NCBI RefSeq assembly: GCF_001418255.1
Contig: NZ_LIPV01000005.1
Coordinates: 62,001 to 126,000 of the forward strand
Direction: 5' to 3'
DNA from: Thiomonas bhubaneswarensis
Lineage (GTDB): Bacteria; Pseudomonadota; Gammaproteobacteria; Burkholderiales; Burkholderiaceae_C
Length of the DNA stretch: 64,000 nt
Shown: positions 1 through 64,000 of the stretch, piece after piece
Position numbering within the stretch: the stretch's first letter is position 1
How the letters are laid out: each line of letters starts with the position of its first letter
Translations under genes and position numbers: made by a program
Notes under the pieces: generated by a model
What the model was told of the DNA's origin: nothing
The model's input: only the letters and a program-made list of their open reading frames with translations
Database searches by the model: none

Positions 1-63
1 GCGGCCTCGGCTCAAGAGGAGTCGACGCTTCCTGCTTGCGGTGTGTTGTTGCATCGCGCTCAT
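1..63 (-). CDS. bamB: Outer-membrane assembly lipoprotein BamB, N-terminal fragment (cut by window edge)
   Basis: Only the first 21 codons lie in the window. They read Met-Ser-Ala-Met-Gln-Gln and then a basic stretch (Arg-Lys-Arg-Arg followed by leucines), which fits the start of a signal sequence. The ATG overlaps the yfgM stop in an ATGA arrangement, so the two are translationally coupled. The bamB name rests on the conserved hisS-yfgM-bamB order in beta/gammaproteobacteria, not on the few residues visible. An alternative start is the second Met, codon 4. Confidence 0.55.
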   Translation of the reverse strand, partial: MSAMQQHTASRKRRLLLSRGR

Positions 64-698
64 GCTGCGCTCCCTCCAACCGATTGGAGCCGCCGTTGAA
101 TGGCATCTCGCTCCGGGGCGTCTGCGGGAAGTGCCTTGAGCGCGGCCTCATAGGCGGAACGGGCCGCGTCGCGCTGGCCCTGCAGCATCGCCAGGTCGCC
201 GCGGCGCATGTCAAACAATGCGGCGAAGGACGCCTCGGGCACGTCGGCCAGGGTCTTGCTCGCTTCGGCGTACTGCTTGGCGTCGATCTGCAGGGCCGAC
301 AGATTCAGGCGGGCCACGGCGCGCTCGCTCGGACCCGATGCATGTTCGGCGGCCCACTTGAGCGCGTCGATCGCCTGGGCGTTCTTGCCCGAATCGTGCA
401 GCGATTTGGCCACGGCCAGCGCCGCCATGCCTGCGTAAGCGCTACCCGGCGCCTTGCTCTGCATCACGGCCCAAGCCTGCTCGATCTTGTCGGGGCTGTT
501 GCTCTGAATCGCAGCCTGCACCTGCTCGAACACCACCGCAGCCTTGGCGCCTTCGCTGCGCTGCCACCACTGCCAGCCATAATACCCGGCAAAGCCCAGT
601 GCAACCGCCAGCACCGCAGCCGAGATCAGGGTGCCCCAACGCTCCCAGAAATGGCGCATCTGGGCAATCTGTTCTTGTTCTTCGAAGTTGTAGCTCAT
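60..698 (-). CDS. yfgM: YfgM family tetratricopeptide protein (SecYEG ancillary subunit)
   Basis: This is a 212-residue inner-membrane protein with a short cytoplasmic N-terminus, one hydrophobic segment at about residues 24-45 (alanine/leucine/glycine-rich, ending in a Tyr-Gly-Trp-Gln-Trp-Trp patch) and a periplasmic domain of TPR-like helix pairs. In E. coli, YfgM associates with the SecYEG translocon and periplasmic chaperones. The start at 698 is an ATG just after hisS. The gene sits between hisS and bamB, the usual family context. Length is typical for the family (about 206 residues). Confidence 0.9.
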   Translation of the reverse strand: MSYNFEEQEQIAQMRHFWERWGTLISAAVLAVALGFAGYYGWQWWQRSEGAKAAVVFEQVQAAIQSNSPDKIEQAWAVMQSKAPGSAYAGMAALAVAKSLHDSGKNAQAIDALKWAAEHASGPSERAVARLNLSALQIDAKQYAEASKTLADVPEASFAALFDMRRGDLAMLQGQRDAARSAYEAALKALPADAPERDAIQRRLQSVGGSAA

Positions 699-740
699 GG
701 GAGGATCGGTGAGGGAAAGCGGCTATGTTAGTTGGACCGC

Positions 741-2021
741 TCAGAGCAGAGCGGAGACCAGACCCTCGATCGGCACCAGCGGAACCAGGCGCTGCTGCTG
801 CTGCCCGTCCTGCACCCCGCGCAGATCCTTGATGCCGACCTGCCCCGACAGCATTTCTTGCTCGCCGAACACAAGGGCCCAGCGGGCGCCGCTGGCGTCG
901 GCCTTTTTCATCTGCGATTTCATGCTGCCGCCGCCCATGTGCAACTGCACCCGCACCCCGGCCGCACGCAGCGCTTCGCACAGCGGCATGGCGCGGGACA
1001 TCAGTTCGGGCTGGGTGAGCACGGCATAGGCATGCGGAGCGCTGACAGGGGGCTGCTGACCCGCCTCGCCCAGCAGTTCGAGCACCCGCTCCATGCCCAG
1101 CCCCCAGCCACAGGCCGGCGTGGGCTTGCCGCCGATCTGTTCGATCAGGCCGTCGTAGCGGCCACCGGCGCAGACCGTGGCCTGCGCGCCCAGACGATCG
1201 GTCACCCATTCGAACACGGTGAGGTTGTAGTAATCGAGGCCGCGCACCAGCCGCAGGTTGAGGGTGAACGACTGACCTGCGGCGCGCAGCAAGGCCTGCA
1301 CACCCTCGAAATGGGCCAGAGACGCTTCGCCGAGATAGTCGATGAGTTTGGGCGCGCCCTCGACCAGCGCCTGCATCGCCGGGTTCTTGGTGTCGAGCAC
1401 GCGCAATGGATTGCTGTGCATGCGCCGCTTCGCATCCTCGTCGAGTTGATCGACATGGGCTTCGAGATACTCGATCAGCGCCACGCGATGACGCGCCCGC
1501 TCGTCGGCCTGGCCAAGGCAGTTGATTTCGAGGCTGACCAACTCGCTCAGACCAAGACGCTTCCAGAGCTGGCGCGCCATCAGGATGAGCTCGGCATCGA
1601 CGTCCGGCCCGGCAAAGCCCAGCGCCTCAGCACCGACTTGATGGAACTGGCGATAACGTCCGCGCTGCGGCCGCTCATGGCGGAACATCGGCCCGGTGTA
1701 CCAGAGCCGCTTGCCGCCGTCGTACAGCAGGGAATGCTCGATGCACGCGCGCACCACGGCGGCAGTGCCTTCGGGCCGCAGGGTGAGCGGCTCGCCGTTG
1801 AGGGCGTCGATGAAGCTGTACATCTCCTTCTCGACGATGTCGGTCACTTCGCCGATGCCGCGCACGAACAGCGGTGTGTATTCCAGGATGGGGGTACGCA
1901 GGTTCTGATAGCCGTAGCTGCCCATGAGCGCGCGCACCTGCTCCTCGAACCATTCCCAGGCCGCCGATTTGGGCGGCACGATGTCATTCATGCCTTTGAC
2001 GGCACTGAGTTTGTCTGCCAT
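741..2021 (-). CDS. hisS: Histidine--tRNA ligase
   Basis: This class II aminoacyl-tRNA synthetase charges tRNA-His. It has 426 residues from the ATG at 2021. The N-terminus Ala-Val-Lys-Gly-Met-Asn-Asp is the family hallmark. Motif 2 ([10 protein letters not shown]) and the histidine-specific motifs Gly-Leu-Asp-Tyr-Tyr and Gly-Gly-Arg-Tyr-Asp-Gly-Leu are intact, followed by a C-terminal anticodon-binding domain. A TTG three codons upstream (2030) overlaps the ispG stop as TTGA and is a possible alternative start, but Met-Ala-Asp-Lys fits the family N-terminus better. It lies in the ispG-hisS-yfgM-bamB operon. Confidence 0.96.
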
Positions 2022-2026
2022 GAAAT

Positions 2027-3310
2027 TCAAGCCGCCTGTTCAGGCTGGCGATGAGACGCGCCGTAGCGCTGTTGAACGTACTGTTCGACGATGGTCTGGA
2101 ATTCGGCAGCGATGTTGTCGCCACGCAGGGTCATGCGCTTTTCGCCGTCGATGAACACCGGCGCCGCGGGTGCTTCGCCGGTACCCGGCAGGCTGATGCC
2201 GATGTCGGCATGTTTGCTCTCGCCCGGGCCGTTGACGATACAGCCCATCACCGCCACCCGCATCTGCTCCACACCGGGGTAGCGGCTGCGCCAGACGGGC
2301 ATCTGCGCTCGCAGAAAACCGTCGATGCTCTGGGTCAGTTCCTGAAAGAAGGTACTCGTGGTGCGGCCGCAGCCGGGGCAGGCGGTCACGCTGGGGGTGA
2401 AGGCGCGCAGGCCCATGGCCTGCAGGATTTCCAGCGCGACCACCACCTCCTGGGTTCGCGGCGCGTTGGGCTCGGGGGTGAGGGAGACGCGAATGGTGTC
2501 GCCGATGCCCTCCTGCAACAGCACCGCCAGCGCCGCCGTCGAGGCCACGGCACCGCGCGTGCCCATGCCCGCCTCGGTCAAGCCAAGATGCAGCGGATAG
2601 TCGCAGCGCGCGGCCAGGGCGCGGTACACGGTGATGAGATCCTGCACATTGGAGACCTTGCAGGACAACAGAATCTGCTCGGGCCTCATGCCCAGTTCCC
2701 GAGCGCGCTCGGCCGATTCCAGCGCCGACAGCACCAGCGCCTGCGCCATGATCTGTCGCGCCTCGTAGGGCTGGGCGCGCTTGGCGTTGGCGTCCATCAG
2801 GTCGGCGAGCAGTTCCTGATCGAGACTGCCCCAGTTCACCCCGATGCGCACGGGTTTGTCGTGCAGCATGGCGATGTCGATCATCTGCCCGAACTGCCGG
2901 TCTCTTTTCTCGCCCTTGCCGACATTGCCCGGGTTGATGCGGTATTTGGACAGCGCCCGGGCGCAGTCGGGAAACTCGCTCAGCAGACGATGGCCGTTGT
3001 AATGAAAATCGCCGATGAGCGGCACCGAGATGCCCATGCGGTCGAGATGCTCGCGTATGGCCGGCACGGCGGCAGCGGCTTCTGGCGTGTTGACCGTGAT
3101 GCGTACCAGTTCCGACCCCGCGGCGGCGAGCTCCTTGACCTGAATCGCCGTGGCGATGGCGTCGGCCGTATCGGTATTGGTCATGGACTGCACGCGCACC
3201 GGCGCGTCGCCCCCGACGGTCACGACATGATCGCCCCAGGCCACGCGCGCCTGACGCGTGCGGTGGCGCGAAGGCAGGGCTTCGGGAATCGGAGGGTCGA
3301 GCAGTTCCAT
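2027..3310 (-). CDS. ispG: (E)-4-hydroxy-3-methylbut-2-enyl-diphosphate synthase
   Basis: IspG (GcpE) reduces methylerythritol cyclodiphosphate to HMBPP in the non-mevalonate isoprenoid pathway, using a [4Fe-4S] cluster. The 427-residue protein has an N-terminal TIM-barrel part (Arg-Val-Gln-Ser-Met-Thr-Asn-Thr-Asp near residue 40) and C-terminal cluster cysteines in Ala-Cys-Pro-Gly-Cys-Gly-Arg and Gly-Cys-Ile-Val-Asn-Gly-Pro-Gly-Glu. The ATG at 3310 is chosen because a GAAGG ribosome-binding site lies 7 nt before it; a TTG two codons upstream is less likely. It lies just after rodZ, a common order in proteobacteria. Confidence 0.96.
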
Positions 3311-3320
3311 GCGCAAACCT

Positions 3321-4241
3321 TCAGTTCAGCGTGAACCGGGCGACGTTGGCCCGCGTGTCCGGAGCGAGATCGACCGGCTTGCCCGCATAGGTCACGGTGG
3401 TCTGCGGGGCGTTGCCCACCACGACGGACAACGGCGCACTTCCCGCAGGTACCTGCACGCTCTGCGAGGCACCCGCCTGCAGCAATTGTGAAAAGATCAC
3501 CTTGCCGTCACGGGCGGTAACCTGTACCCAGCTCGGAGCAGTCGCAGCGAATTGCAACAATGCCCCCGCTGCAGCTCCCGCGGCAGACGCTGAAGATGCC
3601 GGTCGCGCCGGGGCCGACGCCGCAACCGCCGACGTCGAGATCGATGGCGAAGCCTGCAGTCCCAGCGAGGATGTTTCGGCATGAACGGGCTGCGAACTCG
3701 CCGACATCGAGGGCTGCGCCCCCGTCGGCACCACATGTTCCACCACGCCCGACTTTTGGGTCTCGGGCTGCGCCGAGCCCGGCATGGCGGATTCGGTCAG
3801 GCCGCGCAAGGCAGGCCAGAAATACACCAGCGCCGCGATCACCACGATCAAGATGGCCAGCCAGAGCAAACCACGCGAACGGTGCCCCCCCGAGGCAGCC
3901 CGAGGCAAGGGCCGCTCGGGAACGCGCGCGGAGAGATCGGCAGCGCCGCTCTCAATCACTGGCGCCGGACTGTGTAGCACCGGCGCGCCGGGCAGAGAAT
4001 CGAGCAGAGGCTGTGCGTCGACTCTCAGCACCTTGCAGCAACTGCGCAGCAGCGCCCGGCCAAAGGTGTCATCGGGTAATGCGGACCAGTCGCCGGCCTC
4101 CAGCGCTTCAATCTTGGCAGGAGCCACCTTGAGCTGCGCCGCCAGCTCTTCGAGGTTGCGTCCGGCTGCCAGACGGGCATCGCGCAAGGCTGCGCCCGCC
4201 TTGACGCGGCTGGCGATGAGTTCCGCAGAGGGTTCTGTCAT
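3321..4241 (-). CDS. rodZ: RodZ-like helix-turn-helix membrane protein
   Basis: This 306-residue protein has an N-terminal HTH_25/Xre-like domain (residues about 10-80, Leu-Arg-Asp-Ala-Arg then Leu-Glu-Ala-Gly-Asp-Trp). One transmembrane helix follows at about 125-145, then a periplasmic Ala/Ser/Pro-rich linker and a C-terminal DUF4115 beta domain (about 230-306, [10 protein letters not shown]). RodZ links MreB filaments to the elongation machinery that sets rod shape. The gene lies between pilW and ispG, the classic pilF-rodZ-ispG order. The linker is low complexity and probably disordered. Confidence 0.88.
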
Positions 4242-4247
4242 GGCGGA

Positions 4248-5099
4248 TCAGTAGTTCAGCAAGGCGGAATCATCGAACCGCCCCTGTTGCGCGGCGATGG
4301 CTTCGCGCGAGTCAGGAAAACGCTGCTCAAGCTGGTTGGTCCAAAGCGCCACATTCGCCGCATTGCCTGCCTTGCGGGCTATCAGAATGCCGACCCAGAG
4401 CGACTGGGCGCTCGCATATTGACCACTGTTGACCCGCGCGATGTAGAACAAGGCCTCCTTGTCCTTGCCCAGGCGGTCGAGCACCACGGCCAGATTGGTG
4501 GACAAGGCCGGATTGCCCGGGTCGAGTGCAAAGCCCTTCTTGAGCGTGCCTTCCGATGCGGCCCAGTCGCCCGCGCGGTACTGGCATACGCCCAAGGCCA
4601 GGTAGGTGCGCACCGGGTAGCGGTAGTTCTGAATCGACAAGGCCTTGTTGAACTGAGCGAACGAATCCGGATACCGACGCTGCTGGCAGAGAAACCAGCC
4701 ATAGTTGTGCAGCGCATCGGGATTGTCGGGCGACAGACGCAGCGCCTCGCGGTAATTGGCTTCGGCCTTCGCGCTGTCGTTCAGCGCGGTGTAGATCAGC
4801 GCTCGCATGGTGTAGGCGGGCACATAGTCCGACTTGTCCGCCAAGGCCTTGTCGACCTCTTCAAGCGCGACCTGAAACTGGCCTCGCTGGTAGTAGCCCT
4901 CGGCGAGTTCGAGTCGCAATTGCACGCGCTTGAGCACATCGCTCTGCTGCGGCGACAGTACCGCGCCCGAGCCCATGTCTGTGGCGCGCTGCGTCTGCGA
5001 GGCACAACCGCCCAGCAGCAATGCGCCTGCCATCAGCAAGCCCATGAGGGCCACGCGCCCATGCGAAAAACTGGGTCGCGCACGAAGACGTGAGAACAT
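4248..5099 (-). CDS. pilW: Type IV pilus biogenesis/stability lipoprotein PilW (PilF)
   Basis: This 283-residue outer-membrane pilotin carries TPR repeats. A signal peptide ends in the lipobox Leu-Gly-Gly-Cys-Ala (Cys about residue 32). Five to six TPR units follow (Glu-Gly-Tyr-Tyr-Gln-Arg-Gly-Gln-Phe; Asn-Pro-Asp-Ala-Leu-His-Asn-Tyr-Gly-Trp-Phe-Leu-Cys). In relatives it is required to assemble the PilQ secretin. The ATG at 5099 is preferred because an AGGGAG ribosome-binding site precedes it. A TTG at 5117 overlapping the rlmN stop (TTGA) would add six residues. No other pilus gene is in the window. Confidence 0.88.
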   Translation of the reverse strand: MFSRLRARPSFSHGRVALMGLLMAGALLLGGCASQTQRATDMGSGAVLSPQQSDVLKRVQLRLELAEGYYQRGQFQVALEEVDKALADKSDYVPAYTMRALIYTALNDSAKAEANYREALRLSPDNPDALHNYGWFLCQQRRYPDSFAQFNKALSIQNYRYPVRTYLALGVCQYRAGDWAASEGTLKKGFALDPGNPALSTNLAVVLDRLGKDKEALFYIARVNSGQYASAQSLWVGILIARKAGNAANVALWTNQLEQRFPDSREAIAAQQGRFDDSALLNY

Positions 5100-5113
5100 G
5101 GGCAGACTCTCCC

Positions 5114-6253
5114 TCAATGACCCAGCCGCACCACAGACGATGTCGCGGCTGCCCGCTGCATGCGGATGACTCGACGGGTGCGATCCTGCACCTCGCCCGC
5201 CAGTTGACCACAGGCGGCATCGATATCGTCGCCACGGGTCTTGCGCACAGTGGTGACCAGACCCGCGTCTAACAGCACCTGGGCAAAGGCCGCAACGCGC
5301 GCCGCCGAAGAACGGTGCAGACCCGACTCGGGGAACGGGTTGAACGGAATCAGATTGAACTTGCAGTTGACCTGCGCCGAACGCACCAGCCTGACCAGTT
5401 CCTGCGCCAGAGCCGGGGTGTCGTTCACACCGTCGAGCATGCAGTATTCGAAGGTGATGAAGTCGCGCGGCGCGAACTCGAGATAGCGCTTGCAGGCCGC
5501 CAGCAATTCGTGCAGCGGATACTTGCGGTTGAGCGGCACCAACTCGTCGCGCAGCGCATCGACGGGCGCGTGCAGCGAAACCGCCAGCGCCACCGGGCAG
5601 TCCTGCGACAGGCGGTCGATCATGGGCACCACGCCAGAGGTGGACACCGTCACCCGGCGCCGCGACAGGCCGTAGCCGTCGTCGTCGAGCATGACACGCA
5701 GCGCCGGAAGCAGCGCGCCGTAGTTCTGCAGCGGCTCGCCCATGCCCATCATCACCACATTGGAGATGGCGCGTTCGCTGGCAGGAAGACCGAGTTCACG
5801 GCGCATGGTGAATTCGGCATGCCAGAGCTGGGCGAGAATTTCCCAGGTCTGCAGATTGCGGCTGAAGCCCTGGTGGCCCGTCGAGCAGAACTTGCAGTTC
5901 ACCGCGCAACCGGCCTGCGACGACACACACAGAGTGTTGCGCTGGGCTTCGGGAATGAACACGGCCTCGACGGCGTTGCCCTGGCCCACATCGAACAGCC
6001 ACTTCACCGTGCCATCTGCCGAACGCGACTCGGTGAGCACGGGCAAGGGCGCGACCTGCGCATGGTCACGCAGAAACTGCCGCAGCGGCTTGGCCAGATT
6101 GCTCATGGCCTCGAAATCGGCCACGCCTTTCTGGTGCACCCAGCGGAACACCTGTCGCGCACGAAAGGCCGCGTGGCCATGGCGCCCGAACCAGTCCACC
6201 AATCCGTCGCGATCGAACTGGAGCAGGTTGGTGGAGTTTGGTTCGCCTGGCAT
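5114..6253 (-). CDS. rlmN: Dual-specificity 23S rRNA/tRNA adenine-C2 methyltransferase RlmN
   Basis: This radical-SAM enzyme methylates C2 of A2503 in 23S rRNA and A37 in some tRNAs. The 379-residue protein shows the cluster motif Cys116-x3-Cys120-x2-Cys123 within Cys-Ala-Val-Asn-Cys-Lys-Phe-Cys, an N-terminal accessory domain, and a C-terminal segment containing Phe-Asn-Pro-Phe-Pro. The second methyl-transfer Cys near the C-terminus ([13 protein letters not shown]) is present. It lies downstream of ndk and directly before pilW, the usual ndk-rlmN-pilF-rodZ-ispG-hisS order. It starts with ATG at 6253. Confidence 0.95.
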
Positions 6254-6279
6254 GGCTGCGATGTTGCGTGCGCCGGTTT

Positions 6280-6705
6280 TTAGCGCGAATAGATCGCCAT
6301 TTGCGGGAAAAAGAAAGCGATTTCCTGCGCTGCGGTCTCAGCCGCGTCGGAGCCGTGAACCGCATTGGCGTCGATGCTGTCGGCAAAGTCGGCGCGGATG
6401 GTGCCGGGCGCAGCCTTCTTCGGGTCGGTCGCGCCCATCAGGTCGCGGTTCTTGAGAATGGCGCCTTCGCCTTCGAGCACCTGGATCATCACTGGGCCGG
6501 AGATCATGAACGTCACCAGATCGTTGAAGAACGGACGCGCCTTGTGCACGGCGTAGAACGCCTCGGCCTCGGCACGCGACAGATGGGCCATGCGCGCGGC
6601 CACGATCTTGAGGCCGGCCGACTCGAAACGGCTGTAGATCTGCCCGATCACGTTCTTGGCGACGGCATCGGGTTTAATGATGGAGAGCGTGCGCTCAATG
6701 GTCAT
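6280..6705 (-). CDS. ndk: Nucleoside-diphosphate kinase
   Basis: Ndk transfers the gamma phosphate between nucleoside triphosphates and diphosphates, balancing NTP and dNTP pools in the cytoplasm. The protein has 141 residues, the normal length. The phosphohistidine active site is His117 in Asn-Ala-Val-His-Gly-Ser-Asp. The N-terminus [11 protein letters not shown] is typical. The ATG is preceded by a strong AGGAG ribosome-binding site. It opens the minus-strand cluster leading into rlmN; the upstream gap holds a candidate -10 box. Confidence 0.97.
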
Positions 6706-6738
6706 ACTTTGCTCCTGAAATCAAAGGGTTAATTCATC

Positions 6739-6744
6739 ATTGTA
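6739..6744 (-). promoter_or_regulatory. Candidate sigma70 -10 box for ndk
   Basis: On the minus strand the sequence reads TACAAT, 34 nt before the ndk ATG, in the 87-bp gap after rluB. No good -35 hexamer is visible at 16-18 nt spacing, so only the -10 element is proposed. Confidence 0.35.
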
Positions 6745-6792
6745 GACAGCCCATGATGGATGCTGCACTGCGTGGGCCCGCAACGCCACGGA

Positions 6793-8451
6793 TCAGCGTC
6801 CGCCGCGATTGCCGCCGCCTCCACCGCCGCGACGGCGCCCGCCAGAGGGGCCGCCACCGCCACCCGACCGATGCGGTCCGGCGTCTTTGTGGATGTAGCC
6901 GAAGCTGGTTTTCATCGGATCCGGCTGCGAACTGCCCTGCTTGCCACCCGATTTGCGGCGTGATTGCCCGCCGGGCTTGTTCCCTGTGGAGAAATGACCT
7001 TCGCCGCCCCAGGAGCCACCGCCGCTGCGCACGACCGGGCTCTTGCCGAACAGGGCCTCGACCGTGGTGCGGGCATAGCTGTCCGGCCCGGGTTGCTGCT
7101 GGCCGCCGCCCTGCCCCTTGCCGCGTCCCCCGCGGCCGCCGCCACGACTGTCCTGACGGCGACCACCCTGGCCTTGCCCCTTCTGGCCACGCACGGAGCG
7201 ATCGCCTGCCGCAGCAGGCGCCTGCCCACTGCGCCCCTGCAAGGCCTGCACCACCGCCTTGTCGAGTTCGACGAAGTCGCCACGGCGCAATCCGGCAGGC
7301 AGCACCACGCTGGCGTAGCGGACCCGGATGAGCCGGCTCACCGTCAGCCCGACGGCCTCGAACATGCGCCGCACCTCCCGGTTGCGTCCTTCGGCAATGA
7401 CCACCCGCCACCAGCGATTGGCGCCCTCGCCGCCCGCCTCCTCGAGGCTGAGAAAGCGAGCCGGGCCGTCGCCGAGCTGCACGCCCTGGAGCAGTTCGTC
7501 GCGGGCGGATGCATCGAGCTCGCCCAGCACCCGCACCGCGTATTCGCGCTCGGCGCCATAACTCGGATGCATCAGCCGATTGGCCAGATCGCCCGAGGTG
7601 GTGAAGAGCAGCAGGCCTTCGGTATTGATGTCCAGGCGCCCGACCGCCGTCCACTTCGCGCCCTGAAGCTTGGGCAGATGCTGAAAGACCGTGGGACGAC
7701 CTTCGGGGTCCTTGAACGAGACGACTTCGCCCGTCGGCTTGTGATAGGCCAGCACGCGCGCCTGCGCCGGACGCAGACGACGTTTGATGATCTTGCCGTT
7801 GACGCGAATCTGGTCGGTGGGCAGGATGCGTTGCCCTAGATGCGCGGGCTCGCCGTTGACCGAGACCCGACCGGCCAGGATCAGGTCTTCCATCTCGCGG
7901 CGCGAACCCACGCCGCTCTGTGCCAGCACCTTGTGCAGCTTGGGCGCGTCTTCGGCCGGGGCCAGCACGCGACGCACGATCTCGGCGCTTTCCGCAGCCT
8001 GATCGTAGGTGCCCGAAATCACGTCCTGAATCTGTACGCCCACCATGGGCGGTTTTGCCACAGCCGCGGGCGCCGCCGCGGCTGCGGCTTGCTCCTCACC
8101 GTCCTGCGGCGCTGCCTCGGCGACGGCACGGCGGGCCTTGGGCGGACGCGGCTTGCGCTGGGGCTGCGTCGACACCACCTCGGAGAGCGGCGCGTCAACC
8201 GAAGTCGCCGCATCGGCCTGGCTGTTCACGATGGCCTCGGCCTGATGCGCGTCGACCGGCGCAGAAGGAGGCAGCGCGGCAGCCGACTCCGCCTCGGCTT
8301 CGGCCAGGGCTGCGGCTTGCGCTGCGGTCTTGCGCGGGGCTCGCCGCGACGGCGCCCGCGGCTTGCGCGCAACAGGCGCCTCCGCCGTGGCGTCCACGGC
8401 TTCGAGGGGGGCGCCGGTGTCGGGTGAATCAGACGGGTCGGATGGGCTCAT
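6793..8451 (-). CDS. rluB: 23S rRNA pseudouridine-2605 synthase (RluB-like) with long disordered arms
   Basis: The catalytic core spans about residues 155-400. It has an S4 RNA-binding domain ([13 protein letters not shown]) and an RsuA-type synthase domain with [11 protein letters not shown], where the Asp is the catalytic nucleophile. The core resembles RluB, which modifies U2605 of 23S rRNA. The protein is 552 residues against about 290 in E. coli. The extra length is an Ala/Pro/Glu-rich N-terminal arm of about 150 residues and a Gly/Arg/Gln-rich C-terminal arm ending in RGG-like repeats. It overlaps scpB by ATGA, as is usual for scpB-rluB pairs. Confidence 0.93.
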
Positions 8452-9170
8452 GGTGCATTCGTGGTGGGGTCCGTCAAAGGCAGTTCGCCCTCAGCAGGGT
8501 TGCCGGGCGTGGGGGATGCCTGCAGGCCGTCGGTTGTTTCCGGCGGGCGATGAGGGTCGAGGTCGGCGGCTGCCGTTTCCGCCTCGGCGTCGGTTTCGTC
8601 AGAGCGCTCGATGTCGGGCAAGCGTTGCTGCAGGCCGTCGAATGGGGACAAGGCCTCGCCGCGCTCCCCCAACGGGGGCAGCGCGTCGAGGGTTTTCAGG
8701 CCCAGATCGTCGAGAAATTGCTGGGTGGTCGCCAGCAGCGCTGGGCGTCCCGGCGCCTCCCGGTGGCCGATGGTCTCGACCCAGCCCCGGTCTTCGAGCT
8801 GACGAATGATCTGAGCGTTGACCACGACGCCGCGGATCTCTTCGATGTCGCCTCGGGTGACCGGTTGACGATAGGCGATGATTGCCAGGGTTTCCAGCAC
8901 AGCGCGCGAATATTTCTGCGGCTTCTCGGGATAGAGCCGATCGAGAAAAGGTTGCATCTCTGCCCGGCTCTGGAAACGCCAGCCCTGCGCCAGTTGCACC
9001 AGTTCGATGCCGCGTCCCTGCCAGTCGCTGCGCAATTCGTCGAGCAACGCGCGCACGGTGTCTGCGGCGATCGTGTCGTCGAACAGGCGCCGCAGCTCGG
9101 CGACGGACAAGGCTTGGGAAGCACAGATCAGCGCGGTCTCGAGGACGCGCTTGGCCTCTAGCGTGTTCAT
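8448..9170 (-). CDS. scpB: Segregation and condensation protein B
   Basis: ScpB is the winged-helix kleisin-binding subunit of the SMC-ScpAB condensin complex. Of its 240 residues, about 1-175 are the two winged-helix domains ([17 protein letters not shown] is the conserved block). The last 60 or so are acidic and proline-rich and probably disordered. The ATG overlaps the stop of a possible small ORF upstream and the stop overlaps rluB, so the genes are coupled. No strong ribosome-binding site precedes the ATG, consistent with coupling. scpA is not visible next to it. Confidence 0.92.
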
Positions 9171-9322
9171 AGATACCCGGTAAATGGCGGCATCAGCCGG
9201 ATTTCATCCGCTGTGCAGCGGGGGCCCGAAGGCAGGCGCGTGGTGTCGATGTCGGTGCGCCGCAGGAGATTGCGCAAAGATTTTAATACGTCGATCTGCC
9301 CAGGCCGATCTTCCGCACTCAA
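9167..9322 (-). CDS. Possible small coupled ORF (51 codons) between reductase gene and scpB
   Basis: An open frame of 51 codons exactly fills the 148-bp gap. A TTG start at 9322 overlaps the reductase stop as TTGA, and its TGA overlaps the scpB ATG as ATGA. The product would be hydrophilic: [10 protein letters not shown] at the start, a basic Arg-Asn-Leu-Leu-Arg-Arg stretch, and Met-Pro-Pro-Phe-Thr-Gly-Tyr-Leu at the end. I do not recognise a family. For a gene: the precise coupling at both ends. Against: the rare TTG start, the lack of a clear ribosome-binding site, and weak third-position GC bias in the first 20 codons. Confidence 0.35.
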
Positions 9323-10380
9323 TCGCAGGCGGCCAGCTCCGCGGGCACAGGCGGATAGAACGCGTCGGCGTGCAGATCGCCTTCAGGCAATCCGCGCTCG
9401 CGCAATTGGGCGCTGATGGCTTCGACCATGCCGGGCGGCCCCGCCAGATAGACCTTGGCGCCCGCAAAATCGTTGACCTGGTCGAACAAGTGTGCAGCCA
9501 GCGGGCGATGCACCGCCCGCGGTGGGTCGCCGGGCCCTGCCTCGTCGAGCGCAAGGTGATAGCTGAAATGGCGGTAGTCCCGGCGCATCTGCTCCATGCG
9601 ATCCAGACCATAGACATCGGCCTGGTTGCGAAAGCCGGCGAACAGCACCACCGGTTCGAGCTTGCCGTTGTCCAGCGCGGTCTGCACCACGCTCAGCATG
9701 GGCGCAAGACCCGTGCCGCCACCGACGGCATACAACGGCCCCTCGTGGCGGGGACGGAAGTAGCTCGTTCCCATCGGCCCTCGCACCAGGAGTTGCGCGC
9801 CTGGACGTATCACCGTGCCCAACAGGCTGCTCAGGGCGCCCGTGGGGGTGCGGCGGATGTGGAACTCCAGCATGTCGTCATATTCGGCGTCCACCGGCGT
9901 GCTGGCCATGGAAAAGTCGCGGGCGATTTCGTGTCCGTCCACGTCCACCACGATCTGCGCGTATTGTCCGGCCGAGAAGGTGAACGGGATGCCGCCCAAG
10001 TCGGCGAACTCGATGTGCAACCTGAGGGCGAAGATGTCCTGTGTCAGCGGCTCCAGCGCCACGACGCGGCACAGCAGCTTGCGTTCAGGGTGGGCGATCA
10101 GATCGTCGCTATCGGTGAGCCGGATGGTGATGTCTTCGGTCAGCAGCGCGCGGCAGGCCAGAATGACGCCACTGTCTCGTTGCGCATTGGGCAGGGCCTT
10201 GGGGTCGTACTTTTTCAGCTTGACCTGCCCCGATTCGAGCACGCACTTGCAGGAGCCGCATTCCCCGGACTTGCAGGAATAGCGTATGGGCACCTGATGC
10301 CGCCGCAAGAGTTTGAGCAGGTTCTCGTCGGGATCGGCGAGAAGGTCGGTTTCCGAAGGGAGGATGTGAACGCGGGGCAT
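9319..10380 (-). CDS. Ferredoxin-type NAD(P)H-flavin reductase (CDP-6-deoxy-delta-3,4-glucoseen reductase-like)
   Basis: This is a 353-residue three-domain electron-transfer protein. The N-terminal plant-type [2Fe-2S] ferredoxin domain has Cys36-x4-Cys41-x2-Cys44 and Cys76. An FAD-binding barrel follows (Arg-Asp-Phe-Ser-Met-Ala-Ser), then an NAD-binding domain (Gly-Gly-Gly-Thr-Gly-Leu-Ala-Pro-Met at about 225). Its architecture matches CDP-glucoseen reductases and oxygenase reductases; the true partner cannot be told from sequence. No dideoxysugar or oxygenase gene is nearby, so a general iron-sulfur/flavin reductase role is more likely than the family name implies. It lies after glnB. Confidence 0.85.
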   Translation of the reverse strand: MPRVHILPSETDLLADPDENLLKLLRRHQVPIRYSCKSGECGSCKCVLESGQVKLKKYDPKALPNAQRDSGVILACRALLTEDITIRLTDSDDLIAHPERKLLCRVVALEPLTQDIFALRLHIEFADLGGIPFTFSAGQYAQIVVDVDGHEIARDFSMASTPVDAEYDDMLEFHIRRTPTGALSSLLGTVIRPGAQLLVRGPMGTSYFRPRHEGPLYAVGGGTGLAPMLSVVQTALDNGKLEPVVLFAGFRNQADVYGLDRMEQMRRDYRHFSYHLALDEAGPGDPPRAVHRPLAAHLFDQVNDFAGAKVYLAGPPGMVEAISAQLRERGLPEGDLHADAFYPPVPAELAACD

Positions 10381-10410
10381 GGATTCAAACAGGCGTGGTC
10401 GGTCAGGTTG

Positions 10411-12494
<2,084 letters not shown>

Positions 12495-12496
<2 letters not shown>

Positions 12497-13667
12497 GGCT
12501 GAGGATTTTCGCACTGAGTTGGCAGAGTCGGTGAGCACCGTGCCCGCCGAGGTCTGGGGCGAACTGGTCCGCACCACGCCGGGCACCACGCCGTTCCAGC
12601 GGCATGCCTGGCTGAGCGCACTGGAGCGCGCCGGCTGCGTCGGGGCGCAGACCGGCTGGCAGCCCGTCGTCGTCAGCCTCAAAGATCGCGCCGGTGGGCT
12701 CGCCGCCGCCTGCGTGCTGTATGTGAAGTCGCATTCCTACGGCGAGTATGTGTTCGACTGGGCCTGGGCACGCGCCTACTCCGAACACGGCCTGCCCTAT
12801 TACCCCAAGCTCCTGCTCGCGGTGCCGTTCACCCCCGTCGGCGGTGCCAAGCTGCTCGGGCGCGACGACCAGGCGCGCCAGGCACTGCTGCAAGAGGTTC
12901 TGGCCTTGGCTAGGCGCAGCGGCCTGAGCTCCTTGCACGCCCTGTTCCTCGATCCGCAAGAGGCTCAGTGGTGCGCCGAACTCGGGCTGCTGGAGCGCAC
13001 CACGTTGCAGTTCCACTGGCGTAACCCGCCCGCCGAGGGCGAGCCGCCGTGGCCCGACTATGCCGCCTTTCTCTCCAGTCTGCGGCATGACAAACGCAAA
13101 AAAATCAAACAGGAGCAACGCCAGGTCCGTGACGCCGGGGTCGCGTTTCGAGCCCTTCAGGGCCTGGAAATCACCGAACGCGACTGGGCCTATTTCAGCC
13201 GCTGCTACGAGACGACCTATGCCCTTCACGGCTCGACGCCCTATCTCAACGCCGAATTCTTCCGCACCGTGGGCCGCGACATGCCCGAGCATTGCCTGCT
13301 GTTCATCGCCGAACGCGAAGGGAAGCCCGTCGCCAGCTCACTCATTCTTCTCGACCCAAGCAGCCGCATCGCCTACGGCCGCTACTGGGGCGCCACCGTG
13401 GCGATTCCAGCCCTGCACTTCGATGCCTGCTACTACCAGCCCATCGCCTGGTGCCTCGCCCACGGCTACACCACTTTCGAAGGCGGCGCCCAGGGCGAAC
13501 ACAAGATGGCGCGCGGCCTGCAACCCGTGGCGACCCGCTCGGCCCACTGGCTCGCCCACCCCCGGTTTGCCCAGGCCGTGGAGGACTATCTGGAACGGGA
13601 GTCCGCCGATCTGGCGGCCCATCAAGAGCAGTTGCAGCAGCGACTGCCGTTTCGAGAGGTTCAGTAG
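12495..13667 (+). CDS. GNAT/FemAB-like acyltransferase, DUF482 (peptidogalycan biosynthesis family)
   Basis: This 390-residue protein matches the DUF482 family in length and motifs: Pro-Phe-Gln-Arg-His-Ala-Trp-Leu-Ser-Ala-Leu-Glu near the N-terminus, Arg-His-Asp-Lys-Arg-Lys-Lys-Ile-Lys-Gln-Glu mid-protein, and Phe-Glu-Gly-Gly-Ala-Gln-Gly-Glu-His-Lys-Met-Ala-Arg-Gly near the C-terminus. The fold is two GNAT-like domains, as in FemABX transferases. The substrate is unknown, so the peptidogalycan label should not be over-read. The ATG at 12495 overlaps the nadE ATG on the other strand; a GGAG ribosome-binding site ends 4 nt before it, inside nadE. Confidence 0.85.
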
Positions 13668-13674
13668 GGTCGGT

Positions 13675-14163
13675 TCAACCGCGCAAGGCGAGCTGTTTTT
13701 CGACGAAGGCGAGCAAACCCGTGCTCGCCTCCTCCACGAGGTCGAGCACCCGCTCGAAATCGCGCTCCGTGCCGTAATACGGGTCGGGTACCGCCGCCAC
13801 CGGCGCCTGCGGCGCAAAGCTCAGAAACAGGCGACAGCGTGAGGCAAATTGCGGGGGTGCCTGCTGCTCCAACAACGCAAGATTGTCCCAATCCATCGCC
13901 AGCAGCAGGTCGAAACGCGAGAAGTCGGCCTCCTCCACGGCGCGGGCGCGCAGCCCCGAGAGGTCGTAGCCCCGCTGCAGCGCGTAGCGTTGACTGCGCC
14001 GATCGGGCGCCGAACCCACATGGAAGGCGTGGGTGCCGGCCGAGTCGATGTGAACGCGCTTTTCCAGACCAGCGTCCCTCACCTTGGCACGAAACACGCC
14101 TTCGGCCGTGGGCGAACGGCAGATATTGCCCATGCAGACGAAAAGGATCGAAAAATCGGACAT
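13675..14163 (-). CDS. Low-molecular-weight protein-tyrosine phosphatase
   Basis: The 162-residue enzyme has the P-loop Cys10-x5-Arg16-Ser17 (Val-Cys-Met-Gly-Asn-Ile-Cys-Arg-Ser) and the general-acid loop Asp127-Pro-Tyr-Tyr-Gly. Such enzymes dephosphorylate protein tyrosines; in many bacteria they act on BY-kinases that control exopolysaccharide. Here no BY-kinase is adjacent, so the target is unknown. The ATG at 14163 is chosen because the P-loop must sit within the first 20 residues; the frame stays open far upstream but without family sequence. It is convergent with the DUF482 gene, 7 bp apart. Confidence 0.93.
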   Translation of the reverse strand: MSDFSILFVCMGNICRSPTAEGVFRAKVRDAGLEKRVHIDSAGTHAFHVGSAPDRRSQRYALQRGYDLSGLRARAVEEADFSRFDLLLAMDWDNLALLEQQAPPQFASRCRLFLSFAPQAPVAAVPDPYYGTERDFERVLDLVEEASTGLLAFVEKQLALRG

Positions 14164-14321
14164 GACAGATTGCGAAAAAGGAATATCGGATGGTTCAGGA
14201 CTCAAATTATCGTGATCGCCTTCAAAAATCTTTGCGCGGCATGTCAACGGATTCGACGCGTGCCCCATTAAGGCTTCGATCCGGCTTGGATCTCTTCCAC
14301 TCAAATTTGAAAGTTCATCCC

Positions 14322-14531
14322 ATGAAGAAGATTGTTGCCACTCTGTTCGCCTCCCTGTTCGCCACCGTTGCCATGGCGCAAACCCCCGCTCCGGCTGCTC
14401 CCGAGGCCGCCAAGCCCGAAGCGCACAAGGAAATGAAGAAAGAGCACCACAAAGTCGAACACAAGAAGGCCGAACACCACAAAAAGGCCGAGCACAAGGA
14501 AATGAAGAAAGAAGAGAAGAAGGCTCAGTAA
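14322..14531 (+). CDS. Small exported lysine/histidine-rich protein
   Basis: This is a 69-residue protein. A Sec signal peptide (Met-Lys-Lys-Ile-Val, then a hydrophobic stretch, cleavage after Ala-Met-Ala) is followed by an Ala/Pro spacer and a tail of alternating Lys, Glu and His with near-repeats of Glu-His-Lys-Lys-Ala and His-Lys-Glu-Met-Lys-Lys. About 40 of the residues are mature sequence and carry 8 histidines. No enzyme fold is expected. Metal binding, acid buffering or polyanion binding are possible; none is shown. Similar short exported proteins are common in Burkholderiales. A terminator follows. The ribosome-binding site is weak. Confidence 0.72.
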   Translation: MKKIVATLFASLFATVAMAQTPAPAAPEAAKPEAHKEMKKEHHKVEHKKAEHHKKAEHKEMKKEEKKAQ

Positions 14532-14592
14532 GAGCGCCTTGAGCCCAGAGTCTCGGGCTCAGAGCCGACGGCCCTACGCCGAATTCGGCCCC

Positions 14593-14627
14593 AAAATCCC
14601 CCACAGTCCGCTGCGGGGGATTTTTTT
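14593..14627 (+). terminator. Rho-independent terminator
   Basis: A hairpin with stem AAAATCCCCC / GGGGGATTTT, extended inside by CAG/CTG around a TCCG loop, is followed by a run of seven T. It lies 61 bp after the Lys/His-rich gene and ends that transcript before the grpE promoter. Confidence 0.85.
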
Positions 14628-14681
14628 CGTCCGCTCGAATGCCCCACACCCAGGCGCGCGGGCGCTGCTGCATCGACAGCC

Positions 14682-14709
14682 CTTGAAGTTCGCGCGAACA
14701 CCCCCATAA
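14682..14709 (+). promoter_or_regulatory. Sigma32 (RpoH) heat-shock promoter of grpE
   Basis: CTTGAA, 14 nt, then CCCCATAA match the RpoH consensus (CTTGAA-N13-15-CCCCATnT) almost fully. The box lies 33 bp before the grpE ATG and downstream of a terminator, so it is placed to drive grpE. Confidence 0.8.
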
Positions 14710-14742
14710 CACCAAGGTCAATTTTCAGCCGCATCGCGAACC

Positions 14743-15300
14743 ATGCAGACTTCCCCCGAGACTCCGTCTTCGTCCGATTCCCACACCACGCCGTCGGCCG
14801 ATCCGCGGGCTGCCGCCGACGCGTCGCCTCACGACCTGATTCCCGAGCCCGCGGTCGCCGATGAACTGGCGCAGGCGCAGGAAGAGATCACCAAGCTCAA
14901 CGACCAGTTGCTGCGCGCCCGTGCCGAGGTCGAAAACATCCGCCGTCGTGCCGAGGAGGAAACCGCCAAGGCTCGCAAATTCGCGGTAGAGAGCTTCGCG
15001 GAAGCGCTGCTGCCGGTGAAGGACAGCCTCGAAGCAGCGCTGGCCGACACCAGCGGCAAGCCCGAGGTGCTCAAGCAAGGCGTGGAACTGACCCTGAACC
15101 AGATGAAATCGGCTTTCGAGCGCAACCGCCTGCAGGAGATTGCGCCAGCGCCGGGCGACAAGTTCGATCCCGCGCTGCACCAAGCCATTTCCGTGCAGCC
15201 CGCAGAACTGCCCTCGGGCTCGGTGGCTTCGGTCTTGCAAAAAGGCTATCGCATCGCCGAGCGCACCCTTCGCCCGGCCTTGGTCACGGTGGCGCAGTGA
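14743..15300 (+). CDS. grpE: Nucleotide exchange factor GrpE
   Basis: GrpE releases ADP from DnaK. The 185-residue protein has a disordered Ser/Pro/Ala-rich N-terminus (1-45), a long coiled coil (about 45-100, [11 protein letters not shown]ough [10 protein letters not shown]) and the C-terminal beta domain that contacts DnaK, ending Pro-Ala-Leu-Val-Thr-Val-Ala. It heads the grpE-dnaK-dnaJ cluster and is preceded by a sigma32-like promoter. No strong ribosome-binding site is visible before the ATG. Confidence 0.96.
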
Positions 15301-15318
15301 TCGCGCGGCGGCCCGGGG

Positions 15319-15347
15319 CTTGAATTGGTGACGGGCCACCTCATTTA
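15319..15347 (+). promoter_or_regulatory. Sigma32 (RpoH) heat-shock promoter of dnaK
   Basis: CTTGAA, 14 nt, then CCTCATTTA lie in the 99-bp grpE-dnaK gap, 53 bp before the dnaK ATG. The -10 deviates from CCCCAT by one base. The same spacing is used at grpE, so dnaK can be transcribed independently of grpE. Confidence 0.75.
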
Positions 15348-15399
15348 ATCAGTAGTCAAAAATCAGCGCCACTCGGCGCGGCACATTCGGAGAGTTTCC

Positions 15400-17346
<1,947 letters not shown>

Positions 17347-17370
17347 TCGCCGCGACGTTGATGTCCCCTG

Positions 17371-17403
17371 ACGGGAGGGCCGCTGATTGCGCGGCCCTCC
17401 CGT
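17371..17403 (+). terminator. Strong hairpin between dnaK and dnaJ (partial terminator or processing site)
   Basis: A perfect 13-bp inverted repeat (ACGGGAGGGCCGC and its complement) surrounds a 7-nt loop, starting 24 bp after the dnaK stop. Only three T follow the stem and no T-run, so complete termination is doubtful. It could lower dnaJ relative to dnaK or protect the dnaK mRNA 3' end. Confidence 0.6.
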
Positions 17404-17442
17404 TTGTCCATTGTTGTTGAACCGATTCGCAAGGCATAACCC

Positions 17443-18573
<1,131 letters not shown>

Positions 18574-18587
18574 GCACGCGAAGCGCC

Positions 18588-18753
18588 AAGAGTCTGCCGG
18601 GCTTGAGGATCGCGGGCTGCAAAATGACCCTGCGGCGCCTTGCGGCAGCGGCTTTTTGCCCCATAGCTGCGGCTATGGGGCTGCAAACCCGCCGCCACAT
18701 GGCATCCACAGGCCCATTTTTCGCTTTCCACGCCCCAAACCCGACAGACTCCT
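18588..18753. repeat. Palindromic MITE-like repeat, copy 1
   Basis: This 166-bp element lies between dnaJ and prfB. The ends are imperfect inverted repeats: AAGAGTCTGCCGGGCTTG on the left and the complement of AGGAGTCTGTCGGGTTTG on the right (15 of 18 match). The centre holds a perfect hairpin, GCCCCATAGC / GCTATGGGGC. A second copy at 26224-26393 is roughly 85% identical. There is no coding capacity of note. It ends 41 bp before prfB. The next bases (TTAGGAT) resemble a weak -10 box. Target-site duplications are not obvious. Confidence 0.82.
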
Positions 18754-18794
18754 TAGGATGCGAAAATGGCACCCTTTTTCATTTCAGAAGCATC

Positions 18795-19899
18795 ATGGAA
18801 GCCGAACGTCTCAACGCCATCTCCAACCGCATCGCCGACCTGCAACAGCGCGTTCAAGCGCTAAGGGGGTATCTTTGACTTCGATGCCAAGTCGGCGCGG
18901 CTGATGGAAGTGGCGGGGGCGCTCGAAGACCCGCAGGTCTGGAACGACCCCAAGCGCGCGCAGGAACTGGGGCGCGAGCGCAAGTCGCTCGAAGTCGTGG
19001 TGCTCGGGCTGCAGAAGCTCACCGCCGCGCTGGCCGATCACAACGAGCTGTTCGAAATGTCGCGCGAAGAGGGCGATGACGCCACCTGCGAGGCCATTGA
19101 AGCCGATATCGAGCAGTCGGCCGCCGAGGTCGAGGCGCTGGAGTTCCGCCGCATGTTCTCCAACCCGCTCGATCCGAGCAACTGCTTCATCGACATCCAG
19201 GCCGGCGCCGGCGGCACCGAGGCGCAGGACTGGGCGAGCATGCTGCTGCGCCAGTACCTGCGCTACTGCGAGCGCAAGGGCTTCAAGGTCGAGGTGATGG
19301 AAGAGACCGAGGGCGATGTAGCCGGTATCCGCAGCGCCACCATCAAGGTCGAGGGCGACTACGCCTACGGCCAGCTCCGCACCGAAACCGGAGTGCACCG
19401 CCTGGTGCGCAAGAGCCCGTTCGATTCATCCGGCGGGCGCCACACCAGCTTCGCCAGCGTGTTCGTCTATCCCGAGGTAGACGACTCGATCGAGATCGAC
19501 ATCAACCCCGCCGACGTGCGTACCGACACCTTCCGTGCCAGCGGCGCCGGTGGGCAGCACATCAACAAGACCGACTCGGCGGTGCGGCTCACGCACATTC
19601 CCACGGGCATCGTGGTGCAGTGCCAGAACGACCGCAGCCAGCATCGCAACCGCGACGAGGCCTGGCAGATGCTGCGCTCGCGGCTATACGAGCACGAGAT
19701 GCGCAAGCGCATGGCCGAGCAGCAGAAACTCGAATCGAGCAAGAGCGATGTCGGCTGGGGCCACCAGATCCGCAGCTATGTGCTCGACCAGAGCCGCATC
19801 AAGGATCTGCGCACCAACGTCGAAATCTCCAACACCCAGAAGGTGCTCGACGGCGATCTCGACGAATTCATCACCGCCAGCCTGAAATCCGGCCTCTGA
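18795..19899 (+). CDS. prfB: Peptide chain release factor 2 (programmed +1 frameshift)
   Basis: RF2 terminates translation at UGA and UAA. The reading frame is two segments, 18795-18875 and 18877-19899, joined by a +1 slip, giving 367 residues. The first 27 codons end Leu-Arg-Gly-Tyr-Leu before an in-frame TGA; after the slip the sequence continues Asp-Phe-Asp-Ala-Lys-Ser. The stop-codon recognition tripeptide Ser-Pro-Phe (Arg-Lys-Ser-Pro-Phe-Asp-Ser) and the Gly-Gly-Gln catalytic motif (Ala-Gly-Gly-Gln-His) are present. A palindromic repeat sits directly upstream. The lysS gene that often follows prfB is not here; pepN follows instead. Confidence 0.97.
18864..18879 (+). promoter_or_regulatory. 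prfB autoregulatory frameshift site
   Basis: The site reads AGGGGG TAT CTT TGA C: an internal Shine-Dalgarno-like AGGGGG, the slippery CTT codon and an in-frame TGA followed by C. This is the classic RF2 sensor: when RF2 is scarce the ribosome slips +1 at CTT and completes the protein. Confidence 0.96.
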
Positions 19900-19930
19900 T
19901 CCTTATCGCTCGCTAAAACGTCGCACCGCC

Positions 19931-22603
19931 ATGACCGCCAAACCCGACACGCCCGCCCGCATCACCCGCCTGACAGACTACACCCCACCGGCTTACGCCA
20001 TCGACAGCGTGCATCTGCGCTTCGACCTCGACCCCGCCAAGACCCGCGTGCACAGCCGCATGGCCGTGCGCCGCGTCGCGGGCGCCGCAGAGTCGGCAGC
20101 TCTCGTGCTCGACGGTGAGGACATCACCCTGCTGACCCTGAAGGTCAACGGCGAATTCGTCGCCTTCCGCCAGGAAACCGACAAACTCGTGCTCGACAAG
20201 CTGCCCGAGGCTTTCACGCTGGAGATCGAAACCCTCAACGTCCCCCAGGCCAATACCCAGTTGGCGGGGCTCTACATGTCGGGCGGCGCGTTTTTCACCC
20301 AGTGCGAGGCCGAGGGCTTTCGCCGCATCACCTACTGGCCCGACCGCCCGGATGTGATGAGCCGCTTTCACGTCACGCTGCGGGCCGACAAGGCCGCTTA
20401 CCCCGTGCTGCTGTCCAACGGCAATCTGGTGTCGCATACTGACCTGGACGGCGGCCGCCACGAGGCGGTCTGGGACGACCCGTTTCCCAAGCCCTGCTAC
20501 CTGTTCGCGCTGGTGGCCGGCAATCTGGTGTGCCGCGAGCAGACGGTGCGCGCCGCCTCGGGCAAGACGCATCTGCTGCAGGTCTATGTGCGCGCGGGCG
20601 ATCTCGACAAGACCGAGCATGCGATGGAGTCGCTCATCAAGTCGATCGCGTGGGACGAACAGCGCTTCGGCCTAAGCCTCGACCTCGACCGCTTCATGAT
20701 CGTCGCGGTGAGCGACTTCAACATGGGCGCGATGGAGAACAAGGGTCTCAACATTTTCAACACCAAGTACGTTCTGGCCAACCCCGCCACCGCCACCGAT
20801 GCCGACTACGACGGCATCGAAAGCGTGGTCGGCCACGAATATTTTCACAACTGGACGGGCAATCGCATCACCTGCCGCGACTGGTTCCAGCTCAGTCTCA
20901 AGGAAGGCCTCACCGTCTTCCGCGACCAGGAGTTCAGCCAGGATCTGGCCGCCGCGGCGGGCGGCGAATCGGCGCGCGCGGTCAAGCGCATCGAAGACGT
21001 GCGCGTTTTGCGCACCGCGCAGTTCTCCGAAGACGCCGGGCCGATGGCGCACCCGGTGCGCCCGGAGCAGTACCAGGCCATCGACAACTTCTACACCGCC
21101 ACCGTCTACGAAAAAGGCGCCGAGGTGGTGCGCATGATGCAGACCCTGGTGGGCCGAGCCGGTTTCCGCAAGGGTATGGACCTGTACTTCCAGCGCTTCG
21201 ACGGCCAGGCCGTGACCTGCGACGACTTCGCCCAGGCCATGGCCGACGCCAATCCGCAATCGCCGCTGGCGCAACATCTCGTCGCCTTCAAGCGCTGGTA
21301 CAGCCAGGCCGGCACACCGCACCTGCATGCCAGCGGATCGCTCGACCCGGCCTCGCGCACCTACACCCTCACCCTGCGCCAAACCCTGCCCGATACCCCG
21401 GGCCAGAGCGACAAACAGCCCCAGGTCATCCCCGTCGCCATGGGGCTGCTGGGGCCCGATGGCGCCGCCCTGCCGCTTTGGCTGGATGGGCAGGACAAAG
21501 GCTCCGACACCGTGCTGGTGCTCACCGAGACCGAGCAGACCTTCACCTTCGGCAACATCGACGCTGCCGCCGTCACCCCTTCGCTGCTGCGCCGTTTCTC
21601 GGCACCGGTCATCCTCGACTACGCCTACCCCGACGCCGACCTGCTCCACCTGCTGGCTCACGACGCAGACCCTTTCAACCGCTGGGAAGCGGCGCAGCGG
21701 CTGACCCTGGCACGCGTGCTGGCAGCCGTGCGTGGCGATGAGCTGCAACTCGATCCGGCCTATCTCGACGCGCTGCGCGCCGTGCTGCGCGACCCGAAGC
21801 TCGACCCCGCCTTCAAAGAGCTGCTGCTCACCCCGCCGGGCGAGAGCTATATCGCCGAACAGCTCGACGAGGTCGATCCGCCCCGCATCCACCGCGCCCG
21901 CCAGGCGCTGCGCACCGCACTCGCGCATGAACTCGCCGATGACTGGCAAGCCCTCTGGGACAGCCTCACACCCCAAGGCGGCTACAGCCCCGATTTCGCC
22001 AGCGCCGGCCGCCGTGCGCTGCGCAATCTGGCGCAGGCGCATCTGTGCGAGCTGGGACAGACGAGCTGGCTGGGACGGGTCTATCAGCGCGTGAAAGACG
22101 CCGACAACATGACCGACCGCTTTGCCGCCCTGGCGGCGCTGGTGCAGGTCGGTGCCGAACTGGCCAAACCGGCGCTGGAGCGTTTCGCCGCTCAATTCGC
22201 CGGCGAAGCGCTGGTCATGGACAAATGGTTCGCGCTGCAGGCAAGTAGCCCCGACCATGACGGTCGGCAACTCGATCGGGTGCGCGCGCTCATGCAGCAC
22301 CCGGCCTTCTCGCTGCAAAACCCCAACCGCGCTCGCAGCGTGCTGTTCGCCTACTGCCAGGCCAACCCCGGCGCCTTCCACCGCGCCGATGGAGCTGGCT
22401 ATGCATTCTGGGCCGAGCAAGTGCAGGCGCTCGATGCCATCAACCCGCAGGTCGCGGCCCGACTGGCGCGCGCCCTCGACCGCTGGCGCAAACTCGCGCC
22501 CGTTTATCGCGACGCCGCGCAGCAGGCGCTGCGCTCCGTGGCAGACAGCGCCATGCTGTCTTCCGACACCCGAGAAATCATCGAACGCGCCTTGGCCAAC
22601 TGA
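19931..22603 (+). CDS. pepN: Aminopeptidase N
   Basis: This M1 zinc metallopeptidase removes N-terminal residues from peptides in the cytoplasm. The 890-residue length is typical. The exopeptidase motif Gly266-Ala-Met-Glu-Asn and the zinc motif His302-Glu-x-x-His306, followed by Trp-Thr-Gly-Asn-Arg, are intact. The C-terminal helical domain (about 550-890) is of the proteobacterial PepN type. It follows prfB by 31 bp and precedes fbp by 35 bp on the same strand. Confidence 0.96.
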
Positions 22604-22638
22604 TCTCAGCGCGCCCCTTTCCTTCCAGAGACTTCCCC

Positions 22639-23661
22639 ATGACCCAATCCGTCAACCTCACCCGCTACCTCGTCGAACAGGAGCGCGAGCACGGCATCAT
22701 CACCCCGCAACTGCGTCTGCTCGTCGAGGTGGTCGCGCGCGCCTGCAAGCGCATCAGCATCGCCGTGAACAAAGGCGCCCTGGGCGATGTGCTTGGCTCC
22801 GCCGGAACCGGCAATGTGCAGGGTGAAGTGCAGAAAAAGCTCGACGTCATCGCCAACGACGTGCTGATTCATGCCAACGAATGGGGCGGGCACCTCGCGG
22901 CCATGGCCTCGGAAGAAATGGACACCGTCTTTCCCGTATCCGAGAACTACCCGCGTGGCGAGTATCTGCTGCTGTTCGACCCGCTCGACGGCTCGTCCAA
23001 CATCGACGTCGACGTCACCATCGGCACCATCTTTTCGGTTCTGCAACTGCCAGCCAACGCCGGCGAGGTGCGCGAAGAACACTTCCTTCAGGCCGGCGCA
23101 AAGCAGGTCGCCGCGGGCTATTGCGTGTATGGCCCGCAGACCCAGCTCGTGCTCACCGTGGGGCGCGGCGTGGCGGTGTTCACCCTCGATCGCGAACAGG
23201 GCAGTTTCGTCCTCACCCAGAGCGATCTGCAGATTCCCGCCCGCACCAGCGAGTTTTCCGTCAACATGTCGAACCTGCGCCACTGGGCGCCCCCGGTGAA
23301 GCGCTACATCGACGAATGCCTGCAAGGCAAGGAGGGCCCGCGCGGGCGCGACTTCAATATGCGCTGGGTGGGCAGCATGGTGGCCGACGTGCACCGCATC
23401 CTCATGCGCGGCGGCGTGTTCCTGTACCCGTGGGACAAGCGCGAACCCAACAAGCCCGGCAAGCTGCGCCTGCTGTACGAAGCCAACCCCATGAGCTTCC
23501 TCGTGGAACAGGCCGGCGGCGCAGCCACGAACGGCCAGCAACGCATCCTCGACATTGCGCCCACCTCCTTGCACGAGCGTTGCAGCGTGATGCTGGGCTC
23601 GCGCGAAGAAGTCGAACTGCTGCAGCGCTACCACGCCGAAGCCGCTTCCCAAACCGCCTGA
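22639..23661 (+). CDS. fbp: Fructose-1,6-bisphosphatase class I
   Basis: Fbp hydrolyses fructose-1,6-bisphosphate to fructose-6-phosphate, the committed gluconeogenic step, also used in the Calvin cycle of autotrophs. The 340-residue protein has the metal-binding motif [12 protein letters not shown] and the C-terminal [14 protein letters not shown]. No Calvin-cycle neighbours are present, so a gluconeogenic role is the default reading. A tRNA gene follows 43 bp later. Confidence 0.96.
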
Positions 23662-23686
23662 ACTACCGGTCTTGCCACACCGCTGG

Positions 23687-23694
23687 TATAGAAT
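23687..23694 (+). promoter_or_regulatory. Candidate -10 box for tRNA-Thr
   Basis: TATAGAAT lies 10 bp before the mature tRNA start. A -35 element at standard spacing is not clear, so only this half is proposed. Confidence 0.4.
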
Positions 23695-23704
23695 GGCGGG
23701 CTTC

Positions 23705-23780
23705 GCCGGTGTAGCTCAGTTGGTAGAGCAGCGCATTCGTAATGCGAAGGTCGGGGGTTCGACTCCTCTCACCGGCACCA
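23705..23780 (+). tRNA. tRNA-Thr (anticodon CGT)
   Basis: This 76-nt cloverleaf has a 7-bp acceptor stem (GCCGGTG / CACCGGC), D arm with AGTTGGTA, anticodon loop TTCGTAA with anticodon CGT at standard positions 34-36, T arm with GGTTCGACTCC, and an encoded CCA end. It reads the ACG threonine codon. It closely follows the E. coli threonine CGT isoacceptor in the D and anticodon arms. Confidence 0.97.
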
Positions 23781-23782
23781 GA

Positions 23783-23816
23783 CAAAACAACCCGCCCGAT
23801 GGCGGGTTTTGTTTTT
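23783..23816 (+). terminator. Rho-independent terminator after tRNA-Thr
   Basis: The stem AACCCGCC / GGCGGGTT (loop CGAT) is flanked by A-rich and T-rich arms and ends TTTTGTTTTT. The A-rich left arm makes it potentially bidirectional, so it may also stop uvrD transcripts coming from the other side. Confidence 0.85.
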
Positions 23817-23846
23817 CTCGTCTTGCGCCCCCCGGGCAGGGCGTGG

Positions 23847-26162
23847 CTAATTCACCGGCGTGAGCTTGGCGATGTTCAGCGCCAGCCACTTGGTGCCGTG
23901 GCGGTTGAACCTGACCTGGGCGCGGGCCTCGTCGCCACTGCCTTCCAGGCTCAGCACCACGCCTTCACCGAACTTGTTGTGAAACACGCCCTGCCCTACC
24001 CGCAGGCCGTGGCTGGTCTTGGGCGGGGGCGGCGTGAAAGTGGAAGGGTCAAAGCCACCTGAAACAGCCTTGGAAGGCGCGTTCCATCCGCGCTGCTCGT
24101 CTCGGTCGAAGCTGCTTGCGAGCACCTGACTGAAACCGGGCTGCTTCGCGCTGAGCCATTTGAGCGCCTGGGGAGGGAGTTCGTCGAAGAAGCGGCTGCG
24201 CAGGTTGTAGCGCGTCTGTCCGTGGAGCATGCGGGTCTGGGCCAGGCTGAGGTAGAGGCGCTTGCGCGCGCGGGTGATGGCCACATACATCAGGCGGCGC
24301 TCTTCTTCCACGCCGTCGGCTTCGCTCAGGGCGTTTTCATGCGGGAACAGGCCTTCTTCGAGGCCGGTGATGAAGACCGCGTCGAACTCCAGGCCCTTGG
24401 CCGCGTGGACGGTCATCATCTGGATGGCGTCCTGTCCGTTCTGCGCCTGGTTGTCGCCGGCTTCGAGCGCGGCGTGGGTGAGGAAGGCGGTCAATGGCGA
24501 GAGGGTTTCGCCGGTGGCGGGGTCGATGGCCTCGATGGCCGCTGGACTGTCGGCAGCGTCGGATGCCGTGCCGAGCGCCTGGCGCTGCTGCGCCGTCGCG
24601 TTCAGACCGAAGCCTTCCTGGGTGACGAAAGCCGCGGCGGCGTTGACCAGTTCCTCCAGGTTTTCCAGCCGTTCCTGACCCTCGCGTTCCTCCCGATAGT
24701 GGGCGTTGAGGCCGCTGGCTTCAAGGACGTGCCGAACCAGATCGGGCAGGCTCATCGCCGCGGTCTGAAAGCGCATCTGCGCCACCAGATCGAGAAAGGC
24801 CTGGAGGCTGGCCGCACCACGTCCGCCGAGAGCGTCGACGGCTTCGCTCAGCGGCGTGGCGCGCAGGCGGGCGGCGTCCTGCAACTGCTCCAGGGTACGG
24901 GCGCCGATGCCGCGCGCCGGGAAGTTGACCACGCGCAGGAAGGCGGTGTCGTCCTGCGGGTTGTCGAGCAGGCGCAGGTAGGCCAGCGCATGCTTGACCT
25001 CGGCACGCTCGAAAAACCGCAGACCGCCATACACGCGATAAGGCAGGCCCGCATTGAAGAGCGCGCCCTCGATCACCCGCGACAGCGCGTTGGCGCGGTA
25101 GAGCACGGCGATCTCGCTGTGCGGCAGCCCTTCGCGCAGCAGTTGTCGCACTTCGTCGATCAGCCACTGCGCTTCGGCATAGTCGCTCGGCGCCTCGAAC
25201 ACCCGCACCGGCTCGCCCGCGCCGGCCTCGGTGCGCAGGTTTTTGCCCAGGCGGCGCGCGTTATTGGCGATCAGGGTGTTGGCCGAATCGAGGATGTGAC
25301 CATGCGAGCGGTAGTTGCGCTCCAGCTTGATGAGGTGGCGCACATGAAACTCGCGCTGGTAATCGTCCATATTGCCAGCGTGCGCGCCCCGGAAGGCGTA
25401 GATGCTCTGGTCGTCGTCACCGACGGCGAACACGCAGGCGCCCTGTGCGTCTTCCGGCCCGGCCAGCAGCTTGAGCCATTGGTACTGCAAGCGGTTGGTG
25501 TCCTGGAACTCGTCCACCAGGATGTGGCGAAAGCGCTGGCGGTAATGCGCGCGGATGGCGGGGTTGTCGCGCAGGATTTCATACGAGCGCAGCAGCAGCT
25601 CGGCAAAGTCGGCCACGCCGTCGCGGGTGCATTGCGCCTCATAAGCCAGGTAGATCTCGACCAGTTGGCGGCTTTGCTGGTCGCGCGCCTCGACATCGCC
25701 CGGGCGCAGACCCTGTTCCTTGGCGCCGTTGATGAACCATTGCACCTGCTTGGGCGGATGGCGCTGCTCGTCCACGTTCAGCGCTTTGAGCAGGCGCTTG
25801 ATGTTGGCGAGCTGATCCTGAACGTCGAGAATCTGAAAAGTCTGGGGCAGACCCGCCTCACGCCAATGCGCCCGCAGAAAGCGGTTGCACAGACCATGGA
25901 AGGTGCCGATCCACATGCCCCTGACCGAAATGGGGAGCTGGGCAGACAGGCGCGCCATCATTTCCTTGGCCGCCTTGTTGGTGAAGGTCACGGCCAGAAT
26001 GCCAGCCGGGCTGACCTGCCCGGTGGAAATCAGCCAAGCGATGCGAGTGGTGAGCACTCGCGTTTTTCCGCTTCCAGCGCCAGCGAGGATCAGGGCATTC
26101 TCAGCGGGCAAGGTGACAGCGGCGTGCTGCTCGGGATTGAGTTGTTGGATGAGGGCAGACAT
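23847..26162 (-). CDS. uvrD: DNA helicase II UvrD
   Basis: This superfamily 1A 3'-5' helicase acts in nucleotide-excision and mismatch repair. The 771-residue protein has Walker A Gly-Ala-Gly-Ser-Gly-Lys33-Thr, Walker B Val-Asp-Glu-Phe-Gln-Asp-Thr-Asn, Gly-Asp-Asp-Asp-Gln-Ser-Ile-Tyr-Ala-Phe-Arg-Gly-Ala, and the late motif Thr-Val-His-Ala-Ala-Lys-Gly-Leu-Glu-Phe. Its C-terminal tail ends in a UvrD-type Gly-Gln-Gly-Val-Phe-His-Asn-Lys-Phe-Gly-Glu-Gly domain used for RNA polymerase and UvrB contacts. It is convergent with the tRNA gene and divergent from guaC. Confidence 0.95.
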   Translation of the reverse strand: MSALIQQLNPEQHAAVTLPAENALILAGAGSGKTRVLTTRIAWLISTGQVSPAGILAVTFTNKAAKEMMARLSAQLPISVRGMWIGTFHGLCNRFLRAHWREAGLPQTFQILDVQDQLANIKRLLKALNVDEQRHPPKQVQWFINGAKEQGLRPGDVEARDQQSRQLVEIYLAYEAQCTRDGVADFAELLLRSYEILRDNPAIRAHYRQRFRHILVDEFQDTNRLQYQWLKLLAGPEDAQGACVFAVGDDDQSIYAFRGAHAGNMDDYQREFHVRHLIKLERNYRSHGHILDSANTLIANNARRLGKNLRTEAGAGEPVRVFEAPSDYAEAQWLIDEVRQLLREGLPHSEIAVLYRANALSRVIEGALFNAGLPYRVYGGLRFFERAEVKHALAYLRLLDNPQDDTAFLRVVNFPARGIGARTLEQLQDAARLRATPLSEAVDALGGRGAASLQAFLDLVAQMRFQTAAMSLPDLVRHVLEASGLNAHYREEREGQERLENLEELVNAAAAFVTQEGFGLNATAQQRQALGTASDAADSPAAIEAIDPATGETLSPLTAFLTHAALEAGDNQAQNGQDAIQMMTVHAAKGLEFDAVFITGLEEGLFPHENALSEADGVEEERRLMYVAITRARKRLYLSLAQTRMLHGQTRYNLRSRFFDELPPQALKWLSAKQPGFSQVLASSFDRDEQRGWNAPSKAVSGGFDPSTFTPPPPKTSHGLRVGQGVFHNKFGEGVVLSLEGSGDEARAQVRFNRHGTKWLALNIAKLTPVN

Positions 26163-26223
26163 GGACGGATTTTAGGGCGCCAGGGTCGAATGTCCTCTGC
26201 CTCGGTTCGATCTTCCCCCGGGC

Positions 26224-26393
26224 CTAGGAGTCTGTCGGACTTGAGGATCGCGGGCTGCAAAATGGGACAGCAAAGCCCTGCGGCAGCGGCTTTTTGCCCC
26301 ATAGCTCGGGCTATGGGCCTGCAAATCCGCCTCCACATGGCATCCACAGGCCCATTTTTCGCCATCCGCGCCCCAAGCCCAACAGACTCCTAG
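26224..26393. repeat. Palindromic MITE-like repeat, copy 2
   Basis: This 170-bp element has perfect 12-bp outer ends (CTAGGAGTCTGT and its inverted complement). They extend to an 18-bp inverted repeat, AGGAGTCTGTCGGACTTG against AGGAGTCTGTTGGGCTTG (16 of 18). The internal hairpin CCCATAGC / GCTATGGG matches the one in copy 1. Conserved blocks shared with copy 1 include CGCGGGCTGCAAAATG and CACATGGCATCCACAGG. It lies in the divergent uvrD-guaC promoter region. No transposase is present in the window, so if mobile it would be non-autonomous. Confidence 0.85.
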
Positions 26394-26401
26394 AATGAAT
26401 C

Positions 26402-26435
26402 ACCGGGCCGCAAAAGTCTTGCCGCCCGGTTTTTT
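26402..26435 (+). terminator. Terminator-like hairpin in the guaC leader (candidate attenuator)
   Basis: A 12-bp stem with one mismatch (ACCGGGCCGCAA against TTGCCGCCCGGT) and a 5-nt loop are followed by T6. It has the form of an intrinsic terminator on the plus strand but lies 39 bp before the guaC ATG. The only plus-strand gene upstream within 2.5 kb is tRNA-Thr, which has its own terminator. It may therefore be conditional, or end stray transcripts arising in the repeat. Confidence 0.7.
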
Positions 26436-26473
26436 GTGTGCGCAGCAAACGTGCACTCTTTCTGGAGACCGTG

Positions 26474-27451
26474 ATGGACATCTTCGACTACGACAACATT
26501 CTGCTGTTGCCGCGCAAGTGCCGGGTGGAGAGTCGCAGTCAATGCGATCCGTCCACCGAGTTCGGCGGGCGGCGGTTTCGCCTGCCGGTGGTGCCGGCCA
26601 ATATGAAGACCGTGGTGGACGCCAACGTCTGCCGCTGGCTGGCGGCCAACGGCTACTTCTATGTAATGCACCGTTTCGATGTCGACGTCGCGGCCTTTGC
26701 CCGCCAGATGCGCGATGCCGATCTGTTCGTTTCCATTTCCCTGGGCGTCAAGGAGGATGACAGGGCGATCATCGACCAGCTCGCCGCCGAGGGCACGGGG
26801 GCCGATTACGTCACCATCGACATCGCCCACGGCCATGCCGACAGCGTGCAGCGCATGATCGCGCACATCAAGCACAAGCTGCCGCAGACCTTCGTCGTCG
26901 CCGGCAACATCGGCACGCCCGAAGCGGTGATCGACCTCGAAGCCTGGGGCGCCGACGCCACCAAGGTGGGCATAGGCCCGGGCAAGGTCTGCATCACCCG
27001 CATGAAAACCGGCTTCGGTACGGGCGGGTGGCAACTCTCGGCGCTGAAGTGGTGCGCCCGTGTGGCGACCAAGCCCATCATCGCCGACGGCGGCATCCGC
27101 GAACACGGCGACATCGCCAAGAGCGTGCGCTTCGGCGCCAGCATGGTGATGATCGGCTCCATGCTCGCCGGACACGAGGAATCTCCGGGGCAGAAAGTGG
27201 AGGTCGACGGGCGCATGTACAAGGAGTATTTCGGCAGCGCCTCCGAGTTCAACAAGGGCGCCTACCGCAACGTCGAGGGCAAGCGCATTCTGGAGCCGCT
27301 CAAGGGCCGTCTGGCCGATACCCTGCGCGAAATGGAAGAAGACCTGCAAAGCTCCATTTCCTACGCCGGCGGCACGCGGCTGGCCGACATCCGCAAGGTC
27401 AACTACATCATCCTCGGGCAGAACAACGCGGGCGAGCATGTGCTGATGTAA
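26474..27451 (+). CDS. guaC: GMP reductase (short, Firmicutes-like type)
   Basis: GuaC converts GMP to IMP with NADPH, recycling guanine nucleotides. The 325-residue TIM barrel has the catalytic-loop cysteine in Gly-Pro-Gly-Lys-Val-Cys-Ile-Thr, plus Ile-Ala-Asp-Gly-Gly-Ile-Arg and [13 protein letters not shown]. It lacks the CBS domains of IMP dehydrogenase. The N-terminus Ile-Phe-Asp-Tyr-Asp-Asn-Ile and overall pattern resemble the roughly 325-residue GuaC of streptococci and staphylococci more than E. coli GuaC. The ATG at 26474 follows CTGGAGA; a frame extension upstream runs through the hairpin and is rejected. Confidence 0.92.
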
Positions 27452-27500
27452 GGCAGGCGCAGGGCCTGCGCCCTACGATGCCTGCATTTGCCGTTGCCTC

Positions 27501-28703
27501 ATGCCAGCCTCCCCCGCTCCCGCCGTCAGTGACGCGCAGCGCCTGCGCGTGCTGTTTGCCGGGATCTGCGCCCTGGTCCTCACCGTGGGACTGGCGCGTT
27601 TCGCCTACACCCCGATGCTGCCGGTGATGCACCGCGAGGCTGGTCTCACCGACTTGGCCGCGGGCTGGCTGGCCACTTTCAACTACGCGGGCTACATCAC
27701 CGGAGCGATGATCGCCGCCTCGGTGGGCAACCCGCAGCAGAAGTTCGTGATGTACCGCGTCGGGCTGGTGCTGGCCGTGGTGACGACCGCCGCGCTGGGC
27801 CTTACCGACAACACCACGCTCTGGGCCGTGCTGCGCTTCGTCTCGGGCCTGTCGAGCACGGCGGGTCTGCTGCTGGCTTCGGGGCTGGCGCTGAACTGGC
27901 TGATGCGCAACGGTTTCCGCCCCGAGCTGGGGCTGCATTTCACCGGCCTGGGGCTGGGCATCGTGGTGTCGGGGCTGGCCGTGGCGGCCATGTCCGGCTG
28001 GCTGAACTGGGCGCAGCAATGGTTCGGCCTGGGGCTGCTGGGGCTGGTGTTCTTCGTTCCGGCCTGGCTGTGGCTGCCGCGGCCCGCACCGGCAGCGCCG
28101 CTGCGCGCGGCGGGAGCACATGCCCAAGCGGCAACGCCTGACAGGCGCTGGCTGTGGCTGATGGTGGCGATGTATTTCTGCGCCGGGTTCGGCTATGTGA
28201 TCAGCGCCACCTTCATCGTGGCCATTCTGGTCAAGCTGCCGCTGCTGGCCGACCACGGCGGCTGGGTCTGGGTGATCGTGGGGGCGGCGGCGGTGCCTTC
28301 GAGCTTCGCCTGGGACCGCATCGCCCGCGCCCGGGGCGAGATCGCCGCGCTGCTGCTGGCCTTTGCGCTGCAGACGGTGTCCATCCTGCTGCCTGCGCTG
28401 ACGACGAACGCGGCGCTGAATCTGCTCGGCGCCGTGCTGTATGGCAGCACCTTCGTGGGCATCGTCAGCCTGACGCTGACCCTCATCGGCCGACACTTTC
28501 CCGACAATCCGGCCAAGGCCATGGCACGACTGACGCTGAGCTACGGCGTATCGCAGATGGCGGCACCGGCGATGGCGGGGTTCATCGCCGCGCGCACCGG
28601 CAGTTATCACGGCGCGCTTTACGTCACTGCGGCGGTGATGCTGGCGGGAATAGCGCTGCTCGGGGTCATGCAACTCGACACCATTCGTGACAGGCGGCGC
28701 TGA
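27501..28703 (+). CDS. YbfB/YjiJ family MFS transporter
   Basis: This is a 400-residue, about 12-helix inner-membrane transporter. The N-terminal helix ends in Gly-Leu-Ala-Arg-Phe-Ala-Tyr-Thr-Pro-Met-Leu-Pro, the signature of the DUF1228/YbfB group. The second helix has Tyr-Ala-Gly-Tyr-Ile-Thr-Gly-Ala. The short central loop (about 195-215) is Ala/Pro-rich. Substrates of this subgroup are unknown. It starts 49 bp after guaC; the gap holds a short GC-rich palindrome (27456-27472) without a T-run. Confidence 0.85.
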   Translation: MPASPAPAVSDAQRLRVLFAGICALVLTVGLARFAYTPMLPVMHREAGLTDLAAGWLATFNYAGYITGAMIAASVGNPQQKFVMYRVGLVLAVVTTAALGLTDNTTLWAVLRFVSGLSSTAGLLLASGLALNWLMRNGFRPELGLHFTGLGLGIVVSGLAVAAMSGWLNWAQQWFGLGLLGLVFFVPAWLWLPRPAPAAPLRAAGAHAQAATPDRRWLWLMVAMYFCAGFGYVISATFIVAILVKLPLLADHGGWVWVIVGAAAVPSSFAWDRIARARGEIAALLLAFALQTVSILLPALTTNAALNLLGAVLYGSTFVGIVSLTLTLIGRHFPDNPAKAMARLTLSYGVSQMAAPAMAGFIAARTGSYHGALYVTAAVMLAGIALLGVMQLDTIRDRRR

Positions 28704-28811
28704 AACGCTTTGCCTGATGTGCGTCGATTGCACGGTTGAAAATCGTCATTCGCAACCCAATTGTTCAACAGGCTGAAAGCATGGCCGTATAAGAAACCAA
28801 GGAGCCTCTCG

Positions 28812-29960
28812 ATGATCATCAAACCGCATTTCGAAGGATTGTCCACAAGCGACACGAGCACATGGCAGGCCACCGTGGACGACTATGCCTCCAGGCAATT
28901 GCGCCCGATGCTGCAGGCGCACGGCGTCGGCAACGGCGTGCTGCACGCCACCCTGCGCAGGCTGTCGAAGCGACAACACACATTCGAAGCCGAGCTTTAC
29001 ATGCATCTGCCCGGGAAAAAAATCATCACCGCCACGGCACGCGGCGAGCAGGTGCCTGCGGTCACTGAACGCGCAGTGGATCGCCTGTTTCGCGAGGCAA
29101 AGCGACATTTCGCGCAATTGCACGGTCAGGGCCGCGATCGCCGCACCCTGCGCAAGCAGCGCCTGGACGAGATCGAACAGCGCTTGGCCGCGCTGCCTGC
29201 GCCGGTAGCCGAGCAGTCCCGGCAGGGCATTGAGACCTTGCTGCAGCAACTCACGCCGGTAGCAACTCGCGAACTCGCTTACCTGCGCGCAAACGGCGAT
29301 CTACCTGCGGGCTATCCAACCGTGACTGACGTGGTCGATGAAGCTGCAGCCCAGACCCGTGCCGCCTGGAAAGCAGAGTACGACGCATCCAAGGTGTACC
29401 AGCAATTGCTCAAGCACCTGTTCAAGGCCATTGACCACGAGGTGGCTGCGGTCAGGCCTTATGCTGAGGCCGAATCGATCGATGCCGAAGTTGCACCGGA
29501 CGCTGAGGATCAGGCCGAAGCGATGGTGCAAGAGGAGGTCTATGAGTATTACCAGCCAGACGACAGCCTGAGCTTGGCCGATGTGCTGCCAGCAGCCGAT
29601 ACGCAAGCCGAAGAATCGGCTCCTGAAAAGGAAGGAGAAGACACACAGGCTGAAGAACTGGCCATTGCGCAATCAGAGGATGAGCAGCCCGATGGCCCTC
29701 GGCGCAGCGAACAGGCTTATGCGCTGAATGTGGTCAAGGCACTGCCGATCGTTTGGCGGCGGGCGCTTTTGCTGCGGGCATTTGACGACCTGAGCAACGC
29801 CGACATCGCCTCGGTGCTGGAAGTGGAAGAGGCCGCGGTGAACGGCTGGATCGACCAATCGTGCAGCTTCGTCCAGGCCCGGCTGACCGACGCCGGTGTG
29901 CCGCTGCCCACCGGTCATGCACGCGAGGTGGTTCTCACGCTATTGCAAACCCGGCGTTGA
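28812..29960 (+). CDS. Fusion of HPF/RaiA-like ribosome-hibernation domain with sigma70-like C-terminal region
   Basis: The product has 382 residues. Residues about 1-105 resemble the HPF/RaiA (S30EA) fold: Ile-Ile-Lys-Pro-His-Phe-Glu-Gly at the start, basic patches (Arg-Arg-Leu-Ser-Lys-Arg), then a helix with [10 protein letters not shown]. Residues 106-135 are a charged helix. About 145-215 could be a degenerate sigma region 2 (Thr-Asp-Val-Val-Asp-Glu-Ala). About 220-300 is an acidic linker with Tyr-Glu-Tyr-Tyr-Gln-Pro-Asp-Asp. About 305-360 fits sigma region 4 ([12 protein letters not shown], then Asn-Ala-Asp-Ile-Ala-Ser-Val-Leu and Ala-Val-Asn-Gly-Trp-Ile). The ATG at 28812 has an AAGGAG site 7 nt upstream. 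The last 26 bp overlap the 3' end of convergent hldD. Domain calls are by eye; the function is inferred. Confidence 0.68.
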
Positions 29961-30966
29961 CCGACTGCTGCGGCGCCTGCGCCGCAGCCAGCGCGCGGAC
30001 ATACGCTGCAGTGCCCTCTTCCACCGTGGCGAAATGGTGGGTGCAGCCGACAGCGCGCAGATGGCTCAGGTCGGCCTGGGTGTGACACTGGTACCTGCCC
30101 ACCAGGGCATCGGGGAAGGGGATGTAGGCGATTTCTCCGGCTGCCACCAGATCGGCCAGCGGCAACGCCGGTTGACCGCGCAACTGTCGCATGGTGTTGA
30201 CCACAGTGCTTGCCACATCGTTGAACGGCTGGGCGCGCCCTGAACCCAGATTGAAAATGCCGGTCTTGCCGGGATGGTCGAAAAACCAGAGGTTGACGGC
30301 CACGACGTCGTCGATCCAAACGAAGTCGCGCTCCTGAAGGCCAGGGCCATAACCGCCGTACTCGCCGAACAGTTTGACCTGGCCTTGTTCGCGGTACTGG
30401 TTGAAGTGGTGAAAGGCCACCGAAGCCATGCGCTCCTTGTGCTGTTCGCGCGGGCCATAGACGTTGAAATAGCGAAAGCCCGCGATCTGCGCCGTGGCGT
30501 GCGGCAGCACCCGGCGCACCACCTGATCGAACAACAGCTTGCTATAGCCGTAAACATTGAGCGGGCGCTCGAACGCGGGGTCTTCGCGGAAGGTGCTGCT
30601 GGCGCCGTAGGTGGCTGCGCTCGACGCATAGAGCAGGCGCACGCCCTGCTGCTGAGCCGCGTCGAGCAGGGTTCTGCTGGCGCGGTAGTTGTTGTCGAGC
30701 ATGTAGCGGCCGTCGTGCTCCATGGTGTCGGAGCAGGCGCCCTCGTGAAACACGGCCTCGACCTTGCCGTAATGCCCGCTGGCAAAGTGCTGGAAGAAAA
30801 CCGTCTTGTCGATGTAGTCGCAGATCTGCAGGTCCACCAGATTGCGGAACTTGTCGCCCCGGGTCAGGTTGTCCACCGCGATCACTTCGGTGATGCCGCG
30901 GGCGTTCAGGCCCTTGACGATATTGCTGCCAATGAATCCGGCCGCGCCGGTGACGATGACTCTCAT
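29935..30966 (-). CDS. hldD: ADP-L-glycero-D-manno-heptose-6-epimerase
   Basis: HldD (RfaD) makes ADP-L-glycero-beta-D-manno-heptose for the LPS inner core. The 343-residue short-chain dehydrogenase has [11 protein letters not shown] at the N-terminus, Ser-Ser-Ala-Ala-Thr-Tyr-Gly and a Tyr-x3-Lys (Tyr-Gly-Tyr-Ser-Lys). Its ATG overlaps the hldE stop (ATGA). It ends the lapA-lapB-hldE-hldD operon. Its 3' end overlaps the convergent fusion gene by 26 bp. Confidence 0.95.
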
Positions 30967-31892
30967 GCCTGCCCCCAGAGTTCCTTGGGTGTGACGCTGG
31001 CCGTGCCCAGCTTGCCCACCACGATGCCCGCGGCGCGGTTGGCGGTGCGCACCGCGTCTTCCATCGACATGCCGGCGCCGAGCATCACGGCGGTGGTGGC
31101 GATGACCGTGTCTCCGGCTCCGGAGACGTCATACACCTCTTTCGCCTCGGTGGGAATATGCAATTCACCCTCCTCGGTGTAGAGGCTCATGCCCTCTTCC
31201 GAGCGCGTGAGCAAAAGCGCCTTGAGGCCGAGCTTTTTGCGCAGGCCTTGCGCGCGCGCGGTGAGATCGGCTTCGCTGCTCCAGTCGCCCACCACTTGCG
31301 CGAGTTCGGCGCGGTTGGGCGTGAGCAGGGTGGCGCCGGCGTAGCGGCTGTAGTCGCGTCCCTTGGGGTCGACCAGAATGGTCTTGCCCTGGGTGCGGGC
31401 CAGATTCATCATCTGATCGAGGTGTTCCAGGCCGCCCTTGCCGTAGTCGGATAGCAGCACCACGTCGTGGAAGGCCAACTCCTGTTCGTAGCGTTCCATC
31501 ATCGCCGCGAGCACTTCATGGTCGGGCTTCTGCTCGAAGTCGAGGCGGATGAGTTGCTGCTGGCGGGACACCACCCGCAGCTTGACCGTGGTCTTGAGCG
31601 TAGGGTCCTGCCGCATGGCGTTGCGGATGGGCGTATCGACCAGCAGGGTGACGAGCTTGCGACCGGGTTCATCGGCCCCCACCACCGACAGCAGCGTGGC
31701 CTGCGCCCCCAGCACCGCGGCATTGAGCGCCACGTTGGCGGCGCCGCCCACGCGGTCTTCATCGCGCTGCACGCGCACCACAGGCACAGGCGCTTCCGGA
31801 GAAATGCGATCGACGGCGCCGAACCAGTACCGGTCGAGCATGACGTCGCCCACGATGAGGACGCGGGATTGAGCGAGTTGTTCAGCGTTCAT
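30963..31892 (-). CDS. hldE: D-glycero-beta-D-manno-heptose-7-phosphate kinase
   Basis: This is the PfkB-type kinase half of the HldE/RfaE function. It phosphorylates heptose-7-phosphate at C1 for ADP-heptose synthesis. The protein has 309 residues. It has the Asp-Arg-Tyr-Trp-Phe-Gly start motif, the [11 protein letters not shown] substrate loop and the Gly-Ala-Gly-Asp-Thr catalytic motif. The C-terminal nucleotidyltransferase domain found in E. coli HldE is absent, as is common in betaproteobacteria (rfaE1 or hldA would be equally fitting names). The start overlaps the lapB stop (ATGA). Confidence 0.93.
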
Positions 31893-33061
31893 GATCCAAG
31901 AAGGGAGAGTTCTTCCAGGCGGCGGGGCGGGTAAGTCTCCCAGCCCTGACAGCCTGGACAGTGCCAGAAGTATTGCCGCGCCTCGAAGCCGCAAGCCGCG
32001 CAGCGGTAGCGCTGACGGCTGCGCAGCGCATTGTCCACCGCGCCCTGCATAGCCGTGGCCACCTCGGGCACCACGGCACCGGGCGCGGGATGTTCGAGCA
32101 CGCGCTTGAGCGCCAGCAGGCTGCGATGCGATTGCAGATAGCCCTGCGCACAGCGCGCCCGCGAGGCCGGATCGGGGTCGAGCAGCAGCACGGCGTCGAG
32201 CAGGTCGATGGCCGGAGTCTGCTCCAGCCGCTGACGCAGCCAAGCCAGCCCCTCCTGCACCTGTCCGAGTTGCTGACGAAGCTGCGCGATCTGCACCGCG
32301 GCCAGTGCAAGGAATTCGGGCTGGACCAAGTCGATGGACTCCAGGCTCTGCAGGGCCAGCGCCAGATCGCCCCGTTGCTGCGCCCACTGCGCCCGCAACA
32401 TCCTGGGGCGAACCCCCTGGGGCGACGCCTGCAGGGCCGCATCCAGCGCCTGCTGGGCTTCGGCTTCACGCCCGGCCGCCTGATGCTGCGCCGCCAGCTC
32501 GCACCAGTACTGCGCGATCTGGCGCTGATAGGTGCCGGTGGCGCGCAGCTCGAGTTCGGCGGCACGGGCGATCGCCTTGTGCCAGTCCTGCGTGCGCTCG
32601 CTGATCTGCAGCAGCGACGTCAGCGCCTGCGAGGCATAGGCGCTGCGTCGCAGGTCTTCATAGGCGGTCTCGGCGCGGTCGAGCAGACCGGCCTTGAAAA
32701 AGTCCTGTGCCAGCGCGAGCTGGGCGCGCTCGCGCGCCTCGCGCGGCAGATCGGCGCGCGAAAGCAGGTTCTGATGCACCCGCACCGCCCGCTCGTATTC
32801 GCCGCGGCGGCGAAACAGATTGCCCAGCGCGAAATGCAGATCGACGGTGTCGGGGTCGGCCGTCATGGCTTCGATGAAGGCGTCGATCGCCTTGTCCTGT
32901 TGTTCGTTGAGCAGGTGGTTGAGGCCGCGGTAGTAGGCCTGGGGGGCATCACGCCGCAAGGCGCGCTCCTTGCCCACCTGCCTCAGATCCACCCGCGAAG
33001 CCAGCCACCCCAGCGCGAACATCAAGGGCAGAACGAGCAGCCACCAGAGGTCAAACTCCAT
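31889..33061 (-). CDS. lapB: Lipopolysaccharide assembly protein B (YciM)
   Basis: LapB is an inner-membrane TPR protein that recruits LpxC to FtsH for degradation and so sets LPS output. The 390-residue protein has an N-terminal membrane anchor (Trp-Trp-Leu-Leu-Val-Leu-Pro-Leu-Met), then TPR repeats, then a rubredoxin-like zinc domain with two Cys-x2-Cys motifs (Cys-Ala-Ala-Cys-Gly-Phe and Cys-Pro-Gly-Cys). The ATG at 33061 is chosen because Met-Glu-Phe-Asp-Leu-Trp-Trp is the family start. It overlaps lapA by 11 bp. Confidence 0.94.
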   Translation of the reverse strand: MEFDLWWLLVLPLMFALGWLASRVDLRQVGKERALRRDAPQAYYRGLNHLLNEQQDKAIDAFIEAMTADPDTVDLHFALGNLFRRRGEYERAVRVHQNLLSRADLPREARERAQLALAQDFFKAGLLDRAETAYEDLRRSAYASQALTSLLQISERTQDWHKAIARAAELELRATGTYQRQIAQYWCELAAQHQAAGREAEAQQALDAALQASPQGVRPRMLRAQWAQQRGDLALALQSLESIDLVQPEFLALAAVQIAQLRQQLGQVQEGLAWLRQRLEQTPAIDLLDAVLLLDPDPASRARCAQGYLQSHRSLLALKRVLEHPAPGAVVPEVATAMQGAVDNALRSRQRYRCAACGFEARQYFWHCPGCQGWETYPPRRLEELSLLGS

Positions 33062-33371
33062 CGATGGGCCTGTCGATCGGATGCTGCGGGAAGTCGGTCT
33101 GCGCTGCCGGCGTGGCGACTGCGGCCGTCTGCGCAGTTTCGCCTCCGCGTGCCACCTTGCCGCGCTTGCGATGCCGCATCCACGACGGCAGCAGCGCCAG
33201 CACTCCAAGCACCGCGCCCAGGGCGAACACCACCAGCAGGAGCACGATCATGGGCGTGCGCCACTCGGTGCCGAACAGCAGATGCAGCGTGACCGGCTCC
33301 AGATTGTTCAGCGCCAGGCCAAATAGGAGCAGAAAGACGATCAGCCGCAGGAACCAGCTCAGGATGCGCAT
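33051..33371 (-). CDS. lapA: LapA domain (DUF1049) membrane protein
   Basis: This 106-residue protein has two membrane helices (about 8-24 and 40-64) around the conserved Asn-Asn-Leu-Glu-Pro-Val-Thr-Leu loop, then a basic, Ala/Thr-rich cytoplasmic tail. LapA works with LapB in LPS assembly control. The ATG at 33371 gives Met-Arg-Ile-Leu-Ser-Trp-Phe; the frame stays open 24 codons further upstream but without family sequence. In many relatives rpsA-ihfB lie upstream; here the divergent neighbour is amn. Confidence 0.9.
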   Translation of the reverse strand: MRILSWFLRLIVFLLLFGLALNNLEPVTLHLLFGTEWRTPMIVLLLVVFALGAVLGVLALLPSWMRHRKRGKVARGGETAQTAAVATPAAQTDFPQHPIDRPIDGV

Positions 33372-33490
33372 GAAAACCGAATTCGAAACGGGTAATCCGG
33401 CAAGCATATTGCATTCCCCCCGCCGGGCATCGCGGTCATGCAAAACGCCGGGTGGACAATAGGGCGCATCGTTCCACCAAAATCAGGATC

Positions 33491-35008
33491 ATGTCCCACC
33501 GTCCCCAAGCCCTGCATTGCCCTGCCCCCGTCGCCGACGCCGTTTTCAGCGATCCGCAAGCCGCGCTGGATCAGGTCCAGGCCATTTACGCCGCCGGCAT
33601 CGCTCATCTGCGCGGCAAGCTGTCCGAGTTCATCGCGGGCACCCTGCCCCCGGGGCGGGTGCGCGCCTGCTATCCCGTGGTGCGGGTGAGGATAGACAGC
33701 GTGGTGCGCCCCGATTCCCGGCTTGCCTACGGCTTCGTTGCCGCCCCCGGCGTTTACGAGACCTCGCTCACCCGGCCTGAACTGTTTGCCGACTACCTCC
33801 GGGCGCAGTTTCAACTGCTGCTCGACAACCACGGCGTTGCGCTGGAAATCGGCGTGGGCGAACAGCCGATTCCGCTGCATTTCAGCTTCGCGGGCAAGGC
33901 CCACGTCGAAGGACATCTCAGCCTGGAACAGCGCCAGCAGTTGCGCGACATCTTCGACCTGCCCGATCTGGCCGCGATGGACGACGGCATTGCCAACGGC
34001 ACGCACGAAACCCCGGACGGCCAGCCCATGCCGCTGGCCCTGTTCACCGCGCCGCGCATCGACTACTCGCTGCATCGCCTGCAGCACTACACCGGCACCG
34101 CGCCCGAACATTTCCAGAACTTCGTGCTGTTCACCAACTACCAGTTCTACGTCGACGAGTTCGTTCGCATGGCCCATGCGCTGATGAACCAGGCCGCAAC
34201 CACGGGAACCGACGACGACGCGGCCTACACCGCCTTCGTCGAACCCGGCAACTTCGTCACCCACAGGGCAACCGCGCACAGCCCTGCCCGCACCGAGGGA
34301 CACGCCTCCACCCGGCTGCCGCAGATGCCGGCCTATCACCTCACCATGCCCAACCACGGCGGCATCACCCTGGTCAACATCGGCGTCGGCCCGGCCAATG
34401 CCAAGAACATCACCGATCACATCGCCGTGCTGCGCCCGCATGCCTGGATCATGCTCGGCCACTGTGCCGGACTGCGAAATTCACAAAGGCTTGGCGACTA
34501 CGTACTGGCGCACGGCTATGTGCGCGAAGACCATGTGCTCGACGAGGAACTGCCGCTGTGGGTGCCGATTCCGCCTCTGGCCGAGGTGCAACAGGCCCTC
34601 GAAGGCGCCGTGGCCGACATCACCCAGTTGCATGGCTACGAGCTCAAGCGCGTGCTGCGCACCGGCACGGTGGCCAGCACCGACAACCGCAACTGGGAAT
34701 TGCTGCCCTACCCCGGGCCGGACCGGCGCTTCAGCCAGAGCCGCGCCATCGCACTCGACATGGAAAGCGCCACCGTGGCCGCCAATGGCTTTCGCTTCCG
34801 CGTGCCCTACGGCACGCTGCTGTGCGTGAGCGACAAGCCGCTGCACGGCGAGCTCAAGCTGCCGGGCATGGCCGATCAGTTCTATCGCCAGCAGGTCGAG
34901 CAGCACCTGCGCATCGGCCTGCGCGCCATCGCCCGCTTGCGCCAGCAGACCATGGGAAGGCTGCACAGCCGCAAGCTGCGCAGCTTCGACGAAGTGGCGT
35001 TTCAGTGA
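33491..35008 (+). CDS. amn: AMP nucleosidase
   Basis: Amn cleaves AMP to adenine and ribose-5-phosphate, controlling adenylate levels. The 505-residue length fits (E. coli 484). An N-terminal regulatory domain (about 1-190) precedes the phosphorylase-like catalytic domain (Asn-His-Gly-Gly-Ile-Thr-Leu-Val-Asn-Ile-Gly-Val-Gly-Pro-Ala-Asn-Ala-Lys; Leu-Asp-Met-Glu-Ser-Ala-Thr-Val-Ala-Ala-Asn-Gly). The ATG at 33491 follows CAGGA; an upstream in-frame ATG at 33452 is less likely. It is convergent with purM, 13 bp apart. Confidence 0.93.
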   Translation: MSHRPQALHCPAPVADAVFSDPQAALDQVQAIYAAGIAHLRGKLSEFIAGTLPPGRVRACYPVVRVRIDSVVRPDSRLAYGFVAAPGVYETSLTRPELFADYLRAQFQLLLDNHGVALEIGVGEQPIPLHFSFAGKAHVEGHLSLEQRQQLRDIFDLPDLAAMDDGIANGTHETPDGQPMPLALFTAPRIDYSLHRLQHYTGTAPEHFQNFVLFTNYQFYVDEFVRMAHALMNQAATTGTDDDAAYTAFVEPGNFVTHRATAHSPARTEGHASTRLPQMPAYHLTMPNHGGITLVNIGVGPANAKNITDHIAVLRPHAWIMLGHCAGLRNSQRLGDYVLAHGYVREDHVLDEELPLWVPIPPLAEVQQALEGAVADITQLHGYELKRVLRTGTVASTDNRNWELLPYPGPDRRFSQSRAIALDMESATVAANGFRFRVPYGTLLCVSDKPLHGELKLPGMADQFYRQQVEQHLRIGLRAIARLRQQTMGRLHSRKLRSFDEVAFQ

Positions 35009-35021
35009 GTCGGGCGCGGCT

Positions 35022-36065
35022 TCAGGCGGTGTAGCGCACCTGATGTGCCTCAGCACTGGGGCGCGATTCGATCTGGCCGATGACCCAGCCCGTCTCGCCC
35101 TCGGCGCGCAGGGTGGCGAGCACGGCTTCGGCCTCGTCTGCGCCGACGATCAGCACGAAACCCACGCCGCAATTGAACGTGCGGCGCATTTCCTCGTCGC
35201 TCACTCCGCCCTCGCGCTGCAGCCAGGCGAACAGCTCGGTCTGCCCCCAGGTGGAGGGATCGAGCACGCACTGCACGTTCTCGGGCAGCACGCGCGGAAT
35301 GTTCTCGCTCAGGCCCCCGCCGGTGATGTGGGCCATGCCCTTGATCGTGTGTTGCGCCAAGGCCTTGAGCACGGGTTTGCAGTAGATGCGCGTCGGCGCC
35401 ATCACCGCGCTGCGGAAGTCCTGACCATCGAGGGTCGTCGGCAGTTCACCCGGGCCGCTGCGGGCGATGATCTTGCGCACCAGCGAATAGCCGTTGGAAT
35501 GCGCCCCGCTCGACGCCAGGCCGATGACCCGGTCGCCTGCGGCGATGCTGCGGCCGTCGATGATGCCGGCTTTCTCGACGGCGCCGACGGCAAAACCCGC
35601 CAGGTCATATTCGCCCGCCGGGTACATACCCGGCATCTCCGCAGTTTCGCCACCGATGAGCGCGCAGCCCGCCTGCTCGCACCCCTTGGCCACGCCCCCG
35701 ATGACCTGGGTCGCGGTCTGCACCGCCAGCTTGCCGCAGGCGAAATAGTCGAGAAAGAACAGCGGCTCGGCGCCCTGCACCAGCACGTCGTTGACGCTCA
35801 TGGCCACCAGATCGATGCCGACCGTGTCGTGCCGGTCCCACTCGAACGCGAGCTTGAGCTTGGTGCCCACGCCATCGGTCCCCGACACCAGCACCGGCTC
35901 GCGGTAGCGTTTGGGCACCTCGAACAGCGCCCCGAAACCGCCGATGCCCGCCAGCACGCCGTCGCGCAGGGTGCGCCGGGCCAGGGGCTTGATCGCATCG
36001 ACCAGCGCATCACCTGCATCGATGTCCACGCCGGCGTCGCGATAGGTCAGGGGAGTTTTTTGCAT
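35022..36065 (-). CDS. purM: Phosphoribosylformylglycinamidine cyclo-ligase
   Basis: PurM (AIR synthetase) performs step five of purine synthesis, ATP-dependent ring closure of FGAM. The 347-residue protein has Tyr-Arg-Asp-Ala-Gly-Val-Asp-Ile at the start, Gly-Thr-Asp-Gly-Val-Gly-Thr-Lys, Gly-Gly-Glu-Thr-Ala-Glu-Met-Pro-Gly and Ala-His-Ile-Thr-Gly-Gly-Gly. The ATG at 36065 gives the family N-terminus; the frame is open further upstream but is not family sequence. It is divergent from the perM-like gene across a 223-bp gap. Confidence 0.96.
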
Positions 36066-36244
36066 GATGGGCGGCAGAGTGAGGAAGGGAAAGCGCGGGG
36101 ACTTCGCACCCCGGCGCCAACAAAGGGCGGCACGGCACGGTGCCGCAGCACCCACCGCATAAAATGACAAGGCCGCGATTTTATCGAGTGCCACCTGCGC
36201 TTTCCGCATCCCAACAGACTGGCGCCACGGCACAAGCCTGTTCT

Positions 36245-36282
36245 CCGACCTTCCGACCTTCCGACCTTCCGACCTTCCGACC
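36245..36282 (+). repeat. 8-bp tandem repeat (CCGACCTT, 4.75 copies) before the perM-like gene
   Basis: Four perfect CCGACCTT units and a partial CCGACC end 6 bp before the ATG at 36289. They fill the place where a ribosome-binding site would sit; no purine-rich Shine-Dalgarno sequence is present there. The rest of the 223-bp gap (36066-36244) has no gene; it has a 7-bp inverted repeat ATAAAAT/ATTTTAT at 36159-36184. Confidence 0.9.
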
Positions 36283-36288
36283 GCCCCC

Positions 36289-37347
36289 ATGCTCCTGGCT
36301 CCGTCCGTCAAGAATGCCCTCATCTGGCTCGGCATCGGCTTGGTCGCGCTGTGGCTGATTTGGTTGCTCGGCAGCATTCTGATGCCCTTTCTCGTGGGGA
36401 TGACGCTGGCGTATGTGCTGCACCCTCTCGTGGAGCGTCTGAAGCAAAGGCGCGTTCCGCGGGCGCTGGGTGCCGCCATGGCGCTCATCGTGGCCATTGG
36501 CCTGTTCGTCGGCCTGTTTCTGCTGCTCGTGCCCGTGGTCACCCAGCTGGTGCCGTTGATCCGCGAGAAGTTTCCCTTGCTGCTTCAGGCCATCATCAAC
36601 TGGGGCACCCCGCTGCTGGCGCGCTTCGACATTCACGTGCAGTTCGATATCAGCAGCATGCAGCAGACCTTGGCGAAGTATCTCACCACCCATGGCGAAG
36701 ACTGGGCGGCGCTGTTGCTGCGCTCGGCCAGCACCGGCGGCATGGGGCTGCTTGTGCTGCTGGGCAACCTGACGCTCATTCCGGTGGTCGCCTTCTACCT
36801 GCTGCTCGACTGGGAGCCCACGCTGGCGCGGGCGCGCAGCCTGATCCCCCCCAAACACCGCGACGCCGTGCTGAGCTTTTTCCACGACTGTGACGTCATC
36901 CTCGGGCAGTACCTGCGCGGGCAGCTGCTGGTGATGCTGATCCTGGCGTTCTATTACTCTCTGGGCCTGGTGATCGCCGGATTCAACCTCGCCCTGCCCG
37001 TGGGCATCTTCACGGGCCTGGCGGTGTTTGTGCCCTATGTGGGTTTCGGCCTGGGACTGCTGCTGGCCTTGCTGGCGGGTGCACTGCAATTCCTGAGCTG
37101 GTACGGGGTGATCGCCGTGGCCATCGTCTATGGCATCGGGCAGCTCATCGAAAGCATGTACATCACGCCGAAGTTCGTCGGCGAGAGCATAGGCCTGCAT
37201 CCCCTGCTGGTCATTTTCATTTTGCTCGCGTTCGGCACCCTGTTCGGCTTCTGGGGCATTCTTCTGGCGCTGCCTGCGGGCGCGGTGCTGCTGGTGGTGG
37301 TGCGCCGCCTGCTGGCCTGGTACCGAGCAAGCGCGCTGTTCGTCTGA
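36289..37347 (+). CDS. AI-2E family transporter (PerM/YdiK-like)
   Basis: This 352-residue membrane protein has seven to eight predicted helices: two N-terminal helices, a soluble loop (about 100-150) and helices from about 150 to the end. The family motif Pro-Tyr-Val-Gly-Phe-Gly-Leu-Gly and the C-terminal [11 protein letters not shown] are clear. Members export small solutes or signals; TqsA is linked to AI-2. The substrate here is unknown. The purM-perM-hda arrangement is conserved in beta/gammaproteobacteria. The ribosome-binding region is replaced by a tandem repeat. Confidence 0.9.
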
Positions 37348-37350
37348 CCC

Positions 37351-38139
37351 ATGACCTCGACACAGCGCTCATCGTCCACCTCAGCCATCCGGTCGATCGC
37401 TCAACAGCAGATTCTCCCCCTCGACTGGGAGGATGAGCGCAGCCTCGACAATTTCGACACCGGCGGCCAGACCGACAACGCGCTGGTGCTGCAAGCCGTG
37501 CAGGATCTGCTGCTGCAGCGCCGCCATGCCGCGCTCTACCTCTGGGGCGACAGCGGCAGTGGCAAAAGCCATCTGCTCTGGGCCGCCTGCAACGCGGTGC
37601 GCAAGCAAGGTGCCTGGGCCCTGCTGCTGACGCCTCAAACGCCGACCTCCGCCTGGCCCGACGTCAACGACCTGCTCGCCCGGCCGCCCGGCGGGATTCT
37701 GGCCGTGGACGACGCGCACGCCCTTGCCGACTGGCAGCAGGACTGGGTGTTCGGGCTCTACAACGCCGCCCGCACGGCCGATCAGGCCTTTCTATCCAGC
37801 GGTCATGCCGCCCCTGCGGCGTTGCCGCTGCGCGCCGATCTGCGCACCCGTCTGAGCTGGGGACTGGCCTTGCGCCTGAGCCCGCCGGACGACGAGGTAC
37901 GCGCCCGGGTGCTGCAGCGGCTGGCCCACGACCGGGGCTACAGCCTCAGTCCCGAGCTGCTGCACTACATGCAGACCCACCTCAGCCGCGACCTTTCGCA
38001 ACTGGCCCGGCTGATGGCCGCGTTCGACCGCTATGCTCTGGCTGCTCAGCGCCCGGCCACGGTGCCTCTGCTCAAATCGCTCCTTGCCGAACAGCCGCAG
38101 CTGCTGCACACCGCAGCGCCCGAACCGGTCTCCGGTTGA
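37351..38139 (+). CDS. hda: DnaA regulatory inactivator Hda
   Basis: Hda promotes hydrolysis of DnaA-bound ATP when tied to the DNA-loaded sliding clamp, preventing re-initiation of replication. The 262-residue AAA+ protein has a clamp-binding motif near its start (Gln-Gln-Ile-Leu-Pro-Leu, about 19-24), Walker A Gly-Asp-Ser-Gly-Ser-Gly-Lys72-Ser and a divergent Walker B Ala-Val-Asp-Asp-Ala-His. It starts 3 bp after the perM-like gene, as in related genomes. Confidence 0.9.
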   Translation: MTSTQRSSSTSAIRSIAQQQILPLDWEDERSLDNFDTGGQTDNALVLQAVQDLLLQRRHAALYLWGDSGSGKSHLLWAACNAVRKQGAWALLLTPQTPTSAWPDVNDLLARPPGGILAVDDAHALADWQQDWVFGLYNAARTADQAFLSSGHAAPAALPLRADLRTRLSWGLALRLSPPDDEVRARVLQRLAHDRGYSLSPELLHYMQTHLSRDLSQLARLMAAFDRYALAAQRPATVPLLKSLLAEQPQLLHTAAPEPVSG

Positions 38140-38167
38140 GCCTTTCTGACTCCGACTCTCTTTTTCC

Positions 38168-38839
38168 ATGCGCAAGCTCGCCCTGTTTGATCTTGACAAC
38201 ACCCTGATTCCCTTCGACTCCGATCATGCCTTCGGGCAATACGTGGCCGAGCTGGGCTGGGTCGATGCGCAGCAGCACCGCGAGCAGAACGAGGCCTTCT
38301 ACCGCCAATACAAGGCCGGCACACTCGACCTTGCCGCCTATCTGCGCTTTGCCCTGCAGCCGATCGCCGGACGCGATCTCGACACCCTGCATGCGGCCCA
38401 CGCCGCCTTCATGCGCGATGTCGTGATGCCGCAGATCCAGCCTGCGGCCCGGCAACTCGTCGAGCGCCACAAGGAGGCGGGTGATCTTTGCTGCATCGTC
38501 ACCGCCACCAATACCTTCGTCACCCGTCCGATCGCCGATGTCTTCGGTGTCGAACACCTCATCGGCGTCGAACTGGAGCGCGATGGCCAGGGCCGCTACA
38601 CCGGCAACTGGGTCGGCACGCCGTCGTTTCGCGAGGGCAAGATCGTTCGCACGGAGCAGTGGCTGGGTGAGCAAGGCTTGAGCTGGAAGGATTTCGACCA
38701 GATCTGGTTCTACAGCGACTCCATCAACGATCGCCCCCTGCTCGAACACGCGACCCATCCCGTGGTCGTGCATCCCGACCCCTTGCTGGCCGCCATCGCC
38801 CAGGAAAAAGGCTGGCCCACTCTCGATTTGTCGACATGA
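38168..38839 (+). CDS. HAD-superfamily subclass IB phosphatase (SerB/CicA-like)
   Basis: The 223-residue enzyme has the nucleophile motif Phe-Asp-Leu-Asp-Asn-Thr-Leu (Asp10-x-Asp12), motif II Thr-Ala-Thr-Asn, and motif III/IV Lys then Tyr-Ser-Asp-Ser-Ile-Asn-Asp. It fits the HAD-IB phosphatases next to hda and pcnB in many betaproteobacteria. The substrate is uncertain: phosphoserine or a lipid phosphate are possible. Its stop overlaps the pcnB start (ATGA). Confidence 0.88.
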   Translation: MRKLALFDLDNTLIPFDSDHAFGQYVAELGWVDAQQHREQNEAFYRQYKAGTLDLAAYLRFALQPIAGRDLDTLHAAHAAFMRDVVMPQIQPAARQLVERHKEAGDLCCIVTATNTFVTRPIADVFGVEHLIGVELERDGQGRYTGNWVGTPSFREGKIVRTEQWLGEQGLSWKDFDQIWFYSDSINDRPLLEHATHPVVVHPDPLLAAIAQEKGWPTLDLST

Positions 38840-40278
38840 TCCGTAAATTCATCAGCCGCCTGTTCACACCGAATAAGAACGAAGACGGCCCGCAACGGCG
38901 CGGCTCGCGCCGCGATCTGCCCAGAGCACAACACCAGATCGACGCCAACCGCATCTCGCCCAACGCCCGCAACACCGTGCAGACGCTGCAGCAGGCCGGG
39001 TTCGAAGCCTACATCGTCGGCGGCGCGGTGCGCGATCTGCTGCTGGGCCTCAAGCCCAAGGACTTCGACGTCGCCACCAATGCCACGCCCGAGCAGGTCA
39101 AGCCGCTGTTCAAGCGCGCGTTCATCATCGGCCGACGCTTTCGCATCGTGCATGTCGTGTACGGCCGCGACATCATCGAAGTCTCCACCTACCGCGCCCT
39201 GCACGATGCGCAGGCCGCCGAGTCGGTCGACGGCAACGAGCGCACCTCGCGCCGCGCCCTGGCCGACAAGACCCTGGCCGTCGACAGCAGCGGCCGCGTG
39301 CTGCGCGACAACGTCTGGGGCACCCTCGACGACGATGCCGAGCGCCGCGACTTCACCGTCAACGCCCTCTATTACGACCCGATCCGCGATGTCGTCGTCG
39401 ACTATCACCAGGGCATGAAAGACCTCAAGGAGCGCCGTCTGCGCATGATCGGCGACCCCGCCGCCCGCTACCGCGAAGACCCGGTGCGGATGCTGCGCAT
39501 TGCACGCTTCGCCGCCAAGCTCGGCTTCGACATCGACCCCGCCACGCTGGCGCCCATCGCCTCCAGCGCCGATCTGCTGGCCAACGTCCCCGCCGCCCGG
39601 CTGTTCGACGAAACCATCAAGCTGCTGCAGACCGGCCACGCGGTCGCCTCGCTGCAGCAACTGCGGCGCCTGGGCCTGCACCACGGACTGCTGCCTCTGC
39701 TCGATCCGGTGCTGGAGAAGCCCGAGGGCGAGCGTTTCATCATGAACGCCCTGCAAGACACCGATGCCCGCATCGGCCAGGGCAAGACCGCCAGCCCGAG
39801 CTTTCTCTTCGCCTGCCTGCTCTGGCACGATGTGGAACAGCGGTGGAACGCGCTGCGTACCGAAGGCACCGCCCCGCTGATGGCGCTCGACCAGGCTGCC
39901 GACGAGGTGCTGGCCGCGCAGGCCGAGCGACTGGCCATCCAGCGCCGCATCGCCACCGACATGCGCGAAATCTGGTCGCTGCAATCGCGCTTCGAACGCC
40001 GCACGCCCCGTTACGCCAACAGCCTGATCGCGCATCCGCGCTTTCGCGCCGCCTACGATTTCCTCAGTCTGCGCGCCCGCAGCGGCCAGGCCGAGCCGGA
40101 ACTGGCGTCATGGTGGGAAGCCTTCCAGTTCGCCGATGCCGAAGGCCGCGCCGAGATGCTCGCCACCGCCCCGCAACCCAGTGCCGCGAGCAAACCCAAA
40201 CGGCGACGCCGCCGCAAAAAGCCCGCCGACGGCAGCAACACCGACGACGCTCCGGCGCAGGCTTCCGACTCAGAGTAA
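38836..40278 (+). CDS. pcnB: Poly(A) polymerase I
   Basis: PcnB adds 3' poly(A) tails that promote RNA decay. The 480-residue protein has the nucleotidyltransferase signature Val-Gly-Gly-Ala-Val-Arg-Asp-Leu-Leu-Leu-Gly and Lys-Asp-Phe-Asp-Val, Arg-Arg-Asp-Phe-Thr-Val-Asn-Ala-Leu and the RNA-binding Arg-Arg-Leu-Arg-Met-Ile-Gly. It is the poly(A)-adding rather than CCA-adding type, judged by length and the basic C-terminal tail (Lys-Pro-Lys-Arg-Arg-Arg-Arg-Arg-Lys-Lys). It precedes folK, the usual pcnB-folK pair. Confidence 0.94.
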   Translation: MIRKFISRLFTPNKNEDGPQRRGSRRDLPRAQHQIDANRISPNARNTVQTLQQAGFEAYIVGGAVRDLLLGLKPKDFDVATNATPEQVKPLFKRAFIIGRRFRIVHVVYGRDIIEVSTYRALHDAQAAESVDGNERTSRRALADKTLAVDSSGRVLRDNVWGTLDDDAERRDFTVNALYYDPIRDVVVDYHQGMKDLKERRLRMIGDPAARYREDPVRMLRIARFAAKLGFDIDPATLAPIASSADLLANVPAARLFDETIKLLQTGHAVASLQQLRRLGLHHGLLPLLDPVLEKPEGERFIMNALQDTDARIGQGKTASPSFLFACLLWHDVEQRWNALRTEGTAPLMALDQAADEVLAAQAERLAIQRRIATDMREIWSLQSRFERRTPRYANSLIAHPRFRAAYDFLSLRARSGQAEPELASWWEAFQFADAEGRAEMLATAPQPSAASKPKRRRRRKKPADGSNTDDAPAQASDSE

Positions 40279-40284
40279 GCACCG

Positions 40285-40791
40285 ATGTCCTGCGCCGATG
40301 ATGTCGAAGCCTTCATCGCCCTCGGCGCCAATCTGGGCGATGGTCCGGCCTCCTTGCGTGCGGCGGTGCAGGCCATTGATGCCTTGCCCCTGACCCGGGT
40401 GAGCGCGCGCTCCAGCCTTTACCTCACCGCACCACAGCAGGCCACAGGCCCAGATTACTGGAACGCCGTCGTGCAGGTGCGCACCGCGCAGTCGCCCGAC
40501 GCCCTGCTCGACGCCCTGCTCGACATCGAAGCGCGCATGGGTCGCCTACGGCCCGCTGGCGAAATCAACGCCCCGCGCATCCTCGATCTCGACCTGCTGC
40601 TCTACGGCAGCCTGCAACGCCACGGCGAACGGCTGACCCTGCCGCACCCGCGCATGACCGAGCGCGCGTTCGTGCTGGCTCCGCTTGCCGAGATCTGGCC
40701 CGAAGGCCGCATCGCTGGCTCATCCGTGGCCGAACTGGCCCAGCGCTGCGTGGCCGAGGGTCAGCGCATCCAGCGGCTCGAACTGCTTTGA
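40285..40791 (+). CDS. folK: 2-amino-4-hydroxy-6-hydroxymethyldihydropteridine pyrophosphokinase
   Basis: FolK transfers pyrophosphate to the pterin precursor in folate synthesis. The 168-residue protein has Ala-Leu-Gly-Ala-Asn-Leu-Gly-Asp, the pterin-contacting Asn in Tyr-Trp-Asn-Ala-Val-Val-Gln, and Pro-Arg-Ile-Leu-Asp-Leu-Asp-Leu-Leu with the metal-binding aspartates, plus Leu-Pro-His-Pro-Arg-Met-Thr-Glu-Arg-Ala-Phe. It starts 6 bp after pcnB and ends the operon; the next gene is convergent. Confidence 0.95.
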   Translation: MSCADDVEAFIALGANLGDGPASLRAAVQAIDALPLTRVSARSSLYLTAPQQATGPDYWNAVVQVRTAQSPDALLDALLDIEARMGRLRPAGEINAPRILDLDLLLYGSLQRHGERLTLPHPRMTERAFVLAPLAEIWPEGRIAGSSVAELAQRCVAEGQRIQRLELL

Positions 40792-40797
40792 ATCGAC

Positions 40798-41229
40798 TCA
40801 AGCGCCACCGAAAAAACGCTGCAGCACATACGCGAGTCCGCCCGTGAGCGAACCCACGCTCATGAACAGCGCGAAGATCACGATCAGCACCGGCCCCCAG
40901 CCGTTGGCACTGCGGCGGGCGCTGCCCTGATTCCAGCGCGCGTCCCAGCGTTCATCGGATGTCAACCCAATCACCAGGGTCTGCACGACCACGGCGATGA
41001 CCACTGCGACGAACACCCCGAGCAGCACCCAGGTGAGCGCGTCGTCCCTGTGCTGGGGCACGAAACGCCACACCCCCAGCAAGCCGACGATGAACAGCGG
41101 GCCGTGCAGCCAGGCCCACCGGTCTTTCCATCCGTGCAGATAAAAGCGATGCCCACCGACGACACCGGTCACCAGCGCCAGCAAGGCCGCGAGGAATTTG
41201 CTTTTGAAAGCGGTTTGTGCGGTCATCAT
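40798..41229 (-). CDS. TM2-like small membrane protein of unknown function
   Basis: This 143-residue protein has three to four hydrophobic segments (about 12-28, 42-55, 65-90 and 112-130). The N-terminal part (Leu-Ala-Leu-Val-Thr-Gly-Val-Val-Gly-Gly-His-Arg-Phe-Tyr-Leu-His-Gly) resembles a TM2 domain. No function can be assigned. It follows the GNAT gene by 6 bp on the same strand and may share its transcript; it is convergent with folK. Confidence 0.7.
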   Translation of the reverse strand: MMTAQTAFKSKFLAALLALVTGVVGGHRFYLHGWKDRWAWLHGPLFIVGLLGVWRFVPQHRDDALTWVLLGVFVAVVIAVVVQTLVIGLTSDERWDARWNQGSARRSANGWGPVLIVIFALFMSVGSLTGGLAYVLQRFFGGA

Positions 41230-41235
41230 CGGTTT

Positions 41236-41763
41236 TCAGACGGGATCGGTTGTGGCGCCAGAGCCCAGCGCGCGTTGCATCAGCACCACGTCCAGCCAGC
41301 GATCGAATTTCCAGCCGACCGCGGGCATGCGCCCCGTCTCGGCAAAGCCTCGCGACCGATGCACGCCCATAGAGCCCGCATTCGCCGAATCGCCGATGAC
41401 TGCGAGCATCTGCCGCGCTCCGCCGCGGGTGCATGCCTCGATCAAGGCATCGAGCAGTCGACCGCCCACCCCCTGGCCTTGGGTCTGCGGGGAGATGTAG
41501 ATGGAATCCTCGACGGTGAAGCGATAGGCCTCCCGGGCCCGGAACCAGTTGGCATAGGCAAACCCAACGACGCCCTGACCGCCCACCGCGACCAGCCAGG
41601 GCAACTTGCGCGCCTGCACTTCCTCCCACCTGCGCCCCATCTCGGCCTCGTCGGGCGCCAGGGTTTCGAAAGTGCCCGTGCCGTGCAGCACATGGTGGCG
41701 GTAAATGGCGGTGATGGAGGGCAAATCCAGCGGCGCGGCGGCTCGAATGGTGATTTCAGACAT
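41236..41763 (-). CDS. GNAT acetyltransferase, phosphinothricin N-acetyltransferase (Pat/Bar) family
   Basis: The 175-residue protein has the family pattern Ala-Ile-Tyr-Arg-His-His-Val-Leu-His-Gly-Thr-Gly-Thr-Phe-Glu, the acetyl-CoA loop Gln-Thr-Gln-Gly-Gln-Gly-Val-Gly-Gly and the C-terminal Gly-Trp-Lys-Phe-Asp-Arg-Trp-Leu-Asp-Val-Val-Leu-Met-Gln. Most chromosomal members acetylate methionine sulfone/sulfoximine or other amino acids; a herbicide role is not implied. It is divergent from the rpsP operon. Confidence 0.88.
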   Translation of the reverse strand: MSEITIRAAAPLDLPSITAIYRHHVLHGTGTFETLAPDEAEMGRRWEEVQARKLPWLVAVGGQGVVGFAYANWFRAREAYRFTVEDSIYISPQTQGQGVGGRLLDALIEACTRGGARQMLAVIGDSANAGSMGVHRSRGFAETGRMPAVGWKFDRWLDVVLMQRALGSGATTDPV

Positions 41764-41791
41764 GAAGTGCGATATCGATGAGGGTCGTGGT

Positions 41792-41797
41792 TATAAT
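41792..41797 (+). promoter_or_regulatory. Candidate -10 box of the rpsP operon
   Basis: A perfect TATAAT lies about 215 bp before the rpsP ATG in the divergent gap after the GNAT gene. The matching -35 is poor. If used, it leaves a long leader of roughly 200 nt in which no reading frame or clear hairpin stands out. Confidence 0.5.
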
Positions 41798-42011
41798 GAA
41801 CAGTTTATTCGAGCGCTGCAAAATGGCCGCCCAGGCATGCCCATGAGGCTCTCACCCGGATTTGATCCTGGTCTTGGCGTCTTTGCAGCAGTCGCGCGAC
41901 GCATGGCTCGAAGCCCCTGATGCGAGCCTGCATGATGGTCGGCCTCAGGTGCGACACCCGACATACCGCCTGCGATTCGTCGTCGGCCCTCATTTTTGAC
42001 AAGGAAGCAAA

Positions 42012-42272
42012 ATGGTTGTGATCCGTCTGACCCGTGCCGGCGCCAAGGCACGTCCCTTCTACCACATCGTGGCCACCGATTCGCGCAGCCGTCGTGACGG
42101 CCGCTACATCGAGCGCCTGGGCTACTACAACCCGGTGGCTCGTGGTGCCGAGGTGCCTTTGCACATCGCCACGGAGCGTCTGAACCACTGGACCAGCGTG
42201 GGCGCGCAGGTTTCGCCCACCGTGCAGCGTCTGGTCAAAGGCGCGCAGAAATCCGGTCAGGCTGCGGCCTGA
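42012..42272 (+). CDS. rpsP: 30S ribosomal protein S16
   Basis: S16 is an 86-residue assembly protein of the small subunit body. The N-terminus [16 protein letters not shown] and the [13 protein letters not shown] block are canonical. AAGGAAG precedes the ATG. It heads rpsP-rimM-trmD-rplS. A strong terminator-like hairpin separates it from rimM. Confidence 0.98.
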
Positions 42273-42309
42273 CCCAGGTTTGCGACCGACCGCGACCTGA
42301 CCGTACCCT

Positions 42310-42355
42310 GCGGGTCGGCTGAATAGAGTTCTATTCGGTCGGCCCGCGGTTTTTT
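42310..42355 (+). terminator. Intra-operon terminator between rpsP and rimM
   Basis: As RNA, an 18-bp stem forms (11 outer pairs including three G-U, then GAATAGA/TCTATTC) with a minimal loop, followed by GG and six T. It lies 37 bp after rpsP and 17 bp before rimM, so S16 transcripts should often stop here. Upstream CCGACC (about 42284) could pair with either arm, a possible antiterminator. Confidence 0.85.
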
Positions 42356-42372
42356 CTGTTGCCGCCCAGCCC

Positions 42373-42912
42373 ATGAGCCTTCCAGACGACCTGTTTCTCG
42401 TCGGCCATGTCCTCGATGCCTGGGGTGTGCGAGGCTGGGTGAAGGTCGCCCCCGATGCGCCGGATGCCGCAGCCCTGCTCAAGGCCAAGACCTGGTGGCT
42501 GAGCCGCCCGGGCTTCGAAGACGCAGCACCGTTCCCTGTGCGCCTGGCCAGACGCCACGGCAGCGCTCTGGTGGCCCTGTTTGAAGGCATGAACGACCGT
42601 AACGCCGCCGAGGCCCTTCGCGGTCGGCAGATTGCGGTACGACGCGCCGATTTCCCCCCACCGGGCGACGACGAGTTCTACTGGGCCGATCTGATCGGCT
42701 GTCGGGTCCGCACCCCCGAAGGCGCCGATCTCGGCGAGGTGACGGGTCTGATGGAGAGCGCGGCTCACGCCATTCTCCGCGTGCAGATCCCGCAGCCCGG
42801 CACCGACGCTAAACCGCGGGAGCGCCTGATTCCGTTCGTCGATGCCTACATCGTCTCGGTCGATCTGCCGAGCAAGACGATCGTCGCCTCCTGGGACGCC
42901 AGCTACGACTGA
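42373..42912 (+). CDS. rimM: Ribosome maturation factor RimM
   Basis: RimM binds S19 and aids 30S head maturation. The 179-residue protein has the N-terminal beta-barrel ([16 protein letters not shown]) and the PRC-barrel domain ([12 protein letters not shown]). The C-terminus has Leu-Ile-Pro-Phe-Val-Asp-Ala-Tyr-Ile. It lies 5 bp before trmD. Confidence 0.96.
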
Positions 42913-42917
42913 CCCCC

Positions 42918-43685
42918 ATGCTGCGCGTCGATGTCGTCAGCCTGTTTCCCGAATACTTCGAGCCGCTGAAGCATCACGGCGTCTCGCGGCGCGCTTTCGA
43001 CTCGGGCCAGCTCCGCCTGCGATGCTGGAATCCACGCGATTTCACCTCGGACCCGCATCGCACCATCGACGACCGCCCCTACGGCGGCGGCCCTGGCATG
43101 GTCATGCTGGCCGCACCTCTGGAGCAGACGCTGGACGCGATCGCCGCCGACCGGCAACGCGCGGGCGGCGCTGATGCGCCGGTCTGGCTGTTCTCGCCCA
43201 CAGGACGCCGCATCGATCAGCGCCTCGTCGAAGACCTGGCGCGATCCGAGGGTGTGACCCTGATATGCGCCCGTTACGAAGGCGTCGATCAGCGCCTCAT
43301 CGACCACCGCGTGGACCTCGAGGTGAGCCTCGGCGACTTTGTGCTCTCGGGCGGCGAGATACCGGCACTGGCGCTGCTCGACGCGGCCTGTCGGCTCTTG
43401 CCGGGTGTGCTCGGAAGCGCCGATTCGGCCCAGCAGGACAGCTTTGCCAACGGCTTGCTCGACTGCCCGCACTACACCCGACCCGAGAACCATCGCGGTC
43501 ACCTCGTGCCGGAAGCGCTGCTCAGCGGCGATCACGCACGCATCGCGCAGTGGCGCAGGGAACAGTCCTTGCGCCTCACGCTGCAACGGCGTCCCGATCT
43601 GATCGCGCGGTTGCATCAATCGGGCCAGCTCAGCCAGAAAGATCTGCGAGTCCTTTCGGCCTTGGGTTATACTCCACAGGTTTGA
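42918..43685 (+). CDS. trmD: tRNA (guanine-N1-)-methyltransferase
   Basis: TrmD methylates G37 of tRNAs reading CNN codons, preventing +1 frameshifts. The 255-residue SPOUT enzyme starts [11 protein letters not shown]. It has [11 protein letters not shown] and the trefoil-knot SAM site Leu-Ser-Gly-Gly-Glu-Ile-Pro-Ala-Leu. The C-terminal [11 protein letters not shown] fits the family. It lies in the usual rimM-trmD-rplS order. Confidence 0.97.
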
Positions 43686-43703
43686 TCCTCTGCTGGCCCG
43701 CCT

Positions 43704-43736
43704 GCGTGGCGCGCACTGAAGTGCCGAAACCCACGC
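43704..43736 (+). promoter_or_regulatory. Structured leader upstream of rplS
   Basis: GCGTGG pairs with CCACGC, and inside it GCAC pairs with GTGC around a TGAA loop, 53 bp before the rplS ATG. No T-run follows. TATACT at 43668-43673, at the end of trmD, may be a -10 box for a separate rplS promoter. Possible translational control; unproven. Confidence 0.35.
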
Positions 43737-43788
43737 GACAACCAAAACCCTTCCTACTTCGGTCGGCAAGATCATTGGAGAGCTTGAA

Positions 43789-44193
43789 ATGAATTTGATC
43801 GCCACCTTGGAACAGGAAGAAATCGCCCGCGTCAGCGCAGGCAAGTCCTTTCCCCAGTTCAACCCCGGCGACACGGTCATCGTGTCCGTCAAAGTGGTTG
43901 AAGGCAACCGCAAACGTAACCAAGCCTATGAGGGCGTGGTCATCGCCAAGCGCAACCGTGGGCTGAATTCCAGCTTCATCGTGCGCAAGATCTCTGCTGG
44001 TGAAGGGGTGGAGCGCACCTTCCAGCTCTATTCGCCGCAGATCGCGTCGATCGAGGTGAAGCGCCGTGGCGACGTGCGCCGCGCCAAGCTGTACTACCTG
44101 CGCGATCGTTCGGGCAAGTCCGCTCGCATCAAGGAAAAGCTGGTGCTCAAGTCTGCCGCCGCTGCGCAGGCCAGCGCGTCTGCCGAGGCCTGA
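43789..44193 (+). CDS. rplS: 50S ribosomal protein L19
   Basis: L19 sits at the subunit interface. The 134-residue protein has Phe-Asn-Pro-Gly-Asp-Thr-Val-Ile-Val, [11 protein letters not shown], and [15 protein letters not shown]. It ends in an Ala/Ser-rich tail about 15 residues longer than in E. coli. TGGAGAG precedes the ATG. A strong terminator follows. Confidence 0.97.
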
Positions 44194-44235
44194 TCCGCAA
44201 GGTCTTGCCGGTCGTTGAGGCCGGATCGCACCCCG

Positions 44236-44270
44236 AAGCCGACCTGCCCTGCAAGTCGGCTTTTTTGTTT
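44236..44270 (+). terminator. Rho-independent terminator after rplS
   Basis: Perfect 8-bp stem AAGCCGAC / GTCGGCTT with an 11-nt loop, then TTTTGTTT. It ends the rpsP-rimM-trmD-rplS operon 43 bp after rplS and decides the start choice of the next gene. Confidence 0.88.
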
Positions 44271-44280
44271 TCGGCCCACC

Positions 44281-45003
44281 GTGTCTTCAAACCGATTCGC
44301 GACCATCGCCCCCGAAAGCGCCCGACTTATCGGGCGCGACGATGCGCTGCCCGCCGTCGGGGAGGAACTGCTGGCCCCGGATCGCCTTCGCCAGCGCTTC
44401 GCGTCGCAGCCATCCTGGACGCCGGAACTCTTCGAGGACTCCCTGCGCCTGCATGCCCAGCCGCTCCGCGGCGCTGCCGTGCTCATCGCCCTGGTGCAGC
44501 GCCCTCAGGGCTTGCAGGTGCTCCTCACCCGCCGCAATCTCCATCTGCATGAGCATGCGGGGCAGATCAGCTTTCCAGGTGGACGCTGCGACCGTCAGGA
44601 CCTGCACCCGGCGGTGACGGCCCTGCGCGAGGCTCACGAGGAGATCGGCCTGCGGCCAGCCGGCGCCGAAATCCTCGGCACCCTGCCGCTTTACTGCACC
44701 GCCTCGCGCTATGCCGTCACGCCGGTCGTCGCGCTGATTTCCAGCACTGAGGGGCTGCATCCCCATCCCGATGAAGTGAGTGAGCTGTTCGAAGTTCCCC
44801 TGGCGTTTCTCATGGATCCGCGGCACCACGAACACCGGGAGTGGACTGTGCCGAGCAACTCGGTGGAGCAAACGATGCTCAATCCGATCCCATCGCGCCG
44901 CCGGTTTCTGGTCATGCCCTACGTCGTCGGCGATCGCAGTTACATCATCTGGGGTGCCACGGCAGCCATGCTGCGCAATCTCTACCGACTGCTGATTGCG
45001 TAG
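44281..45003 (+). CDS. Nudix hydrolase, CoA pyrophosphatase (NudL/YeaB-like)
   Basis: The 240-residue protein carries the Nudix box Gly-Gly-Arg-Cys-Asp-x8-Ala-x2-Ala-Leu-Arg-Glu-Ala-His-Glu-Glu-Ile-Gly-Leu and, before it, Leu-Leu-Thr-Arg-Arg-Asn-Leu-His-Leu-His-Glu-His-Ala-Gly-Gln-Ile-Ser-Phe-Pro, the CoA-pyrophosphatase signature. Such enzymes split CoA or acyl-CoA into phosphopantetheine products. GTG at 44281 is chosen as the start because the upstream ATG at 44215 would make translation run through the rplS terminator. It is followed by a CbiB-like gene 9 bp later. Confidence 0.87.
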   Translation: MSSNRFATIAPESARLIGRDDALPAVGEELLAPDRLRQRFASQPSWTPELFEDSLRLHAQPLRGAAVLIALVQRPQGLQVLLTRRNLHLHEHAGQISFPGGRCDRQDLHPAVTALREAHEEIGLRPAGAEILGTLPLYCTASRYAVTPVVALISSTEGLHPHPDEVSELFEVPLAFLMDPRHHEHREWTVPSNSVEQTMLNPIPSRRRFLVMPYVVGDRSYIIWGATAAMLRNLYRLLIA

Positions 45004-45012
45004 GATAGACGC

Positions 45013-45978
45013 ATGGCTTTTCTCTCCGTTCTCATTGCCCTGCTTGTCGAGCAACTCAAACCCCTGGGCCGCGGCAGTGCCGTCTACCGCTTGCGCCAGA
45101 GCCTGGCCGATCTGGCCTCGCGCAACTTCGACGCTGGGCAATCGCAGCATGGCGTGGCCGCCTGGTTCATCGCCGTGCTGCTGCCGGCGCTGGTGACGCT
45201 GGCCATCTACCTGCTCGCGCTGCATTACAGCCTTTTGCTGGCGCTGGCGTGGAATATCGTCGTGCTCTATTTCACCCTGGGCTTTCGTCAGTTCAGCCAC
45301 TACTTCACCGACATTCAGGACGCGCTCAACCACCAGGATGCCGAGACGGCGCGCAGCCTGCTTCGCCAGTGGAAAGCGCTCGACACCGTGGACATGAGCC
45401 CGAGCGACGTCACCCAACAGACCATCGAACATGCCCTGGTGTCGGTGCAGCGTTATGTACTGGGGGTGTTTTTCTGGTTCATCCTCCCCATCGGACCTGC
45501 TGGCGCGGTGCTCTATCGCCTGAGCGACTATGTCGCAGGCAAATGGAACAGTGCCGACAGCGAGGCGAGCGCGGCGCTGCGCGTGTTCGCGCAGCGGGCC
45601 TTTGACCTTCTCGACTGGGTGCCGTCGCGGTTGACAGCCATCGGTTATGCCATCGTGGGCAATTTCGAGGACGCCGTCGACATCTGGCGGGGCTATTCGC
45701 AGCTCTGGCCGAACCGCAATACCGGCGTCATGCTGGCTTCGGCGGCGGGCGCCGTGGGCATTCGCCTGGGGGCGACCGCCGGGGCGCCTCCCGCCGCGCC
45801 CACCGAACCGGGCTGGACGCAGGAGAGCGAAGGCCAGCCACCCGGCGCGTCCACGGCGATGCCCGGCGCCATTCCTCAACCGGCCCACTTGCGCAGCGTG
45901 GTGGGCCTGGTCTGGCGTTCGGTGCTGCTGTGGATGTTGCTGCTGGCCATGCTCAGCGTGGTCAGCTGGGTGAGCTGA
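45013..45978 (+). CDS. CobD/CbiB-like (AmpE-related) membrane protein
   Basis: This 321-residue protein has four to five membrane helices (about 1-15, 50-85, 145-170 and 295-318) and cytoplasmic loops. It contains Gly-Phe-Arg-Gln-Phe-Ser-His-Tyr-Phe-Thr-Asp-Ile and a late Asn-Phe-Glu-Asp-Ala-Val. It resembles the CobD/CbiB family, yet no cobalamin genes are nearby, and betaproteobacterial members beside the Nudix gene are usually called regulatory or CobD-like proteins. True cobinamide synthase activity is doubtful. Confidence 0.75.
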   Translation: MAFLSVLIALLVEQLKPLGRGSAVYRLRQSLADLASRNFDAGQSQHGVAAWFIAVLLPALVTLAIYLLALHYSLLLALAWNIVVLYFTLGFRQFSHYFTDIQDALNHQDAETARSLLRQWKALDTVDMSPSDVTQQTIEHALVSVQRYVLGVFFWFILPIGPAGAVLYRLSDYVAGKWNSADSEASAALRVFAQRAFDLLDWVPSRLTAIGYAIVGNFEDAVDIWRGYSQLWPNRNTGVMLASAAGAVGIRLGATAGAPPAAPTEPGWTQESEGQPPGASTAMPGAIPQPAHLRSVVGLVWRSVLLWMLLLAMLSVVSWVS

Positions 45979-46002
45979 CCACGGGCCACACCCCCTTGCT
46001 CG

Positions 46003-47964
46003 TCAGTGAGCGAGCAGAGCATTCACCCGGCGCACATACGCCGCCGGATCGTCGAGCTGACCGCCTTCGGCGAGCAGCGCCTGATCAAACACCACCTGCG
46101 CCAGATCGTCGGCATGCGCCGCGTCGGCCACCACGCGCTTGATCAGCACATGCTCGGGGTTGATTTCAAGCACCGGTTTTGACGCGGGCATCTCGTCGCG
46201 TCCGGCCTGCTTGAGCAGGCGGGCCAGATGCGTGCTCATGCCGTCGTCGGTGGCAACCAGACAGGCCGGGGAATCGACCAGACGCTCGGAGATCCTCACG
46301 TCCTGCACACGTTCGCCCAGAGCCGCCTTGAAGCGCTCGATCAAGGCCTTGTGGTCTTCGGATTGGGCCGCCTCGTCCTTCTTCTCGGCCTCATCCTCGG
46401 CGCCCTTCACCTCGCTGAGGTCAACCGCGCCACGCGCCACCGATTGCAGCGGCTTGCCGTCGAATTCGTGGAGGAAGCCCAGCATCCATTCGTCCACCCG
46501 ATCCGTCAGCAGCAGCACTTCGATGCCCTTCTTGCGGAAGATTTCGAGCTGAGGGCTGGAGCGAGCGATCTTGGGCGTCTCGGCGGTGATGTAGTAGATG
46601 GCCTTTTGCCCCTCTTTCATGCGGCTGACGTAGTCGGCCAGAGACACATTCGGCGTGTCGCTCTCGCTGTGGGTCGAAACCGCGCGCAGCAGCTTGGCCA
46701 GGCGCTCGCGGTTGGCGAAGTCTTCGCCGAAGCCTTCCTTGAGCACCGCGCCGAACTCGCCCCAGAACGCGGCGTACTTGTCGCGCTCGGCCTGATCGTC
46801 GCTGCCCGCCATGTCTTCGAGCATGGACAGCACGCGCTTGACCGAGCCCTCGCGGATGGCGCGCACGTCACGGCTTTCCTGCAGCATTTCACGCGAGACG
46901 TTCAGCGGCAGATCGGCGCTGTCGATCACTCCGCGCACGAAGCGCAGGTAGGTGGGCATCAGGCTCTCGGCGTCGTCGGTGATGAACACGCGCTTCACAT
47001 ACAGCTTGACCCCGGCCTTCTGCTGCCTGTCCCACAGATCCATCGGCGCCTTGGCGGGGATGTAGAGCAACTGGGTGTATTCGCTGCGCCCTTCCACCCG
47101 GTTGTGCGTCCAGCGCAGCGGCGGGTTGCCGTCTCCGCTGAGCTGTTTGTAGAACTCGAGATACTGTTCCTCGGTGATGTCGGACTTGCTGCGCGTCCAC
47201 AGGGCTGCAGCGCTGTTGATCTGCTCCCATTCGTCGGTGGCGACGTATTTGCTCTGCTCGGCATCCCAGCGCTCCTTGCGCATTTCGATGGGCAGGGAGA
47301 TATGGTCGGAGTATTTGCCGATGAGGTCCTTGAGCGTCCAGACTCGCAGGTATTTGTCGATCTTGTCCTCGTGCGGGGTGTCGTCGGCGTCGGCGCGCAG
47401 ATGCAGGATGACGTCGGTGCCGCGCTTGGCCCGTGCGATCGTCTCCACGGTGAACTCGCCGGTGCCGTCCGACACCCAGCGCACGCCCTCGCCTTCGGCC
47501 ATGCCGGCCTTGCGCGATTCGACGGTGATGCGGTCGGCCACCATGAAGCCGGAGTAAAAACCCACGCCGAACTGGCCGATGAGCGCGGCGTCGGGCTTTT
47601 GCTTGTCGCCCAGCTTCTGCATGAACTCGCGCGTGCCCGATTTGGCAATCGTGCCCAGATGCTCGACGGCGTCTTCCAGGCTCATGCCGATGCCGTTGTC
47701 GCTGATGGTGAGGGTGCGCTGCTCGGGATCGACGGCGATGCGGATGCGCAGATCGGCGTCGCCCTCCATCAGCGCCGGATCGTCGATCGCCTGAAAGCGC
47801 AGCTTGTCGCAGGCGTCGGACGCGTTGGAAATCAGCTCGCGCAGAAAGATGTCGCGGTTGGAGTACAGCGAGTGGGTGACCAGGTGCAGCAACTGACGGA
47901 CTTCGGCCTGAAACGCATGCGTATGCGCCGCGGTCGGCGCTTGGGTGCTTTGTTCTGTGCTCAT
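46003..47964 (-). CDS. htpG: Chaperone HtpG (Hsp90)
   Basis: HtpG is the bacterial Hsp90, an ATP-driven homodimeric chaperone. The 653-residue protein has the N-terminal GHKL ATPase domain (Glu-Leu-Ile-Ser-Asn-Ala-Ser-Asp-Ala; Asp-Asn-Gly-Ile-Gly-Met; Gln-Phe-Gly-Val-Gly-Phe-Tyr-Ser). A middle domain (Arg-Val-Phe-Ile-Thr-Asp-Asp) and a C-terminal dimerisation domain follow. ATG at 47964 is the family start; the frame extends upstream across tatD but without homologous sequence. A sigma32-like promoter lies in front. It is convergent with the CbiB-like gene. Confidence 0.97.
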
Positions 47965-47999
47965 GGTGCCAAGAGTGGATGGAAAAAATCTGCGCCAGC

Positions 48000-48027
48000 A
48001 GTTGAGGCCTGGGCAAAAAAAATCAAG
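48000..48027 (-). promoter_or_regulatory. Candidate sigma32 promoter of htpG
   Basis: On the minus strand CTTGAT, 14 nt, then CCTCAACT lie 36 bp before the htpG ATG, overlapping the tatD stop. Spacing equals that of the grpE and dnaK boxes. The -35 differs from CTTGAA by one base and the -10 from CCCCATnT by three or so, so this is weaker. Confidence 0.5.
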
Positions 48028-48931
48028 AGCCGCCAACGCTCCGAGCCTGAGCAACGGCCAACACCGCGGCAAGCCGGGGCAGCGCGCGCAGGGCGTTGGC
48101 CGTGGTCTGCGCCGCGGTGTGCGGCAGCGTCCAGCCGCGCAACTCCGCGAGCGTCTGCGCGATGCGCGCCACTTGCTGCGGCGTGTTCGGCTCGGCGGGG
48201 ACGTCGGCATCCTGCTGCGCGGCACGCGGCCGGTAGAGCCAGACGGGCGGGATGTCGGGCGCATCGGTTTCGAGCACGGGCACCGTATCCGGCACGGTCG
48301 CGGCCAGACGGCGGATGTTGAGCGCGCGCTCGAAGGTCATGGCTCCGCCGAAACCCAGCGCGAACCCTAGGTCGATGAAACCCTGGGCCTGCTGCGCACT
48401 GCCGTTGAAGGCATGGGCGATACCGGCCGGACGACCGGCGGCAAAGCCGTGACGGCGCAACCCGGCGAGCAGCGCGTCCTGCGACTTGCGCACATGCAGG
48501 ATGACGGGCAGATCGAAGTCTCGGGCCAGACGCAGTTGCGCCGCATAGAAGTGCTGCTGGCGTTCGCGGTCCAGGCCGGGCACGAAAAAGTCCAGCCCGA
48601 TTTCGCCGATACCGACGAAATGCGGATCGTGCAGCGCCCGCTCCACGGTCTGCCGCAGCTCGTCGAGGTCAGTGTCCAGCGCACGACCGACATACAGCGG
48701 GTGGATGCCCAGCGCGTAAGCCCAGCCGCTGGCGCGCGCCAGGGTCTGCACGGTGGCGAAGTTGGCCTTCTCCACTGCCGGAATCACGCCGCAGGCCACG
48801 CCGACAAGGCGCGCGCGCTCTGCCGCCACTGCACCCCGTCCTTCGAATTCACCCGCGTCGAGATGCGCGTGGGTGTCCACCCAGATCGGCTCGAAGGGAG
48901 CGCTTGGCGCGGAACGAGGTATCAGAGACAT
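48023..48931 (-). CDS. TatD family metal-dependent hydrolase/DNase
   Basis: The 302-residue TIM-barrel protein starts with the metal motif Val-Asp-Thr-His-Ala-His-Leu-Asp. It then has Gly-Ile-His-Pro-Leu-Tyr, Gly-Glu-Ile-Gly-Leu-Asp-Phe and a late Glu-Thr-Asp-Ala-Pro-Asp. Members are 3'-5' exonucleases or deoxyribonucleases. The name YjjV/TatD cannot be refined by eye. It is divergent from pelA across 158 bp and directly upstream of htpG. Confidence 0.9.
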
Positions 48932-49089
48932 GAACGGCAGGGTAAAAAATCACAAACTCGTCAAGCATTTTGCCCAAACATAGAGTCAGGCGCCTGAAAA
49001 ATGAAGAAAATCATGGGTATACCGGAACCGGCTGCCAAGGCGCATGAAGCTTTAACCCATCCGGGCACCGCACTTCACCTGATCCGATC

Positions 49090-51984
49090 ATGCAACGCCG
49101 ACGCTTTCTTCAATCTCTCGCCCAGACCCGCCTGTTCTCCAACCCGCTGGGACGCCGAGGCCTGCTGGGCCTGGGCCTGCTCGCGGCGGGCAGCGGGCGT
49201 GCCATGGCGCAGACCGCCTGCACCTGCGGTGATTGTCCATCCTGTCTGCAAGGCACGGCCGCTGCCAGCCCGGCGGACGCGCCATCGGTGGCTTTTTACT
49301 ATGGCTCGCGCATTCCGGTGGACGACCTGCGGGCGTTCGACTGGGTGGTGCTGGAGCCACAGCACGCGCTGGCGCAAGACCCGAAGATCGTTTCCGCGCT
49401 CGGCCCCGACACCCTGGCGCTGGCTTATGTGTCGGTGGGCGAAGTCACGCCCGATCGCCCCTACTACGCCGACATGCCCAAGGCTTGGCTGCCCGCCTCG
49501 AATGCCGCCTGGGGCTCGAGGGTGGTCGACCAGACGGCCGCCGGCTGGCCCGCATTTCTGCGCGAACGCATCGTCAAACCGCTGTGGGATGCGGGCTTTC
49601 GCGCGTTTTTCCTCGACACCCTCGACTCCTACCAACTGCTCGCCAAAACGCCCGCCCAGCGCCAGCAGCAGGCCCAGGCGCTCACCGAAACCCTGCGCGG
49701 GCTGGTGGCTGCTTTTCCCGGCATCCGGCTGATGCTCAACCGCGGCTTCGAGCTGGTGGATGCCACGCTGGCGCCCAGCATCGTGGCGGTCGCCGCCGAG
49801 TCGCTCTACCGCGGCTGGAATCAGGGCGATTCGTCCTTTGTAGAGGTCGCCGCAGCCGACCGGGAATGGCTGCTGGCACGCTTTGCCGAGATGCGCGGGC
49901 AGTTCAAGCTGCCCGGCATCGCCATCGATTACTGCGCGCCGAAGGATCGCGCGCTGGCGCGGCAGACCGCGCAAAAAATCGCCGCGCATGGGCTCATTCC
50001 CTGGGTGGCCGATCCACAACTCGAAAGCCTGGGCGTGGGCAGTGTGGAACTGGTGCCAAGGCGTGTGCTGCTTCTGCACTCCTGCGAACAAGGCGACAGC
50101 CCCGAACTGCAATTACAGAGCGCGCATCTGTACGGCGCCATGCCGCTGGAATACCTCGGCCTGGTGCCCGAATACCGCTTCGTGGGAGCACCCGCCATCA
50201 CCGAGCCGCTGGCCGGGCGCTATGCGGCCATCGTGCTCTACCCCGACGACGGCAAGGTGTCCGGCGAGGTGCGGACCATGCTCAGACGGGCGCAGGCCGA
50301 AGGCGTACCCGTGGCGATCCTGGGCTACACCGACTTCGACGTGCTGGCCGAACTGGGCGCGATGGTCGGCGAGGGCCAGCTTGCCGCACCGATCGCGGTG
50401 CAGCGCCAGCCGGGCACGCCCAATGGCGAGGTCATTCCGCTGATCACCGCACAGAACTCGGTTCCGCTGGCCGCTGGTCCAGGCGCTCAGGTCTGGCTGC
50501 GAGCCACCGGCGCCGACGGTCAGGTGATGGACGGCGCCGCCATCACGCCCTGGGGTGGGTATGCGCTGGGATCGTTTGGCGTCTTCAACCTCCCCGGCAA
50601 CACCGGCACCCGCTGGTCGGTGGAGCCGATCGCCTTTTTCCGTGCGGCGCTGCGCGTGGGGCAAGACCCCATGCCCGATATCACCACCCGCACCGGACGC
50701 CGGGTGTTTTTTGTGCATTTCGACGGCGACGGCTGGCCCAACGCCTGCGACCGGCCTGGCTCGCCGCTGGCCTGCGAAGTGCTGGTGAGCGAATTCCTCG
50801 AAAAGTACAAGGTGCCCACGCTGGCCTCGGTCATCATCGGCGAGATCAGCCACGAAGGGCTGTACCCCAAGACCGCCGACACCAGCCAGAAATGGGCCAA
50901 ACGCATGTATGCCCTGCCCTGGATCGAAGTCGGTAGCCACACCTGGAGCCATCCCTTCAACTGGGTCGAGGCCAGCAAGACGCACAGCCTGGGTACGCCG
51001 AGCAAGGCCTACCCCTACGGTTTTTACCTGCCCCTGCCCAACTACACCTTCAGCACCCGCAGCAATGTCATCGGCGCGGCGGAGTACATCGACGACAAGC
51101 TCTGCCCGCCGGGCAAGAAGTGCAACATGATTCTGTGGCCGGGTGACTGCAATCCGCCCAACGAGGCTGTGGCCATGGCCTACGAGTACGGCCTTGGCAA
51201 CATCAATGGCGGGGGCGCGCCGATCAGCAAGACCCGGCCCACGCTGTCGGACATCTGGCCAATGGGCATTCCCAAGGGCAAGTATTTCCAAGTCTATGCG
51301 CCGTGCTCGAACGAGGAGGATTACACGCACAATTGGACCGGCCCCTACTTCGGTTTCGAGCGCGTGATCGAGAGCTATCAGATGACCGATACTCCCCGCC
51401 GCTTCAAGCCCATCGACGTTTACTACCACCCCTACATCGTGACCAAGGCCGCTGGCGCCAAGAGTCTGCACACCGTCTATCAATGGGTTCTCAAGCAACC
51501 GACCCACGCCATCTACGGCCATCAATACTTCCGCAGTGTCAACGACTGGCGGCGGGCCACGGTGGCCAGGCGGCTGGCCGGAGGCTGGCGGTTGCGCGGC
51601 GGCGCCGAGTTGCGACAGTGGTGCCAGCCGATGGGAGCCACCCCGCCGCAACTGGCGCAGTGCCAGCACGTCGTCGGCTGGAACACGCATGGCGAGCAGC
51701 GCTACATCCACGTCAGCACCGGGCAGGCGGTGCTGCTGACCGGCACCGAAGGCGCGGCCGCGCCGCGGCTGGTCGAGGCCAACGCCGATGTCCGGCGCTG
51801 GGAGATGCAGACCGACGGCAGCGTGCGGATCGAACTGCAGGGGCATCTGCCCGTCGAGGCGGAGTTCCAGCTTCCCGCCGGGTGGACGGCGCAGACGGCA
51901 GCCGCCCAACAGGACAAAACCGACAAAGGGTTGCGCGTGCGCGCCAGCACCACCGCGCTTGCCCTCACGCTGCGCCGGGCCTGA
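49090..51984 (+). CDS. pelA: Pel polysaccharide hydrolase/deacetylase PelA
   Basis: PelA is the periplasmic enzyme that cuts and deacetylates the Pel polymer (galactosamine-rich). The 964-residue protein starts with a Tat-like signal (Arg-Arg-Arg-Phe-Leu-Gln at 3-8; hydrophobic core about 23-36; cleavage after Ala-Met-Ala40). A cysteine cluster follows: Cys44, Cys46, Cys49, Cys52. A GH114/GH166-type hydrolase domain covers about 60-300 (Phe-Leu-Asp-Thr-Leu-Asp and Glu237 in Ala-Ala-Glu-Ser-Leu-Tyr). A CE18-type deacetylase domain begins around 540 with His-Phe-Asp545-Gly-Asp547-Gly-Trp and the metal pair His617-x3-His621. It opens the pel operon. Confidence 0.93.
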   Translation: MQRRRFLQSLAQTRLFSNPLGRRGLLGLGLLAAGSGRAMAQTACTCGDCPSCLQGTAAASPADAPSVAFYYGSRIPVDDLRAFDWVVLEPQHALAQDPKIVSALGPDTLALAYVSVGEVTPDRPYYADMPKAWLPASNAAWGSRVVDQTAAGWPAFLRERIVKPLWDAGFRAFFLDTLDSYQLLAKTPAQRQQQAQALTETLRGLVAAFPGIRLMLNRGFELVDATLAPSIVAVAAESLYRGWNQGDSSFVEVAAADREWLLARFAEMRGQFKLPGIAIDYCAPKDRALARQTAQKIAAHGLIPWVADPQLESLGVGSVELVPRRVLLLHSCEQGDSPELQLQSAHLYGAMPLEYLGLVPEYRFVGAPAITEPLAGRYAAIVLYPDDGKVSGEVRTMLRRAQAEGVPVAILGYTDFDVLAELGAMVGEGQLAAPIAVQRQPGTPNGEVIPLITAQNSVPLAAGPGAQVWLRATGADGQVMDGAAITPWGGYALGSFGVFNLPGNTGTRWSVEPIAFFRAALRVGQDPMPDITTRTGRRVFFVHFDGDGWPNACDRPGSPLACEVLVSEFLEKYKVPTLASVIIGEISHEGLYPKTADTSQKWAKRMYALPWIEVGSHTWSHPFNWVEASKTHSLGTPSKAYPYGFYLPLPNYTFSTRSNVIGAAEYIDDKLCPPGKKCNMILWPGDCNPPNEAVAMAYEYGLGNINGGGAPISKTRPTLSDIWPMGIPKGKYFQVYAPCSNEEDYTHNWTGPYFGFERVIESYQMTDTPRRFKPIDVYYHPYIVTKAAGAKSLHTVYQWVLKQPTHAIYGHQYFRSVNDWRRATVARRLAGGWRLRGGAELRQWCQPMGATPPQLAQCQHVVGWNTHGEQRYIHVSTGQAVLLTGTEGAAAPRLVEANADVRRWEMQTDGSVRIELQGHLPVEAEFQLPAGWTAQTAAAQQDKTDKGLRVRASTTALALTLRRA

Positions 51985-52000
51985 CCGACAATAGGCCCCA

Positions 52001-55000
52001 ATGCCGGACACCAAGCGCCTTGCCCCTCGCGACCCGCTGCACATCTCGCCCGATGACCCGCGGCGCAGCAGGTTGTTTCCGCGCGGCACGCTGCTGGGGT
52101 TGGGCCTGCTCTGTGTCGGTACGTTGGCGCTGGTCTACCCTGGGCAGCGGCTCATGCAGCTGCTGGCTTCGAGCCCCGACAACACCCTGGCCATCGATTA
52201 CCTGCGCCACCTGGTCGATCTGCGCGGCGGAGACATCGACCTGCGACTGATGCTGGCGCAACGCTACGAGAGAATCGGCCGTCAGCAGCAGGCGCTCGAC
52301 ACTCTGGGCAACCTGCAAAGCCCGCAGGCCGACGCACTGCGGCTGAAAATCTGGAAGACCCGCTGGTTCGACGCCCGCGCTCTGGGGCATCGCGCTGAAG
52401 AAGCGCAGGCCCGGCAGGCGCTCTCCGCCCTGCTTCAGCGCACCACGCCCACCCGCTTCACCGAGTGGCGCGACACCCTGCTGCTTCTGCAGGGCCTGGA
52501 CGAACCCAAGGCGGTGCAGCGTCTGGCGGCGATGGTCACCCATTTCCTGCCGCTGCCACCCGCGGCGGCCATGCAGGCCGCACAGTTGCTCGTAGGGCTG
52601 CACGCCGACGCGCTGGCGGCGCAGGTGCTGTTCGATACCGCCAAGACCCAGGTCACCGATGCCGAGCGCCAAACCCTGCTCCAGGCCGGGGCTCGGGCGC
52701 TGCTGGCCTCGGGGCAACCGAAGCTGGCCTACCAGCGCACCGCGGCGGCGATGCAAGGCTTGAAGCCCGCGCCGACGATGGCCTGGTTCATGGTGCAGCT
52801 GGCACTGGGCGCCAACCAGCCGCAGAACGCCGTGCTCTGGCTGCGGCAGGCCGTCGATCTCGATCAGCCCGCGCCACAGCTCGGCAGGGCACTCACCCCG
52901 GCACAGCGCGAACTGGCCTGGCAGGTCCTGCTGGCCGGTGGCGACCTGGCGGGCGCGGTGCGCATGGCCGACGCCGCGCTGGCCCAATCTCCCGACCGCG
53001 CCTGGGCCGAGCGCCGCGCGCAGGTGCTCGAATGGAGTGGCAAGCCCGACGCCGCGATGCAGCAATGGATCGCCTTGCTGCGTGCCCAGTTCAGCCAGCA
53101 CGCGCTCGATGAACTGCGTCGCCTTGCGCTGGCACTGCATTCCAGCAGCGGCATGGACGTCTACTGGGAGCAGCGCGCCGCGCGCGGCACCCTTCTTACT
53201 ACCGACGAATGGCTGCAATACGCCCAGGCGCTGGAAGTGCGCGGCCACCCGGAGCAGGCGGTGCGCATCCTGCGGCAGGCGTCGGCGAAAGAACCCGGAG
53301 TCCTGACCGCTCTGGCCTGGCTGCTGGGCAATATGGGCGAGGTCGAGGCGTCGCTCTCCACCTATGCACAGGCGCTGCAGCGTGGCTCGCTCGACCTGCG
53401 CGGCAGCATCGACTACGCCATCGCCCTGCTGCAAAGCGGCCAGTTCGCGCAGGCGCGGCAGGTGCTCGAAGCCACGCAGCGCCTGCCGGGCGCCGACGAT
53501 CTGCGCGCCACGCACCAGGGTCTACTGGGCGACATCGCCTGGGACATGGGCGAATCGCGCAGCGCCGAGGAGGCTTACGACAGCATCTGGCAAAGCCTCG
53601 CACTGCGCGACCGCATCAAGCCCTATCAGCTTCAGCGTCTCATCGCCCTGGTGCAGAAATCGCAGGGCGACGCCGCTGCGCTGCGCCTGCTGCCGCAGGC
53701 CTGGGCGCGCTCGCCCTCGGAGGCGCTGGGGCTGCTCTGGCTGCAGTCGCTGGTGCGCCAGCCCAGCCTGCAGGGCATCGACACCTGGCAGCGCATGGTG
53801 CTGGGCAGCGAAGCCGGGGCTCCGCTGCGCCATGATGCGCAGATGTATGCCGCACGTGCTCAGGTCTGGCGCGGGCTGGGCCGCACCGATCTGGCCCTGG
53901 CCGACCTGCGCGAGGCGCTGCGACTTGATCCACGCAACACCGACAACCAGATCGCCCTGCTGTGGATGCTGATCGACGCCAACCAGCTCGACGCCTTGCG
54001 GCAGGACATGGCGCTTTACAGCCGCAGCCTGACGGGCCTGCCCGAAGGGCTCGACGTGCTCAGCGCCGCGGCGCAGACGGTGGGCGATACCGCTGCCGCT
54101 TTGCGCTACAGCCAGCCGCTCTACCCGCGCAAGAAGTCCGATGCGCTGTGGCTGCTCAACTACGGCGATCTGCTGGCCCAGGCGGGCGACAGCCGTCGCG
54201 CCCGGGCCGCCTACGATCAGTCCTGGCGCCTGTTGCAGCGCCCGTCGGCCGCCGCACCTGCCGCAGCCAAGGGCGGCACCGACCGCACGCTTGACCCGCT
54301 GCTGGCACGACTGCGCCTGAGTCATGGTCGCCTCGACGGCGCAGGCCAGCAGGCGCTGCTGGCGCAGTTGCGCGACAAGCTGCACAGCGGCACGCTCAAC
54401 GCGCAGCAGACCCTGCAAGCCAATGCCGCCATCGCCGACTGGCTGCTGCGTCTGGACACCGACTCCGCGGCGCGCTGGTGGCTGGCGCGGCGCGTGCTCA
54501 CCCCGGCGGCGCGGCAGTCCATCGAGCTGCAGATGGCCCTGCGCGAAGGTGACCGCGAGACCGTCCGCCGCCTGCTGCAGCAAGGCGCTGCACGCCATCT
54601 GCTGCCACAAGACAGGGCTGAGGCCGAGCGCATCGCCGGTCATCCCATGCAATCGCTGGCCGAGGCCGAGCAAGTGCTGGAGCAAGCCGCCGAACGCGGC
54701 CAGGACAACCCGGCGCTGCAAGGCCTGGCAAGGCAGACCGCAGAGCAGCAGCTCGCGCTGGCGCATCGCGCCACACTCACAATGGAGCACCGACAAATCG
54801 ACAACGTGGTGCGCCAGGGACCGGTGCTGCGGCTGTCGCTGCAACTGAGCGGCCAGTGGCGGGTACAGGCGCAAGCCAGCCGACAGGCCATGCACAGCAA
54901 CAACACCGAGGCGCTGGTCGGCGTGCCCTCGACCTGGAATGACGCGCAGTTCGGCCTGCAGTGGCAGGGCGAGCGCTCGCGCCTGGGGGGCACCCTCTCG

Positions 55001-55678
55001 CACAACACCGCGGTGGGCAGCCTCAACGGCTGGCGCCTCGACGGCAGCACCCGCCTGCCCGGACAGATCGAGGCGCAGGTGCAGGCCGAATACCACGCGG
55101 TGGCCGATGAGTCCGGCCCGTTGCAGATCGCGGGCAGCCGCGACCGGCTGCAGCTGCGGCTGTCGCGCGATTTCGGCCGGGTCTGGGCGAACGTGAGCAC
55201 TGCGGTGATGTCGTATGACACCCGCCGCGGCAATCCGCTGGGGCATGGCACCAGCACCCAGTTCGAACTGGGTCTGTGGCTGCGCCGCCAGGAGCCCGAT
55301 CTCAGCGTCAAGCTGCTGGGCTATTCCAACCGGTTCAGCGCCAACGCCGGGCCACCACTGCCCGACTACGCGCCTCTGGTGCCGGGCGGTGGCGCGCCCA
55401 CCGCCGCGTTCTTCATGCCCGCCGGCGACGACGTCTTCGGCCTGGGGCTGGGTTTCAACATGGCGCACGGCGACACCTACACCCGGCGCTGGCTGCCCTA
55501 TGCCGAGGTCGATGTGCTGCAATCACGCCGGTTGGGGCTGACCAACAACCTGAATCTGGGCATCCACGGGCCGCTGTTCGGGCCCGATGAACTGTCCTTC
55601 AGTTACCAGCGCCAACAGAACACCTCGGGCCTGAACCGGCAGTGGAATCTGCAATACCGTTTATGGTTCGGTCGATGA
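52001..55678 (+). CDS. pelB: Pel export porin and TPR scaffold PelB
   Basis: PelB is 1225 residues (about 1190 in Pseudomonas aeruginosa). It has one N-terminal inner-membrane helix (about 27-50), a very long periplasmic array of TPR-like helix pairs (about 60-930), and a C-terminal outer-membrane beta-barrel of about 290 residues. The barrel part alternates polar and hydrophobic residues with Leu-Arg-Leu-Ser-Leu-Gln-Leu and Leu-Gln-Leu-Arg-Leu-Ser-Arg patterns. The TPR part guides the polymer and recruits PelA; the barrel is the exit channel. It starts 16 bp after pelA. Confidence 0.93.
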   Translation: MPDTKRLAPRDPLHISPDDPRRSRLFPRGTLLGLGLLCVGTLALVYPGQRLMQLLASSPDNTLAIDYLRHLVDLRGGDIDLRLMLAQRYERIGRQQQALDTLGNLQSPQADALRLKIWKTRWFDARALGHRAEEAQARQALSALLQRTTPTRFTEWRDTLLLLQGLDEPKAVQRLAAMVTHFLPLPPAAAMQAAQLLVGLHADALAAQVLFDTAKTQVTDAERQTLLQAGARALLASGQPKLAYQRTAAAMQGLKPAPTMAWFMVQLALGANQPQNAVLWLRQAVDLDQPAPQLGRALTPAQRELAWQVLLAGGDLAGAVRMADAALAQSPDRAWAERRAQVLEWSGKPDAAMQQWIALLRAQFSQHALDELRRLALALHSSSGMDVYWEQRAARGTLLTTDEWLQYAQALEVRGHPEQAVRILRQASAKEPGVLTALAWLLGNMGEVEASLSTYAQALQRGSLDLRGSIDYAIALLQSGQFAQARQVLEATQRLPGADDLRATHQGLLGDIAWDMGESRSAEEAYDSIWQSLALRDRIKPYQLQRLIALVQKSQGDAAALRLLPQAWARSPSEALGLLWLQSLVRQPSLQGIDTWQRMVLGSEAGAPLRHDAQMYAARAQVWRGLGRTDLALADLREALRLDPRNTDNQIALLWMLIDANQLDALRQDMALYSRSLTGLPEGLDVLSAAAQTVGDTAAALRYSQPLYPRKKSDALWLLNYGDLLAQAGDSRRARAAYDQSWRLLQRPSAAAPAAAKGGTDRTLDPLLARLRLSHGRLDGAGQQALLAQLRDKLHSGTLNAQQTLQANAAIADWLLRLDTDSAARWWLARRVLTPAARQSIELQMALREGDRETVRRLLQQGAARHLLPQDRAEAERIAGHPMQSLAEAEQVLEQAAERGQDNPALQGLARQTAEQQLALAHRATLTMEHRQIDNVVRQGPVLRLSLQLSGQWRVQAQASRQAMHSNNTEALVGVPSTWNDAQFGLQWQGERSRLGGTLSHNTAVGSLNGWRLDGSTRLPGQIEAQVQAEYHAVADESGPLQIAGSRDRLQLRLSRDFGRVWANVSTAVMSYDTRRGNPLGHGTSTQFELGLWLRRQEPDLSVKLLGYSNRFSANAGPPLPDYAPLVPGGGAPTAAFFMPAGDDVFGLGLGFNMAHGDTYTRRWLPYAEVDVLQSRRLGLTNNLNLGIHGPLFGPDELSFSYQRQQNTSGLNRQWNLQYRLWFGR

Positions 55679-55715
55679 CCGCGTTCTTGTCACCCTGATG
55701 AAGCAGGAGAGTTCC

Positions 55716-56282
55716 ATGACCCCATCCTCCCCCACTCGCCGCGTCTTGCTCGGCATCGCTGGTTCCGCGGCCGTGCTGCTTGCCGGTTGCGCCGTCACCG
55801 CGCTGCCCGGACAGTCGCTCACCGTGCCCGCCGACGCCAAGTTCGCGGTGCTTCCCCTGAGCAATGCCACCGACGTGCCGCTGGTCGAGCGCCGGGCACA
55901 GGCGATCACGGTGTCGCTGCTGCAGCAAAAAGGGCTGCGCAATGTGCTGGTCTATCCGCAAAAGAGCGGCGACAACCCGCTGGAGGCCGAACCCGTGGTG
56001 AACCCGGCGCAGGCTCTGGCCTGGGCCAGGCAGCAGGGCGCACGCTACGCGTTGTCGGGCACAGTCACCGAATGGCGCTACAAGACCGGGGTGGACAGCG
56101 AGCCCGCCGTGGGCATCACCCTGCAGGTGACCGACTTACCCACCGGCGAGGTGGTCTGGAGCGCCAGCGGCGGACGGTCGGGCTGGGGCTATCAGGCGCT
56201 GGCCGCCGTGGGGCAGTCGCAGATCGAAGCCTTGCTGCGCGGCATCCGCTTGACGGCAGCCCAACCCACCGCGGCAAAGTGA
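55716..56282 (+). CDS. pelC: Pel outer-membrane lipoprotein PelC
   Basis: The 188-residue protein has a lipoprotein signal with lipobox Leu-Leu-Ala-Gly-Cys25. The mature domain (Val-Leu-Pro-Leu-Ser-Asn-Ala-Thr-Asp, then Ala-Leu-Ser-Gly-Thr-Val-Thr-Glu-Trp-Arg-Tyr-Lys) matches PelC, which forms a dodecameric funnel under the PelB barrel. ATG at 55716 is chosen because AGGAGA lies 5 nt upstream; an ATG six codons earlier (55698) is in frame but lacks a ribosome-binding site. It sits 37 bp after pelB. Confidence 0.92.
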   Translation: MTPSSPTRRVLLGIAGSAAVLLAGCAVTALPGQSLTVPADAKFAVLPLSNATDVPLVERRAQAITVSLLQQKGLRNVLVYPQKSGDNPLEAEPVVNPAQALAWARQQGARYALSGTVTEWRYKTGVDSEPAVGITLQVTDLPTGEVVWSASGGRSGWGYQALAAVGQSQIEALLRGIRLTAAQPTAAK

Positions 56283-56310
56283 GCACGTCGCGCACGCACA
56301 CGCACCGGGC

Positions 56311-57801
56311 ATGAAACTCGACAAACTCTCCACCCGCGTCACCCGCCGCATGCGCAGCGAATCGGCGCTCATGCGCTGGCGCTGGCTGCGCTACTGGCGA
56401 CCCAACACGCAGTCGGGGCGGCTGGTCGCCATGGTCGAGAGCGTGCTGCTGCCGGTGCTGGTGCTGTGGCTCGGACATCTGCTGCGCCCGCTCGACCCGC
56501 TAGGCGCGCATGCCGGATTTCCCTGGTCCTGGTTCGGCCCGTGGCTGATCGCGGTGCGCTACGGCGCGGGCTACGGCCTGTTCGGCGTGGCGTTCTACGC
56601 CGCCTTCTGGAAGTTTTCGCCGATGCTGCTCGGCTCGGCTGCGAACAGCGCATTTCCGGCCGAGTTCTTTCTCGGCGGCATGCTGATGACGCTGATCCTG
56701 GGCGAGTTCGGCGCGGCCTTCCGCAACCGTCAGGTGCTGCACCGCGAAGTGACCAAAGACCTGACCGCGCGGCTGGAGCGCACCAAGCGGCGTCTGTTCG
56801 TCGTCAAGGAGGCGCTGTCCACGCTGGAACAGGAGCTGACCGACCGCCCCATGACCCTGCGCGACGCCCTGCTCGACCTGCGCCGCACCTTCGCCTTTCA
56901 GGGCAATCGCGCCGCGCTGCCCGCCCCTGCCACCACGCCGGGCCTGCCTGCGGCTGCGCCGCTGCCCGATCCGCGCGCCTTCCTGCAACTGCTCAGCCAG
57001 TCGTGCCGGCTAGTGGAAGCCGGCATCTTCGTGCGCGAGATCAGCCCGCAGGGCCTGCAATGGCGGCTGGCGGCTTCGCTCGGCCAGGCGCTGCCGGCGC
57101 TCGACGTCGACGATGTGCTGATCAACCGCGTGCTGGAATCGCACCAGTCGGTACATATCGCCCAGGCTGCGCTCAACACCTCCGAGACCAACCCCTGGGT
57201 ATTCGCCGCCCCATTGCGGCTCGACGAATACGACGAAGTCGATGCCCTGCTGGCGGTGCACGACATGCCCTTCATGGCGTTCGAGGAAAACAATCTGCAA
57301 CGCCTGCAGGTGCTGTGCGCCTCCTACCTCGACTTCAGCCAGCTCGAACTCACGGTCGAGGATGTGCGCTCGGCCTGGGTGCAGGCGCCCATCAGCCTGC
57401 AGCAGGAATGGGCCCAGCTCAGCGAGCTTGGGCAGCGCTTCAAGTTGCGCAGCTATTGCGCCGTCTGGAGCGGACAGGGCCGCGTCAGTGACGATGTGCT
57501 GGCCGAGTTCGCCGGCATGCAGCCGGTGGAGAGTTCCACCTGGACGCTCAAGGGACGCGGCGGCAAACCGGCGCTGGTGGTGCTGCTGCCGCTGCTTAGC
57601 GCCGCCGGGCTGGCCAACTACCGACGCGACATGATCACGCAACTCGGGCAGATTCTCGGCCGCAGCAATCAGCGCCCCGATCAGGCCTTCGATCTCGACT
57701 TTCTCGAGGTTGCAGGGCCGGGCGGCTTCCTGGAACTCAAGCGCCTGCTCAGCAGCGCCGCACCGGCGCCAGGCGCGGCAGCCGAATCGGGCAAGGCATG
57801 A
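56311..57801 (+). CDS. pelD: Cyclic-di-GMP receptor PelD
   Basis: PelD is the inner-membrane regulatory subunit of the Pel synthase. The 496-residue protein has four N-terminal helices (about 45-150), a helical linker, a GAF domain (about 220-350) and a degenerate GGDEF domain (about 360-475) with no GGDEF catalytic motif. An inhibitory-site motif Arg391-Val-Ser-Asp394 (RxxD) is in the place where P. aeruginosa PelD binds cyclic-di-GMP. The Pel machine should therefore be switched on by cyclic-di-GMP. Its stop overlaps the pelE start (ATGA). Confidence 0.92.
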   Translation: MKLDKLSTRVTRRMRSESALMRWRWLRYWRPNTQSGRLVAMVESVLLPVLVLWLGHLLRPLDPLGAHAGFPWSWFGPWLIAVRYGAGYGLFGVAFYAAFWKFSPMLLGSAANSAFPAEFFLGGMLMTLILGEFGAAFRNRQVLHREVTKDLTARLERTKRRLFVVKEALSTLEQELTDRPMTLRDALLDLRRTFAFQGNRAALPAPATTPGLPAAAPLPDPRAFLQLLSQSCRLVEAGIFVREISPQGLQWRLAASLGQALPALDVDDVLINRVLESHQSVHIAQAALNTSETNPWVFAAPLRLDEYDEVDALLAVHDMPFMAFEENNLQRLQVLCASYLDFSQLELTVEDVRSAWVQAPISLQQEWAQLSELGQRFKLRSYCAVWSGQGRVSDDVLAEFAGMQPVESSTWTLKGRGGKPALVVLLPLLSAAGLANYRRDMITQLGQILGRSNQRPDQAFDLDFLEVAGPGGFLELKRLLSSAAPAPGAAAESGKA

Positions 57802-58946
57802 ACCCGCTGTTCTACAAGCTCGGTTCGGTCATCGTCCTGCTGGAGACCGCGGCGGCCTGGCTGCTGGTCAGCCGTGACGATGTCGACCTCATGGCGTTCT
57901 GGCTGGTGCATGGCGCGGCTGCGGTACTGGTCGGCCTGCTGCTGTGGACGCTGCTGCCCGCCGATCTGCGCCGCCCGCGTCGGCTGTCGCTGAGCCTGCT
58001 TACCCTGCTGGCGCTGTTCTTCCCCATCGTCGGCGTCTTCGGTCTGCTGATCGCCGCGCGGCTGGCGCAGTGGCTGCCGCAACGGCACAAAGCTACTGAC
58101 CACTTGCGCGAGGCGCCGCAACTGCAGGTGTTCTCCGTATCGCACCTCGACGACGACCAGCGCCGCGATCTGCCTGCCGGGCAGACCGCGCGCATCGCGC
58201 GCGACCAGAGCCAGCCCCAGGCACAGCGCATCCGCGCGGTGCTGGCACTGCGCGAGATGTCTCCGCGCATGACGCTGCCGGTGCTGCGACGCCTGCTTTC
58301 CGACCCTGACGAAGAAATCCGCCTGCTCGCCTACGGCATCAGCAATACCTGGGAGCAGCGCCTGACCGACAGCCTGCAGGACGCGCAGCGCGAACTGGAG
58401 ATCCATCGCCACGGCAGCAGCGGCCCGGCACTGGCGCGCGCGGCACAGCGGGTGGCCGAACTGCAGATGGAGTTCATTTATCAGGGTCTGGCGCAGGGTG
58501 ATCTGCGCGATTTCGCGCTGCAGCAGGCTCTGCACTACTGCGGCATGGCGCGTGACGCCCTGCCACAAGACACCGGCCTGCAGATGATGTACCTGCGGCT
58601 GTCCTTGGCCGCGGGCAAGACCGAAGACGCACGCCGCGTGCTCGAACGCCTCGCGGCGGAAGGCGCCAGCGCCACCCTGTGGCGTCCCTATGCCGCCGAG
58701 CTGGAGTGGACCCTGCGCCATTTCAACCGCATCTCAGCCACGCTGGCCCCGCTGGGCACGCGCCAGGTGGCACCGCGCCTGCGTCCCGTCGTGCGCGTGT
58801 GGCAGACGCTGACCGAGCCTCAGGCCGCCCCCCTGACCATCGGCGATGCCCCGGCCGTGCGTCGGCCAGGCGATACGGCCCCCAGACCGGCCAAAGGCTC
58901 TGAGCCGTCAGTCCCAGGTGCCGACGACGCATTGCTGCTGAGTTGA
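57798..58946 (+). CDS. pelE: Pel synthase membrane/TPR subunit PelE
   Basis: The 382-residue protein has two to three N-terminal membrane helices (about 8-25, 32-50 and 60-90) and a cytoplasmic helical repeat region (Ala-Val-Leu-Ala-Leu-Arg-Glu-Met, then a TPR-like Met-Met-Tyr-Leu-Arg-Leu-Ser-Leu-Ala-Ala-Gly-Lys-Thr-Glu-Asp-Ala). PelE joins PelD, PelF and PelG in the synthase complex. The tail (about 340-382) is Pro/Ala-rich. The ATG overlaps the pelD stop, showing coupling. Confidence 0.9.
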   Translation: MNPLFYKLGSVIVLLETAAAWLLVSRDDVDLMAFWLVHGAAAVLVGLLLWTLLPADLRRPRRLSLSLLTLLALFFPIVGVFGLLIAARLAQWLPQRHKATDHLREAPQLQVFSVSHLDDDQRRDLPAGQTARIARDQSQPQAQRIRAVLALREMSPRMTLPVLRRLLSDPDEEIRLLAYGISNTWEQRLTDSLQDAQRELEIHRHGSSGPALARAAQRVAELQMEFIYQGLAQGDLRDFALQQALHYCGMARDALPQDTGLQMMYLRLSLAAGKTEDARRVLERLAAEGASATLWRPYAAELEWTLRHFNRISATLAPLGTRQVAPRLRPVVRVWQTLTEPQAAPLTIGDAPAVRRPGDTAPRPAKGSEPSVPGADDALLLS

Positions 58947-58968
58947 ACCCCCGGTGAATCGAGCCCCC

Positions 58969-60675
58969 ATGTCCCGACCCGACTTTTCCGACACCCAGCC
59001 ACAGCCGCACGAGGCCGACGCCGACATCGACGTCATGCTGCTGCTCGAGGGCACCTACCCCTATGTCTCGGGCGGGGTGTCGAGCTGGGTGCACCAGATC
59101 GTCAGTGGCTTTCCGCACCTGCGGTTTCATCTGGTGTTCCTCGGTTCGCGCGAAGAAGATTACGGCAAGCAGCGCTACCAGTTGCCGCCCAATGTGGCCG
59201 GGCTCACCCACCACTATTTGTTCAGCGATGCCGTGCTGCCCGCAGCGCATGAAGAACGCGGAGACGCCCAGACGGCCCAGCTCGTGGAGCAACTGCACGA
59301 GCTGATCCGCGAAGGCAACGACCGCGACAGCCGCGCCGAGGTGCTTCGCGCCAGCCTGGAGGCCATGCAGGACAAGCTCGACCTGGATTACTTCCTGCAC
59401 TCGCACCAGTCGTGGGCTTACCTCACTGCCCAGTATCAACTGCGCTGCACCGACCCGTCCTTCGTCGATTACTTCTGGACGGTGCGCACCATGCACACCC
59501 CCATCTGGACCCTGGCCACGCTGGCGCGCAAGCTGCCCCGGGCCAAGGTCTATCACACCGTGTCCACCGGCTATGCCGGGTATCTGGGCGCGGTGCTGGC
59601 GCGGCTGCACGACAAGCCGCTGATCCTGTCGGAGCACGGTATCTACACCAAGGAGCGGCGCATCGACCTGTTCTCGGCCAACTGGATCAGCGACAACACC
59701 CCGGTGCTCGAACGCACCGCGGGCGACGCCGGCTACTTCCGTCAGCTCTGGATCCGGCTGTTCGAGTCGCTCGGTCGCATGTGCTACGACGCCGCCGACC
59801 CGGTGATCGCGCTTTACGAAACCAACCGCCTGCGGCAGATCGCCGACGGCGCCAATCCGGTCACCACCTGCTGCATCGCCAACGGCATCAACGTGCCGCC
59901 GTTTGCCGCCACCCGCGCGCAGCGTCCGGCGCAGCCGCCGCTGGTGATGTGCCTGATCGGCCGCGTCGTGCCGATCAAGGACATCAAGACCTTCATCCGC
60001 GCCGTGCGCGTGGCGAGCAACCGCCTGCCCGGTCTCGAAGGCTGGATCGCCGGCCCCGAGGACGAACACCCCGAATACGCCCGCGAATGCCGGGAACTCG
60101 CCGCAAGCCTGCAACTGGGCGATACGCTCAAATTCCTCGGCTTCCAGCGCCTGACTGAACTGATGCCCAAGGTCGGCCTGGTCGTGCTGTCGTCCATCAG
60201 CGAGGCGCTGCCGCTGGTCATTCTCGAAGGCTATGCCGGCGGCGTGCCCTCGGTGACCACCGACGTGGGCTCGTGCCGCCAGCTTATCTACGGCCTGGGC
60301 GCGGAAGACGAAGCGCTGGGCGCCTCCGGCGACGTCGTCGGCATCGCCGACGCGCAGGCGCTGGGCGAGGCCTGCGCCGAGCTGCTGGGCGACACCGAAC
60401 GCTGGCAGGCCGCCAGCCAGGCAGGCATCGCCCGCGTGGAGCGCTATTACACCCAGCCCATGATGTTCGACAACTACCGAGCCGTCTACGACGACGCCCT
60501 GCAGCGCAGCGCTGCCCGCGCCGCGGGCTTTCACGATTCGGTCGGCGCCGTGGCCACCTGGCTGCGCGGCGAACCGCCCCTTGATGAACCCGCCGCTGCC
60601 GCCGAGCCGCCTCAAGGCGGCGGCAGCCCCCCCGGGGGGCAGAGAGGGCAAAGCCCGAACGTGGGGGCCAACTAG
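58969..60675 (+). CDS. pelF: Pel glycosyltransferase PelF
   Basis: PelF is a cytosolic GT4-family transferase that polymerises the Pel sugar from UDP donors. The start motif Leu-Leu-Leu-Glu-Gly-Thr-Tyr-Pro-Tyr-Val-Ser-Gly-Gly-Val-Ser-Ser-Trp and the donor-site Glu-x7-Glu (Glu-Ala-Leu-Pro-Leu-Val-Ile-Leu-Glu-Gly-Tyr-Ala) are present. ATG at 58969 gives 568 residues; a GTG at 58954 adds five. The C-terminal 30 or so residues are Pro/Gly-rich and encoded by strongly palindromic DNA, unlike the rest. It ends two bases before pelG. Confidence 0.93.
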   Translation: MSRPDFSDTQPQPHEADADIDVMLLLEGTYPYVSGGVSSWVHQIVSGFPHLRFHLVFLGSREEDYGKQRYQLPPNVAGLTHHYLFSDAVLPAAHEERGDAQTAQLVEQLHELIREGNDRDSRAEVLRASLEAMQDKLDLDYFLHSHQSWAYLTAQYQLRCTDPSFVDYFWTVRTMHTPIWTLATLARKLPRAKVYHTVSTGYAGYLGAVLARLHDKPLILSEHGIYTKERRIDLFSANWISDNTPVLERTAGDAGYFRQLWIRLFESLGRMCYDAADPVIALYETNRLRQIADGANPVTTCCIANGINVPPFAATRAQRPAQPPLVMCLIGRVVPIKDIKTFIRAVRVASNRLPGLEGWIAGPEDEHPEYARECRELAASLQLGDTLKFLGFQRLTELMPKVGLVVLSSISEALPLVILEGYAGGVPSVTTDVGSCRQLIYGLGAEDEALGASGDVVGIADAQALGEACAELLGDTERWQAASQAGIARVERYYTQPMMFDNYRAVYDDALQRSAARAAGFHDSVGAVATWLRGEPPLDEPAAAAEPPQGGGSPPGGQRGQSPNVGAN

Positions 60676-62046
60676 ATGGCCGGCATCGGCTTCGAGCTGC
60701 GCAAGCTGCTTCGCACCGAGTCCTATCTCGGGCTGCTGCGCGCTTACACCTACGCCTCGATCATCAGCTCCGGGCCGTGGGTGTTTTCCATCATCGGTCT
60801 CATCGCGGTGGGCGTGCTGTCGCTCGGCGTGGTCACGCCCGATGCGCTCATCACCCAGTTCCAGGTGACGGTGACCTATCTCATCATGGCCTCGCTCATC
60901 CTCACCGGCGGGTTGCAGCTGGGCTTCACCCGCTGGGTGGCCGACCGCTTGTTCGAGAAGCGCAAGGACGACATCGCCCCGGCCTATTTCGGCGTGGTGC
61001 TCGTCACCACCGCGGTCAGCGGCGGGCTGGGCTGGCTCACCGCACTGCTGGGCTTTCATGGCGTGAGCAATCTGTACCGCGTGCTCATCGTCGCCGGATT
61101 CACGCTGCTGTCCAATCTCTGGATCACCACGGTGTTCCTCTCGGGGCTGAAGCAGTACCGGGCCATCGTCGGGCTGTATGCGCTGGGTTATGGCATCTCG
61201 GTGCTGCTGTCCTACCTCTTCCGTCCCTGGGGACTGGAGGGACTGCTGCTGGGCTTTCTCGGCGGGCAGTTCATCATGTGGGTGCTGATGCTCTGGCTGG
61301 TGCTGCGCAACTTCCCCGTGGTGCGCCCCATCAGTCTGGCGTGCTTTCATCACAGGCAGATGTATCTCTCGCTGATTGCCGGCGGGGTGCTCTACAACCT
61401 GGGCGTATGGGCCGACAAGCTCACCTTCTGGTTCACCATGGGCACGTCCTCCCCAGTGATCGGGCCGCTGCGCGCTTCGACCATCTATGACCTGCCGGTG
61501 TTTCTCGCCTATCTGTGCGTCATCCCGGGCATGGGCATCTTTCTGGTGAAGTTCGAGACCGACTTCGTCGAGTGGTACGACAAGTTCTACACCGCCGTGC
61601 GCGAAGGCGGAGCGCTGCAGGACATCGCCCGCTATCACGACGGCATGCAGGGCGTGGTGCGTGAAGGGCTCTACCAGATCCTGAAGGTGCAGGCGCTGAC
61701 GCTTCTGGCGGTCTACACCTTCGTGCCCTCGTTGTTTGCATGGATCGGCATCAGCAGTCTCTACATCCCGCTGTTCCTGGTGCAGGCCGTGGCGGCGAGC
61801 TTCCAGGTGATGCTGCTGGCCGTGCTCAACGTGTTCTATTACCTTGACCGCAGGCGCGACGTGGTCGTCATCACCGCCACGCTCACCGTGCTGAACTTCG
61901 CGCTGAGCATGCTCTCCATCCACCTCGGCCCGGCCTTCTTCGGCTATGGCTTCGGCGTGGCCCTGCTCATCACGCTGATGCTGGGCATGGGGCTGCTGCA
62001 ACGCCTGTTTCGCAAGCTCGAATACCAGACCTTCATGCTGCAGTAG
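60676..62046 (+). CDS. pelG: Pel polysaccharide flippase-like membrane protein PelG
   Basis: The 456-residue protein has about 12 membrane helices and resembles Wzx/MATE exporters. The start Phe-Glu-Leu-Arg-Lys-Leu-Leu and the loop Trp-Ala-Asp-Lys-Leu-Thr-Phe-Trp are PelG hallmarks. It acts with PelD-E-F to carry the polymer across the inner membrane. It is the last pel gene. No terminator is seen in the 73-bp gap before the VOC gene. Confidence 0.93.
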   Translation: MAGIGFELRKLLRTESYLGLLRAYTYASIISSGPWVFSIIGLIAVGVLSLGVVTPDALITQFQVTVTYLIMASLILTGGLQLGFTRWVADRLFEKRKDDIAPAYFGVVLVTTAVSGGLGWLTALLGFHGVSNLYRVLIVAGFTLLSNLWITTVFLSGLKQYRAIVGLYALGYGISVLLSYLFRPWGLEGLLLGFLGGQFIMWVLMLWLVLRNFPVVRPISLACFHHRQMYLSLIAGGVLYNLGVWADKLTFWFTMGTSSPVIGPLRASTIYDLPVFLAYLCVIPGMGIFLVKFETDFVEWYDKFYTAVREGGALQDIARYHDGMQGVVREGLYQILKVQALTLLAVYTFVPSLFAWIGISSLYIPLFLVQAVAASFQVMLLAVLNVFYYLDRRRDVVVITATLTVLNFALSMLSIHLGPAFFGYGFGVALLITLMLGMGLLQRLFRKLEYQTFMLQ

Positions 62047-62119
62047 CCTCACCCTGAGCGGCTGCAAACGGCCTGGTTTGGGACTAGAGTTTGGGAGTTA
62101 ACAAAACAGGAGACTCATC

Positions 62120-62665
62120 ATGCTGGTCCACAAGATCCATCATGTTGCCTACCGCTGCAAGGACGCGCTGCAGACCGCACGCTGGTACGAGCAGCATCTG
62201 GGCATGAAGCTGGTGCTGTGCATCGCCGAAGACACCGTGCCCTCCACGGGCGAGGCCGATCCCTACATGCACATCTTTCTCGATGCGGGTCAGGGCAACA
62301 TCCTGGCCTTTTTCGAGCTGCCCACGCAGCCCGCGATGGGGCGCGACCCCAACACCCCGATCTGGACCCAGCACCTCGCACTGGAGGTCGGCTCGATGGA
62401 CGAACTTCTCGCCGCCAAGAAGCGGCTGCAAGAGGCCGGCATCGACGTGATCGGCCCCACCGACCACGCGCTGTTTCAGTCCATCTACTTCTTCGATCCC
62501 AACGGCCACCGCCTGGAACTGGCCTGCAACACCGCCAGCCCGAAGATGCTCGCCGCGCTCGACGCCGTGAAGTGGGACATGCTAGAAGAATGGGGCCGCA
62601 CCCGCAAGGCCCCCAGACACGCCGCCTGGATGCACGACGGCCGTTACAAGGAGATGTTCCAGTGA
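62120..62665 (+). CDS. VOC-superfamily metalloenzyme (glyoxalase/dioxygenase-like)
   Basis: The 181-residue protein has the paired beta-alpha-beta VOC fold. Putative metal ligands are the His in Ile-His-His-Val-Ala-Tyr, Glu in Ala-Phe-Phe-Glu-Leu-Pro, His in Thr-Gln-His-Leu-Ala-Leu and Glu in His-Arg-Leu-Glu-Leu-Ala. The substrate is unknown; the two coupled downstream genes make an aromatic-acid role likely. AGGAGA precedes the ATG. The stop overlaps the next gene's start as GTGA. Confidence 0.82.
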   Translation: MLVHKIHHVAYRCKDALQTARWYEQHLGMKLVLCIAEDTVPSTGEADPYMHIFLDAGQGNILAFFELPTQPAMGRDPNTPIWTQHLALEVGSMDELLAAKKRLQEAGIDVIGPTDHALFQSIYFFDPNGHRLELACNTASPKMLAALDAVKWDMLEEWGRTRKAPRHAAWMHDGRYKEMFQ

Positions 62666-63675
62666 GGCTGGCCACGCTCAAGACCACGTCGCCCGATGGC
62701 CAACTGGTCGTGGTGAACGACACCCTGACGCAGTGCCAGCCCGTGCCCGAGATCGCCCCCACCCTGCAGGCCGCGCTCGACGACTGGGCGCGCTGCGAGC
62801 CGCTGCTGCAGGGCGCGTCACAAGCGCTGCAGGCCGGACACGCCCGCCATGCCCGGCCCTTCGACCCTGCGGCCTGCCACTCGCCGCTGCCGCGCGCCTA
62901 TCAGTGGGCCGACGGCTCGGCCTATCTCAACCACGTCGAGCTGGTGCGCAAGGCACGCAAGGCCGAAGTGCCCGCCACCTTCTACACCGACCCGCTGATG
63001 TACCAGGGCGGCTCCGATAGTTTCATCGCCCCCTGCGATCCCATTGTGGCGAAAGAGAGTTGGGGCATCGACTTCGAGGCCGAGGTGGCCGTCATCACCG
63101 GCGAGGTGCCGCTGGGCGCCACGCCTGCGCAGGCGGCGCAGGCCATCCGGCTGGTGCTGCTGGTCAACGACGTGTCGCTGCGCCATCTCATTCCGGCCGA
63201 GCTGGCCAAGGGCTTCGGCTTCTTTCAGAGCAAGCCCGCATCGGCTTTCAGCCCGGTGGCGCTCACGCCCGACGAACTCGGCGCCGCCTGGCGCGACCAC
63301 AAGCTGCACTTGCCGCTGCGGGTGCAGGTCAACGGCAAGCCCTTCGGCCAACCGAACGCCGGGGTGGACATGAGCTTCGACTTCGCCCAGCTCATCGCCC
63401 ACGCCGCCAAGACGCGACGACTGGCGCCGGGCAGCATCATCGGCTCAGGCACGGTGTCGAACAAACAGGGCGGGCTGTGGGGCTCCAAGGTCGAGCACGG
63501 CGGCGTGGGCTATGCCTGCATCGCCGAGGTTCGCATGTACGAAAGCATCGAACAGGGCGAGGCCGTCACGCCCTTTCTGCGCGACGGCGACTTGGTGGAG
63601 ATCAGCATGCACGATGACCAGGGCAGGAGTCTGTTCGGCAGCATCCGCAACCGCGTGCAGGCGCTGCCGGAATGA
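62662..63675 (+). CDS. Fumarylacetoacetate hydrolase family protein
   Basis: The 337-residue protein cleaves fumarylacetoacetate-type products into fumarate and acetoacetate, or a related acylpyruvate. The metal residues are in Asp-Phe-Glu-Ala-Glu-Val-Ala-Val (Glu-x-Glu) and Leu-Leu-Val-Asn-Asp-Val-Ser-Leu-Arg; the family also has Gly-Ser-Gly-Thr-Val-Ser-Asn. The GTG start at 62662 overlaps the VOC stop and fits the family length; the open frame runs far upstream across the VOC gene but is out of family there. The stop overlaps the next start (ATGA). Confidence 0.88.
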   Translation: MRLATLKTTSPDGQLVVVNDTLTQCQPVPEIAPTLQAALDDWARCEPLLQGASQALQAGHARHARPFDPAACHSPLPRAYQWADGSAYLNHVELVRKARKAEVPATFYTDPLMYQGGSDSFIAPCDPIVAKESWGIDFEAEVAVITGEVPLGATPAQAAQAIRLVLLVNDVSLRHLIPAELAKGFGFFQSKPASAFSPVALTPDELGAAWRDHKLHLPLRVQVNGKPFGQPNAGVDMSFDFAQLIAHAAKTRRLAPGSIIGSGTVSNKQGGLWGSKVEHGGVGYACIAEVRMYESIEQGEAVTPFLRDGDLVEISMHDDQGRSLFGSIRNRVQALPE

Positions 63676-64000
63676 AGCTCTACACCTACTTCCGCAGCTC
63701 GGCGGCCTATCGGGTGCGCATCGCCCTGCACCTCAAGGGGCTGGCGTTCGACGCGGTGCCGGTGCACCTGCTGCAGGGCGGCGGCCAGCAGCATGCCGCC
63801 GCCTACGCCGCGCTCAACCCGAACGAAACCGTGCCCACCCTGGACGACGACGGGCTGGTCCTGACTCAGTCGCTGGCCATCATCGAATATCTCGACGAGA
63901 CCCACCCTGCCCCGCCGCTGCTGCCGGGCTCGGCCGCCGACCGCGCCCGCATCCGCGCCATCGCGCAAACGATCGCCTGCGACATTCACCCCATCAACAA
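63672..64000 (+). CDS. maiA: Maleylacetoacetate isomerase, zeta-class GST (cut by window edge)
   Basis: Only the first 109 codons are present. The glutathione-site motif Ser-Ser-Ala-Ala-Tyr-Arg-Val-Arg-Ile-Ala-Leu and Asn-Pro-Asn-Glu-Thr-Val-Pro-Thr-Leu, then Thr-Gln-Ser-Leu-Ala-Ile-Ile-Glu-Tyr-Leu-Asp-Glu, mark the zeta GST family. The enzyme turns maleylacetoacetate into fumarylacetoacetate, feeding the gene before it. Together they fit tyrosine/homogentisate or gentisate breakdown. The start overlaps the upstream stop (ATGA). Confidence 0.9.
   Translation, partial: MKLYTYFRSSAAYRVRIALHLKGLAFDAVPVHLLQGGGQQHAAAYAALNPNETVPTLDDDGLVLTQSLAIIEYLDETHPAPPLLPGSAADRARIRAIAQTIACDIHPIN

Follow-up and report, generated by a model that had tools for sequence, protein, structure and literature searches.

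The window, a stretch of 64,000 nucleotides from Thiomonas bhubaneswarensis (contig NZ_LIPV01000005.1), carries the pelABCDEFG genes in that order (Table 1). The enzyme PelA trims Pel, a biofilm sugar. The pelA translation, which opens MQRRRFLQSLAQTRLFSNPLGRRGLLGLGLLAAGSGRAMAQTACTCGDCPSCLQG with MQRRRFLQ as its first residues, was tested for membership of the class that joins a GH114/GH166-like hydrolase to a CE21 deacetylase. A phmmer search matched it to Pseudomonas thermotolerans PelA (9cgy; E 6e-144, residues 65–940) and to the Pseudomonas aeruginosa hydrolase domain (5tcb; 5e-43), and Pfam placed a GH114 domain at residues 77–311. E237, D545, D547, H617 and H621 are invariant in a 38-row PelA alignment; both active sites are intact, and the catalytic glutamate, the deacetylase base and metal triad, and the pel operon context are all in place. 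Domain order, fold, catalytic glutamate, metal triad and operon position are the same as in the two Pseudomonas proteins. The pel cluster of this genome is complete, with PelB, PelF and PelG recognized by profile and PelC, PelD and PelE by position and anatomy. In the same region, an HtpG-like ORF of 753 amino acids (46003–48264, minus strand) shares about 240 bases with a TatD-like nuclease ORF (48023–48931, minus strand), and because of this overlap its true start is probably internal.

Table 1. Features of pelA and its operon in the window (residue numbers refer to PelA).
Feature	Positions	Strand	Basis or remark
pelA	49090..51984	+	964 aa; Pel hydrolase/deacetylase; first gene of pelABCDEFG
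Twin-arginine motif RRRFLQ	49096..49113	+	residues 3-8; all 31 Tat-type PelA have RR-x-F-L
Second Arg-Arg	49153..49158	+	residues 22-23, directly 5' of hydrophobic core; not invariant
Low-hydrophobicity h-region	49159..49197	+	residues 24-36, GLLGLGLLAAGSG
c-region and putative leader-peptidase site R-AMA/Q	49198..49212	+	residues 37-41; A40-Q41 invariant
Cysteine cluster C44-x-C46-G-x-C49-P-x-C52	49219..49245	+	translation, conservation
Variable linker	49246..49281	+	residues 53-64; indels between species
Glycoside hydrolase domain	49282..50049	+	~residues 65-320; E237, invariant, aligned to the catalytic E218 of P. aeruginosa
Deacetylase metal/base residues D545, D547, H617, H621	50722..50952	+	correspond to PaPelA D528, D530, H600, H604; all invariant
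pelB	52001..55678	+	PF24604 PelB C-terminal barrel, 212 bits
pelC (lipoprotein)	55698..56282	+	position, lipobox LLAGC, LpoB-like match
pelD	56311..57801	+	position; weak GAF match, below cut-off
pelE	57798..58946	+	position, operon order
pelF	58954..60675	+	NF038011, 741 bits
pelG	60676..62046	+	PF16933, 496 bits

The initial annotation had pointed to RRRFLQ, to a second arginine pair ahead of a hydrophobic stretch, and to cysteines at residues 44, 46, 49 and 52, and the translation has each of them exactly there. The two arginine pairs fared differently in relatives: the first is invariant, but the second is not, reading RK in L002, RP in L012 and TRA in L025. Residue 37 (position -4) is lysine or arginine in 9/11 cluster-bearing Thiomonas PelA; charge in the c-region was read at this aligned residue, the first AxA often falling inside the core. 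Between the first arginine pair and the hydrophobic core, Thiomonas PelA has a conserved stretch of 15–18 residues; the pair lies about 20 residues ahead of the core, which is unusual for Tat. Within Thiomonas, residues 1–23 (49090–49158) are conserved to the same degree as the catalytic domains, with 15 of the 23 invariant and synonymous changes present; this is unusually high conservation for the n-region of a signal.

The survey of N-termini took in 112 PelA, drawn from the genus, its family, its order and its class. A start in which RR-x-F-L comes within a few residues of the ATG was found in 31 of them, all belonging to one clade made up of Thiomonas (13/13) and three related genera, namely, g26 (L029), g129 (L030 and L031), and the sister genus g33, where every sequence whose N-terminus is intact has it. 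This start is absent from the other 81, whose N-termini look Sec-like. The best 12-residue Kyte–Doolittle mean is 1.45 in the 31 Tat-type sequences versus 2.39 in the 81 others (p ~1e-14, with rows that are not phylogenetically independent); Thiomonas cores, at ~1.5–1.9, overlap the low end of the Sec-type range. In the same survey, one genome (G816; L101, L103 and L104) was seen to carry a second, diverged full-length PelA together with further PelA fragments, and five genomes of one genus of the order (G532, G602, G660, G743 and G769) have a stand-alone GH114-like ORF beside a diverged PelA, the two lying on one contig some 10–13 kb apart in three of these genomes.

A Tat signal serves the export of proteins that are already folded. 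Recognized features of such signals are a lower hydrophobicity, an SRRxFLK motif, and basic residues in the c-region (PMC5539426), and PelA is alike in its RR-x-F-L, its low hydrophobicity and its basic c-region residue. The sister genera, with textbook signals such as IPRRLFLKG and HRRDFLRQW, also match the usual layout, whereas Thiomonas PelA departs from it by the conserved stretch between the arginines and the core. The genome has adjacent tatA, tatB and tatC genes (TatC at 220 bits, with tatA and tatB ORFs assigned upstream of it by reading), and PelA thus combines an n-region motif, a less hydrophobic h-region, and a basic c-region residue (common in Tat substrates but not required) with the presence of the translocase genes. 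By contrast, the signal of P. thermotolerans PelA, residues 1–22, is predicted to be of the Sec type and is followed by no cysteine tail (PMC12022489). A genome-wide study of Tat substrates in P. aeruginosa does not name PelA in its main text (PMC6085387), and our literature search found no report of a Tat-dependent PelA. The Tat-like character first proposed for this signal is upheld by the motif, the lower hydrophobicity and conservation throughout the clade, and the most likely explanation of these sequences is that one clade of Burkholderiales has exchanged Sec for Tat as the export route of PelA. Separately, PelC (55698–56282) has a twin arginine preceding its lipoprotein core (TRRVLLGIAGSAAVLLAGC); (T/A)RR is found in 9/9 Thiomonas PelC sampled and is missing from the PelC of three g33 genomes among those sampled. 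The PelC signal may be that of a lipoprotein exported by Tat, but its core is quite hydrophobic.

The expectation that the cysteines would be conserved in close relatives was borne out by the N-terminal alignment, where the cluster is found in 11 of 13 Thiomonas and one relative outside the genus. From PelA's own cysteine content, a C-x-C-x2-C-x2-C pattern is expected by chance at about 4e-5. Searched at the DNA level, C-x-C-G-x-C-P-x-C occurs once per genome, always in pelA, in the 11 Thiomonas genomes that carry it; no second copy was found in any of them, and the reversed pattern gave zero matches in the Thiomonas genomes. With a single copy per genome, the motif was rejected as an export tag of general use in Thiomonas. 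The 11 cluster-bearing Thiomonas proteins are 77–97% identical in pairwise comparison, and only A40, Q41, C44, C46, G47, C49, P50 and C52 are invariant among their residues 32–64: each x position within the cluster takes three to four residues, linker residues 53–64 all vary, and the spacing is fixed despite flanking indels. All four cysteine codons are found as both TGC and TGT. Synonymous codon variation with the residues kept shows selection on the protein motif and not chance; chance or a sequencing artefact was rejected, since 11 independent genomes carry the motif with synonymous changes.

Two Thiomonas have lost the cluster while keeping the Tat signal, L012 leaving a CNGPDC remnant after a three-residue deletion and L013 leaving ACCGNSPDA. 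In the sister genus g33, L025 has CNCGDCPSC, and the other PelA of that genus are without the cluster. The presence of the cluster takes three changes to explain on a tree that leaves out the N-terminus. One early gain with several losses would fit the remnants, and a separate second gain in L025 is possible. Transfer of a Thiomonas N-terminus into L025 is unlikely, as its signal resembles that of its own genus, with which it also groups on that tree. The cluster is dispensable, because it is missing from two Thiomonas and from most g33 relatives. The motif matched no known family of metal sites, structure and curated-sequence searches returned no significant solved or curated relative, and no paper turned up in a literature search on the motif string. 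Among similar patterns, a nine-residue C-x-C-G-x-C-P match to a viral V protein, in the region that binds zinc (PDB 9ujo), has an E of 4, is not significant, and is not homologous.

An AlphaFold2 model built from the 38 aligned PelA has a mean pLDDT of 90 and a target-normalized TM-score of 0.90 against 9cgy. Both enzyme domains are modeled as in known PelA, with confidence from about residue 64 onward, whereas residues 12–61 score below 50 and are predicted to be disordered; the cluster would therefore lie on a tail that is not part of the folded enzyme. A small knuckle ordered by metal would escape the model, because AlphaFold2 leaves metals out. In the deacetylase domain (50746–51153), C553, C562, C672, C678 and C687 are conserved in the Tat-clade PelA, and most Sec-type PelA are without them.

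On balance, we lean toward a Tat-exported two-enzyme PelA in one clade, to which Thiomonas and one relative would have added a metal-binding thiolate tail. PelA would fold in the cytoplasm and be led through TatABC by its RR-x-F-L signal, and leader peptidase would cut behind AxA, after residue 40. Mature PelA would then start Q-T-A-C-x-C-G-x-C-P-x-C, on a mobile tether of ~25 residues before the hydrolase domain. It is plausible from the motif that the cysteines hold a metal, and a soft-metal thiolate site on the tether is the most likely role of the cluster; the four residues could bind a soft or borderline ion such as Zn, Cu, Cd or As(III), at an accessory site distinct from the deacetylase metal.

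The main rival accepts Tat export but has the four cysteines form disulfides without metal, stiffening the tail or crosslinking PelA in the periplasm, with partners among C44, C46, C49 and C52 themselves, in other molecules, or in the cysteine-rich deacetylase domain. The periplasm is oxidizing, so a CxC/CxxC set could indeed oxidize there; mature PelA has 14 cysteines, and C553, C672, C678 and C687 are likewise characteristic of the Tat clade and mostly missing elsewhere. Yet C-x-C would be a strained pair, the fixed glycine and proline of C-G-x-C-P-x-C look like those of metal knuckles, and PelB and PelC offer no conserved partner cysteine: mature PelC has only the one used for lipidation, and the PelB of the window has a single cysteine, inside a membrane helix. 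We therefore regard disulfides as a less probable, though serious, alternative. Export by Sec after all, with incidental arginines and GLLGLGLLAAGSG acting as a Sec h-region, draws on the prediction for P. thermotolerans PelA (PMC12022489), on the distance of the Thiomonas core from the first arginine pair, and on its hydrophobicity at the low end of Sec-type values; it seems unlikely given that RR-x-F-L is kept in 31/31 sequences though x and the flanks vary, and that the sister genera carry the textbook Tat signals cited above.

The initial annotation had also suggested that PelA uses Tat because it has to be folded around the metal cluster at its N-terminus by the time it is exported. Tat signal and cluster do occur together in 12 genomes, and no Sec-type PelA has the cluster, but 19/31 Tat-type PelA are without the full cluster, L012 and L013 kept the signal after losing it, and the tail is predicted to be disordered and outside the enzyme. 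The proposal is not sustained, and we consider it very improbable: with those 19 sequences, the cluster cannot explain the use of Tat in general, and, judged from the sequences, signal and cluster are separate traits. A more likely reason would be that the deacetylase folds and is loaded with metal in the cytoplasm before meeting an acidic or metal-rich periplasm. Least credible of all is a degenerate lipobox in which Cys44 is lipidated and tethers PelA to the inner or the outer membrane. Cys44 does follow soon after the core, and L012 has TAGC at that place, but none of the 12 cluster-bearing PelA fits [LVI][ASTVI][GAS]C, position -3 being Q, A, T, N or P and never L, V or I; in addition, the invariant AxA-Q site precedes the cysteine, and lipidation would need one cysteine where four are invariant.

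For this putatively Tat-exported PelA with its candidate metal-binding tail, one further likeness bears on which ion might be bound. The As(III) site of ArsR, Cys32-Cys34-Cys37, has the same C-x-C-x2-C spacing as C44-C46-C49 (PMC4287715), but ArsR, a cytoplasmic repressor whose site lies in a helix, is unrelated, and the likeness is one of spacing only. Thiomonas biofilms exposed to sub-inhibitory arsenite reportedly form more matrix and then disperse (PMC3158062). Because of this spacing and this biofilm response, an arsenite-sensing role is a lead, and just that: the tail could conceivably be a periplasmic sensor of arsenite or soft metals, in which As(III) or a similar ion at the cysteine site alters the position of PelA or its hydrolase or deacetylase activity, although by analogy of this kind we think it distinctly improbable. 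If true, metal exposure would change both the build-up and the release of the Pel matrix.

PelA has so far been treated as a Sec-exported periplasmic enzyme. The best reading of these genes is a clade of putatively Tat-exported PelA, to which one lineage has added a thiol tail, probably for soft metals. If the switch to Tat is real, PelA would fold, and its deacetylase perhaps acquire its metal, in the cytoplasm, which is plausibly an advantage where the water is acidic and rich in metals; the cysteine tail, for its part, may link the processing of the Pel matrix to metals in organisms that live in acid mine drainage.
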